The position numbers were made by a program, and so were the translations under genes. 64,000 bases of DNA from Albifimbria verrucaria (lineage: Eukaryota > Ascomycota > Sordariomycetes > Hypocreales > Stachybotryaceae), in assembly GCA_020081605.1 (NCBI GenBank), contig JAHREC010000018.1, forward strand, positions 682,001 to 746,000. The letters are read 5' to 3'. Numbering within the stretch: the stretch's first letter is position 1; each line of letters opens with the position of its first letter. Positions 1-64,000 of this stretch are shown here, piece by piece. The notes under the pieces are model-generated. The model saw only the letters and a program-made list of their open reading frames with translations, did no database searches and was not told where the DNA came from.

Positions 1-1473
1 GGACCACGCCGCAACCAATCCACCGATACTACCGATCATGACGTTTGCCCCGATTGCCGCACTACGCGCCGTGTCGCTGATGACATTAGCAGACACCTGT
101 GCGTTAGTTAGAGGTGCTCCTGTAAATGCCGATGATGAAATTAGGAACGTGGCAGCGTAGCGGACCGACTGGTCGCTCGAGCCGATGAACATGCTGTAGC
201 CGACCATGACGAGAGGCGCAGAGAGAATGAGCCAGATTTGGCGACGATCGGTGCGCCAACTCAGGAGCGGTAACAGCACAGTGAAAAAGCGCCTACGACG
301 TATGGCGGTACAGTGTAAAGCTGCTGCTGAACGACAGTCCGATTTTGATAGATGGACCGGACAATGGTTGGGGCAAAGAATGCGAAGCCGTTGACGGTGA
401 TGTTGTTAAGAAAGAAGACGAATGCCACGCTCAGCGTTACAGGACTAAAAACGCCTCGAAGAATCTTGGTTGTATCAATCGCGTCCAGCACAGACGTCGC
501 TCCGACGCGTTCAGACTTGACTCGCATGATGGCCAGGTCCTTCTCTTCGGGCGTAAGCCAGGTCGCAGTGGCTGGTCTGTCAGTCAAGGTAAGAAAACCA
601 ATGGCGCCGATACCTATGGTGATGATTCCTCTATCGCGAAGATCATGCGCCACGTATGCAGTCCACCGAAGTGGTCCAGAGTGAGGATCGCTGAAGCAAG
701 CAGACCCCAAACGCGCCAGCCAACGGCGCCATGACGACGTAAAGCGAGAGCCGGAATGCCAATTCGGCGCGGCGATACCAGCGCGAAAGGTAGTACGCGA
801 TGCCAGGCATCATGCCGGCCTCGAAGATTCCAAGCAGAAAACGTACGACGGCGGCCTGGGAGGTGGTGTGGACGAAGGCGGTTCCAAGCGATGCGATGCC
901 AAAGAGAACAGTCGTCAGCGGGAGGAACCAGCCGGGTCCCATCCATTTACAAAGAAGGTTGGCAGGGATCTCGAAGACAATGTAGGAAACGTAGAATGCA
1001 GTGATTATGATATTGTAGTCATATCCTTTCATGCCCAGATCTTTGTTGAGGCCAGCGATGGCTGCGTTGCCTGGCTTAGTGTCAGCGTAGCACTAGATGA
1101 ACATTTTGTAGGAGAATAGCTGCTTGTAGAAGAAGAAGCAGATCATGTCCAAACTGGGTAGTGGACAGTTCCTTGGTCTTTTCACTCACCTATATTGGCC
1201 CGGTCAATGAAGCAGAAAAGATAGAGCAGCGCAACCGTCGGGACAATGTACAGGTCGATCTTCAGCCGGAGCTTCCTCTCGGCCACCGGATCATACTGCA
1301 AAAGTGGCTGGCCATATCTGCACGGGGAATTGGTTAACGAGGACATTCTGGATGAATATTTTGAGAATTTCGTACTTGTCAGTTGCAGGATGACCATCAT
1401 CGGCTGTCCGGTGAAGGGTCGAGCTGCTCACAGATTCTGTGACGGCTGGTTCGACATCCTGCACTACAGCCAT
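1..1473 (-). CDS. MFS anion:cation symporter (Dal5/allantoate-permease-like), 3' end outside window
   Basis: Predicted plasma-membrane transporter of the major facilitator superfamily, in the group that carries small organic anions (allantoate, nicotinate, phthalate-like). The start at 1473 (MAVVQDVEPAV) gives a hydrophilic N-terminus. The core reads LRLKIDLYIVPTVALLYLFC and FIDRANIG, followed by helices such as FYVSYIVFEIPANLL and the loop YYLSRWYRRAELAFRLS, which are hallmarks of this family. One intron runs from 1189 (GTGAGT) to 1071. The frame breaks near 1330, 700, 620 and 265; the last three are each cured by one more base in a G or T run. The gene continues past base 1, so the C-terminal helices are missing. 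The substrate cannot be told from sequence. Family call is firm, subfamily moderate. Confidence 0.8.
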
Positions 1474-2478
1474 GGCTCTTGCTGCAGGCAAGCCAAGGGA
1501 TGTCCTAAGCTAGGCGGTGTGGATGAGACGGATGTAAACGGGCGAGGTCAACACAATTCGGTCTAAGTCATGTGTATGCCGGTCTAAAACACGACTCTGG
1601 TCAATAACAGACGTGGTAGGATGGAGCGAAAGACAAGTCTAAGACGAAGACCATAGCGGAGGAACACCAAGGACGCTGTTCATGTACCGATCCAGAACGC
1701 AGCCGCAATTCGGACTATGTCATTTGCGCAAGGGCTCACCTTGCGATTGCCGAATAACGAGCCCAGAAAATTTCGGCGATTGCGCCTAGCGCAAGGGAGG
1801 GTTGAATTCGGGTCCCCGGCCGGGGTGGGTCACCGGAGATAGATGGAGGGTGGGGATCGATTTGCATTGCACGGGACGAGTTTTGGTAACGGCGACCAGG
1901 TTTTGGCATTAATGAACTCGGGGCCAAGAGGAATGCTGTTTCATTCGTCCATGTTGGTTTTTCCTTCGGCGTAGTTATTTTGCCATTGGCATCCTTTTCG
2001 AGTTGTAGATGAATTGCGTACGTTCACACTACAAGACATGCGCAAAAGTAGCATAGCCAAGCCTAGAAACTCCAGTAAATTTATACACAAAACCATTTCC
2101 CCAGGTGCAATTGTTACAAACACACGGCACTATACACAAGACCCAGGGAAAATGCCTCTAAATTCATATGGCATCCAGACTCAACACAAACCAGTATCGG
2201 TGCCCCTTGCGTCCTCCACAACGCATGCGCAGCAAAGGGTCTCTGATCCGATTTCAGGGTCCTGCAGGGTATCGCTGCATTGCATGTCGTCTGTGGCTTG
2301 TCAGGTCATGTGGCACCACCCACTCCAAGCAGAACAGCCCATGCGTAACCGACTACAGAGGAAAAGTGGATGAGGCCAGGCAGTGCATCATCGGTCCAGC
2401 CCCAGTTCTCGCCGTCATTCTTGGTCATTCAGTTTGAGGTGCATGCTAGAGAACGTCAAGCTTAGAAATGCTAGAGCG

Positions 2479-2521
2479 GTGATTGGTTGGCAAGGCTATC
2501 CACACCATATTGGCCAATCAC
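2479..2521. promoter_or_regulatory. Pair of CCAAT boxes in opposite orientation
   Basis: GTGATTGG at 2479-2486 and CCAATCAC at 2514-2521 form perfect 8-base inverted arms, each containing a CCAAT pentamer. They sit about 65-105 bases upstream of a TATA box. CCAAT boxes are bound by the HAP/CBC complex in fungi, which links to iron and redox control. Binding here is inferred. Confidence 0.45.
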
Positions 2522-2584
2522 AGCACGGACAATCATCCTCTGCGTGCAAGTCAGCAACGCCTCTGAGCTCCAGCCTCGTGGGTG

Positions 2585-2590
2585 TATAAG
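2585..2590 (+). promoter_or_regulatory. TATA box of the metallothionein-like gene
   Basis: TATAAG lies 137 bases before the ATG, followed by a CT-rich leader. Spacing and sequence fit a focused, highly expressed fungal promoter. Confidence 0.5.
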
Positions 2591-2721
2591 ACCGACGACC
2601 CGGCAGGCCAGAGAAAGCATAATCTCCAGTTCACAAGATCAATTGCTTGATACCGTCTCATCTCTTGTTCACTTTCTTCACCTTCTCTTGGTAATACCGT
2701 CACCACAAACCCAACTCCAAA

Positions 2722-3173
2722 ATGACCGTCCCCAAGTCTTCCACCTGCTGCGGCAAGGACAACGTCGAGTGCGCCTGTGGTACGTCACCGAAGCCATGCA
2801 CCAAACATACCGTCGCAGCTCAACTAACCATCTTCTTAGCCAAGCAAGCCACCTGCTCCTGTGGCAAGCAGTCCGCCATGCACTGTACCTGCGACAAGGC
2901 CTCCAGCGAGAACAAGGTCGAGGGTCCTCGATGCTCATGCCGCGCCCGCCCGGCCGGCGAGTGTACCTGCGATCGAGCTGCCACTGAGAACTCCAAGCCT
3001 GCCGGCGCTACGTGCCAGTGTGGCTCCCGCCCAGAGGGTATGTCTTCGCCTTGTGATCCAAACCGGTGGAATTTGTTTCTAACATGGATACTGTAGGCGC
3101 CTGCACCTGCGAGAAGGCCTCTGACGGCGGCTTCAACCCTGCCAACGAGATTGACTTTACCACTTCCAAGTAG
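2722..3173 (+). CDS. Cys-rich metallothionein-like small protein
   Basis: A 110-residue protein from three exons: 2722-2779, 2840-3037 and 3097-3173. Both introns have GTACGT/GTATGT donors and TAG acceptors. The protein is built of paired Cys motifs (CACAKQATCSC, HCTC, RCSC, ECTC, TCQC, ACTC) spaced by Lys, Ser and Glu-rich linkers, and it lacks a signal peptide. Cys-X-Cys spacing is the usual signature of thiolate metal clusters, so cytosolic binding of copper or zinc is the likely role. The reading frame is clean through all exons. The ending FNPANEIDFTTSK carries no Cys. The promoter has TATA and CCAAT boxes. Metal specificity cannot be inferred. A Cys-rich protein without a metal role is the alternative. 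Confidence 0.75.
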
Positions 3174-4688
3174 AGCATAGCATGGCATGGCGTGGCATGA
3201 TTCGAGAGTCAACGACCTACTTTACGGAATGCTTCACCAAACGGGCGTAGCTGTGGGGGCCAGACCAGACAGTGGATGGCAGCATTGGGGTTGATTTCCG
3301 GATTTGGATCTGTTGTTTTTTTCCCTCCTTTTTTTCCTTCCCTCAGAGGAAATGGCGTTGGCGCGTGGGTCCGTGTGATACCTAAAGGGATGGAGCATCT
3401 CCAAGAACTGGTGGAGCTGTTGTTGCTACACAAAAATTAGTAATGCGAAAAGGTACAGGCAGCCTCCGAAAAGGTAGAGCTGTCATAGATTCTCGCGAAT
3501 TTTTCTCCTCATCACTGTTTCGGCCATGTGCATGTGCGTGTAGATAGAGTAAACAAGGCCTGACATACAGTACAGTGTCTTGTTCACAGGGATGAAATGA
3601 AGCTCAGGCCGGCCCAAAATGGCACGGTGCTATCTCATCAGCTAACAGTAATAAAAGCTACAGTAGCACTAGATGAATTAAACTTGCCGATAATACAGTA
3701 CAGTAGCATGTAACACGGTTGAGAGATGTGCGCGCGTTGGGAACATCCAAATCTTATGCACCGCCACGAACAATCCTGAAAGGGGCGCGTCATGCAGCAT
3801 TGGTGGTACCTACAGTAAACAGGCTCAGCTCAGCATTTGTGCAGGGCAAGCAGACTCGATTGTGATGAGTGACTCATAACAATGGTCTTCTTTGTTGGTG
3901 TTGTGAATAAATGAGCTGCTTCGTGCCAGAGCACTCTACTACTACTGGACTACTACCGTACAGTACTGGTGCATAGGTATTGCTGGATGCTGTCGAAGCT
4001 TTGGCCAGGCCTTTGTTAGGATTGCAGCTCAGGTAGCTTCAGCCACAGCTCGGTGCCACACTCCACCGCTTTTCTGCCGGACAAATACAGCTTCGAAGCC
4101 GAGCGGTGAAGCCTTGTGTCCATGGGCCCGATTGTGTGCGCGCGAGACAATACTTTACAGGTACAGCACAATAGGTGCCGCACCTGACCTAGCCTCAAGT
4201 ACCCACCTTAGTACAACGACAGCACCTTGATCCTGGCAGCAAGGTACCTTACCTACCACCTTACCTTACGCAGTTGGCAAGGCCCCATTGAAAAGCTCAG
4301 GTGAGGGAGGGTCTATTATCGGACTGACTGATGATTTGATATCGCCCAAAAAATCTCGCCCGAACCGTCGTGTCGCGTCTGCCATCTTGGCTGCTTATTG
4401 CCATCGCCCATTGATTGGCCATTGTTCCTTTTGAGCGCCTTAATCACAATCTGTGGACTTGCCGGCTCGCTTAATTTACCCTTCTTTGTGGTGTGTTTCC
4501 TTGTCATCGCGCACTCGCTCGCCGCTTCCACCTCCTACATACCTCACCCTCACCTCACCTCATCCTCTTCCTTTCCCTCTTCCTCATCCCCGTTTCCATC
4601 CTCACCCATCTCCTTGTAGCTATCCTGCTTCAAGCTTCGCATCTTGACTTCAACACACGCTTCGTTCAAACAAAACACGCGCCCCACG
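3174..4688. other. Intergenic region, RCC1 promoter side
   Basis: No supported gene. It contains several TACAGTA-type short words (around 3560, 3660, 3700, 3830 and 3960) and a TACCTTACC-rich stretch near 4240-4270. A long pyrimidine-rich leader at about 4530-4615 precedes the RCC1 start. Confidence 0.6.
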
Positions 4689-6530
4689 ATGCCTCCCAAA
4701 GCCAAGGCTGCCGCTCCCAAAGCTGCTGCCGCAAAGACCGCCGGCGCGAAAAAGGCTTCTGCTACCGCGCCCGCCAAGCGCGATTCCAAGACCGCCGCCG
4801 CTTCCAAGTCCTCCGAGAAGAAGGAGGCCCTCAAGCCCTTGACCAACGGCGCCTCGAGAAAGCGCAAGGCCGACGAGACGGACGAAGAGCCCGCTGACGA
4901 GGAACAAGTCCCCAAGACTAAGAAGACCAAGACCGCTACCAAGCCAGCCCCAAGGCTGCTGCCCCAAGGTCACCAAGCCCAAGCCGGCCAAGAAGGCCAA
5001 GGTCGAGGAGCCTGAGGAGGAGGAAAAGTCTGCTGCTTCCGCCGAGCCCGAGTCCGCGCCCGAGCCCGAGCCCAAGAAGGCCACTCCCCGTTGAGAAGAA
5101 GAAGCCCACTACCGTTGCCCCCAAGAAGAGCGCCTCCATCGGTAAGAAGATCAACGACGCGCCTACACAAGTCCTCGATGTCTACGTCTTCGGCGAGGGC
5201 TCCTCGGGCGAACTGGGCCTGGGCAGCAAGCGCGTCAACGGCAAGAAGCCCATCGACGTGAAGCGCCCTCGTCTCAACGAGAACCTTTCCGCGAGTAAGG
5301 TTGGTGTCGTTCAGATCTCGTGCGGTGGTATGCACGCCATCGCCCTGACTCGCGACAACAAGATCCTGACCTGGGGCGTCAACGACCAGGGCGCTCTCGG
5401 CAGAGACACAACATGGGACGGTGGACTCCGCGACATGGATGATGATGAGGACAGCGATGATGACGATGAGGACACTGGCATCAACCCCCACGAGAGTACA
5501 CCTGCCGCCGTCTCCGAGGAGCACTTCGCTCCCGGCACCAAGTTTGTCCAAGTCACCGCCAGCGACAGCGCCAGTTTCGTCCTGACTGAGGATGGCCGCG
5601 TGTACGGCTGGGGCACTTTCCGCTCCAGCGATGGTATCCTCGGCTTCACCGAGACCATCAAGGTCCAGACCACTCCCATGCTGTTGCCCACCCTCAAGAA
5701 CATCAAGGCCTTGGCCACTGGTTCCAACCACGTGCTCGCTCTCGACCACAAGGGCAACGTCGTCGCTTGGGGTTGTGGCCAGCAGAACCAGCTGGGCCGT
5801 CGCATCATCGAGCGCAACAAGATGTCTTCTCTGATTCCCCAGGGCATTGGTCTGCCCCGTGGCAAGATTGTCGAAATCGCTTGCGGCTCTTACCACAGCT
5901 TTGCTATTGACAAGCAAGGTCAAGTTTATGGCTGGGGTCTGAACAACTTCGGCGAGGTCGGCGTTGAGTCCAATGCCGGCGAGGATGAAGCCGTCATTCT
6001 CAAGCCTGCCAAGATTGCTGCCTTTGAAGATCGCAAGATCTCCCACATTGACGGCGGCGAGCATCATTCTCTGGCGTGCTCCGACAAGGGCGAGCTCTTC
6101 ACTTGGGGACGTGTTGATGGCTACCAGGTCGGTTTCGAGTTTGATAAGCTCAGCGAGGAGAACACCATCTACGATGAGCGCAAGAACCCCGTATTCTCTT
6201 CAAGCCTACTCTCCATGAAGGTATTTCTTACACCAAATCCGTGCGATTGCATGTCATGTGCTAACTCTTTCCGTAGGTGTGAAGGATGTTGTTGCTGTCG
6301 CCGCCGGCACCGATAACAGCTTTGCTGTCACTCGTGATGGAAAGGTCTACTCATGGGGATTCTCCAGCAATTACCAGACTGGACAGGGCACCATTGATGA
6401 CATCCACACACCCACCCTCATTGACAACACTGCCATTCGCGAGAAGAAGATCATTGCCGCCGGTGCTGGTGGCCAATTCTCTGTACTCGTGGGCCAGTCC
6501 GAGGACACAACCATGGTCAACGGCAACTAA
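4689..6530 (+). CDS. pim1: RCC1/Pim1 family Ran guanine-nucleotide exchange factor (frame breaks)
   Basis: Nuclear exchange factor for the Ran GTPase, needed for nuclear transport and mitosis. The N-terminal ~130 residues are Lys/Ala/Pro-rich (MPPKAKAAAPKAAAAK), a basic tail fit for chromatin binding and nuclear import. RCC1 propeller repeats then follow from about 5180, seen as VFGEGSSGELGLG, ISCGGMHAIALT, WGVNDQGALG, VYGWGTF, WGCGQQNQLG, IACGSYHSFAID, VYGWGLNNFGEVG and VYSWGFSSNYQTGQG. An acidic insert (DMDDDEDSDDDDED) lies between repeats, as in other fungal members. One intron runs from 6221 to 6276. The frame breaks near 4950, 4965, 5088 and 6190, all inside runs of C. Since this gene is essential, these breaks are most likely assembly errors. 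The start at 4689 is the first ATG after the CT-rich leader. Confidence 0.92.
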
Positions 6531-7310
6531 ATGAGACTTGACAAGGCTGCATCTACACGCCCTCTGTTGTTTTAATCACCAATTCAGCCCGCAGAATGGG
6601 CCTTACCAATTTTTGTAATATTAGAGGTTTTGCCATTGCACAGCTTGCTCTTTTGATGTCTGCTTTCACGGAATGCTTTTCATGTTGTCGACGAGTCTGG
6701 TGGCATATTTCTTGAGCGAGGCGCCCCGTGAACCAAGGACTGGATAACGAAAATGAGAGTGGTTACGAGGGTTACCTGGTAAAAGCCGAGAGACCATCAG
6801 CGATATGGAGGGGGAAAAGGGGAGTCCAGGCTGTCACGAAGGACACGGGGCATTGCATAGATCTCTTTTGATGATTGAATTTTGAATTTGGGACTCGCAT
6901 TTTGTCCGAATGGACGGCTTGCATTTTTATTTCAACTGCTTCCGCAAACGCCTTGCTAGCACTCTAAAATCTGGTGTCCTCTACAGCCAGCAAATCCACC
7001 TCACCTCTTCTCATGAACGTCATTTGTTGTGGAATTCATGTTGGATTGAAAGTGTCGCGCCTCGGACCGTTCTCGCGTGGCTAACTGCGACCAACGACAT
7101 TCCTCGTCCCTTTGCCCGAATGGACTTCTGAAGCCCCCTTCGTCCAGCCGAGCAAGACTATGTTTGTCTATGTCCCAACGTAGCGCCAAGGGGTATCTCA
7201 TGCTATATCCAAGACTCCCCTTGCGCCCCAGCTTTTGTTTATATGTCCTATGCGTACCATTTTTTCATCATCTGGACGCCTTCTGTTGCGTTGTCCAGTT
7301 ATTTCGTCTC
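6531..7310. other. Intergenic region between convergent RCC1 and Yip1 genes
   Basis: Two convergent 3' ends face each other here. No coding, RNA or repeat signal was recognised. Confidence 0.6.
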
Positions 7311-8383
7311 TCAGCTGCTCAACTTGGCCGCGGCGTTGGACAGTGACCCGCTGCCCTTGCTACTGAAGATGGCCATGATGCCAAAGCCCACGTAGAAGAG
7401 AGCCAGGGATACGCCACGAGCCCGCGCATGCCGGTCATGCGGCCGACGGCGCAGAAGATGCCGCTTGCGCTGTAAGTGCTCCAAGTGATGGCGGCGAAGG
7501 TCAGGACAATGCCTAGCGGAGTATCCATGGGCATGATAATGCCGAAGACGCTCGTCGCGACGAGAGGAAGCAGGCAGTAGCCCAGAACACTGGCGGAGCG
7601 GGGAAAGTCAAGGTCGAGGAGAAGTGGCCGCCAGCACCGTGGGCGCCGGGGGCGTTGGGGTCAGAGCTGTACTGCGGGTGCAGGTTCTGTTGTTGCTGTT
7701 GCTGGTCGGAGGGGCTCATGAGAGAGAGGATGATGTGGAGGGATACGGAGCCGAGGAGGGCGAGGCCGTAGATGTATCCGAAGTGGACCTTGCCCGAGAA
7801 GAGGAGAATGGTGCCGAGAAGGAAGAAGAAGAGGAGGGGACCGGCGAGGTCGGCATCGTCCATGAGGTGTTGGTCGATGTGGCGGAAAGGGTTGAGGACG
7901 GCGAAAGTCTAAGAATGGCCATTAGTTAAGCACGTTGAGAGGGCGTTGAATACATCGAGAGAGGCTTGGGGCTATCAAGCCTGGAGATACCGAGTTAGTT
8001 GTGGGAGGTGCTGCCTTACCTTGGCTTGGATATGCTTCGGGTTGATGCCGATTTCCTCTATCAGCGACGGCTCACCATCGTAGCCCTCAGTCGAGAAGGC
8101 GGCGATCCAGCCAGTCCTCAGACCACCCTGCTCACCCATGCGCCCCGAAACACCACCAAACCCAGGCTGCGCGAAGCCCGCCTGGCCTCCCGCCGGTGCA
8201 CCGCCGTAGCCCCTGCAGGAGCACCTCCACCAGCATTGTAGCCGTAGGCGGACTGCTGCGGGGCCGCGCCGCCAGAGACACCGGGAGAGTAGGTCGAGGG
8301 ATAGAATTGCAGGTTCTGCGCGCCGGCGCCGGCGCCACCACCACCGCCGTAGTTGGGGGCTGGCCACCGTAGAAGTTGGACAT
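7311..8383 (-). CDS. Yip1-type Rab-interacting membrane protein (frame breaks)
   Basis: Golgi/ER membrane protein that binds Ypt/Rab GTPases in COPII vesicle traffic. The start at 8383 reads MSNFYGGQPPT, then a Gly/Ala/Pro-rich linker. The conserved Yip1 entry follows (GWIAAFSTEGYDGEPSLIEE, IGINPKHIQAK), then one intron (8019-7909), then LMDDADLAGPLLFFFLLG, SGKVHFGYIYGLALLGS, and four or five membrane helices including GIVLTFAAITWSTYSAS. It ends SLSNAAAKLSS at 7311. The frame breaks at about 8360, 8210, 7585 and 7410, mostly in C or G runs. The domain order is complete, so a working gene is likely. A Gln run (DQQQQQQN) sits in a loop. Confidence 0.88.
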
Positions 8384-9262
8384 GGTTGGATGTGGGGTGC
8401 GATGCGCAACGAGGGTCGGGCGGTCAGACGAGAGAAGAATAAGGAAGAAATAACGAGAGAAAAGATGGTAGAGGAGGTGGAAGTAGGGGAGGAGCCGTTG
8501 CGACGACAAGGCGTGCCGGGCAAGGGGTGATGACAGATGGCTATACGGAAAATGACAGCCTAGAGCTACGGTAGCTCGATGGTGGTGATGCTTAATGTCA
8601 CGGTGTCGGTGTCTGGGATCCCACCGCCAATTCGAGGTCACGTGCATCAGCGCAAATCCCTGCACCTGGAGCATGTCACTGATCCGGCACCCGCACCACA
8701 CCACGTTGACCTTCACCTTCACCTTCACCATGGATAATTCACAACTACCTAATTTCGACAGTACGCTTCAATTTGTTATAGGTGTGCACGATACAGCAGA
8801 ACTCTTCGTTTCAAATTTGACGAGATTCCATAAACCTTGAGAAATTACCGACACCAGTTTCGATCCGACCTCGCGGTACCCCATCGCATTACCACCAGGG
8901 TAAGTAAGACTCGCAGGGTTTATTTGAGACCATGTCTGGAACGACCCGACATTAGGGTATGATGCATGAATTGTTTGGAAATCGGATCTGACTGTTAGAT
9001 CTGGAAACTTTGATCTACCTGAATTTTCTACTGCTTTCTTGATTATTTCTGTGTAACTAATGTTGACAATCCCGATTATCTTGACACCACCAGACACCTA
9101 TCGCTTGGAACCATACAATGAATAACCCAACACTTATGAATGAAGCCATGCAATCTTTCTAATGTTACATTTAGATCGGTTTATGATGCATGTCGGAATC
9201 AGTATTCGACAAAAAGTCACCTAACCATACATCCTCGGCGCCGCCCTCAGTTCAGAACACAA
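8384..9262. other. Intergenic region upstream of Yip1
   Basis: Contains a Pu/Py-rich stretch near 8710 (CTTCACCTTCACC repeats). An open frame on the minus strand (8768-9097) shows no known motif and is not called. Confidence 0.5.
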
Positions 9263-10037
9263 CTACTCGGTTCTCACAAGATTCGACTGCCCTGCCCCCA
9301 TTGTGGGTTGTAACCCTGAAGAATCGACGCCCGTATCAATGATGGGTTGGATGAAATAGTGGTGCTCTTCATAGTGAATGGAGCGTGTCCGTCGCGGCTC
9401 ATAAATGGTGTGAACGTGTGGGTGGATTGTCTCGTGGGTGACAGGCTTCCGCGAGTCGAGAGTGTAATCGACATCCACGTCGGCGTCTGCATGGGACTCG
9501 CTGCCGGGTACAAAATCGACATCTGGGCCCTGTTCCTGACCCTTCTTGAGCTTCAGCGGCGCTGGTCTTGCTTCGTCGACATATTCTGCTCCCGGCGCAG
9601 GAGGTGACCCTGGGGAGACTCTTCCATCATGGTACACTGAAGAGCTTGAGTCCCGGGTTGGCATCTCATACTGATTAAGTTCTTGTGTGTTTGAGCGTGG
9701 TCCTTGCTCGTGACTCAACGGGCGTCTGATTGGAAGCCCACCTCCCCAGCCGTTCCTCCAGATGCGTCCGCATCGCGTGAATAACGAGGAGCAGTGAACT
9801 CTGCCTCACGCTTCGTCTGGGCGCTTCTAGTCCCCAGGACAGTTGACTGTGTCTTTGAATCGGGTGATGGGCGTCAAGCTCGCTTCTATGACTCTCTTTT
9901 TGTGTATAGGCGAGTCTTGTCTTGGGGTCTCTCGGTGCTTGTCGAGGTCCTGTTCCTTGCGACGCCTGGAACGTCGATGAAATATTCTCTTCAATCGTTC
10001 CAGCATTTTGAAAGGTGTTGGGATGAGTTTGAGCCAC
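9263..10037 (-). CDS. His-rich hydrophilic protein, paralogous in motif to the gene at 11006 (5' end uncertain)
   Basis: A hydrophilic, Pro/Ser/Asp-rich protein ending in a His/Arg motif block (THETIHPHVHTIYEPRRTRS, then IHYEEHHYFIQPIID). This resembles the block in the gene at 11006 (ERIHHHVHEHIQPVIQKET). Upstream coding-like sequence (AYTQKESHRSELDAHHPIQ, QTKREAEFTAPRYS) is in other frames, joined only if single-base breaks near 9835 and 9720 are allowed. No in-frame ATG was found at the left part, so the first exon may lie further upstream beyond an intron. Proteins with such blocks are annotated in fungi as allergen-like or stress-related hydrophilins. The function is unknown and the gene may be incomplete. 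Confidence 0.5.
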
Positions 10038-11005
10038 GTGTGATTAGTGAGGCTTGCCGCCCATAAGACGGATCTCCAGCTATCCTGACATCATCGAGAA
10101 GGATGGCACGCGGAAGCCATGTTTCCTTCGAATGGACTCATCTCCAATCATGGCACTCCCACACGGCGCCACAGCTTCATCACCGTGTACTCGAGGGAAT
10201 GCATTTCTACGAGTGGTGACGTCCGTCTAGAAGGGCCGCGATGTGCTCGGCTTGTTCCACACCTCTTCATCCGAACGGGGCGATCGGACTGTTCGTCCGC
10301 TAATCGACACAACCCATACTCTTGGCAATGCTTGTTAAATAAGCGGGAGATCTACGTCAGGAATTCTCCTCTCATGGCCGGGTCCCCAGATCGACGCCGA
10401 GGCGCGTAGGCGAGCTTACTTTGCTCCGGGAGTGGGTACTGCCGGGATGACGACGAGACAATTACTTTCAAAGACCAGGGAGTAGTAAAATGCTAAATGC
10501 CCATTGTCACAAATGCCCATGGTGGTCTAGGGCCCCGTTGATCACTTGGATAGGCTGCTTCCACGTCCCCGTCCACCGCCACTTGGCGCGCGGCGTCTGG
10601 CGCTATTGAGGCGCTTGGCTGGAACAGGCTGGACCATGCGGGATCAATGATCCTATCCCGACTACAGCTGAGGTTCCATAGCATCATAGCTCTGCTAACA
10701 GTGTCTCGGCTGTTTCAATCAGCTTCACTGGGAGCTGATCTGATGTCAATCCCGAGGCTGCGGATCGTGTATCCATCTATATGACGTGGAAGACTCGATT
10801 GTATGGATTGTAGGAGCGCGCAGAGAGTTTGATGACGAATGTTTGGGAGACTCTATCGCTGGTTCGTCAAACCCTCCAAGATATATAGCACTGTTCTCGA
10901 CCTGTCTTGAGGATTTTGCTAAGCATTCAACTCAGACAAACAACGACCAACAACCAGTTAACTAAATTTCTTTGACACTAATACATACCCACAACAACAG
11001 CAACA
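10038..11005. other. Intergenic region between the two His-rich genes
   Basis: No gene supported. It should carry promoters for both genes, including the TATA box at 10881 and a CA-rich leader before 11006. Confidence 0.55.
10881..10886 (+). promoter_or_regulatory. TATA-like box of the His-rich gene
   Basis: ATATATAG lies about 125 bases before the ATG at 11006, with an A/C-rich leader between. Confidence 0.4.
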
Positions 11006-12165
11006 ATGGAACGAGCTAAGCAAGCCGCAAAGGAGTTTCTTTCCATGGACGGAAAGCACAAGACCACCGTCGACCAGGACACCCGAAGCGCTGTGACCCA
11101 AGAGGAGGTTCGCCCTCATCATCATGAGAATATCACAACTGCCGTCGATAGAGAGGTCCACCAAGACCATCACCAAACCCGAATTCAGCCTGTCCTAGAC
11201 AAGGAGGTTCTGTAAGTTTTGCTTATTCTAGCGCATTGACACACTGTGCTTACAACATTGACAGCCCCGAGAAGCACACTCATAAGGTGCTTCCCGTTGA
11301 GCACAAGACTGTCGAGGAAGGCAGTGCTCGGGAAGACACCCAGCGCCTTCAGCAAGATGCTGCGCAGTACAAGAGCACTTCGCGTACTGCCAACACCACA
11401 CACTCTCAGTCTATGGCACCAACCGTCGCTGGGGAGCGCATCCACCACCATGTTCATGAGCACATCCAGCCTGTGATTCAGAAGGAGACTATTGCACCTG
11501 AGACAGAGCATGTCACTGTCCCTATTCACGAGACTGTTCACAAGGGCGCTGTTCACCACGACACCACTACCCTGCCAACCAAGACCATGCAGGAGTTTGC
11601 TGGTACAGGCGGAGTCGAGAACTTGAGGGAACTGGCACTCGTACTCTCCAGGAGTACGAGGGCTGCCCTAAGCCTCTACGTGAGACTGCTGAGAGCCAGC
11701 GCGCTATTCACGGAGAGAACTTTGGCGGTCACTCTTCCACTCGTAGTGAGAAATTTTCTGGTGAGAACTTGGGTTCTGGCACATACGAGGGACAGTCTCA
11801 CACGGGAAGCTCTCACCTCGGCCAGTCTGGTACTGGACGTAGCAGCGCAACCGGCGCTGGTGTTGCTGGGGCTGCCGGAGCCGCCGCTGCCACTGCCTAC
11901 GGCGAGGGCCACCATGGCAAGGTATGTCAATTGCTACATCACAAAAAGAAACAAATCTAACAGTTAGTTACAGCAACACAACACTCTCGGTGGAGGAATT
12001 GGCTCCAACAAGACCAACAGCTCCGAGGACTACAGCAACGAGAGGAGCTCCAAGAATACCGGATTGACCGGATCTTCCGGCACCCACGCGAAGCCGTCCA
12101 TGATGGACAAGCTGAACCCTCGCAAGGACGCTGACGGAGACGGCAAGGCTGGTATTCTGGACTAA
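11006..12165 (+). CDS. His-rich, Gly-rich hydrophilic stress/allergen-like protein
   Basis: A soluble, very hydrophilic protein. Exon 1 is 11006-11211 (MERAKQAAKEFLSMDGKHKT), exon 2 is 11265-11921 and exon 3 is 11974-12165. It carries two related His/Glu blocks: VRPHHHENITTAVDREVHQD, and ERIHHHVHEHIQPVIQKETI followed by VTVPIHETVHKGAVHH. A Gly/Ser-rich low-complexity part follows (QSHTGSSHLGQSGTGRSS, GVAGAAGAAAATAYG). It ends in KDADGDGKAGILD, an Asp-rich tail that looks like a degenerate metal-binding loop. One frame break lies near 11630. There is no signal peptide or membrane segment. Such proteins are annotated in fungi as allergens or hydrophilins induced by stress; the exact role is unknown. 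Confidence 0.72.
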
Positions 12166-13005
12166 AGGAGCGCAATGTATGAGGAACGCAACTAGCATGT
12201 ATGATACCGTAGTAATGACGAGTTTTGTCAAGCAACATATAAGTGCGCCACGTCATCAGTATTGTGTGCCGTGCCGTGACGTAAATTTAAGGTTTTGTTG
12301 TCTTGAGATTGAAAAGTTCCTTATGGCAATGCAAATACCCAAGAAAGCCTAAAGTAAGCTCATTTTGATATCAAATTAAACAGCGTATAATACTGGGTCA
12401 TTGCCGAAGCCAAGACAGCTCGTCTTTTTGCTATACTGGTCGAGTCCATTATAGAAACTTGTAGTTGATGAAATTTACGCTGGATAGGCGTACTAATTAT
12501 CATGGAGGTCAAAAGTATGTTTTATTTATTCGAATTGGTGGTTACATTGAGGGAGGCGGTGAAATCTGGATATGTAGATGAACTCGCTAGGTTGATTGAC
12601 AGATCAACCAATAACGAACACTTACTGGCGGTAACAAATATTTTCACGCCTACAGAAGCCGGTTTATAAGGAAGCTATCCGAGGGATTCTGGTAAATTGA
12701 ATTCGAAATGGAGATTGGTCACTGTTGCGATTCAATTTTGACAGAAGAGAAAGTTGGGATGGCCAGGCGTGAATACTCAAATTAGCATCCACATATCATA
12801 AGTTAACTTAAGGAGCTCTTTGTTTACGATGAAAGTAGAGAATTTGCGAAAGACCTGCATTGTTCTATGTAAAGAAAGAAAGAAGCTATAGTATGTCTAA
12901 TGAACAGGTGCTTGTTGTGTAGACACTTGATACCCGACAGGCATCCAAGCCGCCATGGAGATCGTTAAGCAGATCCTAGCATGGGGGCAAGGCGGTTATT
13001 TAGCA
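12166..13005. other. AT-rich intergenic region
   Basis: Convergent 3' flanks. Nothing was recognised beyond AT-rich sequence. Confidence 0.55.
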
Positions 13006-13264
13006 TCATCTATAGGTGAAAACCATTGGCTTACTTCCCTCCTTCTTAATTCCCTTGGTGATGGCCTTGATCAGTTTAGGAAGCAACTTGATCAACGCGC
13101 CAAAGAACCGGCGTTCGATGTGGCCGGAGCCACGTGTAGCAATACCGGATTGCTCTTTAGTCAGCTCCTGTAGGGCTGCTTCCAGCTCAGGGACCTCCTC
13201 AGGTGACAGTCCTAAAAGCGCTGCTACCTCCTGAAGATCCTGGAGAGATTCCTCATCAGAATCA
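13006..13264 (-). repeat. Precursor module 2 (acidic segment, Arg-Arg, basic core)
   Basis: Second copy, with the shared SGHIERRFFG at about 13100-13130. Its core is unbroken and longer than that of module 1, with a short extra tail before the stop. Protein identity to module 1 is high at the cleavage site and lower in the acidic segment, which suggests an old duplication under selection. Confidence 0.6.
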
Positions 13265-13664
13265 CCAGAGCTGTGCGCGGCAAGACTTCTACCTCCCTTC
13301 TTTCCCTTCAAAATCTTCTTCAACGCCTTCATCATATTTTTAAAAGCTTTCCAAAGAAGCGGCGCTCGATGTGGCCAGAGCTGCGCGTGGCAATATCAGT
13401 CTCCTTTGTAGCTTCATCCTGAAAGATTGATTCCAGCGCAATTATTTCCTCAGATGATAATCCAAGGAAATCCTCAATCTCTTTGAGATCCTGGAGGTTC
13501 TCCTCGTCGTCCTGAGTTTCAGCCACTGGCACTGGCACCACAGGTGCAGCAATAGTAGGTGGTTGTGGGACACTGACATCGGTCCCACCCGATTTAGCTG
13601 GTGTCGGTACTGCAATGACGAGGCCGGCAATGGCAGCCAAGGTGAAGGTCTTGAACAGCATCAT
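13006..13664 (-). CDS. Secreted two-module precursor with acidic pro-segments and Lys-rich amphipathic cores (frame break)
   Basis: The start at 13664 gives a clear signal peptide (MMLFKTFTLAAIAGLVIAVP). A Pro/Val-rich spacer leads to two tandem modules. Each module has an acidic, helix-prone segment (EENLQDLKEIEDFLGLSSEE; EESLQDLQEVAALLGLSPEE), then IATR, then the same SGHIERRFFG, then a Lys-rich amphipathic core. The second core has regularly spaced Lys, one Pro hinge and about +7 net charge, ending at 13006. A one-base break in a run of A at about 13334 splits the frame inside core 1, so module 2 appears as a separate frame without a secretion signal. The matching module layout argues for one gene. 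Arg-Arg suits Kex2 cleavage. Acidic pro-segments that neutralise cationic membrane-active peptides are known from animal defence peptides; such a role here is inferred. No family was recognised. Confidence 0.7.
13277..13512 (-). repeat. Precursor module 1 (acidic segment, Arg-Arg, basic core)
   Basis: First copy of the tandem module. The shared SGHIERRFFG lies at about 13351-13380. The basic core that follows carries the frame break. Boundaries are approximate. Confidence 0.6.
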
Positions 13665-15256
13665 GATGAAAATGAGAGAGTGGTGATAGATGTGATGAGT
13701 CTTGGGAAGGGCTGTGAAGCGGTAGAAATTGGTGAGAAAACTGGAACAGATGAGATATCGTTGCAAGGCGTGGAAATACGTAGACACAAAGAAATAAGAG
13801 AGACAGAGAGAAAAGAGAAATAAAACGAAAAGGCAAGAGATGGAGCGTTGTGCGAATGCTGTTTGAGATGTTGATGAGAGAATAGAGCCATTTCATGTGG
13901 AATTCATGTGCTACTTATACTTGGGATAGTCGAAACAGTTGCTACTAGAAGTCTGCACGTCTTGCTGTCTTCCAACGCATTTGCTTGCCTCGTCAAAGGA
14001 CAAGCCTCCCTTCGCCTCTACCTTCTGCTCGAAGAGGCACAGGTTTGCCAATGCGAGTTACCCTTGGCGTCCAGAAATAAACAATGTTTGGGGTCCAATA
14101 CATCTTTTCGAAGAGTTCCTTGGAAATGTGAGGGTCTTTTCCTTGGATGTGCGAAGGCAGTGCAAGCGTTTAACTCCTCCTAGCCGCTCAACTAGAGCAT
14201 GGGGATGTTTTGAGTGTTCTACGATAAAGCGATTATAGCCTATACCACCACATAATGTAATGCAGGAACCTTGAAATAGAGTCATCTAGCGTCGTGGGGC
14301 TAAACAGTTCCCTATTCCGTGTAACTGAATTGGTCGAGACCCTTACCTGACCTTGATCCTGCACGGGCAGTTGGGACGTGCGGAGCTGGGTTACCATTTC
14401 CCTATATTGGGACAGGCTACCGATCCTTCTTTTCTACAAGGCTAAGACAACTGATTCAATTGGAAGTAAGTCCGGGGTTTCGTGTAACGTGGATCTCAGA
14501 GGCTATGTCATTTTCCTAATCAGTACTGCCGTTGCCTGGCCCTCACCTGCGCCGCATTCACACCAGTAGGCCAATATCAGGAGAATGCCGAGACTTTAAA
14601 TGTGGATTCTAGAAGGGGCTGTGAGAGGCAGTTGAGCAAATCCTTGTCACAATCTAGTTAGGCCGATGTTGGAGCGCGGCAATCGTTGGCTATTAATGGC
14701 TCAGAAACATCTACTTCTGTTGTTCACTGGTTGTGTTCCCAGAAGTTTGCCTTCTGGTGCTGTGTAGCCCCGTCCCATCGAAGTTTCAAGTATCACCAAA
14801 TCTGCCTGAGCTGGACTATCAGAATCCCAACCAAAGTTTGTGCGTCAGTTGCTGGATTATGACAATGATGAGGTCTGACTCTGCTATGTGAATGAGCCCT
14901 CTCTGGTCGTGAATTATCGGCCTCTTGTATAGCGTACTATCCCGTGTGTCATAGAATCTATAGTTTTGATGTTCGATTTATGATGCGTCCTGCGTACTTT
15001 GAGGCACACAGCCCCAGAGATATCACGTTCCTACAAAATCTTATTTATGTAATTACAACATAGTTGGTTAACGATTGAGCCTAAGAGAATATGAGAACAT
15101 ATCGACAATATGACTTGGCAAATCCTCGAACTTTCGAACATTTTCCTTCAAATAGCCGCTTGAATTGGAACCCAACATACGTCTTGGATAATCTCCACAA
15201 ATAAACAGGATATCACTTCGAATTAAAGTACAATTAAATCCAGAAAACAACATCTT
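13665..15256. other. Long intergenic region
   Basis: Holds the precursor gene's promoter at its left end. From about 13950 to 15250 only short random frames are seen, with no motif, RNA or repeat. Confidence 0.5.
13914..13919 (-). promoter_or_regulatory. TATA box of the secreted precursor gene
   Basis: TATAAG on the minus strand, 250 bases upstream of the ATG at 13664, followed by a strongly CT-rich leader (about 13790-13840). This supports a real, inducible gene. Confidence 0.45.
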
Positions 15257-15711
15257 TTAGGACGGATTGACAGCTTTGAATGCCGCTCTTGTAGCACTCA
15301 CGAAGCGATCAAAGTCGCGTTCCAGTTCAGGGTAGTCCTTAACAATTGCCAGGGTTGCCTCCCTCAGCTCCTTGACTTTCTGAGCTCGGGCCTCTATAGA
15401 ACCTTCGGGTTCGACGCCATTTACCTTTGTCTGATGTAAATCCATGGAAGCCGTGTTGTATTCATGCAAGCGAGCCATGAAGTTCTTATGGTCGGCTTTG
15501 CACATTTCCAACTGTGATCGATGAGTCAGCCCCATATCTGATGATTCGCAAGAACTTGAGGTATATATACTTCGGCTTTATGTCCGTAGCGGAGAATGAA
15601 GAACATGGTGTCGTCGGCATAGCCGGGCATATTGAGATAGCTGTTGCCAAAATCGTTGGCCCGCTTGACCGCTGCGTCTGCGCTCTTGTCCACGCTCTTG
15701 TTTGAGGCCAT
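15257..15711 (-). CDS. Hypothetical 131-residue protein
   Basis: Two exons, 15711-15571 and 15511-15257, joined by a short intron with a GTATAT donor and CAG acceptor in phase 0. The start MASNKSVDKSADAAVKRAND is hydrophilic, followed by a conserved-looking stretch (NMPGYADDTMFFILRYGHKA) and a Lys/Glu-rich helical C-terminus (KVKELREATLAIVKDYPELE, then RDFDRFVSATRAAFKAV). No signal peptide, membrane helix or family was recognised. Splicing and frame are clean, which supports a real gene. Confidence 0.55.
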
Positions 15712-16633
15712 CTTTCTGACGATGCAGTTATAGTAATTGGAAAACTAATATGGGTTATTTAGTCGTAGGACATAACCACCCTTATTGTTGAGGCCAGGTA
15801 GAGTTGAGTCGAGTCTTTGGGTGATAGTATCTAGAATGCACAGGCAATTAGCGCTCGCTTAGTTACCGACAAAAAAGACAAAGCAACCATACAACTATGA
15901 TGAGTGACCTTATTCACAGTTTAGTTCTACGCTTGCCAGCAAAGACGATCGTCGAGGCACTCGCAATTCTGAAGATCCGAAGATGCAAAGAAACCGCAGG
16001 TGAGGAAAGGAAGCCAAAACTCACGGACGGCTAAACTTCCGTAGGCAGCCATTTATCTCAGCTTCAAGCCCCGCCCTCGTCATTTGTCTCGGAAACTAGC
16101 TGTTGTGCACTGCCTCCGCCCACGCTAGCCAAGACATGGTGGCAGACCCCTGGCTTACCACGAATTTGAATCAGTCGTAATCCGTAATGAAAACGAAGTT
16201 GTGCCAAAATGTGCTCGATGAGAATGTAAGGGCACAATTGGGGCCGTTGATTAAAGGGGCTCTCAAGGGTCCTCACTATGATGATCCCAAGAATCCACGA
16301 AATCTCGACTACTCTGTAGCTACTTAGATTGTTTAGCTTTCTGGCATGTAGATCCCTTCTGTGGTCCAACGTTGAAGTCTCACGAGGCATATTCAATCCC
16401 AGCCAATTTTCACGTTGTGTCGAACCAATCCTCCAATGCGAGTTGGTCAAGTGACTCCAAAATCTCAAGCAACCTTTCATTATACAGGCAGCCCACGTAT
16501 ATTCTATAATTGGCCAATTTAATAGTTAGGTAAGTCACTAGTTCTTTCCCAGTATTAATTGGACCAAATAAACGGGCGATACTTAAATGTGGCCTTCGCA
16601 CATTCAAGAAGAGAGATGTAGTTGACAGCCCAT
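15712..16633. other. Intergenic region, no gene supported
   Basis: Short minus-strand frames at 16064-16607 have no recognisable motif. It probably holds the promoter of the 131-residue gene and the 3' flank of the regulator. Confidence 0.45.
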
Positions 16634-19164
16634 CTACTCAGAATCTATGAGCCACTCATCAGATTGAGAGATGCTGTCTAGCCATGCCATAGGGTTTCCA
16701 ATTCGATGTGCTTCTAAGTTGGCCTCCAGGCTATGTCCAGAGTCATGATGGTTCATCTGTCCTCGAGTGTCATTTCGTTGCCGTGCATCTGTCATACTAA
16801 TTGTGGGCATGCCCAACAGTGTGACATAGGAATCTATGGCAGCCTTGGCGTGCACATCTTCGTCGTCAAGTGAATCTGTCCGTGACTCGACATAGCGTAG
16901 CGCGAGATTGGAAAGAACATGAAACAAGGATTGCATTTTCCTTATAGGTCCAGAGTTATGTTCGAGCTGCTGTAATAGAGCATCGAATTCCTGGAGGCGA
17001 GGCAGATCTGAAAGGTCGAGAGTCTCGACGGTGTTACAAAATATTATGACAAATGATATTGGAGCGTATAGTAGAATGCTACAAGAATCAGCACCAACGA
17101 TACTCAACCCGAAGAGCATAAGATAGTTATTACCTGTGTACGGCTTCAGGTAGAGGTTTCTCAGTGCTGGCTAAAAAGTTAAGTAGGCCTGCAGCCGCGC
17201 CAGGGTTGCCCTGGCACTCGTCATGCATTGCCCGCTGAATGTTGCAAATGGCATTGTCGGGCTGGGAATTGCCCTGTTAACCAGTGTAAAAGCGATAGTC
17301 GTATAATCTCTTGCAAAGAGAAATAAAGCTGCATGAAGCCGTCATTTTCATCTCGATGCGGAAATTCGCGCCATTTTTGCTGCAATTTAGAAATCAGTTC
17401 TGCATACTAAATAAATTATTTAGTTAACACTAGGAAACTGACCTTGAGCGTTTGTAATTCTAGCTCGAGGTCATTCAGCTGATTCCGCAACGTCTCAACG
17501 TTAGATTGTCGTATGTGGTCAGGTTGCGCCAGAGCCGCAGGGCTGTGCAATAATTCCTGAATGTTTCCATGGCAGCGGGCACTTTTCACAGATAGGCGTA
17601 AACAGAATTGAGCTGGCTGTCCCAATGACTGTGATGAAGGTAGAGGAGGTGGAGGTATGGTTACATCCCAGTCCGATATGGTAGAGGCTCGGCCTAGACG
17701 CAACGACAAGCCTTTGTCGAGAATGTACACACACCAAAATAGGTATCTTTCATGGTTCAGTTCATCTGAAGACCCGTCTTTTGTGACTTCGTATGATGAT
17801 AACCCAATGTTTGACACAATTCTGAACCTTTGACCACTAGAGTCCATGCCAAGTTCGGTTCTGAGATGTCAAGAGCGTATATGGTCTATAAAGTGTAGGT
17901 ATCAGTTCTCATGAGCACCTTACGAAATAACCGATGAGTGTCTTACGCCACAGACAAGACTAATAATGCTCCCTGATGTAGCTGGCAAATATAAAGGCAG
18001 GCGTGACAAGGCAGTGTCCGTATTGTTACGACATAGGTCCGCAAATTGCAGATATTCGCCACTATCCGTGGCTGTTACGGTGCAGGCATATGCCCGAAAA
18101 AGATAATAAAGGCCAACGTTGACGGTAATAAAATCTGTTTCGGAAAAACTTTTTGAAAAATAGACGCTCAGGCAAAGGTCGGAAAATGCTCCAGTTGGGA
18201 ACAAGGTGAAGACCCAGATGTGTTTCGTTATGTGCTGGCCTAATATCCAATAATGCGTTAGCCTGAGCTCTTGGCTACAAAGAAGAAAATATCTTGATTC
18301 AGGCCTTCCTCATCGTGATTAGAATTACTTTTAGGATCGTGAATGAGTCCTACGACTTTTTCAATCGGAGGCAATTCGCAACTATGTAGAGACGGCCGTT
18401 GAGGTGCCTTAGCATGGGGATATGAAATATGATTGGTTAGATTCGATGGCTTCAAAGACTTGACAATGTGCTGTAAAGCATCCAGGAGGTTATTTGTTTC
18501 TTCGTTTTGGTTCGTATTTGGATTGACCCTTGTTGCGTTTTGAAAGAAGTCATTGGCGAATTCAGAATGAGCAGCCAGGCTAGTATCAGACTCTTCCCTC
18601 GGTGCAACTTGGTTGATCTTGTCTGCTTCTTCAGTTGGTTCTGACACGTCTGCAGAGGTATTGAAATCGGCATATGAACCACCTGCAACAGAATTTGCAT
18701 TTGTTGGCATGCTGCTTTTCATTTCTTCGAGCAGCTTCACAACGTTATCAATGCGGCGGTCGATGTGGTCAAATTTTCTCTCACTTTTCCAAAGGAATCA
18801 GCACCATATCAAAACAAAACAATAATTGCAGCTCACTATTGGGGAGTAAGGAGAATTCGTGTTCGCTTCTCTCTGGGTTTGTCTGCAACGAGCGTACACT
18901 CTATGCCAGTCCGTATGCAATATGCACATGGGGACTCTTTGTTACAGCGAATCTATACTATGTCAGGAGTCCTTACTCTAAAATGCTTCGCTCTGAGTGC
19001 TACTCACCTTGCGCGTTCTACAGGCATCACACTTTGTGCTGGTTCAGCTGATAGAGGGCGGAGCTTGACATGGGGAAGCTTACAGCACGAACAAGTTTCA
19101 CGGGCGGTCCAATTTCTTCCTGGCCACCCGACTCAAGCTGTTTGTCCTCCACACCGGAACTCAT
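16634..19164 (-). CDS. Zn2Cys6 transcription factor with fungal-specific TF domain (frame breaks)
   Basis: The start at 19164 reads MSSGVEDKQLESGGQEE. After a small intron comes a canonical binuclear zinc cluster split by a second intron: CDACRTRK, then IRCNKESPCAYCIRTGIEC (spacing C-2-C-6-C-5-C-2-C-6-C). A third intron is followed by a heptad coiled coil (ERKFDHIDRRIDNVVKLLEE) for dimerisation. The middle homology region follows (HYWILGQHITKHIWVFTLFP, FSDLCLSVYFSKSF, ERYLFWCVYILDKGLSLRLG, then RASTISDWDVTIPPPP). It ends WLDSISQSDEWLIDSE at 16634. Breaks near 18275, 17780 and 17265 are single bases. Divergent from the ABC pump with 560 bases between, so it may control that pump and the neighbouring P450. 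Confidence 0.85.
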
Positions 19165-19724
19165 GACCGGTAATTTTCCAAATAGGTTCAGAATACCTTA
19201 TGTTCGAGAGGAAGAAACGGATCTGAATTTCGGCAGATGGGAAATCGGCCCCGATGTCACAGGCGCTACTTTAGATGGCCGCCACAATGCCCCATAACAT
19301 ATCTAGAACCAACAGTAAAGCCACACTAATCAGCGACGTCCTATGCTTAAGCGACGAATAAGATGCTCATGTGTTACCGGTTCCACAATTCCTCATGTGG
19401 CTTGTATAGGATGTTGTTGGAGCCTTCGGTGGCCGAGATGACCGCTTCCCGTACTATGGTAAGTAGGGGGCACTTCATCATCCAAATGGCCAGTAGTTTA
19501 AATGAAATTCAATTCTCTTCCTTTTATGATATGACCTTTTTGGCTTGTCATAATTGTGTTTTTGTTGCTTTTCTTCTGATCAATTCGAAGTTGTCCTGGG
19601 TCAATCAACCATCCATTCTTTACCGGGTTATTTTTCTTTCGTCTTCTTCCAATAATATCCAAGAAATCCAACTCCTGTGTTCCTGGACATTTTACCAGCA
19701 AGGTCTTGTATAGTTGCCGAGAAC
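19165..19724. other. Bidirectional promoter between the Zn2Cys6 regulator and the ABC pump
   Basis: Head-to-head arrangement. Contains CGG triplets near 19218 and 19230 and the inverted repeat listed separately. Confidence 0.5.
19244..19255. promoter_or_regulatory. ATCGG-CC-CCGAT inverted repeat, candidate Zn-cluster site
   Basis: CGG/CCG half-sites in inverted orientation with a 2-base centre, 80 bases upstream of the regulator's start. Zn2Cys6 dimers bind CGG pairs; autoregulation is inferred. Confidence 0.35.
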
Positions 19725-22700
19725 ATGGAACACACAGAAACAACCGAAAAGGTTGCTGGCCATGAAGGAACGTCTCCTACAAGCCAAGAGCATCACAATG
19801 CTTCACAACCTGGACCGAAATCTGACGGGTCACCAGAAATCTCAGCATTTATGGCTTACAAGGTAAAACCTGCTCCTAATTTCCACCAAGTTTTGCTGTA
19901 GAAACTGACCAGCCGATCAAGAGAGTCTTCCGATATGGCTCAAACACCGATCGCTTCCTCCAAGGCGTTGCCTCCGCGATAGCTATTGCTTCTGGCGTCG
20001 GTATTTCAATGCAGACTCTCATTTTCGGCACTTTCATCACGACTATGAATAATTTTGCCGCGGGTAAATTGACTGCCACAAACTTTCGTAGGGATGCTGG
20101 GCAATTATCGTGAGTCAATGCCTTTCCCGTACCAGAGCCCCTCGAAGCTTCCACACATTAACATCTATGTAGGCTTTACTTCGTCTACCTTGGCATTGCC
20201 AGATTCATTCTATCATATTGTTATAACCTCTTGTTCACATATGCAGCACATCGTATCACCCGCAATATCCGTATCGAGTTCCTTCGCGCCGCTATTCGAC
20301 AAGAGGTTGCCTTTTACGACTTTGGTCACGCCGGATCTATAGCCACACAAGCCACTTCAAACGGTCGTTTGATCCAAGGAGGCATATCTGAGAAGCTCGG
20401 GCTCGTTCTACAGGGGTTAGCTGCCTTTTTGGCGGCGTTCATTGTCGCATTCATTGTTCAATGGAAGCTCACGCTGATCTGCCTCTGTATTGCACCTGCT
20501 GCCCTCATCGTACTTGGGATTGCCTCTGGCATGCAAGCTAGCTTGATGGTCCAAAGTATCGGTGTTTATATGCGAGCAAACTCACTTATTGAGGGTGTAC
20601 TTGGCGGTATTCGGGTTGTACACGCTTTTGAGATGAGGGACGCGCTCGTTGAAAAACTAAACAAGCACCTCAAGGAAGGTCAGAATATTGGCAAAAGCTG
20701 TCCCCCTCATAGGCATCATGTTCTCGTCCCAGTTCACTATTGTTCAGCTTGGATTCGGCCTTGCCTTTTGGCAAGGTATTCATATGCTTGCAATAGGAGA
20801 AATCGACGACTCTGGCAAGATTTTTACGTACGTTTCGTTCCTTACAGCATGCTTCAATCCCATTCCTCACTCAAAATTCGAATTAGGGTTCTGTTAGCAA
20901 TTATCCTTGCTTCTACCAACTTAACGTCACTTGCACCCCATTTTGTAGACTTCAGTCAAGCTGCGTCTGCTGCAGCAAAGCTGTTCAATGTCATCGACCG
21001 CATCTCAGACATTGATCCTTTTGAAGACTCGGGACTGATGCCATCCACTATCGACGGTGACATAGCACTGAATAAAGTCAGTTTTTCTTACCCTGCTCGT
21101 CCGAGCATGATCGTTCTCCACAACTTCTCCCTTGTAATCCCTTCTGGCAAAGTTACAGCTCTGGTAGTGAGTCCTCCGCTGAACCTGCATTCTGTCTACA
21201 ATGCTAATACAATTAGGGAGCATCTGGCTCCGGAAAGAGTACTATTGTGGGGTTATTAGAGAGATGGTATACCCCCAATGAAGGGCAAATTAAGCTTGAT
21301 AACCAGCCAATAGATCGGTATAACCTCCGGTGGCTTCGAACCTCATTAAGGCTTGTGCAACAGGTAAGTAAACTAGCTAGGGTCTAATACCTGCCTGAAT
21401 CTAACGTCAATACCAGGAACCTGTACTTTTCGAGGGTCTGTCTTCGAAAATATCAAGCAAGGTTTATGCGGCACGAGATGGGAGCAAGCTTCACCAGAGG
21501 AACAACTTGAAAGAGTCCAGAACGCAGCCAAGACTGCCTATGCACATGACTTCATAACTGATCTCCCAAACGGCTACGACACCGAGGTTGGACAACGTGG
21601 CGGCCATTTGTCTGGCGGTCAGAAGCAGCGCATCGCTATCGCCCGGAGCATCGTATCTGACCCTAAAATCCTTCTTCTTGACGAAGCCACAAGCGCACTT
21701 GACCCTCATGCCGAGGCTATTGTGCAAAAAGCCCTAGACAGAGCGTCTAAGGGGCGTACTACCATCGTAATTGCCCACAAGCTCACAACTATTCGCAACG
21801 CAGATAATATTGTGGTTTTAAATAAGGGCCAGATTGTGGAACAGGGTACCCATGAATCTCTGATTGCGAGTAATGGGACTTACACCCGTCTTGTCAAGGT
21901 ACAAGATCTTGCTTTAGATTCAACTCCTGAACTCTCATCTGCGATAGGCACTGATCACTATAGTGATCCTGACGGCAACAATGAGGTAGATGTTAAGCTT
22001 CGCAAATCATTAACGCAGGATATTTCGCCTGCTCAAACTCTGACAGATGCTGGCAAACAGTACAATTTCGAACTTCACCACCATCTCGGTGTCTTGAGGG
22101 TTATACCTAGGCTCATCACAGAAACAAAGGATATTATGTGGTCCTATGCATTTACTGTGCTTGGCATAGTGGGTGGAGGTGAGATTGCAGTTTTCCTGTC
22201 CTGGTTCTCAGGAAGAGACTCAAGCTAACTGTTATAGCTACTGTCTATCCTGCTCAGGCAATTCTTATATCGAAAGTGGTGGGTGTGTTCAACCTTCCTC
22301 AAACACAAATGATTGATCGTGGAGACTTCTTTTCTTCTATGTTCCTGGTCCTCGCCGCAGGCTGCCTGGTTTCTTATTTCACCCTCGGGTATTCAACAAA
22401 CAACATTGCGCAAGAGCTTAATCGCAAGTACCGCAAACAAATATTCAATGATATTCTTCGCCAAGACATGCAGTTTTTGACCGACCAGAGAACAATACAG
22501 GAGCCTTGACCAGCAAGGCGGACTCTTCTCCACAGTCTATTCTCGAGCTGATGGGCTTCAATATTGCCTTGATTGGTATTTCTATTCTCAATCTGTCGGC
22601 AAGCAGTATCCTCGCTCTAGTGTACAGCTGGAAGTTGGGTCTTTTAGTGATTTTAGCTGGTCTTCCGCCACTGATTGGAGTTGGCTTACTAAAGATCCGC

Positions 22701-24122
22701 TCTGATGCCAAGATTGACCGCGAAACCTCAAAGAGATATGCTAGCAGTGCTGCCATTGCCTCGGAAGCAGTGACTGCAATCCGCACTGTTTCATCTTTGG
22801 CAATTGAGGACAATGTACTGGCACGATATGAGAAGGAACTCAATCATGCTGTAACTGACTCAAAGTTTCCCTGTGCGTATTAATGATCTGGTTTGGTTTG
22901 ATGCAAGCATTGGAATATTGGTTCATGGCTCTAGGTTTCTGGTACGGTCAAAATAAACGCGGAGTAGTCTCAATGCTAACTCTTCGTGATAGGTACGGCT
23001 GCAGACTTCTCTCGTTTGGTGAAGTTGAGTTATCATCATTCCTTATCGCCTTTCTTGGCGTGTTCTTCGCAGGACAAGCATCGTCAATGCTATTCCAGTT
23101 TTCAACCAGTAAGCAATAACCAAGTATTTCAAGTCTCTTGGAAGAGAACAGAAGTCTAAATCACTTGCCAGGCATTACAAAAGGCCTGAATGCCGCCAAC
23201 TACATTTTCTGGCTTCATGGTCTCCAGCCTGCCATTCAAGCTACACCAGAACAACAGAACAAAGGCCCAACATCTGGTGACAAAATCGCGATAAATGATG
23301 TTTATTTTTCATATCCTTTGAGACCGGATACACCAGCTCTTAAGGGCGTATGTATGAAAGTAAGCCATCGTACTTGACTTTCGCTACAGATCGTGGTGAG
23401 TTGATATTAATGGGTTATTTCCAGGCCAAAAGGGGCAATTTGTTGCCCTCGTTGGCGCATCTGGCAGTGGAAAATCCACCATTATTGCCTTGCTCGAGCG
23501 CTTATACGATGTGTCTGCTGGCTCCATCACCATTGACGAATCAATTCTGACCGCCCTCACCCCTCGTCTGTATCGTCGTATTCTTTCTCTAGTTCCGCAA
23601 GAGCCGGTTCTTTTCGATGGTTCTATTAGGGAGAACATTACTCTCGGTATCGATAGTAGTACCACTGGCACCTCTTGTTTGCCTGGTGAACCTACTCCCA
23701 TCATTTCTGACACAGACATCGAAACATCTCTTCGTTCCGCCAATGCGTGGGATTTCGTTTCCTCCCTTCCTGAAGGTCTCAATACTCAAGTAGGGGCCAC
23801 AGGTTCTCAGTTTTCTGGCGGACAACGCCAACGTCTCGCTATCGCAAGAGCACTCATTCGAAACCCCAAGGTCTTGCTCTTGGACGAGGCTACCAGTGCT
23901 CTCGATACAGAGAGCGAGAAGGTCGTTCAGAGAGCTTTAGATGAAGCTTCTAGTAGTAGCGACAGAATCACATTTGCTGTTGCGCATCGTCTCAGCACAA
24001 TCAAGAACGCAGATGTCATCCACGTTTTCTATAGTGGTCGTATTGTAGAGACTGGAACACATTCCAGCCTACTTGCAAAGGGTGGCATTTACAAAAGGAT
24101 GTGTGAGTCTCAAGCACTGTAG
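19725..24122 (+). CDS. Full-length ABCB (MDR/Pmd1-type) multidrug exporter (introns and frame breaks)
   Basis: Plasma-membrane ATP-driven efflux pump with order TMD1-NBD1-TMD2-NBD2. It starts MEHTETTEKVAGHEGTSP. TMD1 shows LGIARFILSYCYN and LQGLAAFLAAFIVAFIVQWK. NBD1 has the Walker A GASGSGKST split by an intron, signature LSGGQKQR, Walker B ILLLDEATSALD and H-loop IVIAHKLTTI. TMD2 shows IALIGISILNLSASSILALV. NBD2 has GASGSGKST, FSGGQRQR, LLLDEATSALD and VAHRLSTI, ending at 24122. Several introns are visible (for example 20110-20171 and 22180-22237). Breaks occur near 20690, 21440, 22475 (T run before the DRPENN-type loop), 22870 and 23110. All ATPase motifs survive. Position beside a regulator, a P450 and a DUF829 gene suggests export of a metabolite or drug resistance. 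Confidence 0.9.
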
Positions 24123-24164
24123 TTTTGGCTCAAGCTTGAAACTAGACGGTGGCCATTTCTTTCA

Positions 24165-24271
24165 TATATGTATACAAAGATAGATTAAGTCGAAAGCTCC
24201 AAACTTGTAATTTCTAAAGATCTTAATTGTTGTTAAAGATATTCCTAGAGCAGGTGGATGGAAACTCCTAG
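24165..24271 (+). repeat. 3'-flank repeat, copy A (after the ABC gene)
   Basis: Aligns over about 107 bases with copy B at 27962-28067, with a 17-base identical core (TTAAAGATATTCCTAGA). Most differences are C/T or G/A transitions. Confidence 0.6.
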
Positions 24272-24496
24272 AATAGCATCAGGCACACGGTACATCTTAA
24301 ACCATTTTTATTTTCGAGTCTAGCAAGCTGTATAATCCAGAGCCAACTCTACCCAGATGCGGCTCTGGCTTATCAATAGCAGACATGGCAGCATCCACGT
24401 ACTTCATACTACATACAATTAAACAATGCTACTACAAGTTTCCTAGGTATGCAGCTAACCAAATAGGTGAGGTGCGCCCAAGCAATGACTTTGAGC

Positions 24497-25411
24497 TTAA
24501 CCCAAGCGTGCCTTCTCCCAGGCTTGAGTCACGATGCGCCAGTAACGGTCGGCATGCTTCCTCGCATGGGCCACATGGCCCGTCCCCTCAAACACCTCAC
24601 ATTGCACGCGGAAGCCCTTCGCCTTAGCCTCATTAGCGTGGCGTTCCACGGCTGCGGCTGGAGTGATGCGGTCGGCAGTACCGTAAATATAGACACGATA
24701 GGCTTCGCGTACGCAAGCCAGATCGTTGTGTGCGCGAGGCCCCAAGTCTCCGATGTGGTCCGGAATACGCAAGACTTTGATCACCACCCACACGAGGGCC
24801 ACGTAGAGATAGGTAATAGGCAAAATAATTAGGCGAGTGGTTGCCGAAGTGGTACCGTTGAGGATGCCTTGTATGAGGGTCTGAAAGGTGAAAGGCGCAG
24901 GTATAGAATCAAAGATAGTGACATGCAAAGGGAGGGTGGTGTTTTCAAGGTTCTTGGAGGAGCGAGTAGACTTGAAGGCATTATAGAGGTGGTACAGCAT
25001 GGTTGAGCCGGCGTTGGAGAAGGCGTGCACTAGCAAGCCCGGGTAGGTGTTGGCATCTCTGCGTATTGTTTCCTGTGCCTCGCTTCGATCTAGGATGGCA
25101 CGAGCAGCAACAGCAGCTATGCGGGCCTCTCGAAGACCCAACCACGGGACGGTCATACCGGCGAAGGTGCAAGTAACAAGTAGAAGAGCCGAGGCCGGAA
25201 AGAGTGCTTGGTACTGACGGACATACTTGGCAAGTGGCCCAGCTCCAGCATTCATCCAGCCAAAGATGACGATGAGTGTGGGGTTATCGCTCGTGGGTGC
25301 AGGTCTTGCATTGTCAGATAAATCAGGGCGCCAGAGGTAAACACGAGGGGAAAGGCTCTGCATAAAGCTCAAGGCGTCAACGACTCGTACTTGGGACGCT
25401 GTTGTTGCCAT
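24497..25411 (-). CDS. DUF829 (TMEM53/PaxU-like) alpha/beta-hydrolase
   Basis: A 304-residue single-exon protein with no breaks. DUF829 members, including PaxU of the paxilline cluster, have an alpha/beta-hydrolase fold and unclear chemistry. Seen here: the entry strand NPTLIVIFGWMNAGAGPLAK, the nucleophile-like loop VHAFSNAGSTMLYHLY (Ser near residue 130), the acid region IFDSIPAPFTFQ, and the late His motif EGTGHVAHARKHADRYW. A hydrophobic stretch (TRLIILPITYLYVALVWVVI) may form a membrane segment. It is divergent from the P450 at 26115. Membership is firm; the substrate is unknown. Its place in a metabolic cluster is inferred from neighbours. Confidence 0.85.
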   Translation of the reverse strand: MATTASQVRVVDALSFMQSLSPRVYLWRPDLSDNARPAPTSDNPTLIVIFGWMNAGAGPLAKYVRQYQALFPASALLLVTCTFAGMTVPWLGLREARIAAVAARAILDRSEAQETIRRDANTYPGLLVHAFSNAGSTMLYHLYNAFKSTRSSKNLENTTLPLHVTIFDSIPAPFTFQTLIQGILNGTTSATTRLIILPITYLYVALVWVVIKVLRIPDHIGDLGPRAHNDLACVREAYRVYIYGTADRITPAAAVERHANEAKAKGFRVQCEVFEGTGHVAHARKHADRYWRIVTQAWEKARLG

Positions 25412-26114
25412 GGCTCACGGATTGAGTTGGCACTGTTTCTTGGTCTTTAGTGGGCAAGAAGTGAGAGGTACGTGATATGGGATGCCCGGTAATGTTCTCT
25501 TGATCCCCAGACAGAACGCAGCCAACAGACTGCTACCTTGCACTGAACCAACATTACCTCGCGTGTGGGGTAAAGCATATGTCAATTTACGTTTTACAAT
25601 AATACACATATTATCAGCTTACTTGACTAATTTGTATTCCGTTGGTTGGTCTGCTATCATACCCGCCGATAGACTTCTCACCGAGCTTGTCAAAAGACAA
25701 GGCTCTGCCAACATGCACCAACGAGGTACCAACGCCCTACTCTCGTCGAGATGGATGCGTTATGCGTGTCGTTGAGGGCAAGTCATGTTGGTCAGACAGC
25801 GTACGATTATGAATACAGAAAAAGAAATGTGAATCATTATGTCCTTACAACCAACTTCAAAACCATGCATTCTTAAAGACACACCTGCCGTCCCAGCCCT
25901 CTCATCGCTGAGCTTTCGTTGATTTCTCAGGAATACCGCTGAGACTGAGGAACCACCGAAGCTGGCTGTTGCCTATGAATAAACCACAGGTGTTACGTCC
26001 CAAACAAACTACAGTAAGTTGGTAGTCAAGCATGGCTTTTATTCTCCGTCAACTTTCGATCACTTTGACCGTCAAGACTTTTTCTTCGACATCTTCATCA
26101 CCCATCCTGCATCC
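25412..26114. other. Shared promoter region of the DUF829 and P450 genes
   Basis: A 703-base divergent gap with no coding signal, allowing joint control of the two genes. Confidence 0.5.
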
Positions 26115-27900
26115 ATGAGCATGCCACTTTACAGTTCGGCTTTGGCCGTGGCAGTTGTAGCCACGGCAATCCTCTCCTTTGACTCTCTGGGTTCTGGTCT
26201 ACCGCTTCGCTTTCGACCCTTTAAGGCACTATCCTGGGCCTCTTATTGCCAGATTCACGGATGCCTATGCCGGATCTCACGCAATTAGACGGCGGTTGCA
26301 CTTACAGACTTACGCGGACTTGCAACAGTACGGTCCCATATACCGTCAGGCCCCAACCGCCTCGTCTTCAACACTGTTGCGGCCCTCAACGACATATATC
26401 TGCACCCACGGGTCTCCAAGGCGAGGGCTTACCACTATTCGTCGATTGAGGGCCAAGAGAATCTACTGAGTACGCTAGACCGCGCAGCGCCGGCGACAAA
26501 AGCGCAAGTTGTACAAGCGTCTGCTCTCAGACCAAGCATTACATGCCTTCAAGCCCACCATGCACACCGAGACCAGAGTCTTCCTGCTCCAACTCTTGGC
26601 CGCGGCCGGCACGGGCGAGCCCGTTAACATGACACCTTTATACGAACGCCTGGTAACTGACGTTTCAGGCCTCCTAGCGTTTGGCCACACACTTGAAACA
26701 CAGGCCAAGGAGGATAATCGCTTTCTACCGCGCGCCATGATGGGCAGGCTTGTGCTGGGCAATGTATTTGGTACGCGCCCACCATTACTCTTTACCCCGG
26801 AATCCATCCTTGTACCGTCCACTAATGCAGCTCACATCTCATAGTAGCCTGGCCGACTCTCTCAATCTTGGGCCTTCCTAAGCTCGTTATCTGGTGGAAC
26901 AAGTCCAAGTTCGAGGCGTTTCGGGCACTGCTCATGCGTATCATCAACACCCGTGTTGCCTTGCCTAGGGATGCCAAGCATGACTTTTATTCCATTGCAG
27001 CCACCGAAACCAGCAAAAGCAATGCACAATCACCGGTGATAGAAAAGACGCGGGAGCTTTGGGATGAGGCCACGTTCTTGGTGCCTGCAGGTTGGTTTTC
27101 GTCTCTTTCTTCTCACCAACCGAACTCACCCCGTTCCATTATCTTTCCACTCCATCCCCCTTCAACACCCTACAAAGGTTCGTATTCTAACCAGCCAACT
27201 TTGTAGGAGGTATGACCACCGCCGGAACACTAACCGCAGTCTTCTTTTACCTCTCGCGCCACCCTGCCGTTTACAAGAGGCTGGCCACTGAAATCAGGAC
27301 CACCTTCGCCGACGCCAGGGCAATTAGAGGTGGTCCACTTCTAGCCAGCTGCACTTACCTTCGTGTCGTCATCGACGAGTCTCTGAGACTCTCCGTGCCG
27401 ACGACCTCGATGCCCTGGCGCGAAGAAGCCGCTCCATCTGATGGCACTCCAACCACTCCTTTTGTCGTTGATGGCCACATTATCCCCCGGTACCATGATG
27501 GTTGTCAACGCGTATTGCATAATGCATAACGAGGACTATTTCCCAGATCCTTTCAGGTTCCAACCTGAGCGTTGGCTCGATGAAGCGAGCAGTGAGAACC
27601 TGCGCCGCGCTTTTGTCCCTTTGGCACTGGCAAGGCTGCATGCCTGGGTAAGGGTATGGCATACCTGGAGACAAGCCTTGTAGTAGCCAAGACGCTTTGG
27701 TACTTTGAGTTCTCACAAGCCCCTGGCAAGGCTGGAAGTCTGGGCAGGGGTGGCCTGAGGGCAAGGATAGAGTACGATCGAGGGCAGACGAATTTCAGCT
27801 GTACGATGGGATTGTCTCGGATCACGACGGCCCTACTTTAGTCTTTGCAAAACGGAGCACGTACTGGGAAGAGTTAAAAGATATATTTTTACAAGGGTGA
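26115..27900 (+). CDS. Cytochrome P450 monooxygenase (introns and frame breaks)
   Basis: ER-bound heme monooxygenase. The start at 26115 gives a hydrophobic anchor (MSMPLYSSALAVAVVATAIL), then a Pro-rich hinge coded in the next frame (FDPLRHYPGPLIARF). Motifs in order: helix C region (RRRQKRKLYKRLLSDQALH), I-helix with the Thr pair (GGMTTAGTLTAVFFY), ExxR (DESLRLSVP), PERF-type (FQPERW) and a heme loop F-G-T-G-K-A-A-C-L-G near 27620. The last is readable only if one base is added to a T run. It ends in RSTYWEELKDIFLQG at 27900. Introns lie near 26770-26848 and 27090-27207. Breaks lie near 26200, 26350, 26480, 27490, 27620 and 27760. The substrate is unknown; the sequence resembles fungal secondary-metabolism P450s. 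Confidence 0.85.
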
Positions 27901-28804
27901 ACAAAGCAGTCCTGTAGTTTAGCAAGGCGTGAGAAGAGACAATGCCTCTGTTCCGTCAGACACATGTACGTAAAGGTGGATCAAGTTGAAACCCGCAAAT
28001 TTATAATCTCTTAATGGTCTGATTACTATTAAAGATATTCCTAGAATGATTTGACGGAAACTGCTAGTATATTCTCAGTTAAGACTCAGGACCCAATTAG
28101 TCTCTAGGAACGACGAGTCAATGGCTAGAAAAATGATCGCTTCAAATTTCTCTTCGGGTATTTACCTTGTATCTCGTTGTGCTCTATGCAACTGGTGGAT
28201 ATTTCAGCCTTAATAATCGATCCCTGGGGTATTTTGGGGGTTCGCACACTGTTATGAAAGCATTCTGGGGTGTATTATAGCTGAAAAACTCTGTTTCACC
28301 TTGAAGGATGAACTTACAATGTCAGTGAATTCCTCAAAATGAAACAGCTGTCAAGGCCTTATATGGTTGAAATTATCCATCCCTACAATTGGAGTGCGGC
28401 TCCAGCTTCACCAAACTTGTCTCAAACACTAACATCCAAGCGGGAAACTGAAGGCCTAGCCTTCTGATTCATCAACTACGCACGCATGACCCTTGGCTGC
28501 CAGGTGCTGCATTGGTTGCATATGTCTGTGAACCTAGCGCAAACCATTACCATATACATACAGGCCATATGATGGTGGCTTGCAAGCTTTAGGTTACTGT
28601 TACATGAGCGACGGCTATATGCGGATGCCGCCCAATTCCGCCCCTCACACTCCCAGCCGCCTTCACTTACAAAGTGGTATAACGCCAGAGCGGTGGTTTT
28701 GTATTACCCTCGGCTACATGCTACAAGAACTTGGAGATTCAGAATATCTTGTATGGCTTTTGCCTGTCTTTCTCGTAAGCATCACCTCCGCATCAATATC
28801 CATC
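27901..28804. other. Intergenic region
   Basis: Apart from repeat copy B, only short unremarkable frames. The right part should be the promoter of the isomerase gene. Confidence 0.5.
27962..28067 (+). repeat. 3'-flank repeat, copy B (after the P450 gene)
   Basis: Diverged partner of 24165-24271, starting 62 bases after the P450 stop, as copy A starts 43 bases after the ABC stop. Same orientation relative to its gene. Confidence 0.6.
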
Positions 28805-29573
28805 ATGTCTTCCAACGACTCGCGCATCATTTTACACACGTATTTCCGGTCTTCTTGCTCTGCACGGCTTAGAATTGCCTTACGTCTCAAAGGCCTGCCC
28901 TACGAGTCTGTGTATGTCAATCTGCTTAAGGGTGAACAGTTCGGGGAGAATATTCTAAGATCAATCCATCCCATCTGGTTCCAACCCTACAGCATATTAA
29001 GGGTGCTAGTGATGCAGACGAGAACCAAGATATTATTCTTACGCAATCCATAGCTATCCTTGAGTACATTGAGGAAGTTTTTCCCGATACTACGCGCCTT
29101 CTCCCTCCTCTTTCTGATCCCTCGGGCGCGCAACTGTCCGTTCTTTGGCCAACATTATTGCTTGCGACACTCAGCCAGTCACCAATCTGAGAATTCTGTC
29201 ACGTATTGTCAAGCTGGGTGGAACAAAGGAGGATTGGGCGAAAGATCTGATGGGAGAAGGGTTAGCTGCATACGAGACGCTTGCGTCCACAGTCAGTGGT
29301 CGCTTCTCCTATGGCGATAGCATCACTCTGTCAGATGTTTGTCTCGTACCCGCCGTTTGGGGCGCTCTTCGATTTGGTGTTGACTTAGACAAGTTTCCAG
29401 TCATCAAAAGGATTTATGAGGAGCTATCTCAGCAGGAGGCAGTCAAACAGGCACACTGGAATGCCCAGGAGACACCCCAGATTCACTTCGGGCCTGAGAT
29501 CTTGTTGCGCCCAATGTGGGCATGGAATTTGTTGTTTAAAAAATGCAAGCCTGTCTATTCACAGCTTTGCTGA
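28805..29573 (+). CDS. maiA: Maleylacetoacetate isomerase, zeta-class GST (frame breaks)
   Basis: Glutathione-dependent isomerisation of maleylacetoacetate to fumarylacetoacetate in homogentisate breakdown. The start at 28805 (MSSNDSRIILHTYFRSSCSA) shows the zeta-class SSCS motif, where Ser and Cys bind glutathione. RLRIALRLKGLPYE then follows, then ILTQSIAILEYIEE at the thioredoxin-fold end, and an all-helical C-domain (DTQPVTNLRILSRI, SLSDVCLVPAVW-type motif seen as ITLSDVCLVPAVWGALRFGV). Breaks near 28955 (T run) and 29130 change frame. The C-terminus is about 20 residues longer than usual (RPMWAWNLLFKKCKP). It is convergent with fumarylacetoacetase, the next enzyme in the pathway, which supports the call over a general GST. 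Confidence 0.85.
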
Positions 29574-29910
29574 GTTTGTTTGTTTTCTGGCTATGAATCA
29601 AAAATACTTACTTTTTCACCCTCTTTGAAGCTACTTCCTACTACTATTAGCAAGGAAGACAATGCCATGAATGATACATGAACAAGGCAACATATGTTAT
29701 GGGTTTCACTCAATGGCAAGTTGCAATTGCACATCAAACGAAGTATCGAAGCCATCACGATATGGGGTATCACAATGACTATCAAGGCCCCGCCTGGGAC
29801 CTGCATTAGTGCGCTGAGGTGGAGAAGGTAAGAAGCGAGCACACGACAATTGGCGAGTTGAAATGGAAACGGAATGGAAGACTTTTCGTTTAATTGCTAG
29901 TGAGACCCGC
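29574..29910. other. Convergent 3' flanks of the isomerase and fumarylacetoacetase genes
   Basis: 337 bases with no gene signal. Confidence 0.5.
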
Positions 29911-31213
29911 CTAGTATTCCACAGCAGGCAAGATGACACCAGCACACTCGCCAAATCCAACATAGTTCCCTTCGCTTCCAGCGGCGCCGGTAATGATTAT
30001 ACCATCACCATCCTCCAGGAATGTCCTCTTCGCACCGTTTTGAAGTGTGAGAGGCTCCTTTCCATTCTTTGTTGCCTCCAAGAAGCTGCCTGTTGTACCT
30101 GCCTGAGTGCCAGAAATGGTGCCGCTGGCAAGCAAGTCACCAGTGTTCAGGTTGCAGCCCGTGACCGTGTGGTGAGTTATCAGCTGCGGAAACGAGAAGA
30201 GCAAGTCATTGGCATTTCCACGGCAAATAACCTCCTTGCTTTCGGAGCCGGCAGGCTGGATTTCGACTTGAAATTTGATATCGTAAGACGTGTCGTTGCG
30301 CTTCTCGCGCAGGTACGGTAAGACACTCTCCCGGCTCTGGGCATCGGCTACCTGGCTGGCACTTCGGAACGGCTCAAGGGCATCCATCAAAACAACCCAG
30401 GGGCTGACGGTGGTACCAAAGTTCTTGGAGGTGAATGGACCCAGAGGCACATACTCCCAAGCTTGAACATCACGGGCACTCCAATCGTTCATCAAAACCA
30501 GGCCAAAAGATGTTCCTCGGCATCGCCGATCCTAATGGGATCTCCCAGTTGGTTCGGCTTGCATACGAATGCGGCGAGCTCGAGCTCTATATCCAGCTTC
30601 CTGGAAGGGCTGAAGATGGGTATTTTGGGTGTGGCTGCCGGGTTTTCAAGAATTTGGCCATGCGGCCGTCTAATAGGAGTGCCAGAGACGACAACACTTG
30701 AGGCGCGACCGTGATAACCTACAGGCAAGTGCTTATAGTTCGGCTGGAGGGCATTGTCAGGGCCACGGAATAGAACTCCAACATTATAAGCGTGGTTCAA
30801 TCCAACGTAAAAGTCGGTATAGTCGCCAATCTGAAGAGGTAGATGGCACTGAACGGATGAAAGCGGGATCAGAGCCTTCTTGCGCAACTCCTCGTTGCCT
30901 TGTAGAACAGATGCATATTTGCCATCTTCTTGCAAAACTTGTTGAAGATACTGCCTGACATCGCGATGGACGCTGCGGCCCAGGGCGGCAAATGCATTTA
31001 AAGTAGAGGCATCGAAGACTGAGAGGTGAGATTCAATGGACGGGATGTCGTGAAATCCGCGGCTGTGTGCGAATTCTTTGAGATCGAGGGCAAACTCGCC
31101 AATGGCAATGGCTGGTCGAGGCGTCGGATCAGCTTCCGTGGAGATGATGCCAAATGGTATGTTGGCCAAAGAGAAGGGCGATTGAGGGGTATAGAGAGCC
31201 AGCTGCGAGCCAT
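29911..31213 (-). CDS. fahA: Fumarylacetoacetase (frame breaks)
   Basis: Hydrolyses fumarylacetoacetate to fumarate and acetoacetate, the last step of Tyr/Phe breakdown. The start at 31213 (MARSWLSIPLN) matches the family N-terminus and is followed, after a break near 31170, by NIPFGIISTEADPTPRPAIA. Catalytic region: DYTDFYVGLNHAYNVG contains the metal-ligand Asp and the general-base His. Then HLPVGYHGRASSVVVSGTPI, the metal-binding ELEL stretch (KLDIELELAAFV), MNDWSARDVQAWEYVPLGPF with Asp, and SKNFGTT with the Lys. A second break lies at about 30493. The length (about 433 residues) is normal and all key residues are present. It ends at 29911. Confidence 0.9.
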
Positions 31214-33903
31214 GATGGGCGGTTTCAATTACTGAGCTTCACTTATGAGAGTCTGCACTGTGATTTAGCGCTTAGAAGGGAGGTTATACGCCGCTATGCT
31301 TTGCGATTGCGACTGTGATGTTGGGTATGATGAACAAGAGATGTGGAGGGTAAAGGAAGAAATGCCCAAGAGTCTCAGACTGTCAGCACAATGATCCAGT
31401 AAACATGGTAGAAACCAAAAGAGAGAACAGAATGTCTCGGCACCATAATCATTGAGCCGAGCGAGCTTGAGCTTCATACTATCCAGCCATAGCCGGAGGT
31501 GCGGAATGAACCCCACACTCAATGCCGTGCCATGAGCCGCCTCTTTCCGCTCCACCCCGCCTTTGCCCAGCGAGGAGTCCCGAGCAGCCATTGGCGTTAC
31601 TCGAATTTAATGGATAATACAATGAGAATGAATGTGTAACCTTGTTTTTTCTTAAACCGCTTGGTTTCACATTACTTTGCTGGATTTTAATAAACAGTCT
31701 GTATAAAATCACATGGGCCTAATTGATCTACAATCCGCATACAAGGGGTGGCATACCTCATTTCTGAGAGCCAAGAGAGCGAATTCTGAAAAGGCAGTAC
31801 TTTAGTAACTTTGAAAGTTATGCTTGGTTTTCTTCCTAGAATTATGTTGAGCCGCCTTTGTAATCGTAAGGGAATTTGAGAAATACATTGTGACACCAAT
31901 GCCTTGGCAGTCTACAGTATCCCAGGCATGATCATGATACCCACACAGCTCTTCCGCTACATCTCGAAGACGCTTTCCTGAAATGATGAATTTTCCCATA
32001 ATCCTAGGCATGAACGAACGGTTCATTCGCCCAGCATCCATTTGGCAAACTACCCGCACCTTGGTGTTTGGTCTTTGCCCATACAGGCCAGAATGTAGAG
32101 TCAGTTGCAGCAGTAATGTCTCGTTGTCAAATCCATGTAGATGTTTCCCACAAGTTACTTTCGTTCTTCTGCGCAAGATCACCTAGCACTGTAGTAAACT
32201 GGCCTAAACCGACAATGACCCAATGAATATCTTGCTTCTCGGAACTGTCCTGTGATAGCACAGTCCTGAAACGATTCATAGTGCTAACATTTTAGTTAAA
32301 GATGGTATCCATTTGTAATTAAGACTAGATGCTTTCTAATTGGTTGTGGCGAGCCGACAGATGAGCAAAGGGGATAGGAATGAGATCCAGACAGGTAGAG
32401 AAGCCTCTCTTTCCATATCCTCCCTAGTCCGGGTTATGATAGGCAATTCTTGTTCTGAATAATATTTATATTATTAATGGATTGCAGGAAGACAAGTTCG
32501 CAGAATTAAATAGTGAACAATTATTTTATGTCGTTCAAATACTCTTTTAGCCCTCTACAATTGCCATTTAATGTGGAGGATAAGATTAAGAATCTCCTAT
32601 TCAGTCCAGTTAAGACTGTTTCAGGCCAAAGCGATGAGAGCTCATTTACACAAAGAGAAAGGAACCCCTTCAATAACGGATTTGCGGTGGGATTTTCTAT
32701 ATTCTCCCCTTACAAAACTCATTTGGCACGGCAAGTTTAACGCGTTTTAGGAGCAGCTGAGGCCACGTTCATGAAACTTGGATTTGCCTTCACAATATAG
32801 CTGCCGAATGCCTAGACCGAGGTCTCAAACTCCTTTGTTTGGTGAAGATAAGCTTGTAGCCATGCCTTCTACCGTCCTAGAGCGGTAGTTGGTTGAAACT
32901 GCTTGTCTGTGTCGAGCTCTGGTATTCTGCATTAAATGAGGCGTCCGAGTACGCAAGCTGGAAGGCGTTTCAGATACCAATAAGATATATAATAGTAAAC
33001 AACTCAGATCTCGCAAGATAAGTTGCGAACTATCTCGAGCGCACGGTTTGGTGCATCTTCGCAACAGCTTCAAGTTCTGTCAAGGGCAGATGTTGGCCAA
33101 CAAAACATTGTGGTTTTCTTGGATTTCCTGACAGTGTATCACGGCTTTAACCGACTCCATAGTAAATGCGCCCATTCAGGAACTTCTTAATAGGATTATG
33201 GGTAGTGATGTTACGCGTTGTGCCAACTTTTGCTCTTCGTGATCAGGAAGCCTCGACGTTCCTAACAGCGACCCGCTTGGGCGAGTTAGCCAACGCTAAC
33301 AGCAGAATCATATGAGCTCAAGACATCATTTCATGCTATCCATTTCTTTACTTGTTAATGCATAGTTCGTGTTCTTAAACTACTCCAATCTAAGGCTTGG
33401 TTTTAGTGCCATGTTTTAATTGTTTGTAACACAAGTGAGTCAAGACGGTGGATATGTTTCCATGAGCCTTCGGAGACAATTGGAACTACGTTCCACGCGA
33501 ACTATAGGTAACAGCTTGCGTCAGCTAGAATTATTAAACAATTGGGCTGACTTTGGGCCGTCTTGGCAGCGGGGTTGATGCAGTGTCGTGATGTGACTCG
33601 GCAGCCAATCTTACGGTGGGTCACGGTGTTGAGTAATCGAACAGGATGGTGAGAATGTTGATCCGATGCTAATCGGTCGACAGACATATGCAGAAAACAT
33701 TACAAATGCCAAAAATGTAAGGTGGGAATGAGGCACAGCATGAGGCCTATATAAGAGAGTCGGCGGTTGGCATGGAGTTAAGCCAAGCGCCTTCGCAGTT
33801 TAGATTCCTTCTCACAACATACATAGACTACTATTTAAAAGGAACATAGCCACCTTACTTACACTTATACACCAAGTCGGTGATAAACCAACAACCACGC
33901 AAC
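31214..33903. other. Long AT-rich region without a firm gene
   Basis: About 2.7 kb with scattered short frames. One minus-strand frame at 31802-32182 is open for about 125 codons, holds four Cys and the stretch MGKFIISGKRLRDVAEELCG, and has no start ATG. A spaced ATG near 32280 begins MNRFRTVLSQDSSEKQD in another frame. It could be a small unrecognised or decayed gene. The rest shows no transposon motif that I can name. Confidence 0.4.
33748..33755 (+). promoter_or_regulatory. TATA box of the RidA gene
   Basis: TATATAAG, 149 bases upstream of the ATG at 33904. Confidence 0.5.
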
Positions 33904-34385
33904 ATGTCAAACCTCCGATACTATGCATACCCCGGAATGGGTGAATGGGCTCGTGCCAACTTGGGATACAGTCAGGCGGTCAGGGTAGGCGATCGCATTG
34001 AATGTTCCGGTCAAGGTGCGGCGAATATTACCAAAGAAAGCTTCTTCTGTCATAACTAACACCCACAGGCGGTTGGACCGCTGACGCTGCGGGCGTCAAG
34101 TTCTCCGAAAAGATCGAAGAAGAGGTTGCTCAGGCCTTCCGCAATGTCGAGACTGCCTTGAAGGACGCCGGCGGTAAGGGTTGGACGCAGGTCTTTCGCG
34201 TGACCTCATACCACACCGATCTGACACCCGAGGTCACAGCCATCATGACAGCCAACTTCCGCAAGTATATGCCTGACCATCAGCCTATATGGACGGAGAT
34301 TGGCGTGCAGAAGTTGGGAGCTGATGGGATGAATGTAGAGATTGAAGTGGTAGCGTATGATCCGGAAGGAGCACAGGCCAAGTAA
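33904..34385 (+). CDS. RidA/YjgF family reactive-intermediate deaminase
   Basis: A 142-residue protein from two exons, 33904-34015 and 34069-34385, clean in frame. RidA proteins hydrolyse reactive enamine/imine intermediates made by PLP enzymes and form trimers. Seen: YSQAVRVGDRIECSGQGGWT near the N-terminus, AFRNVETALKDAGGKGWTQV, and a long VFRVTSYHTDLTPEVTAIM helix. The usual RPxRT-type Arg loop at the C-terminal part is replaced by QPIWTEIGVQKLG. This places it in the divergent fungal subgroup rather than canonical archetypal RidA, so deaminase activity is not assured. Confidence 0.85.
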
Positions 34386-34960
34386 TCTCCATGGGTATTG
34401 GGTCGAGCTAGAAGGAAATCTCGTTCATATCTGTTCAATCAACTCATAGACAAAGAAGACGAAATGTAATGCTGTTGTTTGTTATACATGGATTTGCATA
34501 TTTGGGATCCCATGCATTATATCATACAATCTTTGGTTAATGCAACAGAATAACACATAGAAAGAATCATGTTTACGAGTTTAAATGACATGAGGAACGA
34601 GCTTCTTTTCATCTCGGATCGTTGAAAGACACAATGAAACTCACACTTGACGATAGATCAAACGCTATAGGGTAGGCCAATAATGGACGAAGTCGGCAAA
34701 AGACGTCAGAGATTCGCTTAATAAGCAGTTTCCCTCAGGGTTGTTTCGCGACCACCAAGCTCCTTTAGGATTAGCCCTGACCTCGACGGTCTCTTATCGC
34801 AATTTTATTCTTTTACTTACTTCCAAGTTTCCACTCCGCGTCTCGCGACAACGCGAATCACTTAACACAGACTCCAGGACGGCGCAGATATCCAGGTGAT
34901 ATCCACCCTTTTCCGCCTTGTAAGGAATATTTTGTCTTGTTTGGCATAGAAGCGGCAAGC
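34386..34960. other. Intergenic region
   Basis: Promoter side of the Trf4-type gene. Nothing specific was seen. Confidence 0.5.
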
Positions 34961-37238
34961 ATGCCACGCTCTAATTCTGCACCGCGCCGGCCTCGGCGGG
35001 GCAATGGCAACGGCAACAATCACCCGCGTAATGGGTATAATGACAGAGACCGTGACGGATACGACCGCGACCGCGACCGCAACCGTAACTATGGCGGTCG
35101 TTACGATGGTGGCCGCCAGGAGTCTGACAGCTGGCGACCCGACGACAGGCACAGGGACGACCGCGCGCGCCCCTACAATGACGACCACCGTGGCCCGCCT
35201 TCATCTGACTCGTACCGTCCTCGCCCTCCCCAAGGCGACTTCACTTTTCGCTTTGACAAGCCTGCTGGCGTTGGCGAAACTACTGCAAGCCAGCGTTACG
35301 GTGACCGAAGAGGTTTCCGCAGAGATCGGGGCGGCCACGCTCGCAGAGGTCGTTGGCAGCCACCTCCTCATCCATCGGAGCGCGCTCTGGTATCTGGTGT
35401 CACCCGCAACCTTCCCGAAGAACGCTTGAACAACGGCGACAGCGCTGCCAAATATCGCGATATTGACGAGCTCTCCGATGACGACGAGCAAGAAATGGAA
35501 ATTTCCTCGCAGAACGACTCTGAGACCGAGGAACCATCCCGCAAGCGCACGCGTATATCTGCCCCCACCTCCGAAGCAGCCGACGCTGTCCCCAAGTGGT
35601 CCAACCCAGACCCGTATACGGCGTTGCCCTGCCCTGATGCAGGTGATCGCAAGAAGAAGGACATGGTGAAACTTATTCGCAAGGCCAGAGTTGAGGAAGC
35701 GACCAGCAAGGCTGCCTCAACAACGCAAGCTGAGAACTTTATCTCTTTTGATCTGACTTCCGACGAGGAGGAAGAGGAAGAGGAAGAGGAAGGAGAAGCA
35801 GACGAGGAGGAGGAATACGAACCTCCTGCAGCAAACGGCGCTTCTACCCAGAACGGTGCGCCACCACCTCCACCAAGCGACCTGCCGCCTCCGCCACCGC
35901 CGCCGCCAGCACCGGCCGCCGATACTCGAGATACTTCTGGTCCTTTGGGGACCCGTAAGCGCACAGTCGACGACGAGATTAAGCCTCCTGATTATCAGGC
36001 ATTGAAGAAGCTCAACATGAAGCCTGGCAAGGGTCAGATCATGCCCAACTGGAAGCCTAAGCCAACGGAGGAGCCCTGTCCATGGACTGTCTACGATCAC
36101 TCGGCAACATTGAATATGGCCTTTCGGTAAGTTCCACAGCATCATGATGTTCATGCCCGTTGCCAACCTATCATAGATTACACAAGGAGGTCATGGATTT
36201 CTACGAGTACGTGCGCCCTCGCAAGTTTGAGCAGCGGATCCGCGATAGACTCGTCGACAACCTGCGAAGGGCGATGAAACGCGATGGCCGGAACTTTGCT
36301 AGCGCTCAGGTCCATCCTTTTGGTTCGTTCATGTCTGGGCTCTACCTGCCAACTGCCGACATGGACCTTGTTGTCACGTCAGCCAGCTTCATGCGAGGTG
36401 GGCCTCCAACCTACCTGAGCGCCCGGAGTTGGCTATACAAGTTCTCAAAGTTTCTTGTTGCGCAGCACGTTGCGGAGCAGTCTTCGATCCAGGTTATTGC
36501 ACACGCTAAAGTGCCACTGGTCAAGTATGTTGACAAGCTTACTGGCCTGCGTGTCGATGTGTCCTTTGAGAATCTAGGAGGTGTCGATGCCATTAACACC
36601 TTCCTGCAGTGGAAGGAAAAGTATCCGGCCATGCCTATCCTCGTGACTCTTATCAAGCACTTTTTGCTCATGCGTGGATTAAACGAACCTGTGAACGGTG
36701 GCATAGGTGGCTTTTCTGTCATTTGCTTGGTCGTTAGCATGCTTCAAGTCATGCCCCAAGTCCAAAGCCGAAGCCTCGTGCCAGAGCACCATCTTGGTGA
36801 GATGTTGCTCGAGTTCTTTGATCTTTATGGCCGTCAGTTCAACTATGAGAGGAGCGCCATCTCCCCAACCCAGCCACTGGGATACATTCGCAAGGTCAGT
36901 CTTCGCATATGCGTGTTGATCGAGGTATACTAACTCAACTACAGAACGACGTGACGAGTTTCACCTACAAGAACCGAAATCGTCTGTCCATCATTGACCC
37001 CAACAATCCTGCCAATGATATTTCTGGAGGGTCATCCAATACGCCGGCCATCATGGCTCGTTTTGAAGATGCATATGAGTCATTACGCGACAGGATGAAG
37101 GAGGTCGCCGAGGCGCCAAACAAGGGCGGTATCCTCGATTGTATTCTCGCTGGTGACTATTCCGAGTTTCGACTGCAGCGCAACTACCTGAAACATGTCC
37201 ACGAGAAGACGATCGGACCATGCGACGAGGAATGCTGA
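34961..37238 (+). CDS. Non-canonical poly(A) polymerase, Trf4/5 (Cid14) type of the TRAMP complex
   Basis: Nuclear polymerase that adds short A tails to aberrant RNAs for exosome decay. Three exons, 34961-36126, 36177-36894 and 36945-37238, give 725 residues without a break. The N-terminal 330 residues are disordered: Arg/Gly/Asp-rich (GYNDRDRDGYDRDRDRN), an acidic run of Glu, and a poly-Pro stretch. The catalytic domain starts about LHKEVMDFYEYVRP. It has GSFMSGLYLPTADMDLVV with the GS motif and the metal-binding Asp pair, the third Asp in LRVDVSFEN, and the central PAP-associated part (FLLMRGLNEPVNGGIGGFSV). Poly(A)-polymerase family is certain; the Trf4 group is favoured by the layout. Confidence 0.9.
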
Positions 37239-38252
37239 TGACTGCTTGACCCTACCACAGGCAAGACCTGCTATGCATCAACGATGATACCCATTATTGG
37301 CTTTGTTTCGGCTCCTGTTATTTATTTATTGTATACACATCCTTCGATTCAGTATTCGGACGGACACGCGATATTGGCACCCTTTGCCCACAGGTATATA
37401 GTGGCGGGTGAATGATGGAATTGGACATGTAACATAGGGCTGTGCTGATCCGCCCCGCATCTTCGGCGTCGGACGACATGACCACGAGACTTTGCTTCCC
37501 TCGGACGCAGACAAGGGCAATGGGTTGCTCTTACATCTACATACCGGCTCAGTGGCCGGACAATGCGACTCACATTGGCCGTTTTCTCCTGATTTCCTGC
37601 TGCGCTGCACGGGGACTAACTACTTGCAGTGACATGCGCATCTCACGTCTTGACAAATTTCACAGGCACTCGATCTTTTGAACTTGCTAACATTGCTGCA
37701 GACTACACTGTTGAGCTCGGCCTCCACGGCATTGCTGGTCTTTTGGAGCCTCGCTCTTTCAACAACTGTACGTGAATCCGGGTCAGGCGGCGGCTTCTGT
37801 CGTCGTTCTGCTCCCTTTTTCCTCACTGCTGCTTCCGCTTTATTGCGGGGCCGTGGAGAGGGAAACGTCTACGATGTTGCGTTTTGCATGTCTCGGTTGT
37901 AGGAGCCATGCTCTTTGGCGGGAAAGCGGGACTGCTCATGTGTTCTCTGGGAGGAGGCACGCCAAAGTGAAAGAAGGGATTACAGAGTATATTCCATTGC
38001 TCGCAGCGGAACTGAGTTTGGAGACGCCGCCGCCCTCGAATGAAGACATTTGTTTAGCGATATGGCCAAGGGAGGGGCGGACTTCTATCATGTACGTTGG
38101 AAGTCTGTGTAGACTCTTGTTTCTGAGGTTTATTCATAGCGTGAAGTGTTTCCTTGCATAAGGGAGGAAGTCTTGGAGCGCATGATGTCGCTACTCATTA
38201 ATTCTCTCTATCATTTACTCCATCCCTTGATTAGATGTGATCGTGAAACATT
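37239..38252. other. Intergenic region with a possible small unassigned reading frame
   Basis: A plus-strand frame around 37680-38161 looks partly protein-like (FELANIAADYTVELGLHGIA, then VNPGQAAASVVVLLPFSS after a one-base shift). It has an acceptor-like TTTCACAG at about 37663 and no clear start. It is not recognised and may be non-coding. Confidence 0.3.
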
Positions 38253-40314
38253 ATGTATCGATTCTCTAACGTCTACTTGATCTGCGCCTTTGCGTCCATT
38301 GGTCCGTCTCCTTTATAATACTCGTGTTTTGTTTCTCCAGTGAACAAAACTGACAATGGCTTTCCTCTAGGCGGTGCCCTCTTCGGCTTCGACATATCGT
38401 CCATGTCCGGCGTCCTCGGCTCACAGGCCTACAAGCGTTTCTTCAACAACCCGTCGCCGCATGTGCAGGGTGGTATCACAGCCGCTATGCCTGCTGGATC
38501 GCTGCTGGGTTCACTTGGGTCATCGGCACTTGCGGACCGTCTGTCGCGACGGACGGCGCTGCAAGTTGGTTGTGCGTTGTGGATCGTTGGAAGTGCGATA
38601 CAATGTGCGGCGAACGGAGTCGTAATGCTCTGCGTGGGGAGGGCTGTGGCAGGGGTTTGCGTGGGGATCGCGAGCTCGGTGGTGCCGGTATATCAGGTAT
38701 CTCGTTTTTGTCTTCATTGATCCTACCTTTCAAGCTGCTTAATGAAGGGCAGTGGCTGACCGGAAGAGTAGGCTGAGATAGCACCCAAGGAGATTCGTGG
38801 ACGAGTTGTTAGGTATATCCATCTATTCTCGACCTAGGTGCTGTCTAATACCCTTTTAGTCTTCAACAGTGGGCGATTACCTGGGGCATCTTGATCCAAT
38901 ACTTCATTCAATACGCAGCAGTTCAGACCACCGGCGCCGGCCCCGACGACCCGTTTCAATCTACCGCTGCCTTTCGCATACCTTGGGGTGTACAGATGGT
39001 GCCTGGAGTGGTGCTCCTCCTTGGCGTCTTCTTCTTCCCTCATAGCCCCCGGTGGCTCGCCTCGAAGGATCGGTGGGACGAAGCGCTACAAGTGCTGGCG
39101 CAGCTCCATGGCTGTGGCGACATTAAGCATCCGCGAGTACTAGCGGAGTATTGCGAGATAGAAAAGGCTCTGCGTGCAGAACGAAGGGACGGCATCGGCT
39201 GGAAAGTATTGTTGACACGAAAGAGAATGCTGAAGCGACTGATACTAGGGATGAGCGTCCAGGCTTGGAGTCAGCTGTGCGGGATGAATATCATGATGTG
39301 TAGGTGTTCTAGATGCAAAGTGAGAATACACCAAGGACTAACAAACGGTGTGTAGACTACATTGTCTATATTATGGAGAGCGCGCAAATCGCTTCTCCCT
39401 TGCTTACCGCATCGATTCAGTACATCATCAACGTTGTGCTTACACTACCGGCCATATTCTTCCTGGACAAATGGGGACGACGCCCTTCACTTATTGTTGG
39501 GTCTTCTCTGATGATGACATGGCTGTTCATCTCAGGTATGCGCCCATTGTCTGTCTCTGGGATCTATTTATTATCGCTGATGTGAGACCTTCTTGGACAC
39601 TGACCGTGAGTTATGTAGGCGCCTTGCAGCAGTACTACGGACAGCCCAACACGGCCGAAACCCGCAACGCAAGCAACGAGGGCATCACCTGGCTTGTTGA
39701 CGACAACCGGGCTGTCTCCATGGCCATTGTTGCTTGCTCATATCTCTTCGTGGCGTCCTTTGCTACGACGTGGGGTCCAACTTCATGGTTGTATGCTGCG
39801 GAAATTTACCCCGGCAAGGTCCGGACCAAGGCTGTGTCATTGAGCACAGCGACAAACTGGTTATGTAACATGGCATTGGCGTTTGCTGTACCGCCATTGC
39901 GTGAGTGCTCCTATTCTTAATACATGTGGCTAAGCTGACATGGGTAACTAGTATGGAAGATCAAGTAATGAACACCCGTGCCGAATTGTTCGTGAACAAA
40001 ACATGGCTAATAGTTACCTGGTGTAGTTATAAGATGTACTACATCTTTGGTACCCGTGAGTTCTTAACTCGAAAATATTGTTACAATCACTAACACATCA
40101 CACAGTCAACGGAGTGGCCATGATCCACATGTTTCTCACGGCGTACGAGACGAAGGGCTACACGCTTGAGGAGATGGACGATGTGTTTGATTCGGGAATT
40201 CCGGCATGGAGAACGTATCCGCGGACCAGTCGGCTTGAGCAGTTGGAGGACCAGATTGTCCAGGGCGGTTTGAAAGTAGAGGCACAGAACAGCGGAACCG
40301 TGCAGGTGGCTTGA
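38253..40314 (+). CDS. MFS sugar transporter (hexose type)
   Basis: Plasma-membrane sugar:H+ symporter. The start at 38253 (MYRFSNVYLICAFASIG) is followed by an intron and the family entry GALFGFDISSMSGVLGSQAY. Helix 2 to 3 signatures are ALADRLSRRTALQVG and GRAVAGVCVGIASSVVPVYQ. Then come EIAPKEIRGRVV, the PHSPRWLASKDRWDEAL motif, FFLDKWGRRPSLIVGSS and the late PTSWLYAAEIYPGKVRTKAV, all typical sugar-porter motifs. At least five introns are seen (for example after 38695, 38813, 39299 and 39534). The C-tail is hydrophilic and ends at 40314. The sugar cannot be told. Confidence 0.9.
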
Positions 40315-40442
40315 CGTGTGTGCGTGGTGGGAGAGCGATAGTTGGAAAGCAATTCAAGAGTTTAGGTATTCATTCGTTCGTAGTAAAGACTAACGCGCTG
40401 GGACCATTTCCTGGTATACGAAAGAACCAAATCCACAATCGC

Positions 40443-40928
40443 CTACAGAGCCTTGGCGATAAGGCTCTGCAGAGCTGGGGGTTTGCACCTCGGAGCTCGT
40501 CTACCTTCTCGCCGTTCTTGAAGAGGTGGAAGGTGGGCATAGCAGTGACGCCGTATTCGAGAGCAAGTTTGTCGAGAACGTCGACGTCAACTTTGGCAAA
40601 GTAAACGTCCTTGAACTGCTCCTCGTTGGAGTGGCTGGGACGAAGGGGTCGGGTAAGCAAAGGAAGAGCCCACTGGGGGAACGGAGAGACGTACTCAACA
40701 AGCTTAGGAGCGATGGCCTTGCAAGGGGCGCACCAGGTCGCGAACCAGTCGACAACGACGGCAGGGTTCTCCTTGATGACCTTGTTGAAGTCCTCAGTGC
40801 TGTATTGCGAATGAACTGTCAGCATCCGGCAGAGACGGGAGGCCTGAGAGGCAATATTGACGGGGAAGGGAGGGAGGGGAGGGGCAGGAGGAGGGGTTGC
40901 CATACGTCTCGATGTTGTGGACAGGCAT
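40443..40928 (-). CDS. Thioredoxin
   Basis: Small dithiol redox protein. Exons 40928-40906, 40799-40695 and 40634-40443 give 106 residues, once one C is allowed for in a run at about 40475. Seen: DWFATWCAPCKAIAPKL with the CxPC active site (Ala in place of the usual Gly), DVYFAKVDVDVLDKLA and the cis-Pro loop AMPTFHLFKNGEKVDELRGA. The start MPVHNIET is the usual fungal cytosolic thioredoxin start, without a targeting peptide. Length fits the family exactly. Confidence 0.92.
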
Positions 40929-41474
40929 GATGGCGGTGTTTCGAAAAGACGACGATTATAGAGAACGGGGTATCAGATCGGATCGGATTGTTTTGCTGTT
41001 TGCAACGAAATGGACAAGCGACAGGCGTGGGTGTGGTTGGTGTTGGATGGAGGAAGAGGAAGCACTGGAAGCTGCTGTGGTTTGGGCGACGGATGATGTA
41101 AAGCAAACGGCAGAGCCACCTGCAAAAGGAAAGTCTCTGCGCCGTGATTGGCCGACGCGGTGATGACGTGATGGGTGTGCATGTGAAAGCCGCATCATCT
41201 GGCGTAAGTACCTCGTGGCGTCATCGGTGCGGCCAAGGTACTTGACGGTGATATGGGTTACATCGGAGCTTGATAATTTCCTCTTTCGTCCTGTCCCGTT
41301 TTCATCATCCCAATTGAGTTCCATCATTTCTTTTCTGTCCAACTTGGATCTTTCACATTCCACACACCACCTCCGACCTCTCTTTTGCTTGCCCTGGCTC
41401 GCCCATATCTTCGTTCTCAGCCCCACAAGGGTCCCATGTGAGGCGAAACAGCTGGCCGGAAAGCATCAAACAGC
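40929..41474. other. Promoter region of thioredoxin and tRNA 5' flank
   Basis: No gene supported. Plus-strand pyrimidine-rich stretches lie near 41280-41400. Confidence 0.5.
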
Positions 41475-41561
41475 GGCCGCGTGGCCTAATGGCTAAGGCG
41501 TCAGATTTCGGTTCGAGCTACCATTCTCTGAAGATTCCAGGTTCGACTCCTGGCGTGGTCG
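41475..41561 (+). tRNA. tRNA-Arg (anticodon UCG) with 14-base intron
   Basis: The acceptor stem GGCCGCG (41475-41481) pairs with CGTGGTC (41554-41560), with discriminator G. The D-arm is GGCCTAATGGCTAAGGC-like. The anticodon stem TCAGA/TCTGA encloses loop TT-TCG-G and a 14-base intron at 41512-41525, placed one base 3' of the anticodon as is standard. The T-arm is CCAGG-TTCGACT-CCTGG. Anticodon TCG (41508-41510) reads CGA Arg codons. Confidence 0.93.
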
Positions 41562-41956
41562 ATTGATCAGCTCCCAGCGCTTCGGCGCATTTCTTTTGCA
41601 ATTTCGCAATCTTTTAACCTTTTTTCAATTCTACTCGTTTGTGGTCTATGTTTGGTTTGCTGTTTTAGGAGCGATGTGTGTGGCTGCACATCAGGTAAAC
41701 AAATGCTGCGTAGAATCTCTTGGGCATGGAAACATGCACCATGATAATGCAGAGAGTAGTCAAACAAGGAATTCGCGTTTAAGTAATATCACACAACTGT
41801 ATCACATGGAAAGAAAACCATTCTGCTAAATCGTCCATCTCGTTTCAATCCTGATTGATTGATTTCATTGTGCAACAATGCTTACAGAAAAGACTTCTTA
41901 TACACAACACTCTTTGAGGGATCCAATTGTCTAGGGCCCAACAATACTTGGGCACT
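41562..41956. other. Intergenic region between the tRNA and the O-methyltransferase
   Basis: Left edge of the polyketide cluster. No gene signal. A T-rich stretch follows the tRNA at about 41590-41640 and could end its transcription. Confidence 0.5.
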
Positions 41957-43535
41957 CTATACAACCAGCTGAACCTCTAAAATTCCCATGACTCTTGCTT
42001 GGTACACATTTACAATCTAGAAGGAGTTAGCTCATTTACTTTGGATCAAGACAAGGTGGAAAAATAACAAGCCCGGAAAAGGTGGCACGATAGAGGTGTA
42101 GAACTTGCATACCTTGAATCTTTCGTCGGCCTTCTTCAACAACGCTGACCACTGCGCCAAACTTCGCTCCTTGGCAGCGAGACTGTTCATCATGATGATA
42201 TCGAGGTGTCGCATATTGTGCTCCAGCACCTTCGGCCTTGTGTTTGCTGCTGGAAGCACCATGTCATTGATCAACAAAGATGTACCCGGTGCAGACTTTT
42301 CCAAGGTGGGAACCAACGACTTCAAGATCTTAGCGCCTAGCTCGTCGTTATGGTTGTGGAAAATCTGTCGTAGGAAGAATATGCTTGCATCAGTCACAGG
42401 CTGTGGCTGGAAGAAGTCATATTGCATGAATGAAACTCGATCCTCGACTGGCTTGAAGTCTGGGTGCAGAGCTCCTTGTGACAGCATGCCAGGATCAATG
42501 TCTTGAACAACAAACTTCAGATTGGGGAAATGCTATGAAGTCTTATGTTAGGTCGAATTCTCCCAAAACGGGGCATTACTTACCGTTGCAAGTATAATTG
42601 AGATATGGCCACTTCCTCCTCCCACATCGACAATGGTCTTCTTCCCCAAAGATGACCAAGGGAAGAGATCCCGAACATCAGCGATATCGCGATTCACTAC
42701 CACTGTCAGCTTGGTTGCGAGTATTTTTCTCCAATGAAGCTCTTACTGCGACCATAGCCTGCCATAGCTAATGCGAAACGAGCACCGCGCTCCTTGTTTT
42801 CCTTGTAATATTGGTATGGTGGTGCGCCAAGGCGAAGAGCGAAAGGGGTGTTTGTAATATCACACTTATATGGGTCGTTCTCAACCGATGTGGCTGCAAG
42901 TGAAGATGCTTCAAAGAATTCGTCCGTCCTATCGTCACGATTAGCACAAACCAAAACCCGTCCATAATGATGATGAAATCGTACTGGAAAGCTATGGTAG
43001 CCTCAATATCTTTGTTTTGGGCGATGAAAGCAGACAGAGCAGTATGCTCGAAGACGCCTTCTTCCACCTCGTTGAAGCAGCGTTGAGTGGCTAACAGTTT
43101 CATAACGCGCTCAAGACGATCCTCATCCATCTTGGCAGCAGAGGCAATGTCCCTGATAGACATGGGCTTGTCAAGAGGAATTATAGAAAAGAATTTGAAA
43201 CGAAGAGCAATTTGCCACGCTGCAAAGTCATGGTGAGAGCACATGAATGTGCGAAGCCATTGCAAGGGCCCTTCAGCGAGCAGGATCAGATCCTGTGCGG
43301 ATTGTGTGAGGTCAATGCGAATAGCATCGAACTCATGGTCAATAGGGTGCTCCGGAGAGGCTGATGTGAAGTCAGGCTCAGGGATACCATTCCGCTCAAA
43401 GTATTCAACCAAGCGTTCAGCTTGCTTGAGTGCCTCGCGGGCCTTTTGTAGAATTAGGGACTAGAGACGTGTTAATTATTAATCTCAAAATATATGAGAG
43501 AGTAAACATCCAACCTTGCGAGGTGTAGCAGTCAT
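41957..43535 (-). CDS. SAM-dependent O-methyltransferase of the polyketide cluster
   Basis: Class I plant-type O-methyltransferase fold. The start at 43535 (MTATPRK) is followed by an intron, SLILQKAREALKQAERLVEY, the winged-helix dimerisation domain (AWQIALRFKFFSIIPLDKPM, IRDIASAAKMDEDRLERVMK), and introns after IAFQ and AGYGR. The SAM site is TIVDVGGGSGHISIILA, then KFVVQDIDPGML, then FFLRQIFHNHND where the catalytic His is expected. Its C-terminal exon (IVNVYQARVMGILEVQLVV) lies at about 42014-41957 behind a GTATGC donor. No frame breaks. Lying next to the PKS, same strand, it probably methylates a phenol of the polyketide. Confidence 0.88.
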
Positions 43536-44337
43536 TATGTGCACTTGAAATTGACAGCTGATAATCTGGTACGGTGTTGATAATGTTAAGAAGTAATCAT
43601 ATACAAGCACGCGTTGAAGGGGTGAGGGCGAGATATTTATATGCAAGAAAGACAGAAGCTATAGCAGCCATCTGTCGAGAAGAGTAAGGGGTAAATAAAT
43701 AAGCAGTTAGTAACATACTCATGTCTGACACCAGGCTATCATCCTTGCTGAATACTACATTATCACACTGACACTCCAACGCCTCATTCCTTCTCATGTA
43801 TTTCAAGCATTAGTCTGCATGGGGTTTTTCTGTTCTAGGAAGGAGCTTATGGTATTCCGTCAACTAGTAGAGCGAAATTTACGGATCAAATCTTACGAAT
43901 TACGCATATTCAACATATATATGCACACTGAACTTCAACGTTGGCGTGGTCCATATACCGGCATGAAAACAGCAGCAACGAGGACGATAAGGGAGGGCCT
44001 CCAGTCGAATAGAGACTTTTCTTGGTGGAATTAGAGAGGATGTAACCCCTATTTGCTAGATATCTGTCTTATGTTTACACTTCTGTTTGCGTGTATCTAG
44101 CTTTATTACGTCAAAGGCATGTTACTCGCCATGATAAAACAGAAAGCAAAAGAAAGCCAAAAGGCAGGCTAATCTATGCCTACGCATCGTTTGACGGTTT
44201 GTGGCCTCGTACTGGGCCCTTAATGAAGTCAAACGAGTTACTGTAACCCTCCTATGAAATGAACTCCTAGAAATACCAACTAAATCAGATCCGTACAAAA
44301 TTATGCCTGCCGAGTTAGCAAATTACAAACTGAAATC
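43536..44337. other. Gap between O-methyltransferase start and PKS stop
   Basis: Holds the methyltransferase promoter. No TCGG-N3-CCGA copy was found here, unlike other cluster promoters. No other gene. Confidence 0.5.
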
Positions 44338-47300
44338 CTACAAGATTCCTTTATCCTTCCATATCCTTATGTAATTCCTGATCAACACGTTCTCTACTGG
44401 CTTTGCTTGCCTAAGTGTTGGTGAATCTTGCACTGCTTTGTCTGTTCCCAATACTAGGCCACCACAGGCCATGCGCTGAAAGTCTTTCTCTAGGAAGGTA
44501 ATGACCTTCTTTGCAGGATTATTCGTATCATGAACTGAAGAAAAGAAGCGAACACGATCAAGCCATTCATTGAAAGGTATGATGCTGGACGACGGGATTC
44601 CGAGCTCGTCCGCCAGAATTGAGACGGCTTCAGGCCAAGATTGTCGAACCGGATTCTCAACGTGATAGATGTTTGAACTTGGCGAGACACACAAAGCCAA
44701 ATCGGCTAGAGTGGCAGCCACATCGTTGGCCGGTAACCATGACAGGTGGCCCTGGAGGTTGGGAAATGCTTTCAAGGTATGGGCCGATTTGATCATTAGT
44801 GAGAAGTGCTCAACTGGATTCCAGTATCCACTTGTCTTTGATCCTGAAATCTGACCTACTCGAACACTCATCCCGTTAAATCGTTCTGGGTAACGATTCA
44901 GTGTCTCATTGACCAGTCTTTCGCAAACCAGCTTGGCATCACTATATCCAGATGGAAGTGCGTACTTGGCGTTCGAGACATCCTCGGCCACAATAATGTT
45001 TTGTGTAAGGACTGGGTACATCCCAACTGTAGCAATGGATGAGATGAATTGGAATCCAACTTTGACTCCTGAGGGAAGTGTATGTGCGACATCTCGACTG
45101 AGGTCAATCAAGTTCCTCATTGCAATAAATTGCTTTTCAAACTCAAAAATGGAGCGTGTAATACTCATAGGCCAAGCACAGTGCACGATATGTGTCACAG
45201 TGCTTGCCAGACTTTGATATGCCTTTTGGTCAAGCCCAAGTAATGGCTTTGAAGTATCAGAAGCAATAACTGAAGTTTTGCAAAAGCATTGTCGTCAAGG
45301 CAGATGCCCTTCTCAATCAAAGCTTGACGCATACGCGCCATTGGTTCCATCCCGCTGCTGGGTCGATTGAAGCATACCACTGTTCCAACGGAGGGAAGTC
45401 TGGCAAAATGCTCAACAAGATGCGCTCCTAAACTGCCAGTCGCCCCAGTGACAAGAACGACATGCCGAGTCAATGATGGTGAGAATGAACGATCTGTGGA
45501 ATTGGGTTCCGAGGAAGTCATAGAAAATTCGCTAGAATATTTAGCAACATATAGGTCAATCGCCGCTTGTCGAGCTGAGGTAGCGGACTTCAGCACAGGT
45601 GACATCGTACCTGAAGGTGGTGTTTCGGATAAGATATCTGACTCTCCAGCTGAATTTAGGGGCGAAGAAGTTGTCAAAGATGAAGCCCTTTCCATCTCAA
45701 TTGACTGTTCAACTAAATCATCTTTTGTTGATTCAGTTTTTATGTCAACTTCACCAATTGCAGTACGAATCCATTTAAACAAATCTTTGACGTCGGTCAA
45801 CTGCAACATCGAAGCCATGTCCAAGGTGCATTTGAAGATCGACTCTAGTTCGCGGCTTAACTCCATGCCCATCAGAGAGTCAATTCCAAGGTCGGCGAGA
45901 TTAGTGTCGTCGGTTACTTTGTCTGGGTCCACGCCAACCATTTCGGAGATGACAGCAACAACTTTTGATGCGACACCCGGCCCAGACTGAGGTTTGCTCT
46001 GGATCACGACAGATTCCACTGTCCTAAGTTGCCCTGGTTCGACAGTAGACATGTTAGATTCTGTTTTTGGGATGTTTGAAGTCTCCACTGTTAAATGAGG
46101 CTGTCGAGCTCCAGGTGTAAGACGGGTGAGCAGTTTGGACATGGCAACTTTTGACACGCGCTGATATTGAATACCGAGAATGACACCAAGAAGTTGTGAC
46201 GTCTTGCTATCAAAGACGAAGACATCACTTGAGAAGGACTTTTCCGTTGGCTTGTGATGTAGAGCAAAAACATCAAACACTTCAGGCTTCTGCTCAAATG
46301 ACTTGATAAAAGGAGATCGAACAATTCGCTGAACTCCACTTGAAATGAAGGCATCGCTGTCCGGTCTCTGCGTCATGCAGTTTACGTAGATGCCCGCGAC
46401 TTGACAGAAGGAATCGCACAAAGGAGCGTCCTAATTTTTACCAGTCAGCATATCCGTCGAGCGAGCCTACCAATTTGAGGCGAGGAACAAGACCAATTGG
46501 GGTACATAGAAATAAAGCGAATCCACAAGTCACTTACCAGCCATGTCTCATCCGAGTACTTTTTCACTACTCGACCAGCTGATGTGCTGCCCTTGGCACT
46601 GCCGACAACCTTTCGAACACCACGGAAGACTTCAGAATAGTCTACCACGTCGGAAAACAGCTTATATATGAAGCTGCCTTGAAGTATGTCATCACCCTCT
46701 TGGCCTTCAAGGACTTCACAACAGCGTTGGTGCGTGACAAGACGGGCGAATCTGTTATACTCATCCATGAACTCGGCATCGTCACGACGATGGAAGATTA
46801 CCTTTCCAGTTGCATGGAGGCTTTCTCCTATACCAGGCGTCCCGCCAAGGGGTTACTGACTATCTTCCACGACCACTTCCGTCTTGAGTCATCGATAATT
46901 GCCACATCAAGCCATACCACTCGTGAATCATCTTGGCAGATGGGAGTCTGATTCTCAAGGTTGCGGAGGTCAAGTTGGAAGTCAGACATCTGAAAATCAG
47001 GGCACAAACTGCGAATAGCTTCTGTTGCAATTTCAAGTTGGATTGTACTGGAACAGAGTGGTTGAGAATTCGCTACTTTGTGACCAGTTAACAGTTCCTG
47101 GAATTTCTCATGGGTCGTCTCAACACGGAATCTTGCTGTCTTTTTGTTGGTGTCTTTATATTCCATGAACGTCCAAAGACCAAGCGGCTTATCATTCAAG
47201 GATGCATCGTTTGAAGCATTATCGCCAGGCTTTTGGACTTTGAGCTCAATGAAGTTGCTGACTTTCTCGAACTGGTATGGGGAAGGATTAATGGGGTGTA

Positions 47301-50300
47301 TTGTGGCGCTTGTGAGGGATGATGAGGCCAAAAATCCACCTTTAGACCCTGTCTCCAGAGTGCTATGGTATCGTCTGTGAGACGTTGCCAAGCACCGTCA
47401 CTTGTGAGGTTTATAGCTTGAAAGTGTGATAATTGTGGTCTTCCCAAAGCTTTCGCGGCCATTTTCGTGACAGTTGATTGAGATCCAGCTTCTATCCAGA
47501 CTGCATCCTTGTACTTGTCAGCCAGCCGTGTAACAGCATCATTGAAGTATACTGGCTCTCGAAGGTGCTCAGCAATGTATGAGGAGGATAATGGCACGGT
47601 ATTTTTAATCTTGGTAGCCCTTTCGACAGGGATATGTGGGGAAGAGAAAGCAATGTCGTGCGTGATCTGCTCTAGGCTAGCAGCAAGACCTTCAACTAAG
47701 GACGAGTGGAAAGCATGAGACGTGTTGAGCCGTTTATATCGTATAGAGGCTTTGAAACTGTCTTCATCTCGCAAGAAACTCTCCACACGATTGATAGACT
47801 CTGTAGACCCAGCCAACGTAAAACTTGTCGGGCCGTTGTAACAAGCAATGCTAGCTGGATACTTGCAAACCGACTCGTCTTGATTCGCACGGGCTAAAAG
47901 GTCCTCAACAAGCTGTAAATCACCCTCTACTGCCATCATTGACCCTTTGTCCGAGCCCCATGAGTCTCTGACCAAGTAGGCTCGACGAGCGACAACTTTC
48001 AGCCCATCAGTGAGTGTCATGGCACCAGCCACCGTTTGAGCAACTAGTTCACCAAAACTGTGTCCAATAACAGCCACAACTTGCAGTCCGCAGTCTATCC
48101 AACTTTTCGCACACGAGTATTGCATAGAAAAGAGTGCTGTCTGAAGTTGAACGGTGTCTTCAATTGGTTCTCGCTCGAAAATATCTGGATATATGCCAGG
48201 CAAACCCATGGATTTGCAAATGATATTACACTGGTCCAAATGTTTTCTCAGGATCGCGGTGTGTTCAAAAACATGCCGATCCAACCCTACAAAGGTCGAC
48301 ACTTGACCGCCAAAACATAGTATGACTGGTCGAGATGGCTTGTTGACTTCGTTTGCTGCCAGTTCATTCCGCTGGAAAGATTGTAAAGTTTCTTTGAAAG
48401 CCTCAATGGTGCTGGCTTGGAATATCAATGCACGGCCGAGGGATCGATTTGACTGAAGCGTGTTGCTGAATGCAATATTGGGCAAGGAGATAGAATCCGT
48501 GGAGGAGGCGAGCAGGGATAACAGTTTGGAAATGTACCTGTGGAGAGATTGGTCGTCTGTTCCGCTGACCCAGAACGGTTGGGACAGATCAGGTATTACA
48601 TCTCTCACTCCTGCATTTCTTTTGGTGGTGCTTCGGTGACGACCATTGAAGCGTTAGAACCTGATGCTCCATAATTGTTGATCAAAGCGGCTTTAAATGG
48701 GGCATTCCATGGAATAGAATGTGTCGAAATTTCGATCTTGTCCGATGAAGAGGCATGAAGTGCAGGATTTATTGTGGAATGACTGGCTTGCGGTGTGATG
48801 ATGCCCTTCTGGATCTGAAGCAATGTCTTTATCAAAGCCACAATTCCGGAAGCGCACTCAGCATGACCAACCAAACCTTTAACGGACCTCAAGGCAAGTG
48901 TGCGAGAGCGCTTCTGCCCACCAAGTGCCTGCCGTATGCCGCCATACTCAGCTGGGTCACCAACTGCCGTACCAGTGCCATGTGCTTCAACAAATGTAAT
49001 GGCATCAGGATCGAGCTTGGCGCGTTGGATTACTTCTTCGAAGAGATTGGATAAAGAAGGAGAGTTGGGCACGGTAATCGCCGTACAGTTCTGATTCTGG
49101 TGCACAGCAGTTGCTGCAATAGTCCCGAGAATTTGATCACCATCAGCAATAGCAGTAGAAAGGCGCTTCAGAAAGACAGCTCCGACGGCCTCACTACGAC
49201 AGTAACCGTCTCCTTTCGCGTCAAAAGGCTTGCACTGTCCGGTGGGACTGAGAAATGAAGCTCCTGCAAGATTCTGGAACCACAAGGGGCTTGTCACTAT
49301 AGCAGATGCTGTTAGCCTTTGAAACCCAGGAGTGTCTTAGGAGTAGCAACAAGACCAGAAGAAGTGAGAAATTTGAGAGTTATAAAAAGTTATACATACT
49401 GGCATTGACACCTCCAGCAAGTGCAGCGGTGCATTCGCCACTGAGCACAGCTTTACAAGCTTCATGAATCGCAACGGAAGAACCGGAACATGCAGTGTCG
49501 ATACTCATAGCAGGACCAGTCCAGCCAAAGAAGTGGCCGATTTTACCAGCAACGAAACTCATTAGAGAACCGGTGGCAGTGAATGCAGTTACAGCATGGC
49601 ACGCAGCATTGTCTTGGTAATCCACGTTGCTGACGCCAATGTAGCAGCCGATGTGTTTGTCAACGCTCCTGGATGACTGAAAATACCCCGATTGCTGCAC
49701 AGCCTGGTAAGCAGCTTGGAGGATCATTTTTGCTGTGGATCCATGGCTGAGGCTTCTCGCGGGCTCTTGTTGAAGAATTTGTGATCGAAAGAATGAATAT
49801 CTTCCACGAAATTGCCAAACCATTTTCTATTGGGATCGAGACTCCTCCATGGAGTTTCGAAGCTGAAACGATCACCAGGAATTTCAACATGCTGTGATTT
49901 GTTCTCACACAGCAGGCTCCAAAATCCTCAAGGTCGTTGGCGCCAGGAACCCTACATGACATACCAATCACTGCAATTCTGTCATGGTTTGGATCCTGTA
50001 GCTTGGTGGCTCTTGGCTTAAGCTTCATTTTACCAGCATCTATATCGGCCATGTGGATAAGTCTCTGGCCTATGCCACGGGTGAATGACTGCGGCACACA
50101 TCGTTCAAGGCCGAATGAGACCATTGATTGCTGGTCTTCGGTTAAGCCCAAACGTATCGATGCAAAGGTTTGGTGCCAATGGCAGTGATCAACCAATATT
50201 GCTTTGATTCCAATTTCGTGCAAGCTTCCACTTGCGATGTAGCTACCATTCTGTGATCGTGTAGGAAGAATCAAGTGTCTTGCATCTGGAAGCGAAAAAC

Positions 50301-51172
50301 TTTTACGCGAGTTGCAAAAGTCGACAAGATCCTGAATGCTTGTCTTCCGTTGAGGGTCATGGAAGCGCCCTTGGAGATTTAGTTCTGTAGCTGAGACTCC
50401 AATTTCTTTGAGCTTCTGTAGCAAAATCTTATTGAGATCTTTGGGTGCTGTCACAGTACTCCGATTGTCGTCATAGGTAACGGAGATGTAGGCCTATGGA
50501 ATATTTGTAAATAATGGAATGAAAAAGATTCAAGTGGAATTTGCATACCTCAGGGTATGCTTTCAATGTCTGAAGCATTTCATGTTTAATTCGGCGTGAC
50601 GGCCAAGCCGCAGAAAACGAGGTGAACTCGCGACCTTGATTCTGCATATCCACGACCGCTCCAATGAGTAGCGCCACTCGGATAGCAATAGCCCCATGAT
50701 GCTCCAGTTGTTCACGAGTCGCTGAACATGAGACTGCCAGAGCACTGAGGAGACCAGTGCAAAAGCCTGCTGCTTCTGCGGTGGCATTTGAGAGTAGCAC
50801 ATTATGTGCTTCATTGGCCAACAGACAATAACGCAAGTATTGAGTTAAATGTAAGATAATAACGAAGGGGCAAAGAAGGCGATTAGGCAGCGGAAACGAT
50901 ATGTTGGAAGCATCTCCAGTTCGAAGACACTCGGCCAGGTACTGGAGTTCTTGGTTGGTTTCTAGGTGTGCCAGTGAAGGAAACGACTGCTGAATGTTCT
51001 CCCAATGACCAGGTAGCTCGGCTAGAATTTGCAGGACCCACTCCAGCAAGCCCGGCAGTTCATGACACTGCGTCCTCAATTCGGCGAGAGATGCAGCAGT
51101 GAAAGAAAGGAGTTGTGGACCAAAGAGGTAGACTGTGGGCACTGATTCTGGTTTGGGCGTTGTGGACGCCAT
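44338..51172 (-). CDS. Non-reducing polyketide synthase, SAT-KS-AT-PT-ACP-R (frame breaks)
   Basis: Iterative type I synthase of about 2,190 residues making an aromatic polyketide released by reduction. SAT from 51172 (MASTTPKPESVPTVYLFGPQ, with active Cys in AGFCTGLLSA). KS from about 49985 (DRIAVIGMSCRVPG; Cys in DTACSGSSVA; His in EAHGTGT and GHAEC). AT with GHSFGEL near 48055. PT begins about 47230, with His in LLTGHKVANS and Asp in FSDVVDYSEVF. ACP Ser in LGIDSLMGMEL near 45880. A Ser-rich linker leads to the reductase, with VLVTGATGSLGAHLV, ISSIATVG and YSDAKLVCERL. It ends at 44338. Introns near 50495, 49350 and 46480. Breaks near 49935, 48607, 47300, 46850 and 45250. Catalytic residues all present. 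No C-methyltransferase domain fits between ACP and R. Confidence 0.93.
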
Positions 51173-51492
51173 GTGAGCTGTGGTGCATTGAAGCTACCAG
51201 ACACATTTGTTCTACTGCAGATTTTCCTGCATGAAAGACATGTACAAAGCAGCCGTGATGGGCATTATAGCTTATGACTGCCAGTTTGCCGTGCCTAGCA
51301 CGGAGCAGTGTTCGGAACATGAAGAAGTGGAGACTTGTGAAGTGAATACTACCTTCCAAGCTTTACACCATATCCACAGCGTGTGGAGAATGCTTGAGGA
51401 ATAAGAACTTTGGTTACTGACATATCAAATCCCATCTGGCAAGGAAGTTGTTACTGTACCTGCATATGATCCTGAAGAACGACAAGCTTGGC

Positions 51493-51503
51493 TCGGGCGC
51501 CGA
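51493..51503. promoter_or_regulatory. TCGG-GCG-CCGA palindrome
   Basis: Perfect inverted CGG half-sites with 3-base centre, the kind bound by Zn2Cys6 dimers. It also fits the TCG-N5-CGA frame known for AflR. 57 bases from a second copy. Confidence 0.6.
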
Positions 51504-51549
51504 AAATCTGCCCCATCAAAAACACACGTGCCTCACAAGACGGGCAAGC

Positions 51550-51560
51550 TCGGACTCCGA
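51550..51560. promoter_or_regulatory. TCGG-ACT-CCGA palindrome
   Basis: Second perfect copy in the PKS/SDR promoter. It fits the AflR consensus TCGSWNNSCGR at every position. Confidence 0.65.
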
Positions 51561-51651
51561 AGTGGGACATGTTTAGTTAAGTAACTTATCATGAGACTCT
51601 GAATTACAAACCAGACGTACCACAATTTGAATTACATGCTTTCAGGTCGTC

Positions 51652-52629
51652 ATGAGTTTCTTCTACTCGCAGCTCTTTGTCACGCCAGCGTACCCGACCC
51701 ACTCCTTCAAGGGTCTCACGGTTATTGTAACCGGGTCTAATGTTGGCTTAGGATTTGAGGCAGCTCGTCACTTTGCTCGTTTGGGAGCCAGCAAAATCAT
51801 TCTCGCAGTGCGTAATGTACAGGCTGGAGAGGCAGCAAAAACAGCTATCGAAACTTCGACAAAGAGGCCGGGATGCTGTGAAGTATGGGAGCTAGACCTT
51901 GCCTCGTTTGACTCAGTCAAGGCCTTTGGGCAGCGTGTTTCCCAGCTCTCTCGACTCGATATTGTGGTTGAGAATGCAGGTGTTGCCAATCCCGAGACAT
52001 TTATCACAGTCGAGGGCCACGAGCGACACATTACTATCAATGTCATCAGCACCCTGCTACTAGCCTTGTTGCTTATCCCTAAGCTGGAGGCATCAGGCAA
52101 AGCTTTCCCAGATAGCTCACCGCACCTTACAATTGTCACCAGCGAGTTGCACGCCACGACAGAGTTCCCTGAGCGGAAAGCTGAGGATATTTTTGCAGCT
52201 TTGAATAACAAGCAAACTACCAAAATGGCTGAGAGATATGCCACCTCTAAACTGCTCGAAATACTAGTAGTGCGTGAGATCTCTCCGTCTCTGGAAAGCA
52301 CAGGTGTTATTGTCAATCTTGTGAACCCTGGCCTCTGCCATTCTGCATTGGCGCGGGACTATGGCTGGGGATTTTGGCTGTTCAAACTTGTTCTGGCGCG
52401 TTCTACGGAAGTCGGCAGCAGGACCCTGCTCGCAGGCGCTTCAGCCGATGCCAGCAGCCACGGCATGTATATTTCCGATGGTCTTGTCGCTCCAGGCGAT
52501 TTGTCGGCATTTGTAAAGAGTGAGGATGGCGCAGCTACACAAGCAAGGGTCTGGAAACAACTAAGAAGAATATTGGAAGAAATTGATCCCGGCTGTACTG
52601 GTATTATAGCAAAGAGTGATTTTGCGTAG
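51652..52629 (+). CDS. Short-chain dehydrogenase/reductase of the polyketide cluster
   Basis: A 325-residue NAD(P)-dependent oxidoreductase, single exon and unbroken. Cofactor motif TGSNVGLGFEAARHFARLGA near residue 27, NADP-friendly ILAVRN, structural NAGVAN, and catalytic YATSK (Tyr and Lys) with the upstream Ser in IVTSELHATTE. The region after it (VIVNLVNPGLCHSALARDYG) is typical of the retinol-dehydrogenase-like SDRs common in fungal clusters. Divergent from the PKS across a promoter with two palindromes, so co-expression is likely. It may reduce the aldehyde or a ketone of the PKS product. Confidence 0.9.
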   Translation: MSFFYSQLFVTPAYPTHSFKGLTVIVTGSNVGLGFEAARHFARLGASKIILAVRNVQAGEAAKTAIETSTKRPGCCEVWELDLASFDSVKAFGQRVSQLSRLDIVVENAGVANPETFITVEGHERHITINVISTLLLALLLIPKLEASGKAFPDSSPHLTIVTSELHATTEFPERKAEDIFAALNNKQTTKMAERYATSKLLEILVVREISPSLESTGVIVNLVNPGLCHSALARDYGWGFWLFKLVLARSTEVGSRTLLAGASADASSHGMYISDGLVAPGDLSAFVKSEDGAATQARVWKQLRRILEEIDPGCTGIIAKSDFA

Positions 52630-52674
52630 GAATCTGAGGAATGGTGAGACAATCCCATAAATCGATATAATAAG

Positions 52675-52740
52675 ATTGAGCTCCATCATTAAGAAACGTT
52701 TCATAACATTGAGCTCCATCATTAAGAAACGTTTCATAAC
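52675..52740. repeat. Perfect 33-base tandem duplication
   Basis: Two identical head-to-tail units (52675-52707 and 52708-52740), each starting ATTGAGCTCCATC, lying 46 bases after the SDR stop. Non-coding. Confidence 0.9.
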
Positions 52741-53133
52741 CTGTCCATTCTCATTTCTGCCCCGTTGCTGCGATCTGAAGGGGTTGCGATGCATACCCTG
52801 AAGCTATATTGAATGCTTCCAGTTTAAGACTCACTAGGCAGGGTACGTTTTCCCCATTACTGCAATTCAATATCAAACACTTAATTTACTCGCATGAGTG
52901 TCATGTAAGAAGCAATAGAACGAAGAAAACCCCAACATGCAATCGTCGATGCTTGACAATGATAGTACCACAGACAGTAACCAACCTCTATTCTGGACTA
53001 GAAAGGGTCTAGCAGAAAATACAAGCAGCCTTCTAGAGCTGGGTAGCCATGCACACCAGAGACGGCAACACCCGAAATGCTTCTGCAACAGGGGAGGGGC
53101 ACGGGCTCCGTCTCAATCACCCCTGCTCGGGCC

Positions 53134-53144
53134 TCGGATTCCGA
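53134..53144. promoter_or_regulatory. TCGG-ATT-CCGA palindrome
   Basis: Third perfect copy, 242 bases upstream of the membrane-protein start at 53386. It also fits the AflR consensus. Confidence 0.62.
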
Positions 53145-53385
53145 ACCACCTTTCTCCCCATGAGCCCTGGACAATGCAACGTAGAAAAGCGGAGCTGTCG
53201 AACTAGATGACATACTGTAGCATACGCACTATGTGTATCTATATCTGTGGTTTCTTTGAATAACAAACTTCGGCTGCTTCTTGGATAAATCTTTCCTTGA
53301 AGCCCCGTGCTCACTCGAGTGAACATTTCCTTCGTAATTACACCAACTGCAAGTTCCTTCAGATACACCTCTCAACCTGATCATA

Positions 53386-54136
53386 ATGGTCAACCGAATC
53401 GATGAGACTACGCCTTTGCGTGGGTTCAAAGCAACTCAACAGCATGCAACCCTTGATAAACTTGTCATTTTCTGTGGCCCCTTAGCCCAGCTCTTTTTCG
53501 TCACTTTTCTGCCCGCTTCCTTCAACTTCCCCCAATCAGTCCGTCCCTCTCAGCAGAGGCAACAGCGGATCATTATCGGCGGAACGAGAAAGGATTACAG
53601 GCTGGAATCTCCATCATGCTCTTGTGCGGAGCCGTTTGGCCGCTCTTTGTTGCGGGCATTAACCGTCAGCTCGCCAAAATTCCAGGTGTCAGTCGTACAG
53701 CATTGCAAGGACAGCTAGCTGCCGGATGCTTAGGGTCTCTGTCTATGATGCTGCCGTCAATGTTTTCTCTGTCGTCATCTACCGCCTTGAACGCGACCCT
53801 GTCCTCACTCAGACCCTGAGCGACCTCGCCTGGTTTGTCTTTGCCATGGGGTTTCCACCTTTTATTGGACAGGACATGATGATTTCATATGCAATCCTCT
53901 GCGATAAGCGTGAAAAGCCGCTTATTCCCCACTGGGTGGCTTGGGCTACTTCAGGACTTACTCTGACTCTCTACCCTGCTCTGGTCATTCACTGTGTCAA
54001 GAGTGGCCCTCTTGCCTGGAATGGAGCCCTGGGATTTTGGGCTGGTGCTATTGGATTTGGAGCTCAGGTTGGAATTCTTGTTCCTCACCTGCTAAAGGCC
54101 CATGCTTCACCTGACCCTGAATCTCTTGATATCTGA
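53386..54136 (+). CDS. Polytopic membrane protein of the polyketide cluster (frame breaks)
   Basis: The start at 53386 (MVNRIDETTPLRGFKATQQH) is followed by LVIFCGPLAQLFFVTFLPAS. Then, in shifted frames, helices IMLLCGAVWPLFVAGI, GCLGSLSMMLPSMF, LAWFVFAMGFPPFIG, VAWATSGLTLTLYPALVI and LGFWAGAIGFGAQVGILVPH. About 245 residues and six or seven membrane segments. Breaks near 53550, 53610 and 53740. No family was recognised. The pairs FPPFIGQDMMISYAIL and CDKREKPLIPHWV are polar and may line an active site or pore. A cyclase-like, oxygenase-like or transport role are all open. A cluster palindrome upstream suggests co-regulation. Confidence 0.7.
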
Positions 54137-54484
54137 TCATAACATACGTATGATATCCAAGCATTTGGTGTTACAGCTGGTGCCTTCGACTTGAGCATTT
54201 CTCGTATCTAAAGGAAGCATTAACATGAGGTGTGAAGTGAGATTTGCCTGGATGTTATTAGTCGTAGAGATTAAGTTGTACCTAATAGAACCCTTGTTGG
54301 AAGATCTATGTCAAATCTCATTATTTGTAAAAGCTATCTCCTATTTACGCCCTAGAAAACCTGCCCGGTCTCCTAAAGCTAGGTCAATATAATACAATAC
54401 AATACATTGCAGCCCTGAGAACTATTTACAGAAGCCCATCTCAAGTACCAAGCAAGGCCACTCTGCGAATCCTCTTGAAGAACA
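54137..54484. other. Convergent 3' flanks of the membrane-protein and regulator genes
   Basis: No gene signal. A short ATACAATACAATACAT repeat lies near 54390. Confidence 0.5.
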
Positions 54485-56819
54485 TTAAGTGGTTCTTAGA
54501 AAAGGTATTGACAAATCATTCGCTACATCTCCAATCCTAGGCCGTTTCGTTCTGCGGTTGCTGGGGTCCTGATAAACTCGCATGCCTGGTGCATGATCGT
54601 TAAATGAGCCTTGCATGAACTCCCAGGACATGTCGCCACTAGAGGGTGTAAAGTTAGGTAGAGCTTCACTATTCGTGGCTCCCAGTGTATCTGTACAAGC
54701 CGGCCACATCTCATTTGTTAGTGTAGAGATATTGTTGTTTGGCATTGTTTCACATGAATGACCATTCTTCACTACTTGAATAAGTTCAAGCAGGGTTTCA
54801 AATATTTGCTCAATTTGTAGCGTGCGATTTTGCGATTGTGCTTTTTGTTTACTTCGACAACGCAGAGGTGAACGCTCTGGAGCAATTGTAGGTCTTGGCA
54901 GTCTGCCTCGCAACCAGCGGGTTCCTGCCTAGCTGCATCCTGGCATCTTCGTAGGATCTCAGTCGTGAGTTGGAAGAAAGCCATAACGGGAAACGCATCG
55001 AACAGGGGACTAATCGACCAGTGGAAGTGGCCGACTTCGAAGTCGCGATGGAATCCTGGTCAGTGCGCCCGTTGCCATTGTCAGAACTAGATGCTGAATG
55101 AAGAGATTGGAGTTTTTGTAACATGTTCTGATCGTGTTTCTCGTAGCACACCAGCAAGATGAGACAGCAAGCTCGCGCGTCATCCAAAATGGCTCTCGCA
55201 TGGCCTTCATCATAAGTGCAATTATAAGCCAGCATTCTAGTGGCTAGAAAAGTCATTTGTACTTCAGCTTCGTGTAATGATAAGAACGGTAGCTTGTATA
55301 TCCCGTGTTTTATTTTCCAACATTCTAGATCATGTCCGATGCTTGCAATGTCAGCCATTGCTTGAGCTGGTGGCTGTTGCGCAGCGCTTTGGAGGTGGCG
55401 ATACAGCTGTTCCTGAATCTCTGCAAGGCGTCTGCGGGCAACGGTGTTGGGGTCTGCAAATATAGGAACGTCCATCTCAGGAAATCGACTTCGATCAAAG
55501 CTTGGGAGCCAGCATATCGAGGTCCGCGACAAAGCCAGTGTCTTGTCTCTCAGATGGAGTGACATGTAGGTTTTGTACCGCTCTTGGGCCTCGTGGTTGC
55601 CAGCTTGACTTTCGGCAATGAGAAAGTTTTGATGCAAGCCAGCTAGTTTTGCTAGAAGACAGGCTTGAGCAAAGATAGCACAACTTCTGACTGTGGTGCA
55701 GTATCTCTCTGCAACAATACTCTTGTAAAAACATTAGAGCTTTGAGTGTGGCCATAGGCATTCAGACTTACTAGTAGTGCCAACGCCTGTACGTTGATCA
55801 GTTTAGGAGTTGTGAGTAGATGAGCTCGATGAAAAGCCGCCCTCATGACGTGAAAGAACGGAAGCGAGAATTGTGATCCCACCAATGAATCAGTTCCCTA
55901 CCAGGGTCCTCGGCCCCAAGAACGAGCAAGATGATAATGTTGAAACAAATGGCCCATGCGTCATTAGTGGATGTCGAAGGACTTGAGTACACACGCTCTA
56001 TATTTGTTGCAAGGTTTGCTTCTACAAATATATCGGTAGAGGAGTCTAGATGAGAGAAAAACTGTGGCAATACCATGAGTAACAGCTGCTTTGGTGGTAG
56101 GTGTATTGCTGTAATTTCTTCGGGTTCTGTAGGCGGCTCAAATGCTGCTATGGAGCATATACTCTCTAGCAGGGCTTCGCACTTCCTTTGCTGATCATTG
56201 GTATCCAGTTCATTGCTTCCTTCATGACCATCTGACTCTGGAAGGGGTTCGGCAGTGACCCAATTAGTCCTGGGTTTCATGAATTCAGTCGACCTGAAAG
56301 CCTCGCTCAATTCGTGGCATAGTGAAAGGAGTGTTCCAGGCCCGTGGTACTGGTCCCCTGGTTTTCTGATCCCCTAACGACCCGTCTCTTACTAACAGGA
56401 GTTTTGAACGATGGGACCCGGTACGAGTTATCACTCGATATGCTATCCTCAGCAGTTGAGCCACTGGACTCAGAATTGAATATGCGATGCACATATTCAC
56501 CTGAAGTATTTGATTTGAGCTGATTCGTAAGCCAGGATAGCTCCCTTCAATACCTGTAAGCCGAGCTTCAAGACGATCAAAGTTGCGACAGCTTATGTGG
56601 AGCTCATGTCAGCATGCACCTTGACTACCTGTAACAACGGTCCGTAAACTTACAGAAGCTTCGTGTGGTTCACTCTCTTTTCTGGGACGCTATAGTCGCA
56701 CTCAGCCCCATCATTCGTGCAGCCCATGCATGCCGGCTTCTCTCTCCGCAGCGGACTTTCCGCTCACGGCAGCGCACACAAGCGATGTCTTGCCGATTTA
56801 GAGTCGAGATCGAATCCAT
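54485..56819 (-). CDS. Zn2Cys6 transcription factor of the polyketide cluster (frame breaks)
   Basis: Probable pathway activator. The start at 56819 reads MDSISTLNRQDIACVRCRER. The zinc cluster has C-2-C-6-C in CVRCRERKVRC, and C-2-C-6-C in CMGCTNDGAEC in a shifted frame, with a break near 56745 in a GA repeat. An intron and the helix FDRLEARLTG follow. A long acidic middle region comes next (ELSEAFRSTEFMKPRTNW, then TAIHLPPKQLLLMVLPQFFS). The C-terminal domain includes AICFNIIILLVLGAEDP, HVMRAAFHRAHLLTTP and FLATRMLAYNCTYDEGHA. Breaks near 56440, 56290, 55860, 55750, 54960 and 54860. It ends at 54485. Lies inside the cluster and likely binds the TCGG-N3-CCGA palindromes (inferred). Confidence 0.82.
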
Positions 56820-57503
56820 CCTAGCATTTCATACAATGTAAGAAGAGTTAAAGACTTATGAATAGCCTATGAAGATGACAGAGCAAACGGGAAGCTATCA
56901 CATTTCGGAATCGAAAATACAGCCAACACTCACATACATAGTCCACTTGCGGACTAAGTGACCCTGCACCATTCTGCACACGATGCTCATCTCGCCTTCA
57001 CGTGTTTCTTTATCTCTCGAACTCTCTACTCTCTCGATACGTTTACGGCGAAAGCGAGCAGCCAGATCCTTCTATGCAACGACACCCCACTTATGTCAAC
57101 CTTCGTTCCTTGTGGGACTTTGGCCTTGGACCCTAGTTTGGGACTCCGCCTCGAACCCTGGGCCCGATCGTGGGAGAAATACGGAGTAGAGAGCCGCTAA
57201 ATCGCGACTTCCGATTACAAATCCCTATGGGAACTATCTGATGGGTTAAGGGCTTCGGTGTCAGACTCAGCCTAAACCACACACTTGGAACGAGTGCATG
57301 AACGAGCAGTTCAATGTGGAGCCGCGCCCCCTGCTTGCATCTCCGAGTTATCAGTATTCCTTCAGTGGTCATGTTTCTCTAGCCGCGGTCCGCTCCTCTC
57401 CTCTCCGCCCCTGGTTAGAACGTTCCAAGGCATCTAATATTCAACATCATTAACATAGAACCTGCCTGATCAGACCTTGTGGTTGCCCAGCTTGTAACCG
57501 ACG

Positions 57504-57514
57504 TTCGGGTTCCG
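57504..57514. promoter_or_regulatory. TCGG-GTT-CCGG, one-mismatch cluster palindrome
   Basis: One base off the TCGG-N3-CCGA rule, about 685 bases upstream of the regulator's start. Weak on its own. Confidence 0.25.
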
Positions 57515-58805
57515 GGCACAACGAAGGCGCATCGCATTACCTAACCGCCCATTCTCATCGTAATCCTTTCTACTTTGGGTCATTGAAAAGCCCTTGTAAA
57601 TCCCATTGCCATTTCAGGCCAATCGCCACACCGTAATCGTGCATCCTTCTTGGCACACGCTCCTACTTACGATCCATTGATTTTCTTGTTTTCTAAGGAT
57701 TCATCATTCGGAAAACGGCAAAATTAACTGTGCTTCTTTCTCCAGAAATCGCACGTTTATACGACGTTACATGCGTTAGTAATAGCCAGTCAAATCATAC
57801 ACAAGCCGGTGCACTTTGTGGATTGTTCACCCATGCCAAAGTTTCCACATAGCACAGGTCTAGAACTATCCCGGTTGACCTTATTCAGGGGTAGATCGAA
57901 GTCTATGCGGAATAGAGCAGGGACCGGGGTTTTCACCTAAAGTCCTAGTAGCACGAGGGAGCAACCCTGTCAAAGCTCCCGGGATCTGGAGGTGTGATTA
58001 AGGCATCCCACCCATACCTTTCCTCCAAGAACGTGGATTGTTGGCACTGATATATGCAATGCGATAAGTATGTTCCCAGCTCCCAGGACTAAGTTTTCTT
58101 TCGACCTTCCTTCTCCAGCGTGCCATGGATAGTCCGGCAACCAATGGTCTGGGCGGGTGCGGTAGCGGTTTTGTGTGCAGCTGATCACGAAACAGGGTAA
58201 TGTACTGGCTGCAAGGGTAGACTTCGCAGAAATTTTGCCGAACTTGAATTATAATATGTTGACTTTTGGGCGTTAGTGTTGGTGCCGAGAGTTGATAAGA
58301 CAAACACAGTAATTGGGACTAAGTCTTGGAGATCAGGTTTGAAATGCCATGTTCATTTTTGCATCAAAAGTCGTCATAATAATGAAGATGGCGAGAACTC
58401 AGATACATCAATTGGTGACCTGGCTCAGCTGAATGAATTTGGAGTTCGGTACCAAAGGACCATTTGCCTGAGGTGGTGTCCCCGTCTTCAACATCAGGAA
58501 CATCTTCGTCGACACCATCTTCTAAAAGTAATATGGGCATTTGGCGTTGCATTTTCATTAATATGAAAGGTAGAAAATAAGACGATAGGATCTTGGTACG
58601 GACGTAGCATTGTCTGTGGTGGTCTTCTGTCTTCCCGAGGCGGCCACCGACTAAGCACACCATCTTGCACTGGAAGCTGAGCCAAAGTGCATTTTAGGAT
58701 CATTGAGCAGCAATATTGGAGGGATCCCCTCAGGAGGTGCCCACCACTGGCCGCGTATAGGAACTTCGGTGCACGCCAAATCACTTCAAACTAACTGTGA
58801 GCTGT

Positions 58806-58816
58806 TCGGAAGCCGA
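58806..58816. promoter_or_regulatory. TCGG-AAG-CCGA palindrome
   Basis: Fourth perfect copy, 217 bases upstream of the methyltransferase-like gene at 59033. It ties that gene to the cluster regulon. Confidence 0.6.
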
Positions 58817-58876
58817 ATAGAACAGAAGAGGCGGAGAAAAGGGCGCTCGGCGGGAGGGATAGGCTGAGCAAAGGAT

Positions 58877-58887
58877 TCGGCCTCCGC
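58877..58887. promoter_or_regulatory. TCGG-CCT-CCGC, one-mismatch cluster palindrome
   Basis: A near match 61 bases downstream of the perfect copy at 58806 and 146 bases before the gene start. Paired spacing resembles the 57-base pair in the PKS promoter. Confidence 0.35.
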
Positions 58888-59032
58888 CAACGTCGGACAC
58901 TCCGGGTTGCGAAATGAGATGCCGCATCCTTTACGAAGCAGTATTTATTGTGTGGAAGCGCATGGTTCAGCTAATGATGGCACCTAGACCTCGGCCAAAG
59001 ATAGACGGATCTTAGTCTCCCCAGTAGCCGAG

Positions 59033-60043
59033 ATGTCGATAATCATTACTCCTCGATTCCACCTCCTTGAGATTGGTGATCAGCCAGTAAGTCATGTTCA
59101 ATATGTTCTAACCTAACTCGCCCAATTGGCATGCGCCAACATGCAGTGGTCAGCAAATCCACGAAGGATGACAGCTGAACCTCTTGTAGTGGTGTCCCGA
59201 GTTCTTGCGCGAATACTCCCACCTCGCTCGCATGCAGATGTGGCGTATGGACGGGAAGGGAAGCATGGCGAAAAGACAACACCGGCGGAATTTGCCTGCG
59301 ATGTGATGCTTGATCACATCCCAGACTTGTCTGCCTATACTATTGTGGACCCATGTGCAGGCGGCGGGGTCCCATTCCCATTATGGAGCCTGCATTGAAC
59401 CAGAAGCTCCTGAAACGCGGTCTCCGTCCAGTTCGTTTCCTCCTTTCGGATTTGTGGCCTTCCCTAGCCCGGTGGGAGACCATATCGAAAGGCAGCGAGA
59501 ATATCACCTACGTCAACGAGCCTCGGGATGCAACTAAAGCCGTCAAGGTTGTAGGGCCGGGGAAGAAAGAATGTCGCATCTTCAACCTGTGCTTCCACCA
59601 CTTCGATGATCCAGTGGCCGAGCTGGTTCTTCGAAGTGCTGTTGAATCAGCCGATGCCTTTGTGTAGGTCGACTTGCCTTGTATTTTCCAAGTCTAGTTC
59701 TGTTAACTGTGTCTTCCAGAATCTTTGAAATGACGAACCGGACGTTGACTTCTTTTCTTAACACTACTTTTATTGTCTTGTCGCCGTTTCTTACAACGTT
59801 GATGTGGTTCAGAAACTCCCCATTCATCTGTTCTTCACATATATCATTCCCCTAGTGCCCCTTATGTTTGCTATTGATGGGTATGTTTCATGCATTCGTG
59901 GGCGCACTAACCAAGAACTAGATGGGCTATTGCGAAAACAGAAGGATATCAATTTAGATGGCTGGGAGTTCAAGAGCGGAGAGACGAATGTGTTACCACC
60001 ATTTGGAGTCATGTACTGGTATGTAGGTGTGAGAAAAACCTAG
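59033..60043 (+). CDS. Membrane-anchored SAM-methyltransferase-like protein (frame breaks)
   Basis: Exon 1 is 59033-59086 (MSIIITPRFHLLEIGDQP). Exon 2 begins at 59190 with WCPEFLREYSHLARMQMWRM, and exon 3 at 59720. After a break near 59280 comes the SAM-site-like IVDPCAGGG, then IPIMEPALNQKLLKRGLRPV (break in a G run near 59368), FLLSDLWPS, and CRIFNLCFHHFDDPVAELVL. The C-terminus has one or two membrane helices (NTTFIVLSPFLTTLMW; FFTYIIPLVPLMFAIDGYV), then WEFKSGETNVLPPFGVMYWY. One C is missing near 59817. It resembles an uncharacterised fungal methyltransferase family; the substrate is unknown. A cluster palindrome upstream suggests it belongs to the pathway. The N-terminal domain looks short. 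Confidence 0.65.
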
Positions 60044-61307
60044 GCCTATGAAAAATCTGCCGATGAGTTCTTTGGTAAATAGAGAAGTAGGGAAGTAAGA
60101 TTTCGTAATTATTATGATTATTGTTTTGCAATAACGTCATGCCTCTCCAACACACCTATGTTCGGTATCGGTACTCACTCAGTAGCTCGGTGACCCCTAG
60201 CAGAAAGTTCATTATTCCTCGCTAAGCCAGGAGTCTATAACGATCGCGATTCACCTTTCTGATGTTAGGCATTAGTCTCGGCAAATCCCGTCTGTCAGAG
60301 GGATGTAGTTGACATCAATGACGAAGCCTGTTTGCTTGGTCTGCGCTGGATCAATATCCTTGCACCAGATGCCTGCTGCACCGGCCACACTTTGACAGTT
60401 TATTAGCTGATACCCCTGCCTATACATCTCAGAGGGTGGATCATATTGTGGTCCAATCTTACGGTCACGGAATCGGTGGTTCTACACAACTGTGTGGTAG
60501 TATTGTGTCCTGTGCGCCTGGGAAGTGGCTGCATACCAGATGTAGCATTGCTTTTCGCTATCTCGCCCCCATGTTACCTCGAGCCTGATCTTGGACTCAG
60601 TGAGATAAACACTGGGAGACGAACCCGACACGGCGGCACCTGGAATTGTGTCAATACACAGTACGGATTAAATAAATAGTCATGCCTGGCCCGATTACCC
60701 TTGATTCGGCAGCTGTAAGTGTCGCACGGAGCATCAATCTGTTACTAAACGCGTAGATTAGAGCGGAACCACAAGGGGAATCACAGGGGGATCACAAGAT
60801 AGACGTCTGATGTTCGGGAATAGTCTCCAAAGATGAGTTCATGGGGCATCGTTATCTGCAAGGAACATGCGCAATTTACTAGGATAAACCAGCGTGCTAC
60901 ATTCGGAAAGAATAACGTGGGTGATGGCGTTACATGGTTGGCTTGGATCCAAAAGGAACGCATCTGCATGAAAGGATCGCAGCGTGCCGTGCAGTGTGGA
61001 GATTCCATGAGGGGACTTACTATGGTGCATGAAGATGAGAAGGATGTCCTGTGGCTTCCAAGGTTCTATCATTAGCTAAACGGCAAGTCCATTGCAGACG
61101 GCACTGACTAGTTACTTGGTAAGGGTCAATGCAGCATACAAAATGACTCCCCCTCCGCTCGTCTGATCTATACAGAGAAATATTTGCTCTGGTCGAGGTA
61201 GTTCGCAGGAAGACTGACAGGGAGCTTGACTTACCTCTTTCCTTGAGAACACCTCGCAAGAGCCCAAATCAGGGACGACAGTTTGTTTGCTGTCATAGCC
61301 TGCCGTC
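60044..61307. other. Intergenic region
   Basis: No gene supported. No cluster palindrome was found upstream of the rhodopsin-domain gene. Confidence 0.5.
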
Positions 61308-62563
61308 ATGTCTTTCCCCGACTTACCTCCCGAGGTGCAGGCCCAGCTCCTCCAGGGCCCTGCAATGCCTCCTCCCAATGGCACTGATTCGAATTTTGAC
61401 AATCCTATCAACAACAACGCATACGTCTTCTCTGTCATCACTGCTTTTCTTGTTATTGTGACAATATGTCTTATCATCCGTCTTTATGTTAGCTTCATTC
61501 TCATTAAACAGCATATTGTTGCTGATTGTAAGTTGTTATCACAGTACCCTTACTTCCTGTTTCAATCTCTAATACAATGTTTGATTAGACCTTATGATCG
61601 CCACGTATGGCTTGTTCGTAGGAATATGCGGCATTGCATATTGGTGGATTGAAAGCCTCGGCGTCATCCACCAGTGGGATATGCGTTTTTCTCAACTGGA
61701 ACATTTCCTATGGGTAATTATGACATGTTTTGGTTTACTATATGCAAAGCATTAACAACTATCGTTAGATGATGCATGTTTTCTGCAACCTCTACTTTGC
61801 AGCACTTTTGACGCTCAAATGTGCTATCCTCATAGAGTGGATTCGTGTACTGTTTCCGACACATTATCGAACCTTGTACTGGTGGATCATCCATGGCACA
61901 CTAGTCGTCACCGTCCTTGGCTACCTAGGGTTGTTCCTCGCCTGGAACCTCAACTGCCAGCCTTTTGAGGCTACATGGAACCCTACTATTGCTGGATCAT
62001 GTGGTCCAATGACAACGGTGGAGCTCGCCTGCGTTGTCGTTAACATGGGCACAGATTTGGCGATTCTTTTACTGCCTCAGCCAATCATCTGGAAGCTCCA
62101 AATGCCAACATCCAGGAAGATCGCAATTTCACTGATGTTCGTTGTAGGCGTTATGTAAGTCAAAATGACCTCCCCGTATGTTGCCATACATGGCTAACCT
62201 CATTGGAACAGGGCTGTCGCTGCGGGTGCCGTCCGAACTTACTATATGACGTGGTTTTACTGGAGTGAAGATGTTGCCTGGCTATCCGGATATTTATACG
62301 TCTGGAGCGCCATTGAGATTGCTTGTGGAAGCATGACATATTGTGCTATTAGTCTTCCAAAATTCTGTAAGGAGTCAAAGATTCTGTCCAGCATCACCAG
62401 CAAGCTGCGGACTTCCCTTTCTAGTAGTTCGAAGGACACTCGGACAAGGAGCTCGAAACAGCTTGATGGCTCTGGTTATGTTGAGTCGACAGAAGGGATA
62501 GATCTATCCAAGTCTCGCTCATATTACAAGATCTCTGACAGGCAATATAGTCAAGAGGTATAA
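61308..62563 (+). CDS. Integral membrane protein, fungal rhodopsin-domain (PF20684-type) family
   Basis: A seven-helix membrane protein of the family often found beside fungal metabolite clusters. The start at 61308 (MSFPDLPPEVQAQLLQGPAM) leads to an outside N-terminus. Helices: VFSVITAFLVIVTICLIIRL, ATYGLFVGICGIAYWWI, MMHVFCNLYFAALLTLKCAI, GTLVVTVLGYLGLFLAWNLN, ACVVVNMGTDLAILLLPQP, KIAISLMFVVGVM, and the family motif WSAIEIACGSMTYCAISLPK. Three introns (from about 61528, 61714 and 62155). A Ser-rich cytosolic tail ends YYKISDRQYSQEV. No frame breaks. No Lys for retinal is evident, so it is not an opsin in function. A role in sensing or in the cluster is open. Confidence 0.8.
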
Positions 62564-64000
62564 ATAGGTTGTTGATTCAGTGGAGACATTAGCCGCCCAT
62601 TTGAAGCTCAAAAAGTTTAAGGTCCGATATCGTAATATATACACCCGGTAGTTAAGCTCTATAGCCAGCGTCTGAAGATTTGATCATAAAGTAATGAAGT
62701 TATATACAACCGACCATAATGGATGGTGGTCGAGTGATATATTCTTGCATAGACGGGGAGTTCTTCAATTGCGTTTAATGTATCCTGGTGTCAGGGCAAA
62801 TAACCTACCCTGCACCCACAGATGCCCTGTCATATATAAGAGAGGGCGCTGCGCCCTCTCTGCTAGAACTCCGTAGAGATAAATCTACTGCTACTGTGCC
62901 CCTAAGGTCTCTTCACTCCGCTATAGCATATGTGCCGTGACAGCTGGGGTGTACGTAAACTTGAGCGTGCTTGCAATACAAGAATGCGCTTTGGCCTACG
63001 TTACAATCCATGCTTTACTTTAAATTTTGTTAATTTATTTGCCAAGAGAATTTTCCGAGACATAATCGATGGACTTGCATAGTTTAGCTCAAGCATTAGC
63101 AATATATTGTGTATTGTTAATTTTTTTATCAGGTTCACTTGTGGTATTGGTGGATGTCTGGGAGCTTAAAGGGTCTCCTTGTATCATATTCCGCAGAATA
63201 TCTCTAATCTTGATGTAATCAAGTTTCTTGGTAATTAAGAATAAGAAAAACTGTAGAGTTATTCATGACAAACGCATATAATTTTCTTTTTCTTTTTTCT
63301 TTTTATCTTTTTTTTTTTTTTTTGGAAAAATAATAATATTTTACCTCAGTACAATCTAGATAGACATCAACTTTGGAGCTTCTGAAGAGTGCAGTAGAGT
63401 AATAACAGTACTGTGTGATCTATAGAATTTAAAGAACAACTATTATGAGGAACTATTGTTAAGAATATGTTTTTGAAGACTCAGATGCACTATACCTTGC
63501 CATAGTAGCTGCTTATCTATTTTCAGTTTATATTCACAAGTTAGGCACGAGTATGTATATGAGTACACCTGGAAACCCAACGAATTAGAGCAACATATCT
63601 GCAGTCAGGTTGTGGAACAAGGGCCCAAGACCTATGAACTTGACGGGGAGATCGGCTACGGAACACATTAAACTATAGATGGTTGAGGAAGGGTAAAAAT
63701 ACAGAAGAACCCCTCCAAAAATAGGAGAAAAGTTTGATCTCATTTGGTATGATCTTGCTCCTTCGTTCCAAATTTTCTACGCACAAAGCTGAGTCAGAAT
63801 TTAATCTCAAGTAGATTTCAGGATATACGCTGAATTCTGCAAACTACTTTTACAATTTCTTGAAATTAATGTTCCTAAGTGCGATTGTTACCTTATGCTG
63901 CTCAGCAATAGACTCACATCTGCTGCCTGGGTTCATTGGTAACACTTTTGTGAATGTTTACGTTACATAACTGATGACATTGAGAGTCAACAGTAGTGAA
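62564..64000. other. AT-rich right end without genes
   Basis: Contains the hairpin at 62839 and a T-rich tract at 63282-63323 with 16 uninterrupted T. No coding signal. Confidence 0.5.
62839..62861. repeat. GC-rich perfect inverted repeat
   Basis: AGAGAGGGCGC and GCGCCCTCTCT are perfect 11-base arms around a single T, set in AT-rich DNA and preceded by TATATAAG. Confidence 0.8.

What the first reader, a model, noticed from the sequence alone, without database searches (positions are those of the whole stretch)
13006..13664. Possible new kind of fungal secreted peptide precursor: tandem acidic-pro/basic-core modules with Arg-Arg sites
Seen: a signal peptide, then two modules each made of an acidic helix-prone segment, the identical SGHIERRFFG, and a Lys-rich amphipathic core opening with FFG. 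Established: Kex2 cuts after dibasic sites; fungal Kex2-processed repeat proteins (such as dikaritin RiPP precursors) carry short neutral cores; animal antimicrobial peptide precursors pair acidic pro-segments with cationic cores. Inference: this combines the two designs and may release linear membrane-active peptides. I know of no described fungal family like it. The frame break inside core 1 lies in a run of A and is probably an assembly error.
Basis: partly seen in the sequence, partly recalled or inferred. Interest (0 to 1): 0.88.

Follow-up and report, generated by a model that had tools for sequence, protein, structure and literature searches.

The report
Fungal gene for secreted helical peptides
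A mould gene appears to encode a secreted precursor with two copies of an acidic segment followed by a positively charged, membrane-seeking helix, an arrangement better known from animal antimicrobial peptides; the gene looks real, but no fungal relatives could be searched and its product is unproven.

Summary
From an ATG at 13664: a signal-peptide-like start, a Pro-rich spacer, then two modules, each an acidic segment, the identical SGHIERRFFG and a Lys-rich core. The modules match at 31 of 54 residues; synonymous change between them far exceeds amino-acid change (dS 1.75, dN 0.29; Fisher p 1.3e-6), so both were kept as protein under selection. Core 2 is a strong cationic amphipathic helix (moment 0.67; 0 of 20,000 shuffles reach it). 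The frame break in core 1 is most likely a sequence error: this assembly has similar breaks in HSP70 genes (6 in 4 of 5 genes), its own Kex2 and fumarylacetoacetase in this window. Best explanation: a Kex2-activated precursor of linear membrane-active peptides, the acidic segments masking the cores. No homologue search was possible, so novelty stays open. The host is probably in the Hypocreales (ITS judged from recall).

The parts
13006..13664 (-). Two-module secreted peptide precursor gene, ATG at 13664, stop 13008-13006, frame broken at about 13330-13350
   Evidence: dN/dS and shuffles, Fisher test
13611..13664 (-). Signal-peptide-like start (18 aa, hydrophobic stretch LAAIAGLVIAV, V-I-A before the likely cut)
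   Evidence: Kyte-Doolittle mean 2.9 over 11 aa; no dedicated predictor
13512..13610 (-). Pro-rich spacer, VPTP...VAETQ
13401..13511 (-). Acidic segment 1, 37 aa, net -12
13350..13379 (-). SGHIERRFFG copy 1, Arg-Arg site 1
13335..13358 (-). Core 1, first part (FFGKLLKI) before the frame break
13297..13350 (-). Core 1, second part in the other frame, 18 aa, net +8, moment 0.63 (83 of 20,000 shuffles reach it)
13153..13263 (-). Acidic segment 2, 37 aa, net -11
13099..13128 (-). SGHIERRFFG copy 2, Arg-Arg site 2
13042..13107 (-). Core 2 up to KK, 22 aa, net +6, moment 0.67 (0 of 20,000 shuffles reach it)
13009..13041 (-). C-terminal tail after KK (EGSKPMVFTYR)
13665..13860 (-). Pyrimidine-rich leader (74% C+T)
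13915..13919 (-). TATAA, about 255 bases before the ATG

Best explanation
A working gene for a secreted precursor of linear, unmodified, cationic helical peptides. The signal peptide sends it into the secretory pathway; in the late Golgi Kex2 cuts after IERR, exposing peptides that begin FFG; the acidic segments offset the charge of the cores until then and fall away; Kex1 may trim basic residues. Released core 2 folds as an amphipathic helix on membranes and disrupts them, most plausibly those of competing microbes. Shown: the open pieces, the repeat, selection between modules, the charge pattern, amphipathicity, presence of a Kex2 gene, no UstYa match nearby. Inferred: expression, cutting, masking by the acidic segments, membrane activity and its target.
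For: Module identity 31 of 54 aa, with 25.5 of 37.7 synonymous against 29.5 of 124.3 non-synonymous sites changed; in IATR..FFG 7 against 1; Fisher p 1.3e-6 on rounded counts. Read in the two other frames the same stretch has 22 and 18 of 53 identities and 1 to 5 stops per copy. Core 2 moment 0.67, 0 of 20,000 shuffles; second part of core 1 0.63, 83 of 20,000. Net charge -12 and -11 in the acidic parts, +6 (core 2 to KK) and +8 (core 1 second part, 18 aa). No Cys in either piece. Kexin-like protease encoded. TATAA and pyrimidine-rich leader. Nearest of 35 UstYa matches on the contig about 430 kb away.
Against: No transcript or peptide evidence. Core 1 ends without RR or KR, so RR-only cutting would leave core 1 joined to acidic segment 2 and free only core 2. 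Core 2 has a proline in its middle. The model of the second piece is of low confidence (mean pLDDT 46, pTM 0.27), though it draws a helix over residues 71-98. The acidic segments are not themselves clearly amphipathic (shuffle fractions 0.048 to 0.37 over the six stretches tried). The frame break stands in the held sequence.
Confidence: 0.55

Rival explanations
1. Same processing, but the peptides serve the fungus's own surface or development, as the Rep1 peptides of Ustilago do, or act as signals.
For: Rep1 peptides are Kex2-released, linear and form amyloid-like fibrils (passage in PMC9769878); a role in aerial hyphal growth is stated in a reference title.
Against: The cores are strongly cationic and there are only two; signalling cores are usually short and neutral (recalled).
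Confidence: 0.2
2. The peptides act on a host or animal cell membrane, as candidalysin does, rather than on microbes.
For: Candidalysins are amphipathic helices flanked by kexin sites (passages in PMC8787473). The genome has a trichodiene synthase-like gene and an ITS that from recall resembles Stachybotryaceae, a family with some plant pathogens (abstract openings in the listing).
Against: No evidence on the target; no sequence relationship was tested.
Confidence: 0.1
3. A dying gene: the frame break is a real mutation and only the first piece (110 aa) is made.
For: The held sequence has TGATGA at 13334-13329.
Against: Breaks of one or two bases without room for an intron occur in 6 of 13 neighbouring HSP70 match pairs, in Kex2 (kexin residue 86 then 87, pieces overlapping by one base) and in fumarylacetoacetase. 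The module-to-module constraint covers module 2, which lies after the break.
Confidence: 0.1
4. An intron spans the break, so the true protein lacks part of module 1 or of core 1.
For: 158 GT/GC..AG pairs keep the frame. One listed donor is GTNNGT-like (GTCAGT at 13577). Three listed pairs, all with a GC donor at 13347, keep module 1 up to FFGK and remove the second part of core 1.
Against: No GT lies on the minus strand between 13401 and 13329, so a canonical intron would remove acidic segment 1 in part or whole, which carries protein-level constraint. The GC donor reads GCTTTT, not the usual GCAAGT (recalled), and would remove an amphipathic stretch that only 83 of 20,000 shuffles equal. The output was cut, so not all 158 pairs were read.
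Confidence: 0.05

Closest known systems
Candidalysins (Ece1 of Candida)
   Same: Secreted precursor, dibasic cutting, linear amphipathic helical peptide (PMC8787473 passages).
   Different: Ece1 yields eight Kex2 fragments (PMC7329392 passage), here two modules; here the cores are strongly Lys-rich and each follows an acidic segment. No homology was tested.
KEX2-processed repeat proteins (KEPs), including dikaritin precursors
   Same: Signal-peptide-like start, repeats, dibasic sites.
   Different: Two repeats where both surveys ask for at least three; dikaritins depend on UstYa enzymes (DUF3328, abstract), with no match near here.
Rep1 repellent peptides of Ustilago maydis
   Same: Linear Kex2-released peptides (passage), called amphipathic in a reference title.
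   Different: Amyloid-like fibrils; charge pattern and repeat number differ (recalled).
Animal linear antimicrobial peptide precursors
   Same: Signal peptide, acidic pro-segment, dibasic site, cationic helix (recalled).
   Different: Different kingdom; here tandem modules in one fungal precursor; no sequence relation tested.

Membership tests
KEX2-processed repeat protein (published criteria) | Signal peptide | tested here: inconclusive
   Hydrophobic start with V-I-A before the likely cut; no SignalP available
KEX2-processed repeat protein (published criteria) | At least three repeats between dibasic sites | tested here: not met
   Two modules; criteria read
Dikaritin RiPP precursor | UstYa (DUF3328) gene nearby | tested here: not met
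   35 UstYa matches in the genome, nearest on this contig ends at C15:262156, gene at C15:695006
Dikaritin RiPP precursor | Short Tyr-containing repeats (8-14 aa in the examples of PMC7329392) | tested here: not met
   Core 2 has 22 aa up to KK; the only Tyr or Trp of the two pieces lies in the C-terminal tail
Candidalysin/Ece1 | Sequence relationship to Ece1 | not tested
   No fungal protein search was possible; toxin letters were not used as a yardstick
Candidalysin/Ece1 | Amphipathic helical peptide flanked by dibasic sites | tested here: inconclusive
   Amphipathicity strong; RR before each core; after the cores only KK
Candidalysin/Ece1 | Cytolysis | not testable with these tools
   needs the bench
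Cysteine-stabilised fungal defensins and AFP-like proteins | Conserved cysteines | tested here: not met
   No Cys in either piece; best Pfam E-value 0.13, unrelated

The most novel reading that the evidence does not exclude
The first filamentous-fungal family of gene-encoded linear cationic helical peptides built like animal antimicrobial precursors, in which a whole acidic-pro plus core unit was duplicated inside one protein, with the recognition stretch SGHIERRFFG held fixed while the two helices diverged; and in which RR-only cutting may free one helix and keep the other masked.
Probability: 0.35. Interest if true: 0.72.

Novelty: new variant of a known kind. Interest (0 to 1): 0.5.

Why it matters
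Known fungal ribosomal antimicrobial proteins are mostly disulfide-rich (recalled). A Kex2-activated, charge-masked helix precursor in a mould would suggest that fungi reached the animal design independently, and that two-repeat precursors, which the published three-repeat filters leave out, hide more peptides. Genes broken by sequence errors, as here, are also easily missed by annotation.

Tried and rejected
Scans of bacterial/archaeal genomes and of viral contigs with the second piece only: 189 and 60 pattern stretches, none confirmed; fungi are not in these sets, so this says little. Pfam with both pieces (best E 0.13) and PDB sequences with the second piece (best E 0.0073, a chain named CAP REPEAT): no relative. 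Own-genome hits L006 and L007 (E 0.39, 0.75) and pattern hits L011 and L016 judged unrelated by eye. Intron explanation: unlikely, see rivals. AlphaFold with a two-row alignment: too poor to use; no fold search was run and the second structure job was not used. Sigma-70 promoter and intrinsic-terminator scan: nothing, and not applicable to a fungus. Paper searches: the motif letters (0 papers); candidalysin with Kex2, Fusarium and filamentous fungi (5 papers); Kex2-processed repeat proteins (14 papers); candidalysin-like (5 papers, none on filamentous fungi by title); cationic/helical or acidic-propeptide Kex2 peptides (0, 0 and 1 papers); cytolytic/ribosomal (21 papers, 20 listed). In these listings, and in the passages and sections I read, I saw no matching family; supplementary tables could not be opened. 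The label printed by the script used a poor cutoff and marks 8 pairs as frameshifts; judged by excess length, 6 are frame breaks (-2 to +1 bases) and 7 fit introns (56 to 95). Rows left out of that count: 4 of the 22. One search was a script that failed in part and was redone.

Full report
What is there. The gene lies on the minus strand, 13664 to 13006. Piece 1 (110 aa, 13664-13335) has a signal-peptide-like start, a Pro-rich spacer, an acidic segment and SGHIERR followed by FFGKLLKI, then stops. Another frame, open from 13395 to 13009, carries the rest of core 1, a second acidic segment, SGHIERR again and core 2 (FFGALIKLLPKLIKAITKGIKK) with a short tail. The dibasic sites of the two pieces are two RR and three KK.

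Is it more than chance. The modules align without gaps over 54 aa with 31 identities; the highest of 2,000 shuffles scored 59 against 168. Piece 2 finds module 1 at E 6.3e-15 and piece 1 finds module 2 at 3.4e-14 in the 48.4 Mb genome; beyond the pieces themselves the only other listed matches have E 0.39 and 0.75. Between modules dS is 1.75 and dN 0.29; in the 15 codons IATR..FFG there are 7 synonymous and 1 non-synonymous differences. A Fisher test on rounded counts gives p 1.3e-6; codon positions 1, 2 and 3 differ 19, 10 and 26 times (chi-square p 0.03), and in the two other frames identity is 22 and 18 of 53 with stops in both copies. This is protein-level selection since an old duplication, and it covers modules on both sides of the frame break. 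As a control against over-reading, the GHIERR-like DNA pattern on its own is no rarer than its reversed control (3 against 5 places); the ERRFFG-like pattern is (3 against 0).

The frame break. It lies in a T/A run at about 13335-13350. I tested whether this assembly has such breaks elsewhere. In HSP70 genes, 13 neighbouring match pairs were examined, using 18 of 22 rows: 7 have 56 to 95 excess bases, as introns do; 6 have an excess of -2 to +1 bases with a frame change, in 4 of 5 genes. The Kex2 gene's two pieces align to kexin residues up to 86 and from 87 (1ot5) and overlap by one base. Fumarylacetoacetase in this window aligns up to residue 228 in one frame and from 227 in the next (1hyo), with the codons one base out of step, at a T run. 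In the polyketide synthase the reductase-like domain passes from profile position 83 to 92 across 23 bases where 24 would be in frame, and the frame also changes near 48608 (judged by eye). Such breaks in conserved genes make a sequence error the likeliest reading here. An intron is less likely: no GT lies between 13401 and 13329 on the minus strand, and the listed frame-keeping pairs that spare module 1 up to FFGK use a GC donor at 13347 and delete the second part of core 1.

Biophysics. Core 2 has net +6 and moment 0.67 against a shuffle mean of 0.22; 0 of 20,000 shuffles are as high. The second part of core 1 has net +8 over 18 aa and moment 0.63 (83 of 20,000). Taken to the C-terminus, tail included, core 2 has moment 0.45 (0.3% of shuffles). 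Acidic segments are net -12 and -11 and not clearly amphipathic. There is no Cys. A structure model of piece 2 has mean pLDDT 46 and is not used as evidence.

Machinery and setting. A kexin is encoded. Of 35 UstYa matches in the genome the nearest on this contig is about 430 kb away, so cyclisation of the dikaritin type is unlikely. Upstream are TATAA and a 74% pyrimidine leader, as is common for expressed fungal genes (recalled). The ITS looks to me like Hypocreales, perhaps Stachybotryaceae; this is recalled, not searched. A trichodiene synthase-like gene is present.

How it may work. Kex2 cuts after IERR, with an aliphatic residue at P4, which Kex2 accepts well (recalled), and releases peptides that start FFG. 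Core 2 then ends at the C-terminus or, after KK cutting and trimming, near GI. Core 1 is less clear: with RR-only cutting it stays joined to acidic segment 2 and could be released masked. One free helix and one masked helix is thus a testable variant.

What is known. Both published surveys of Kex2-repeat proteins require at least three repeats (method sections read), so this gene would fall outside their filters. Candidalysins (passages read) and Rep1 (passage read) show that Kex2-released linear peptides that form helices or fibrils exist in fungi. None of what I read describes acidic-pro/cationic-core modules in a mould: of PMC6339444 I read the abstract, sections 10 and 24 and passages; of PMC7329392 the abstract, sections 9 and 13 and passages; of PMC9769878 and PMC8787473 passages; of the rest listings only. 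No homologue search could be made. I therefore rate it a new variant of a known kind, with a moderate score.

Noticed in passing
window 29914-31238 (-): Fumarylacetoacetase gene broken by a single-base frame change at a T run, no room for an intron; probably a sequence error.
   Followed up: yes
window 42032-52629: Polyketide synthase region: SAT, KS, AT, ACP and reductase-like end, with O-methyltransferase pieces and a short-chain dehydrogenase nearby; two likely frame breaks.
   Followed up: partly
window 20231-24122 (+): ABC exporter pieces, about 6.6 kb from the peptide gene; a link is only a guess.
   Followed up: no
own genome C15:257619-262156: Three UstYa matches within 5 kb, a possible dikaritin-type cluster.
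   Followed up: no
own genome C4:677912-679033: Trichodiene synthase-like gene, its matches split across frames.
   Followed up: no
window 41475-41561 (+): tRNA-Arg (TCG), 87 to 89 bases, perhaps with an intron.
   Followed up: no
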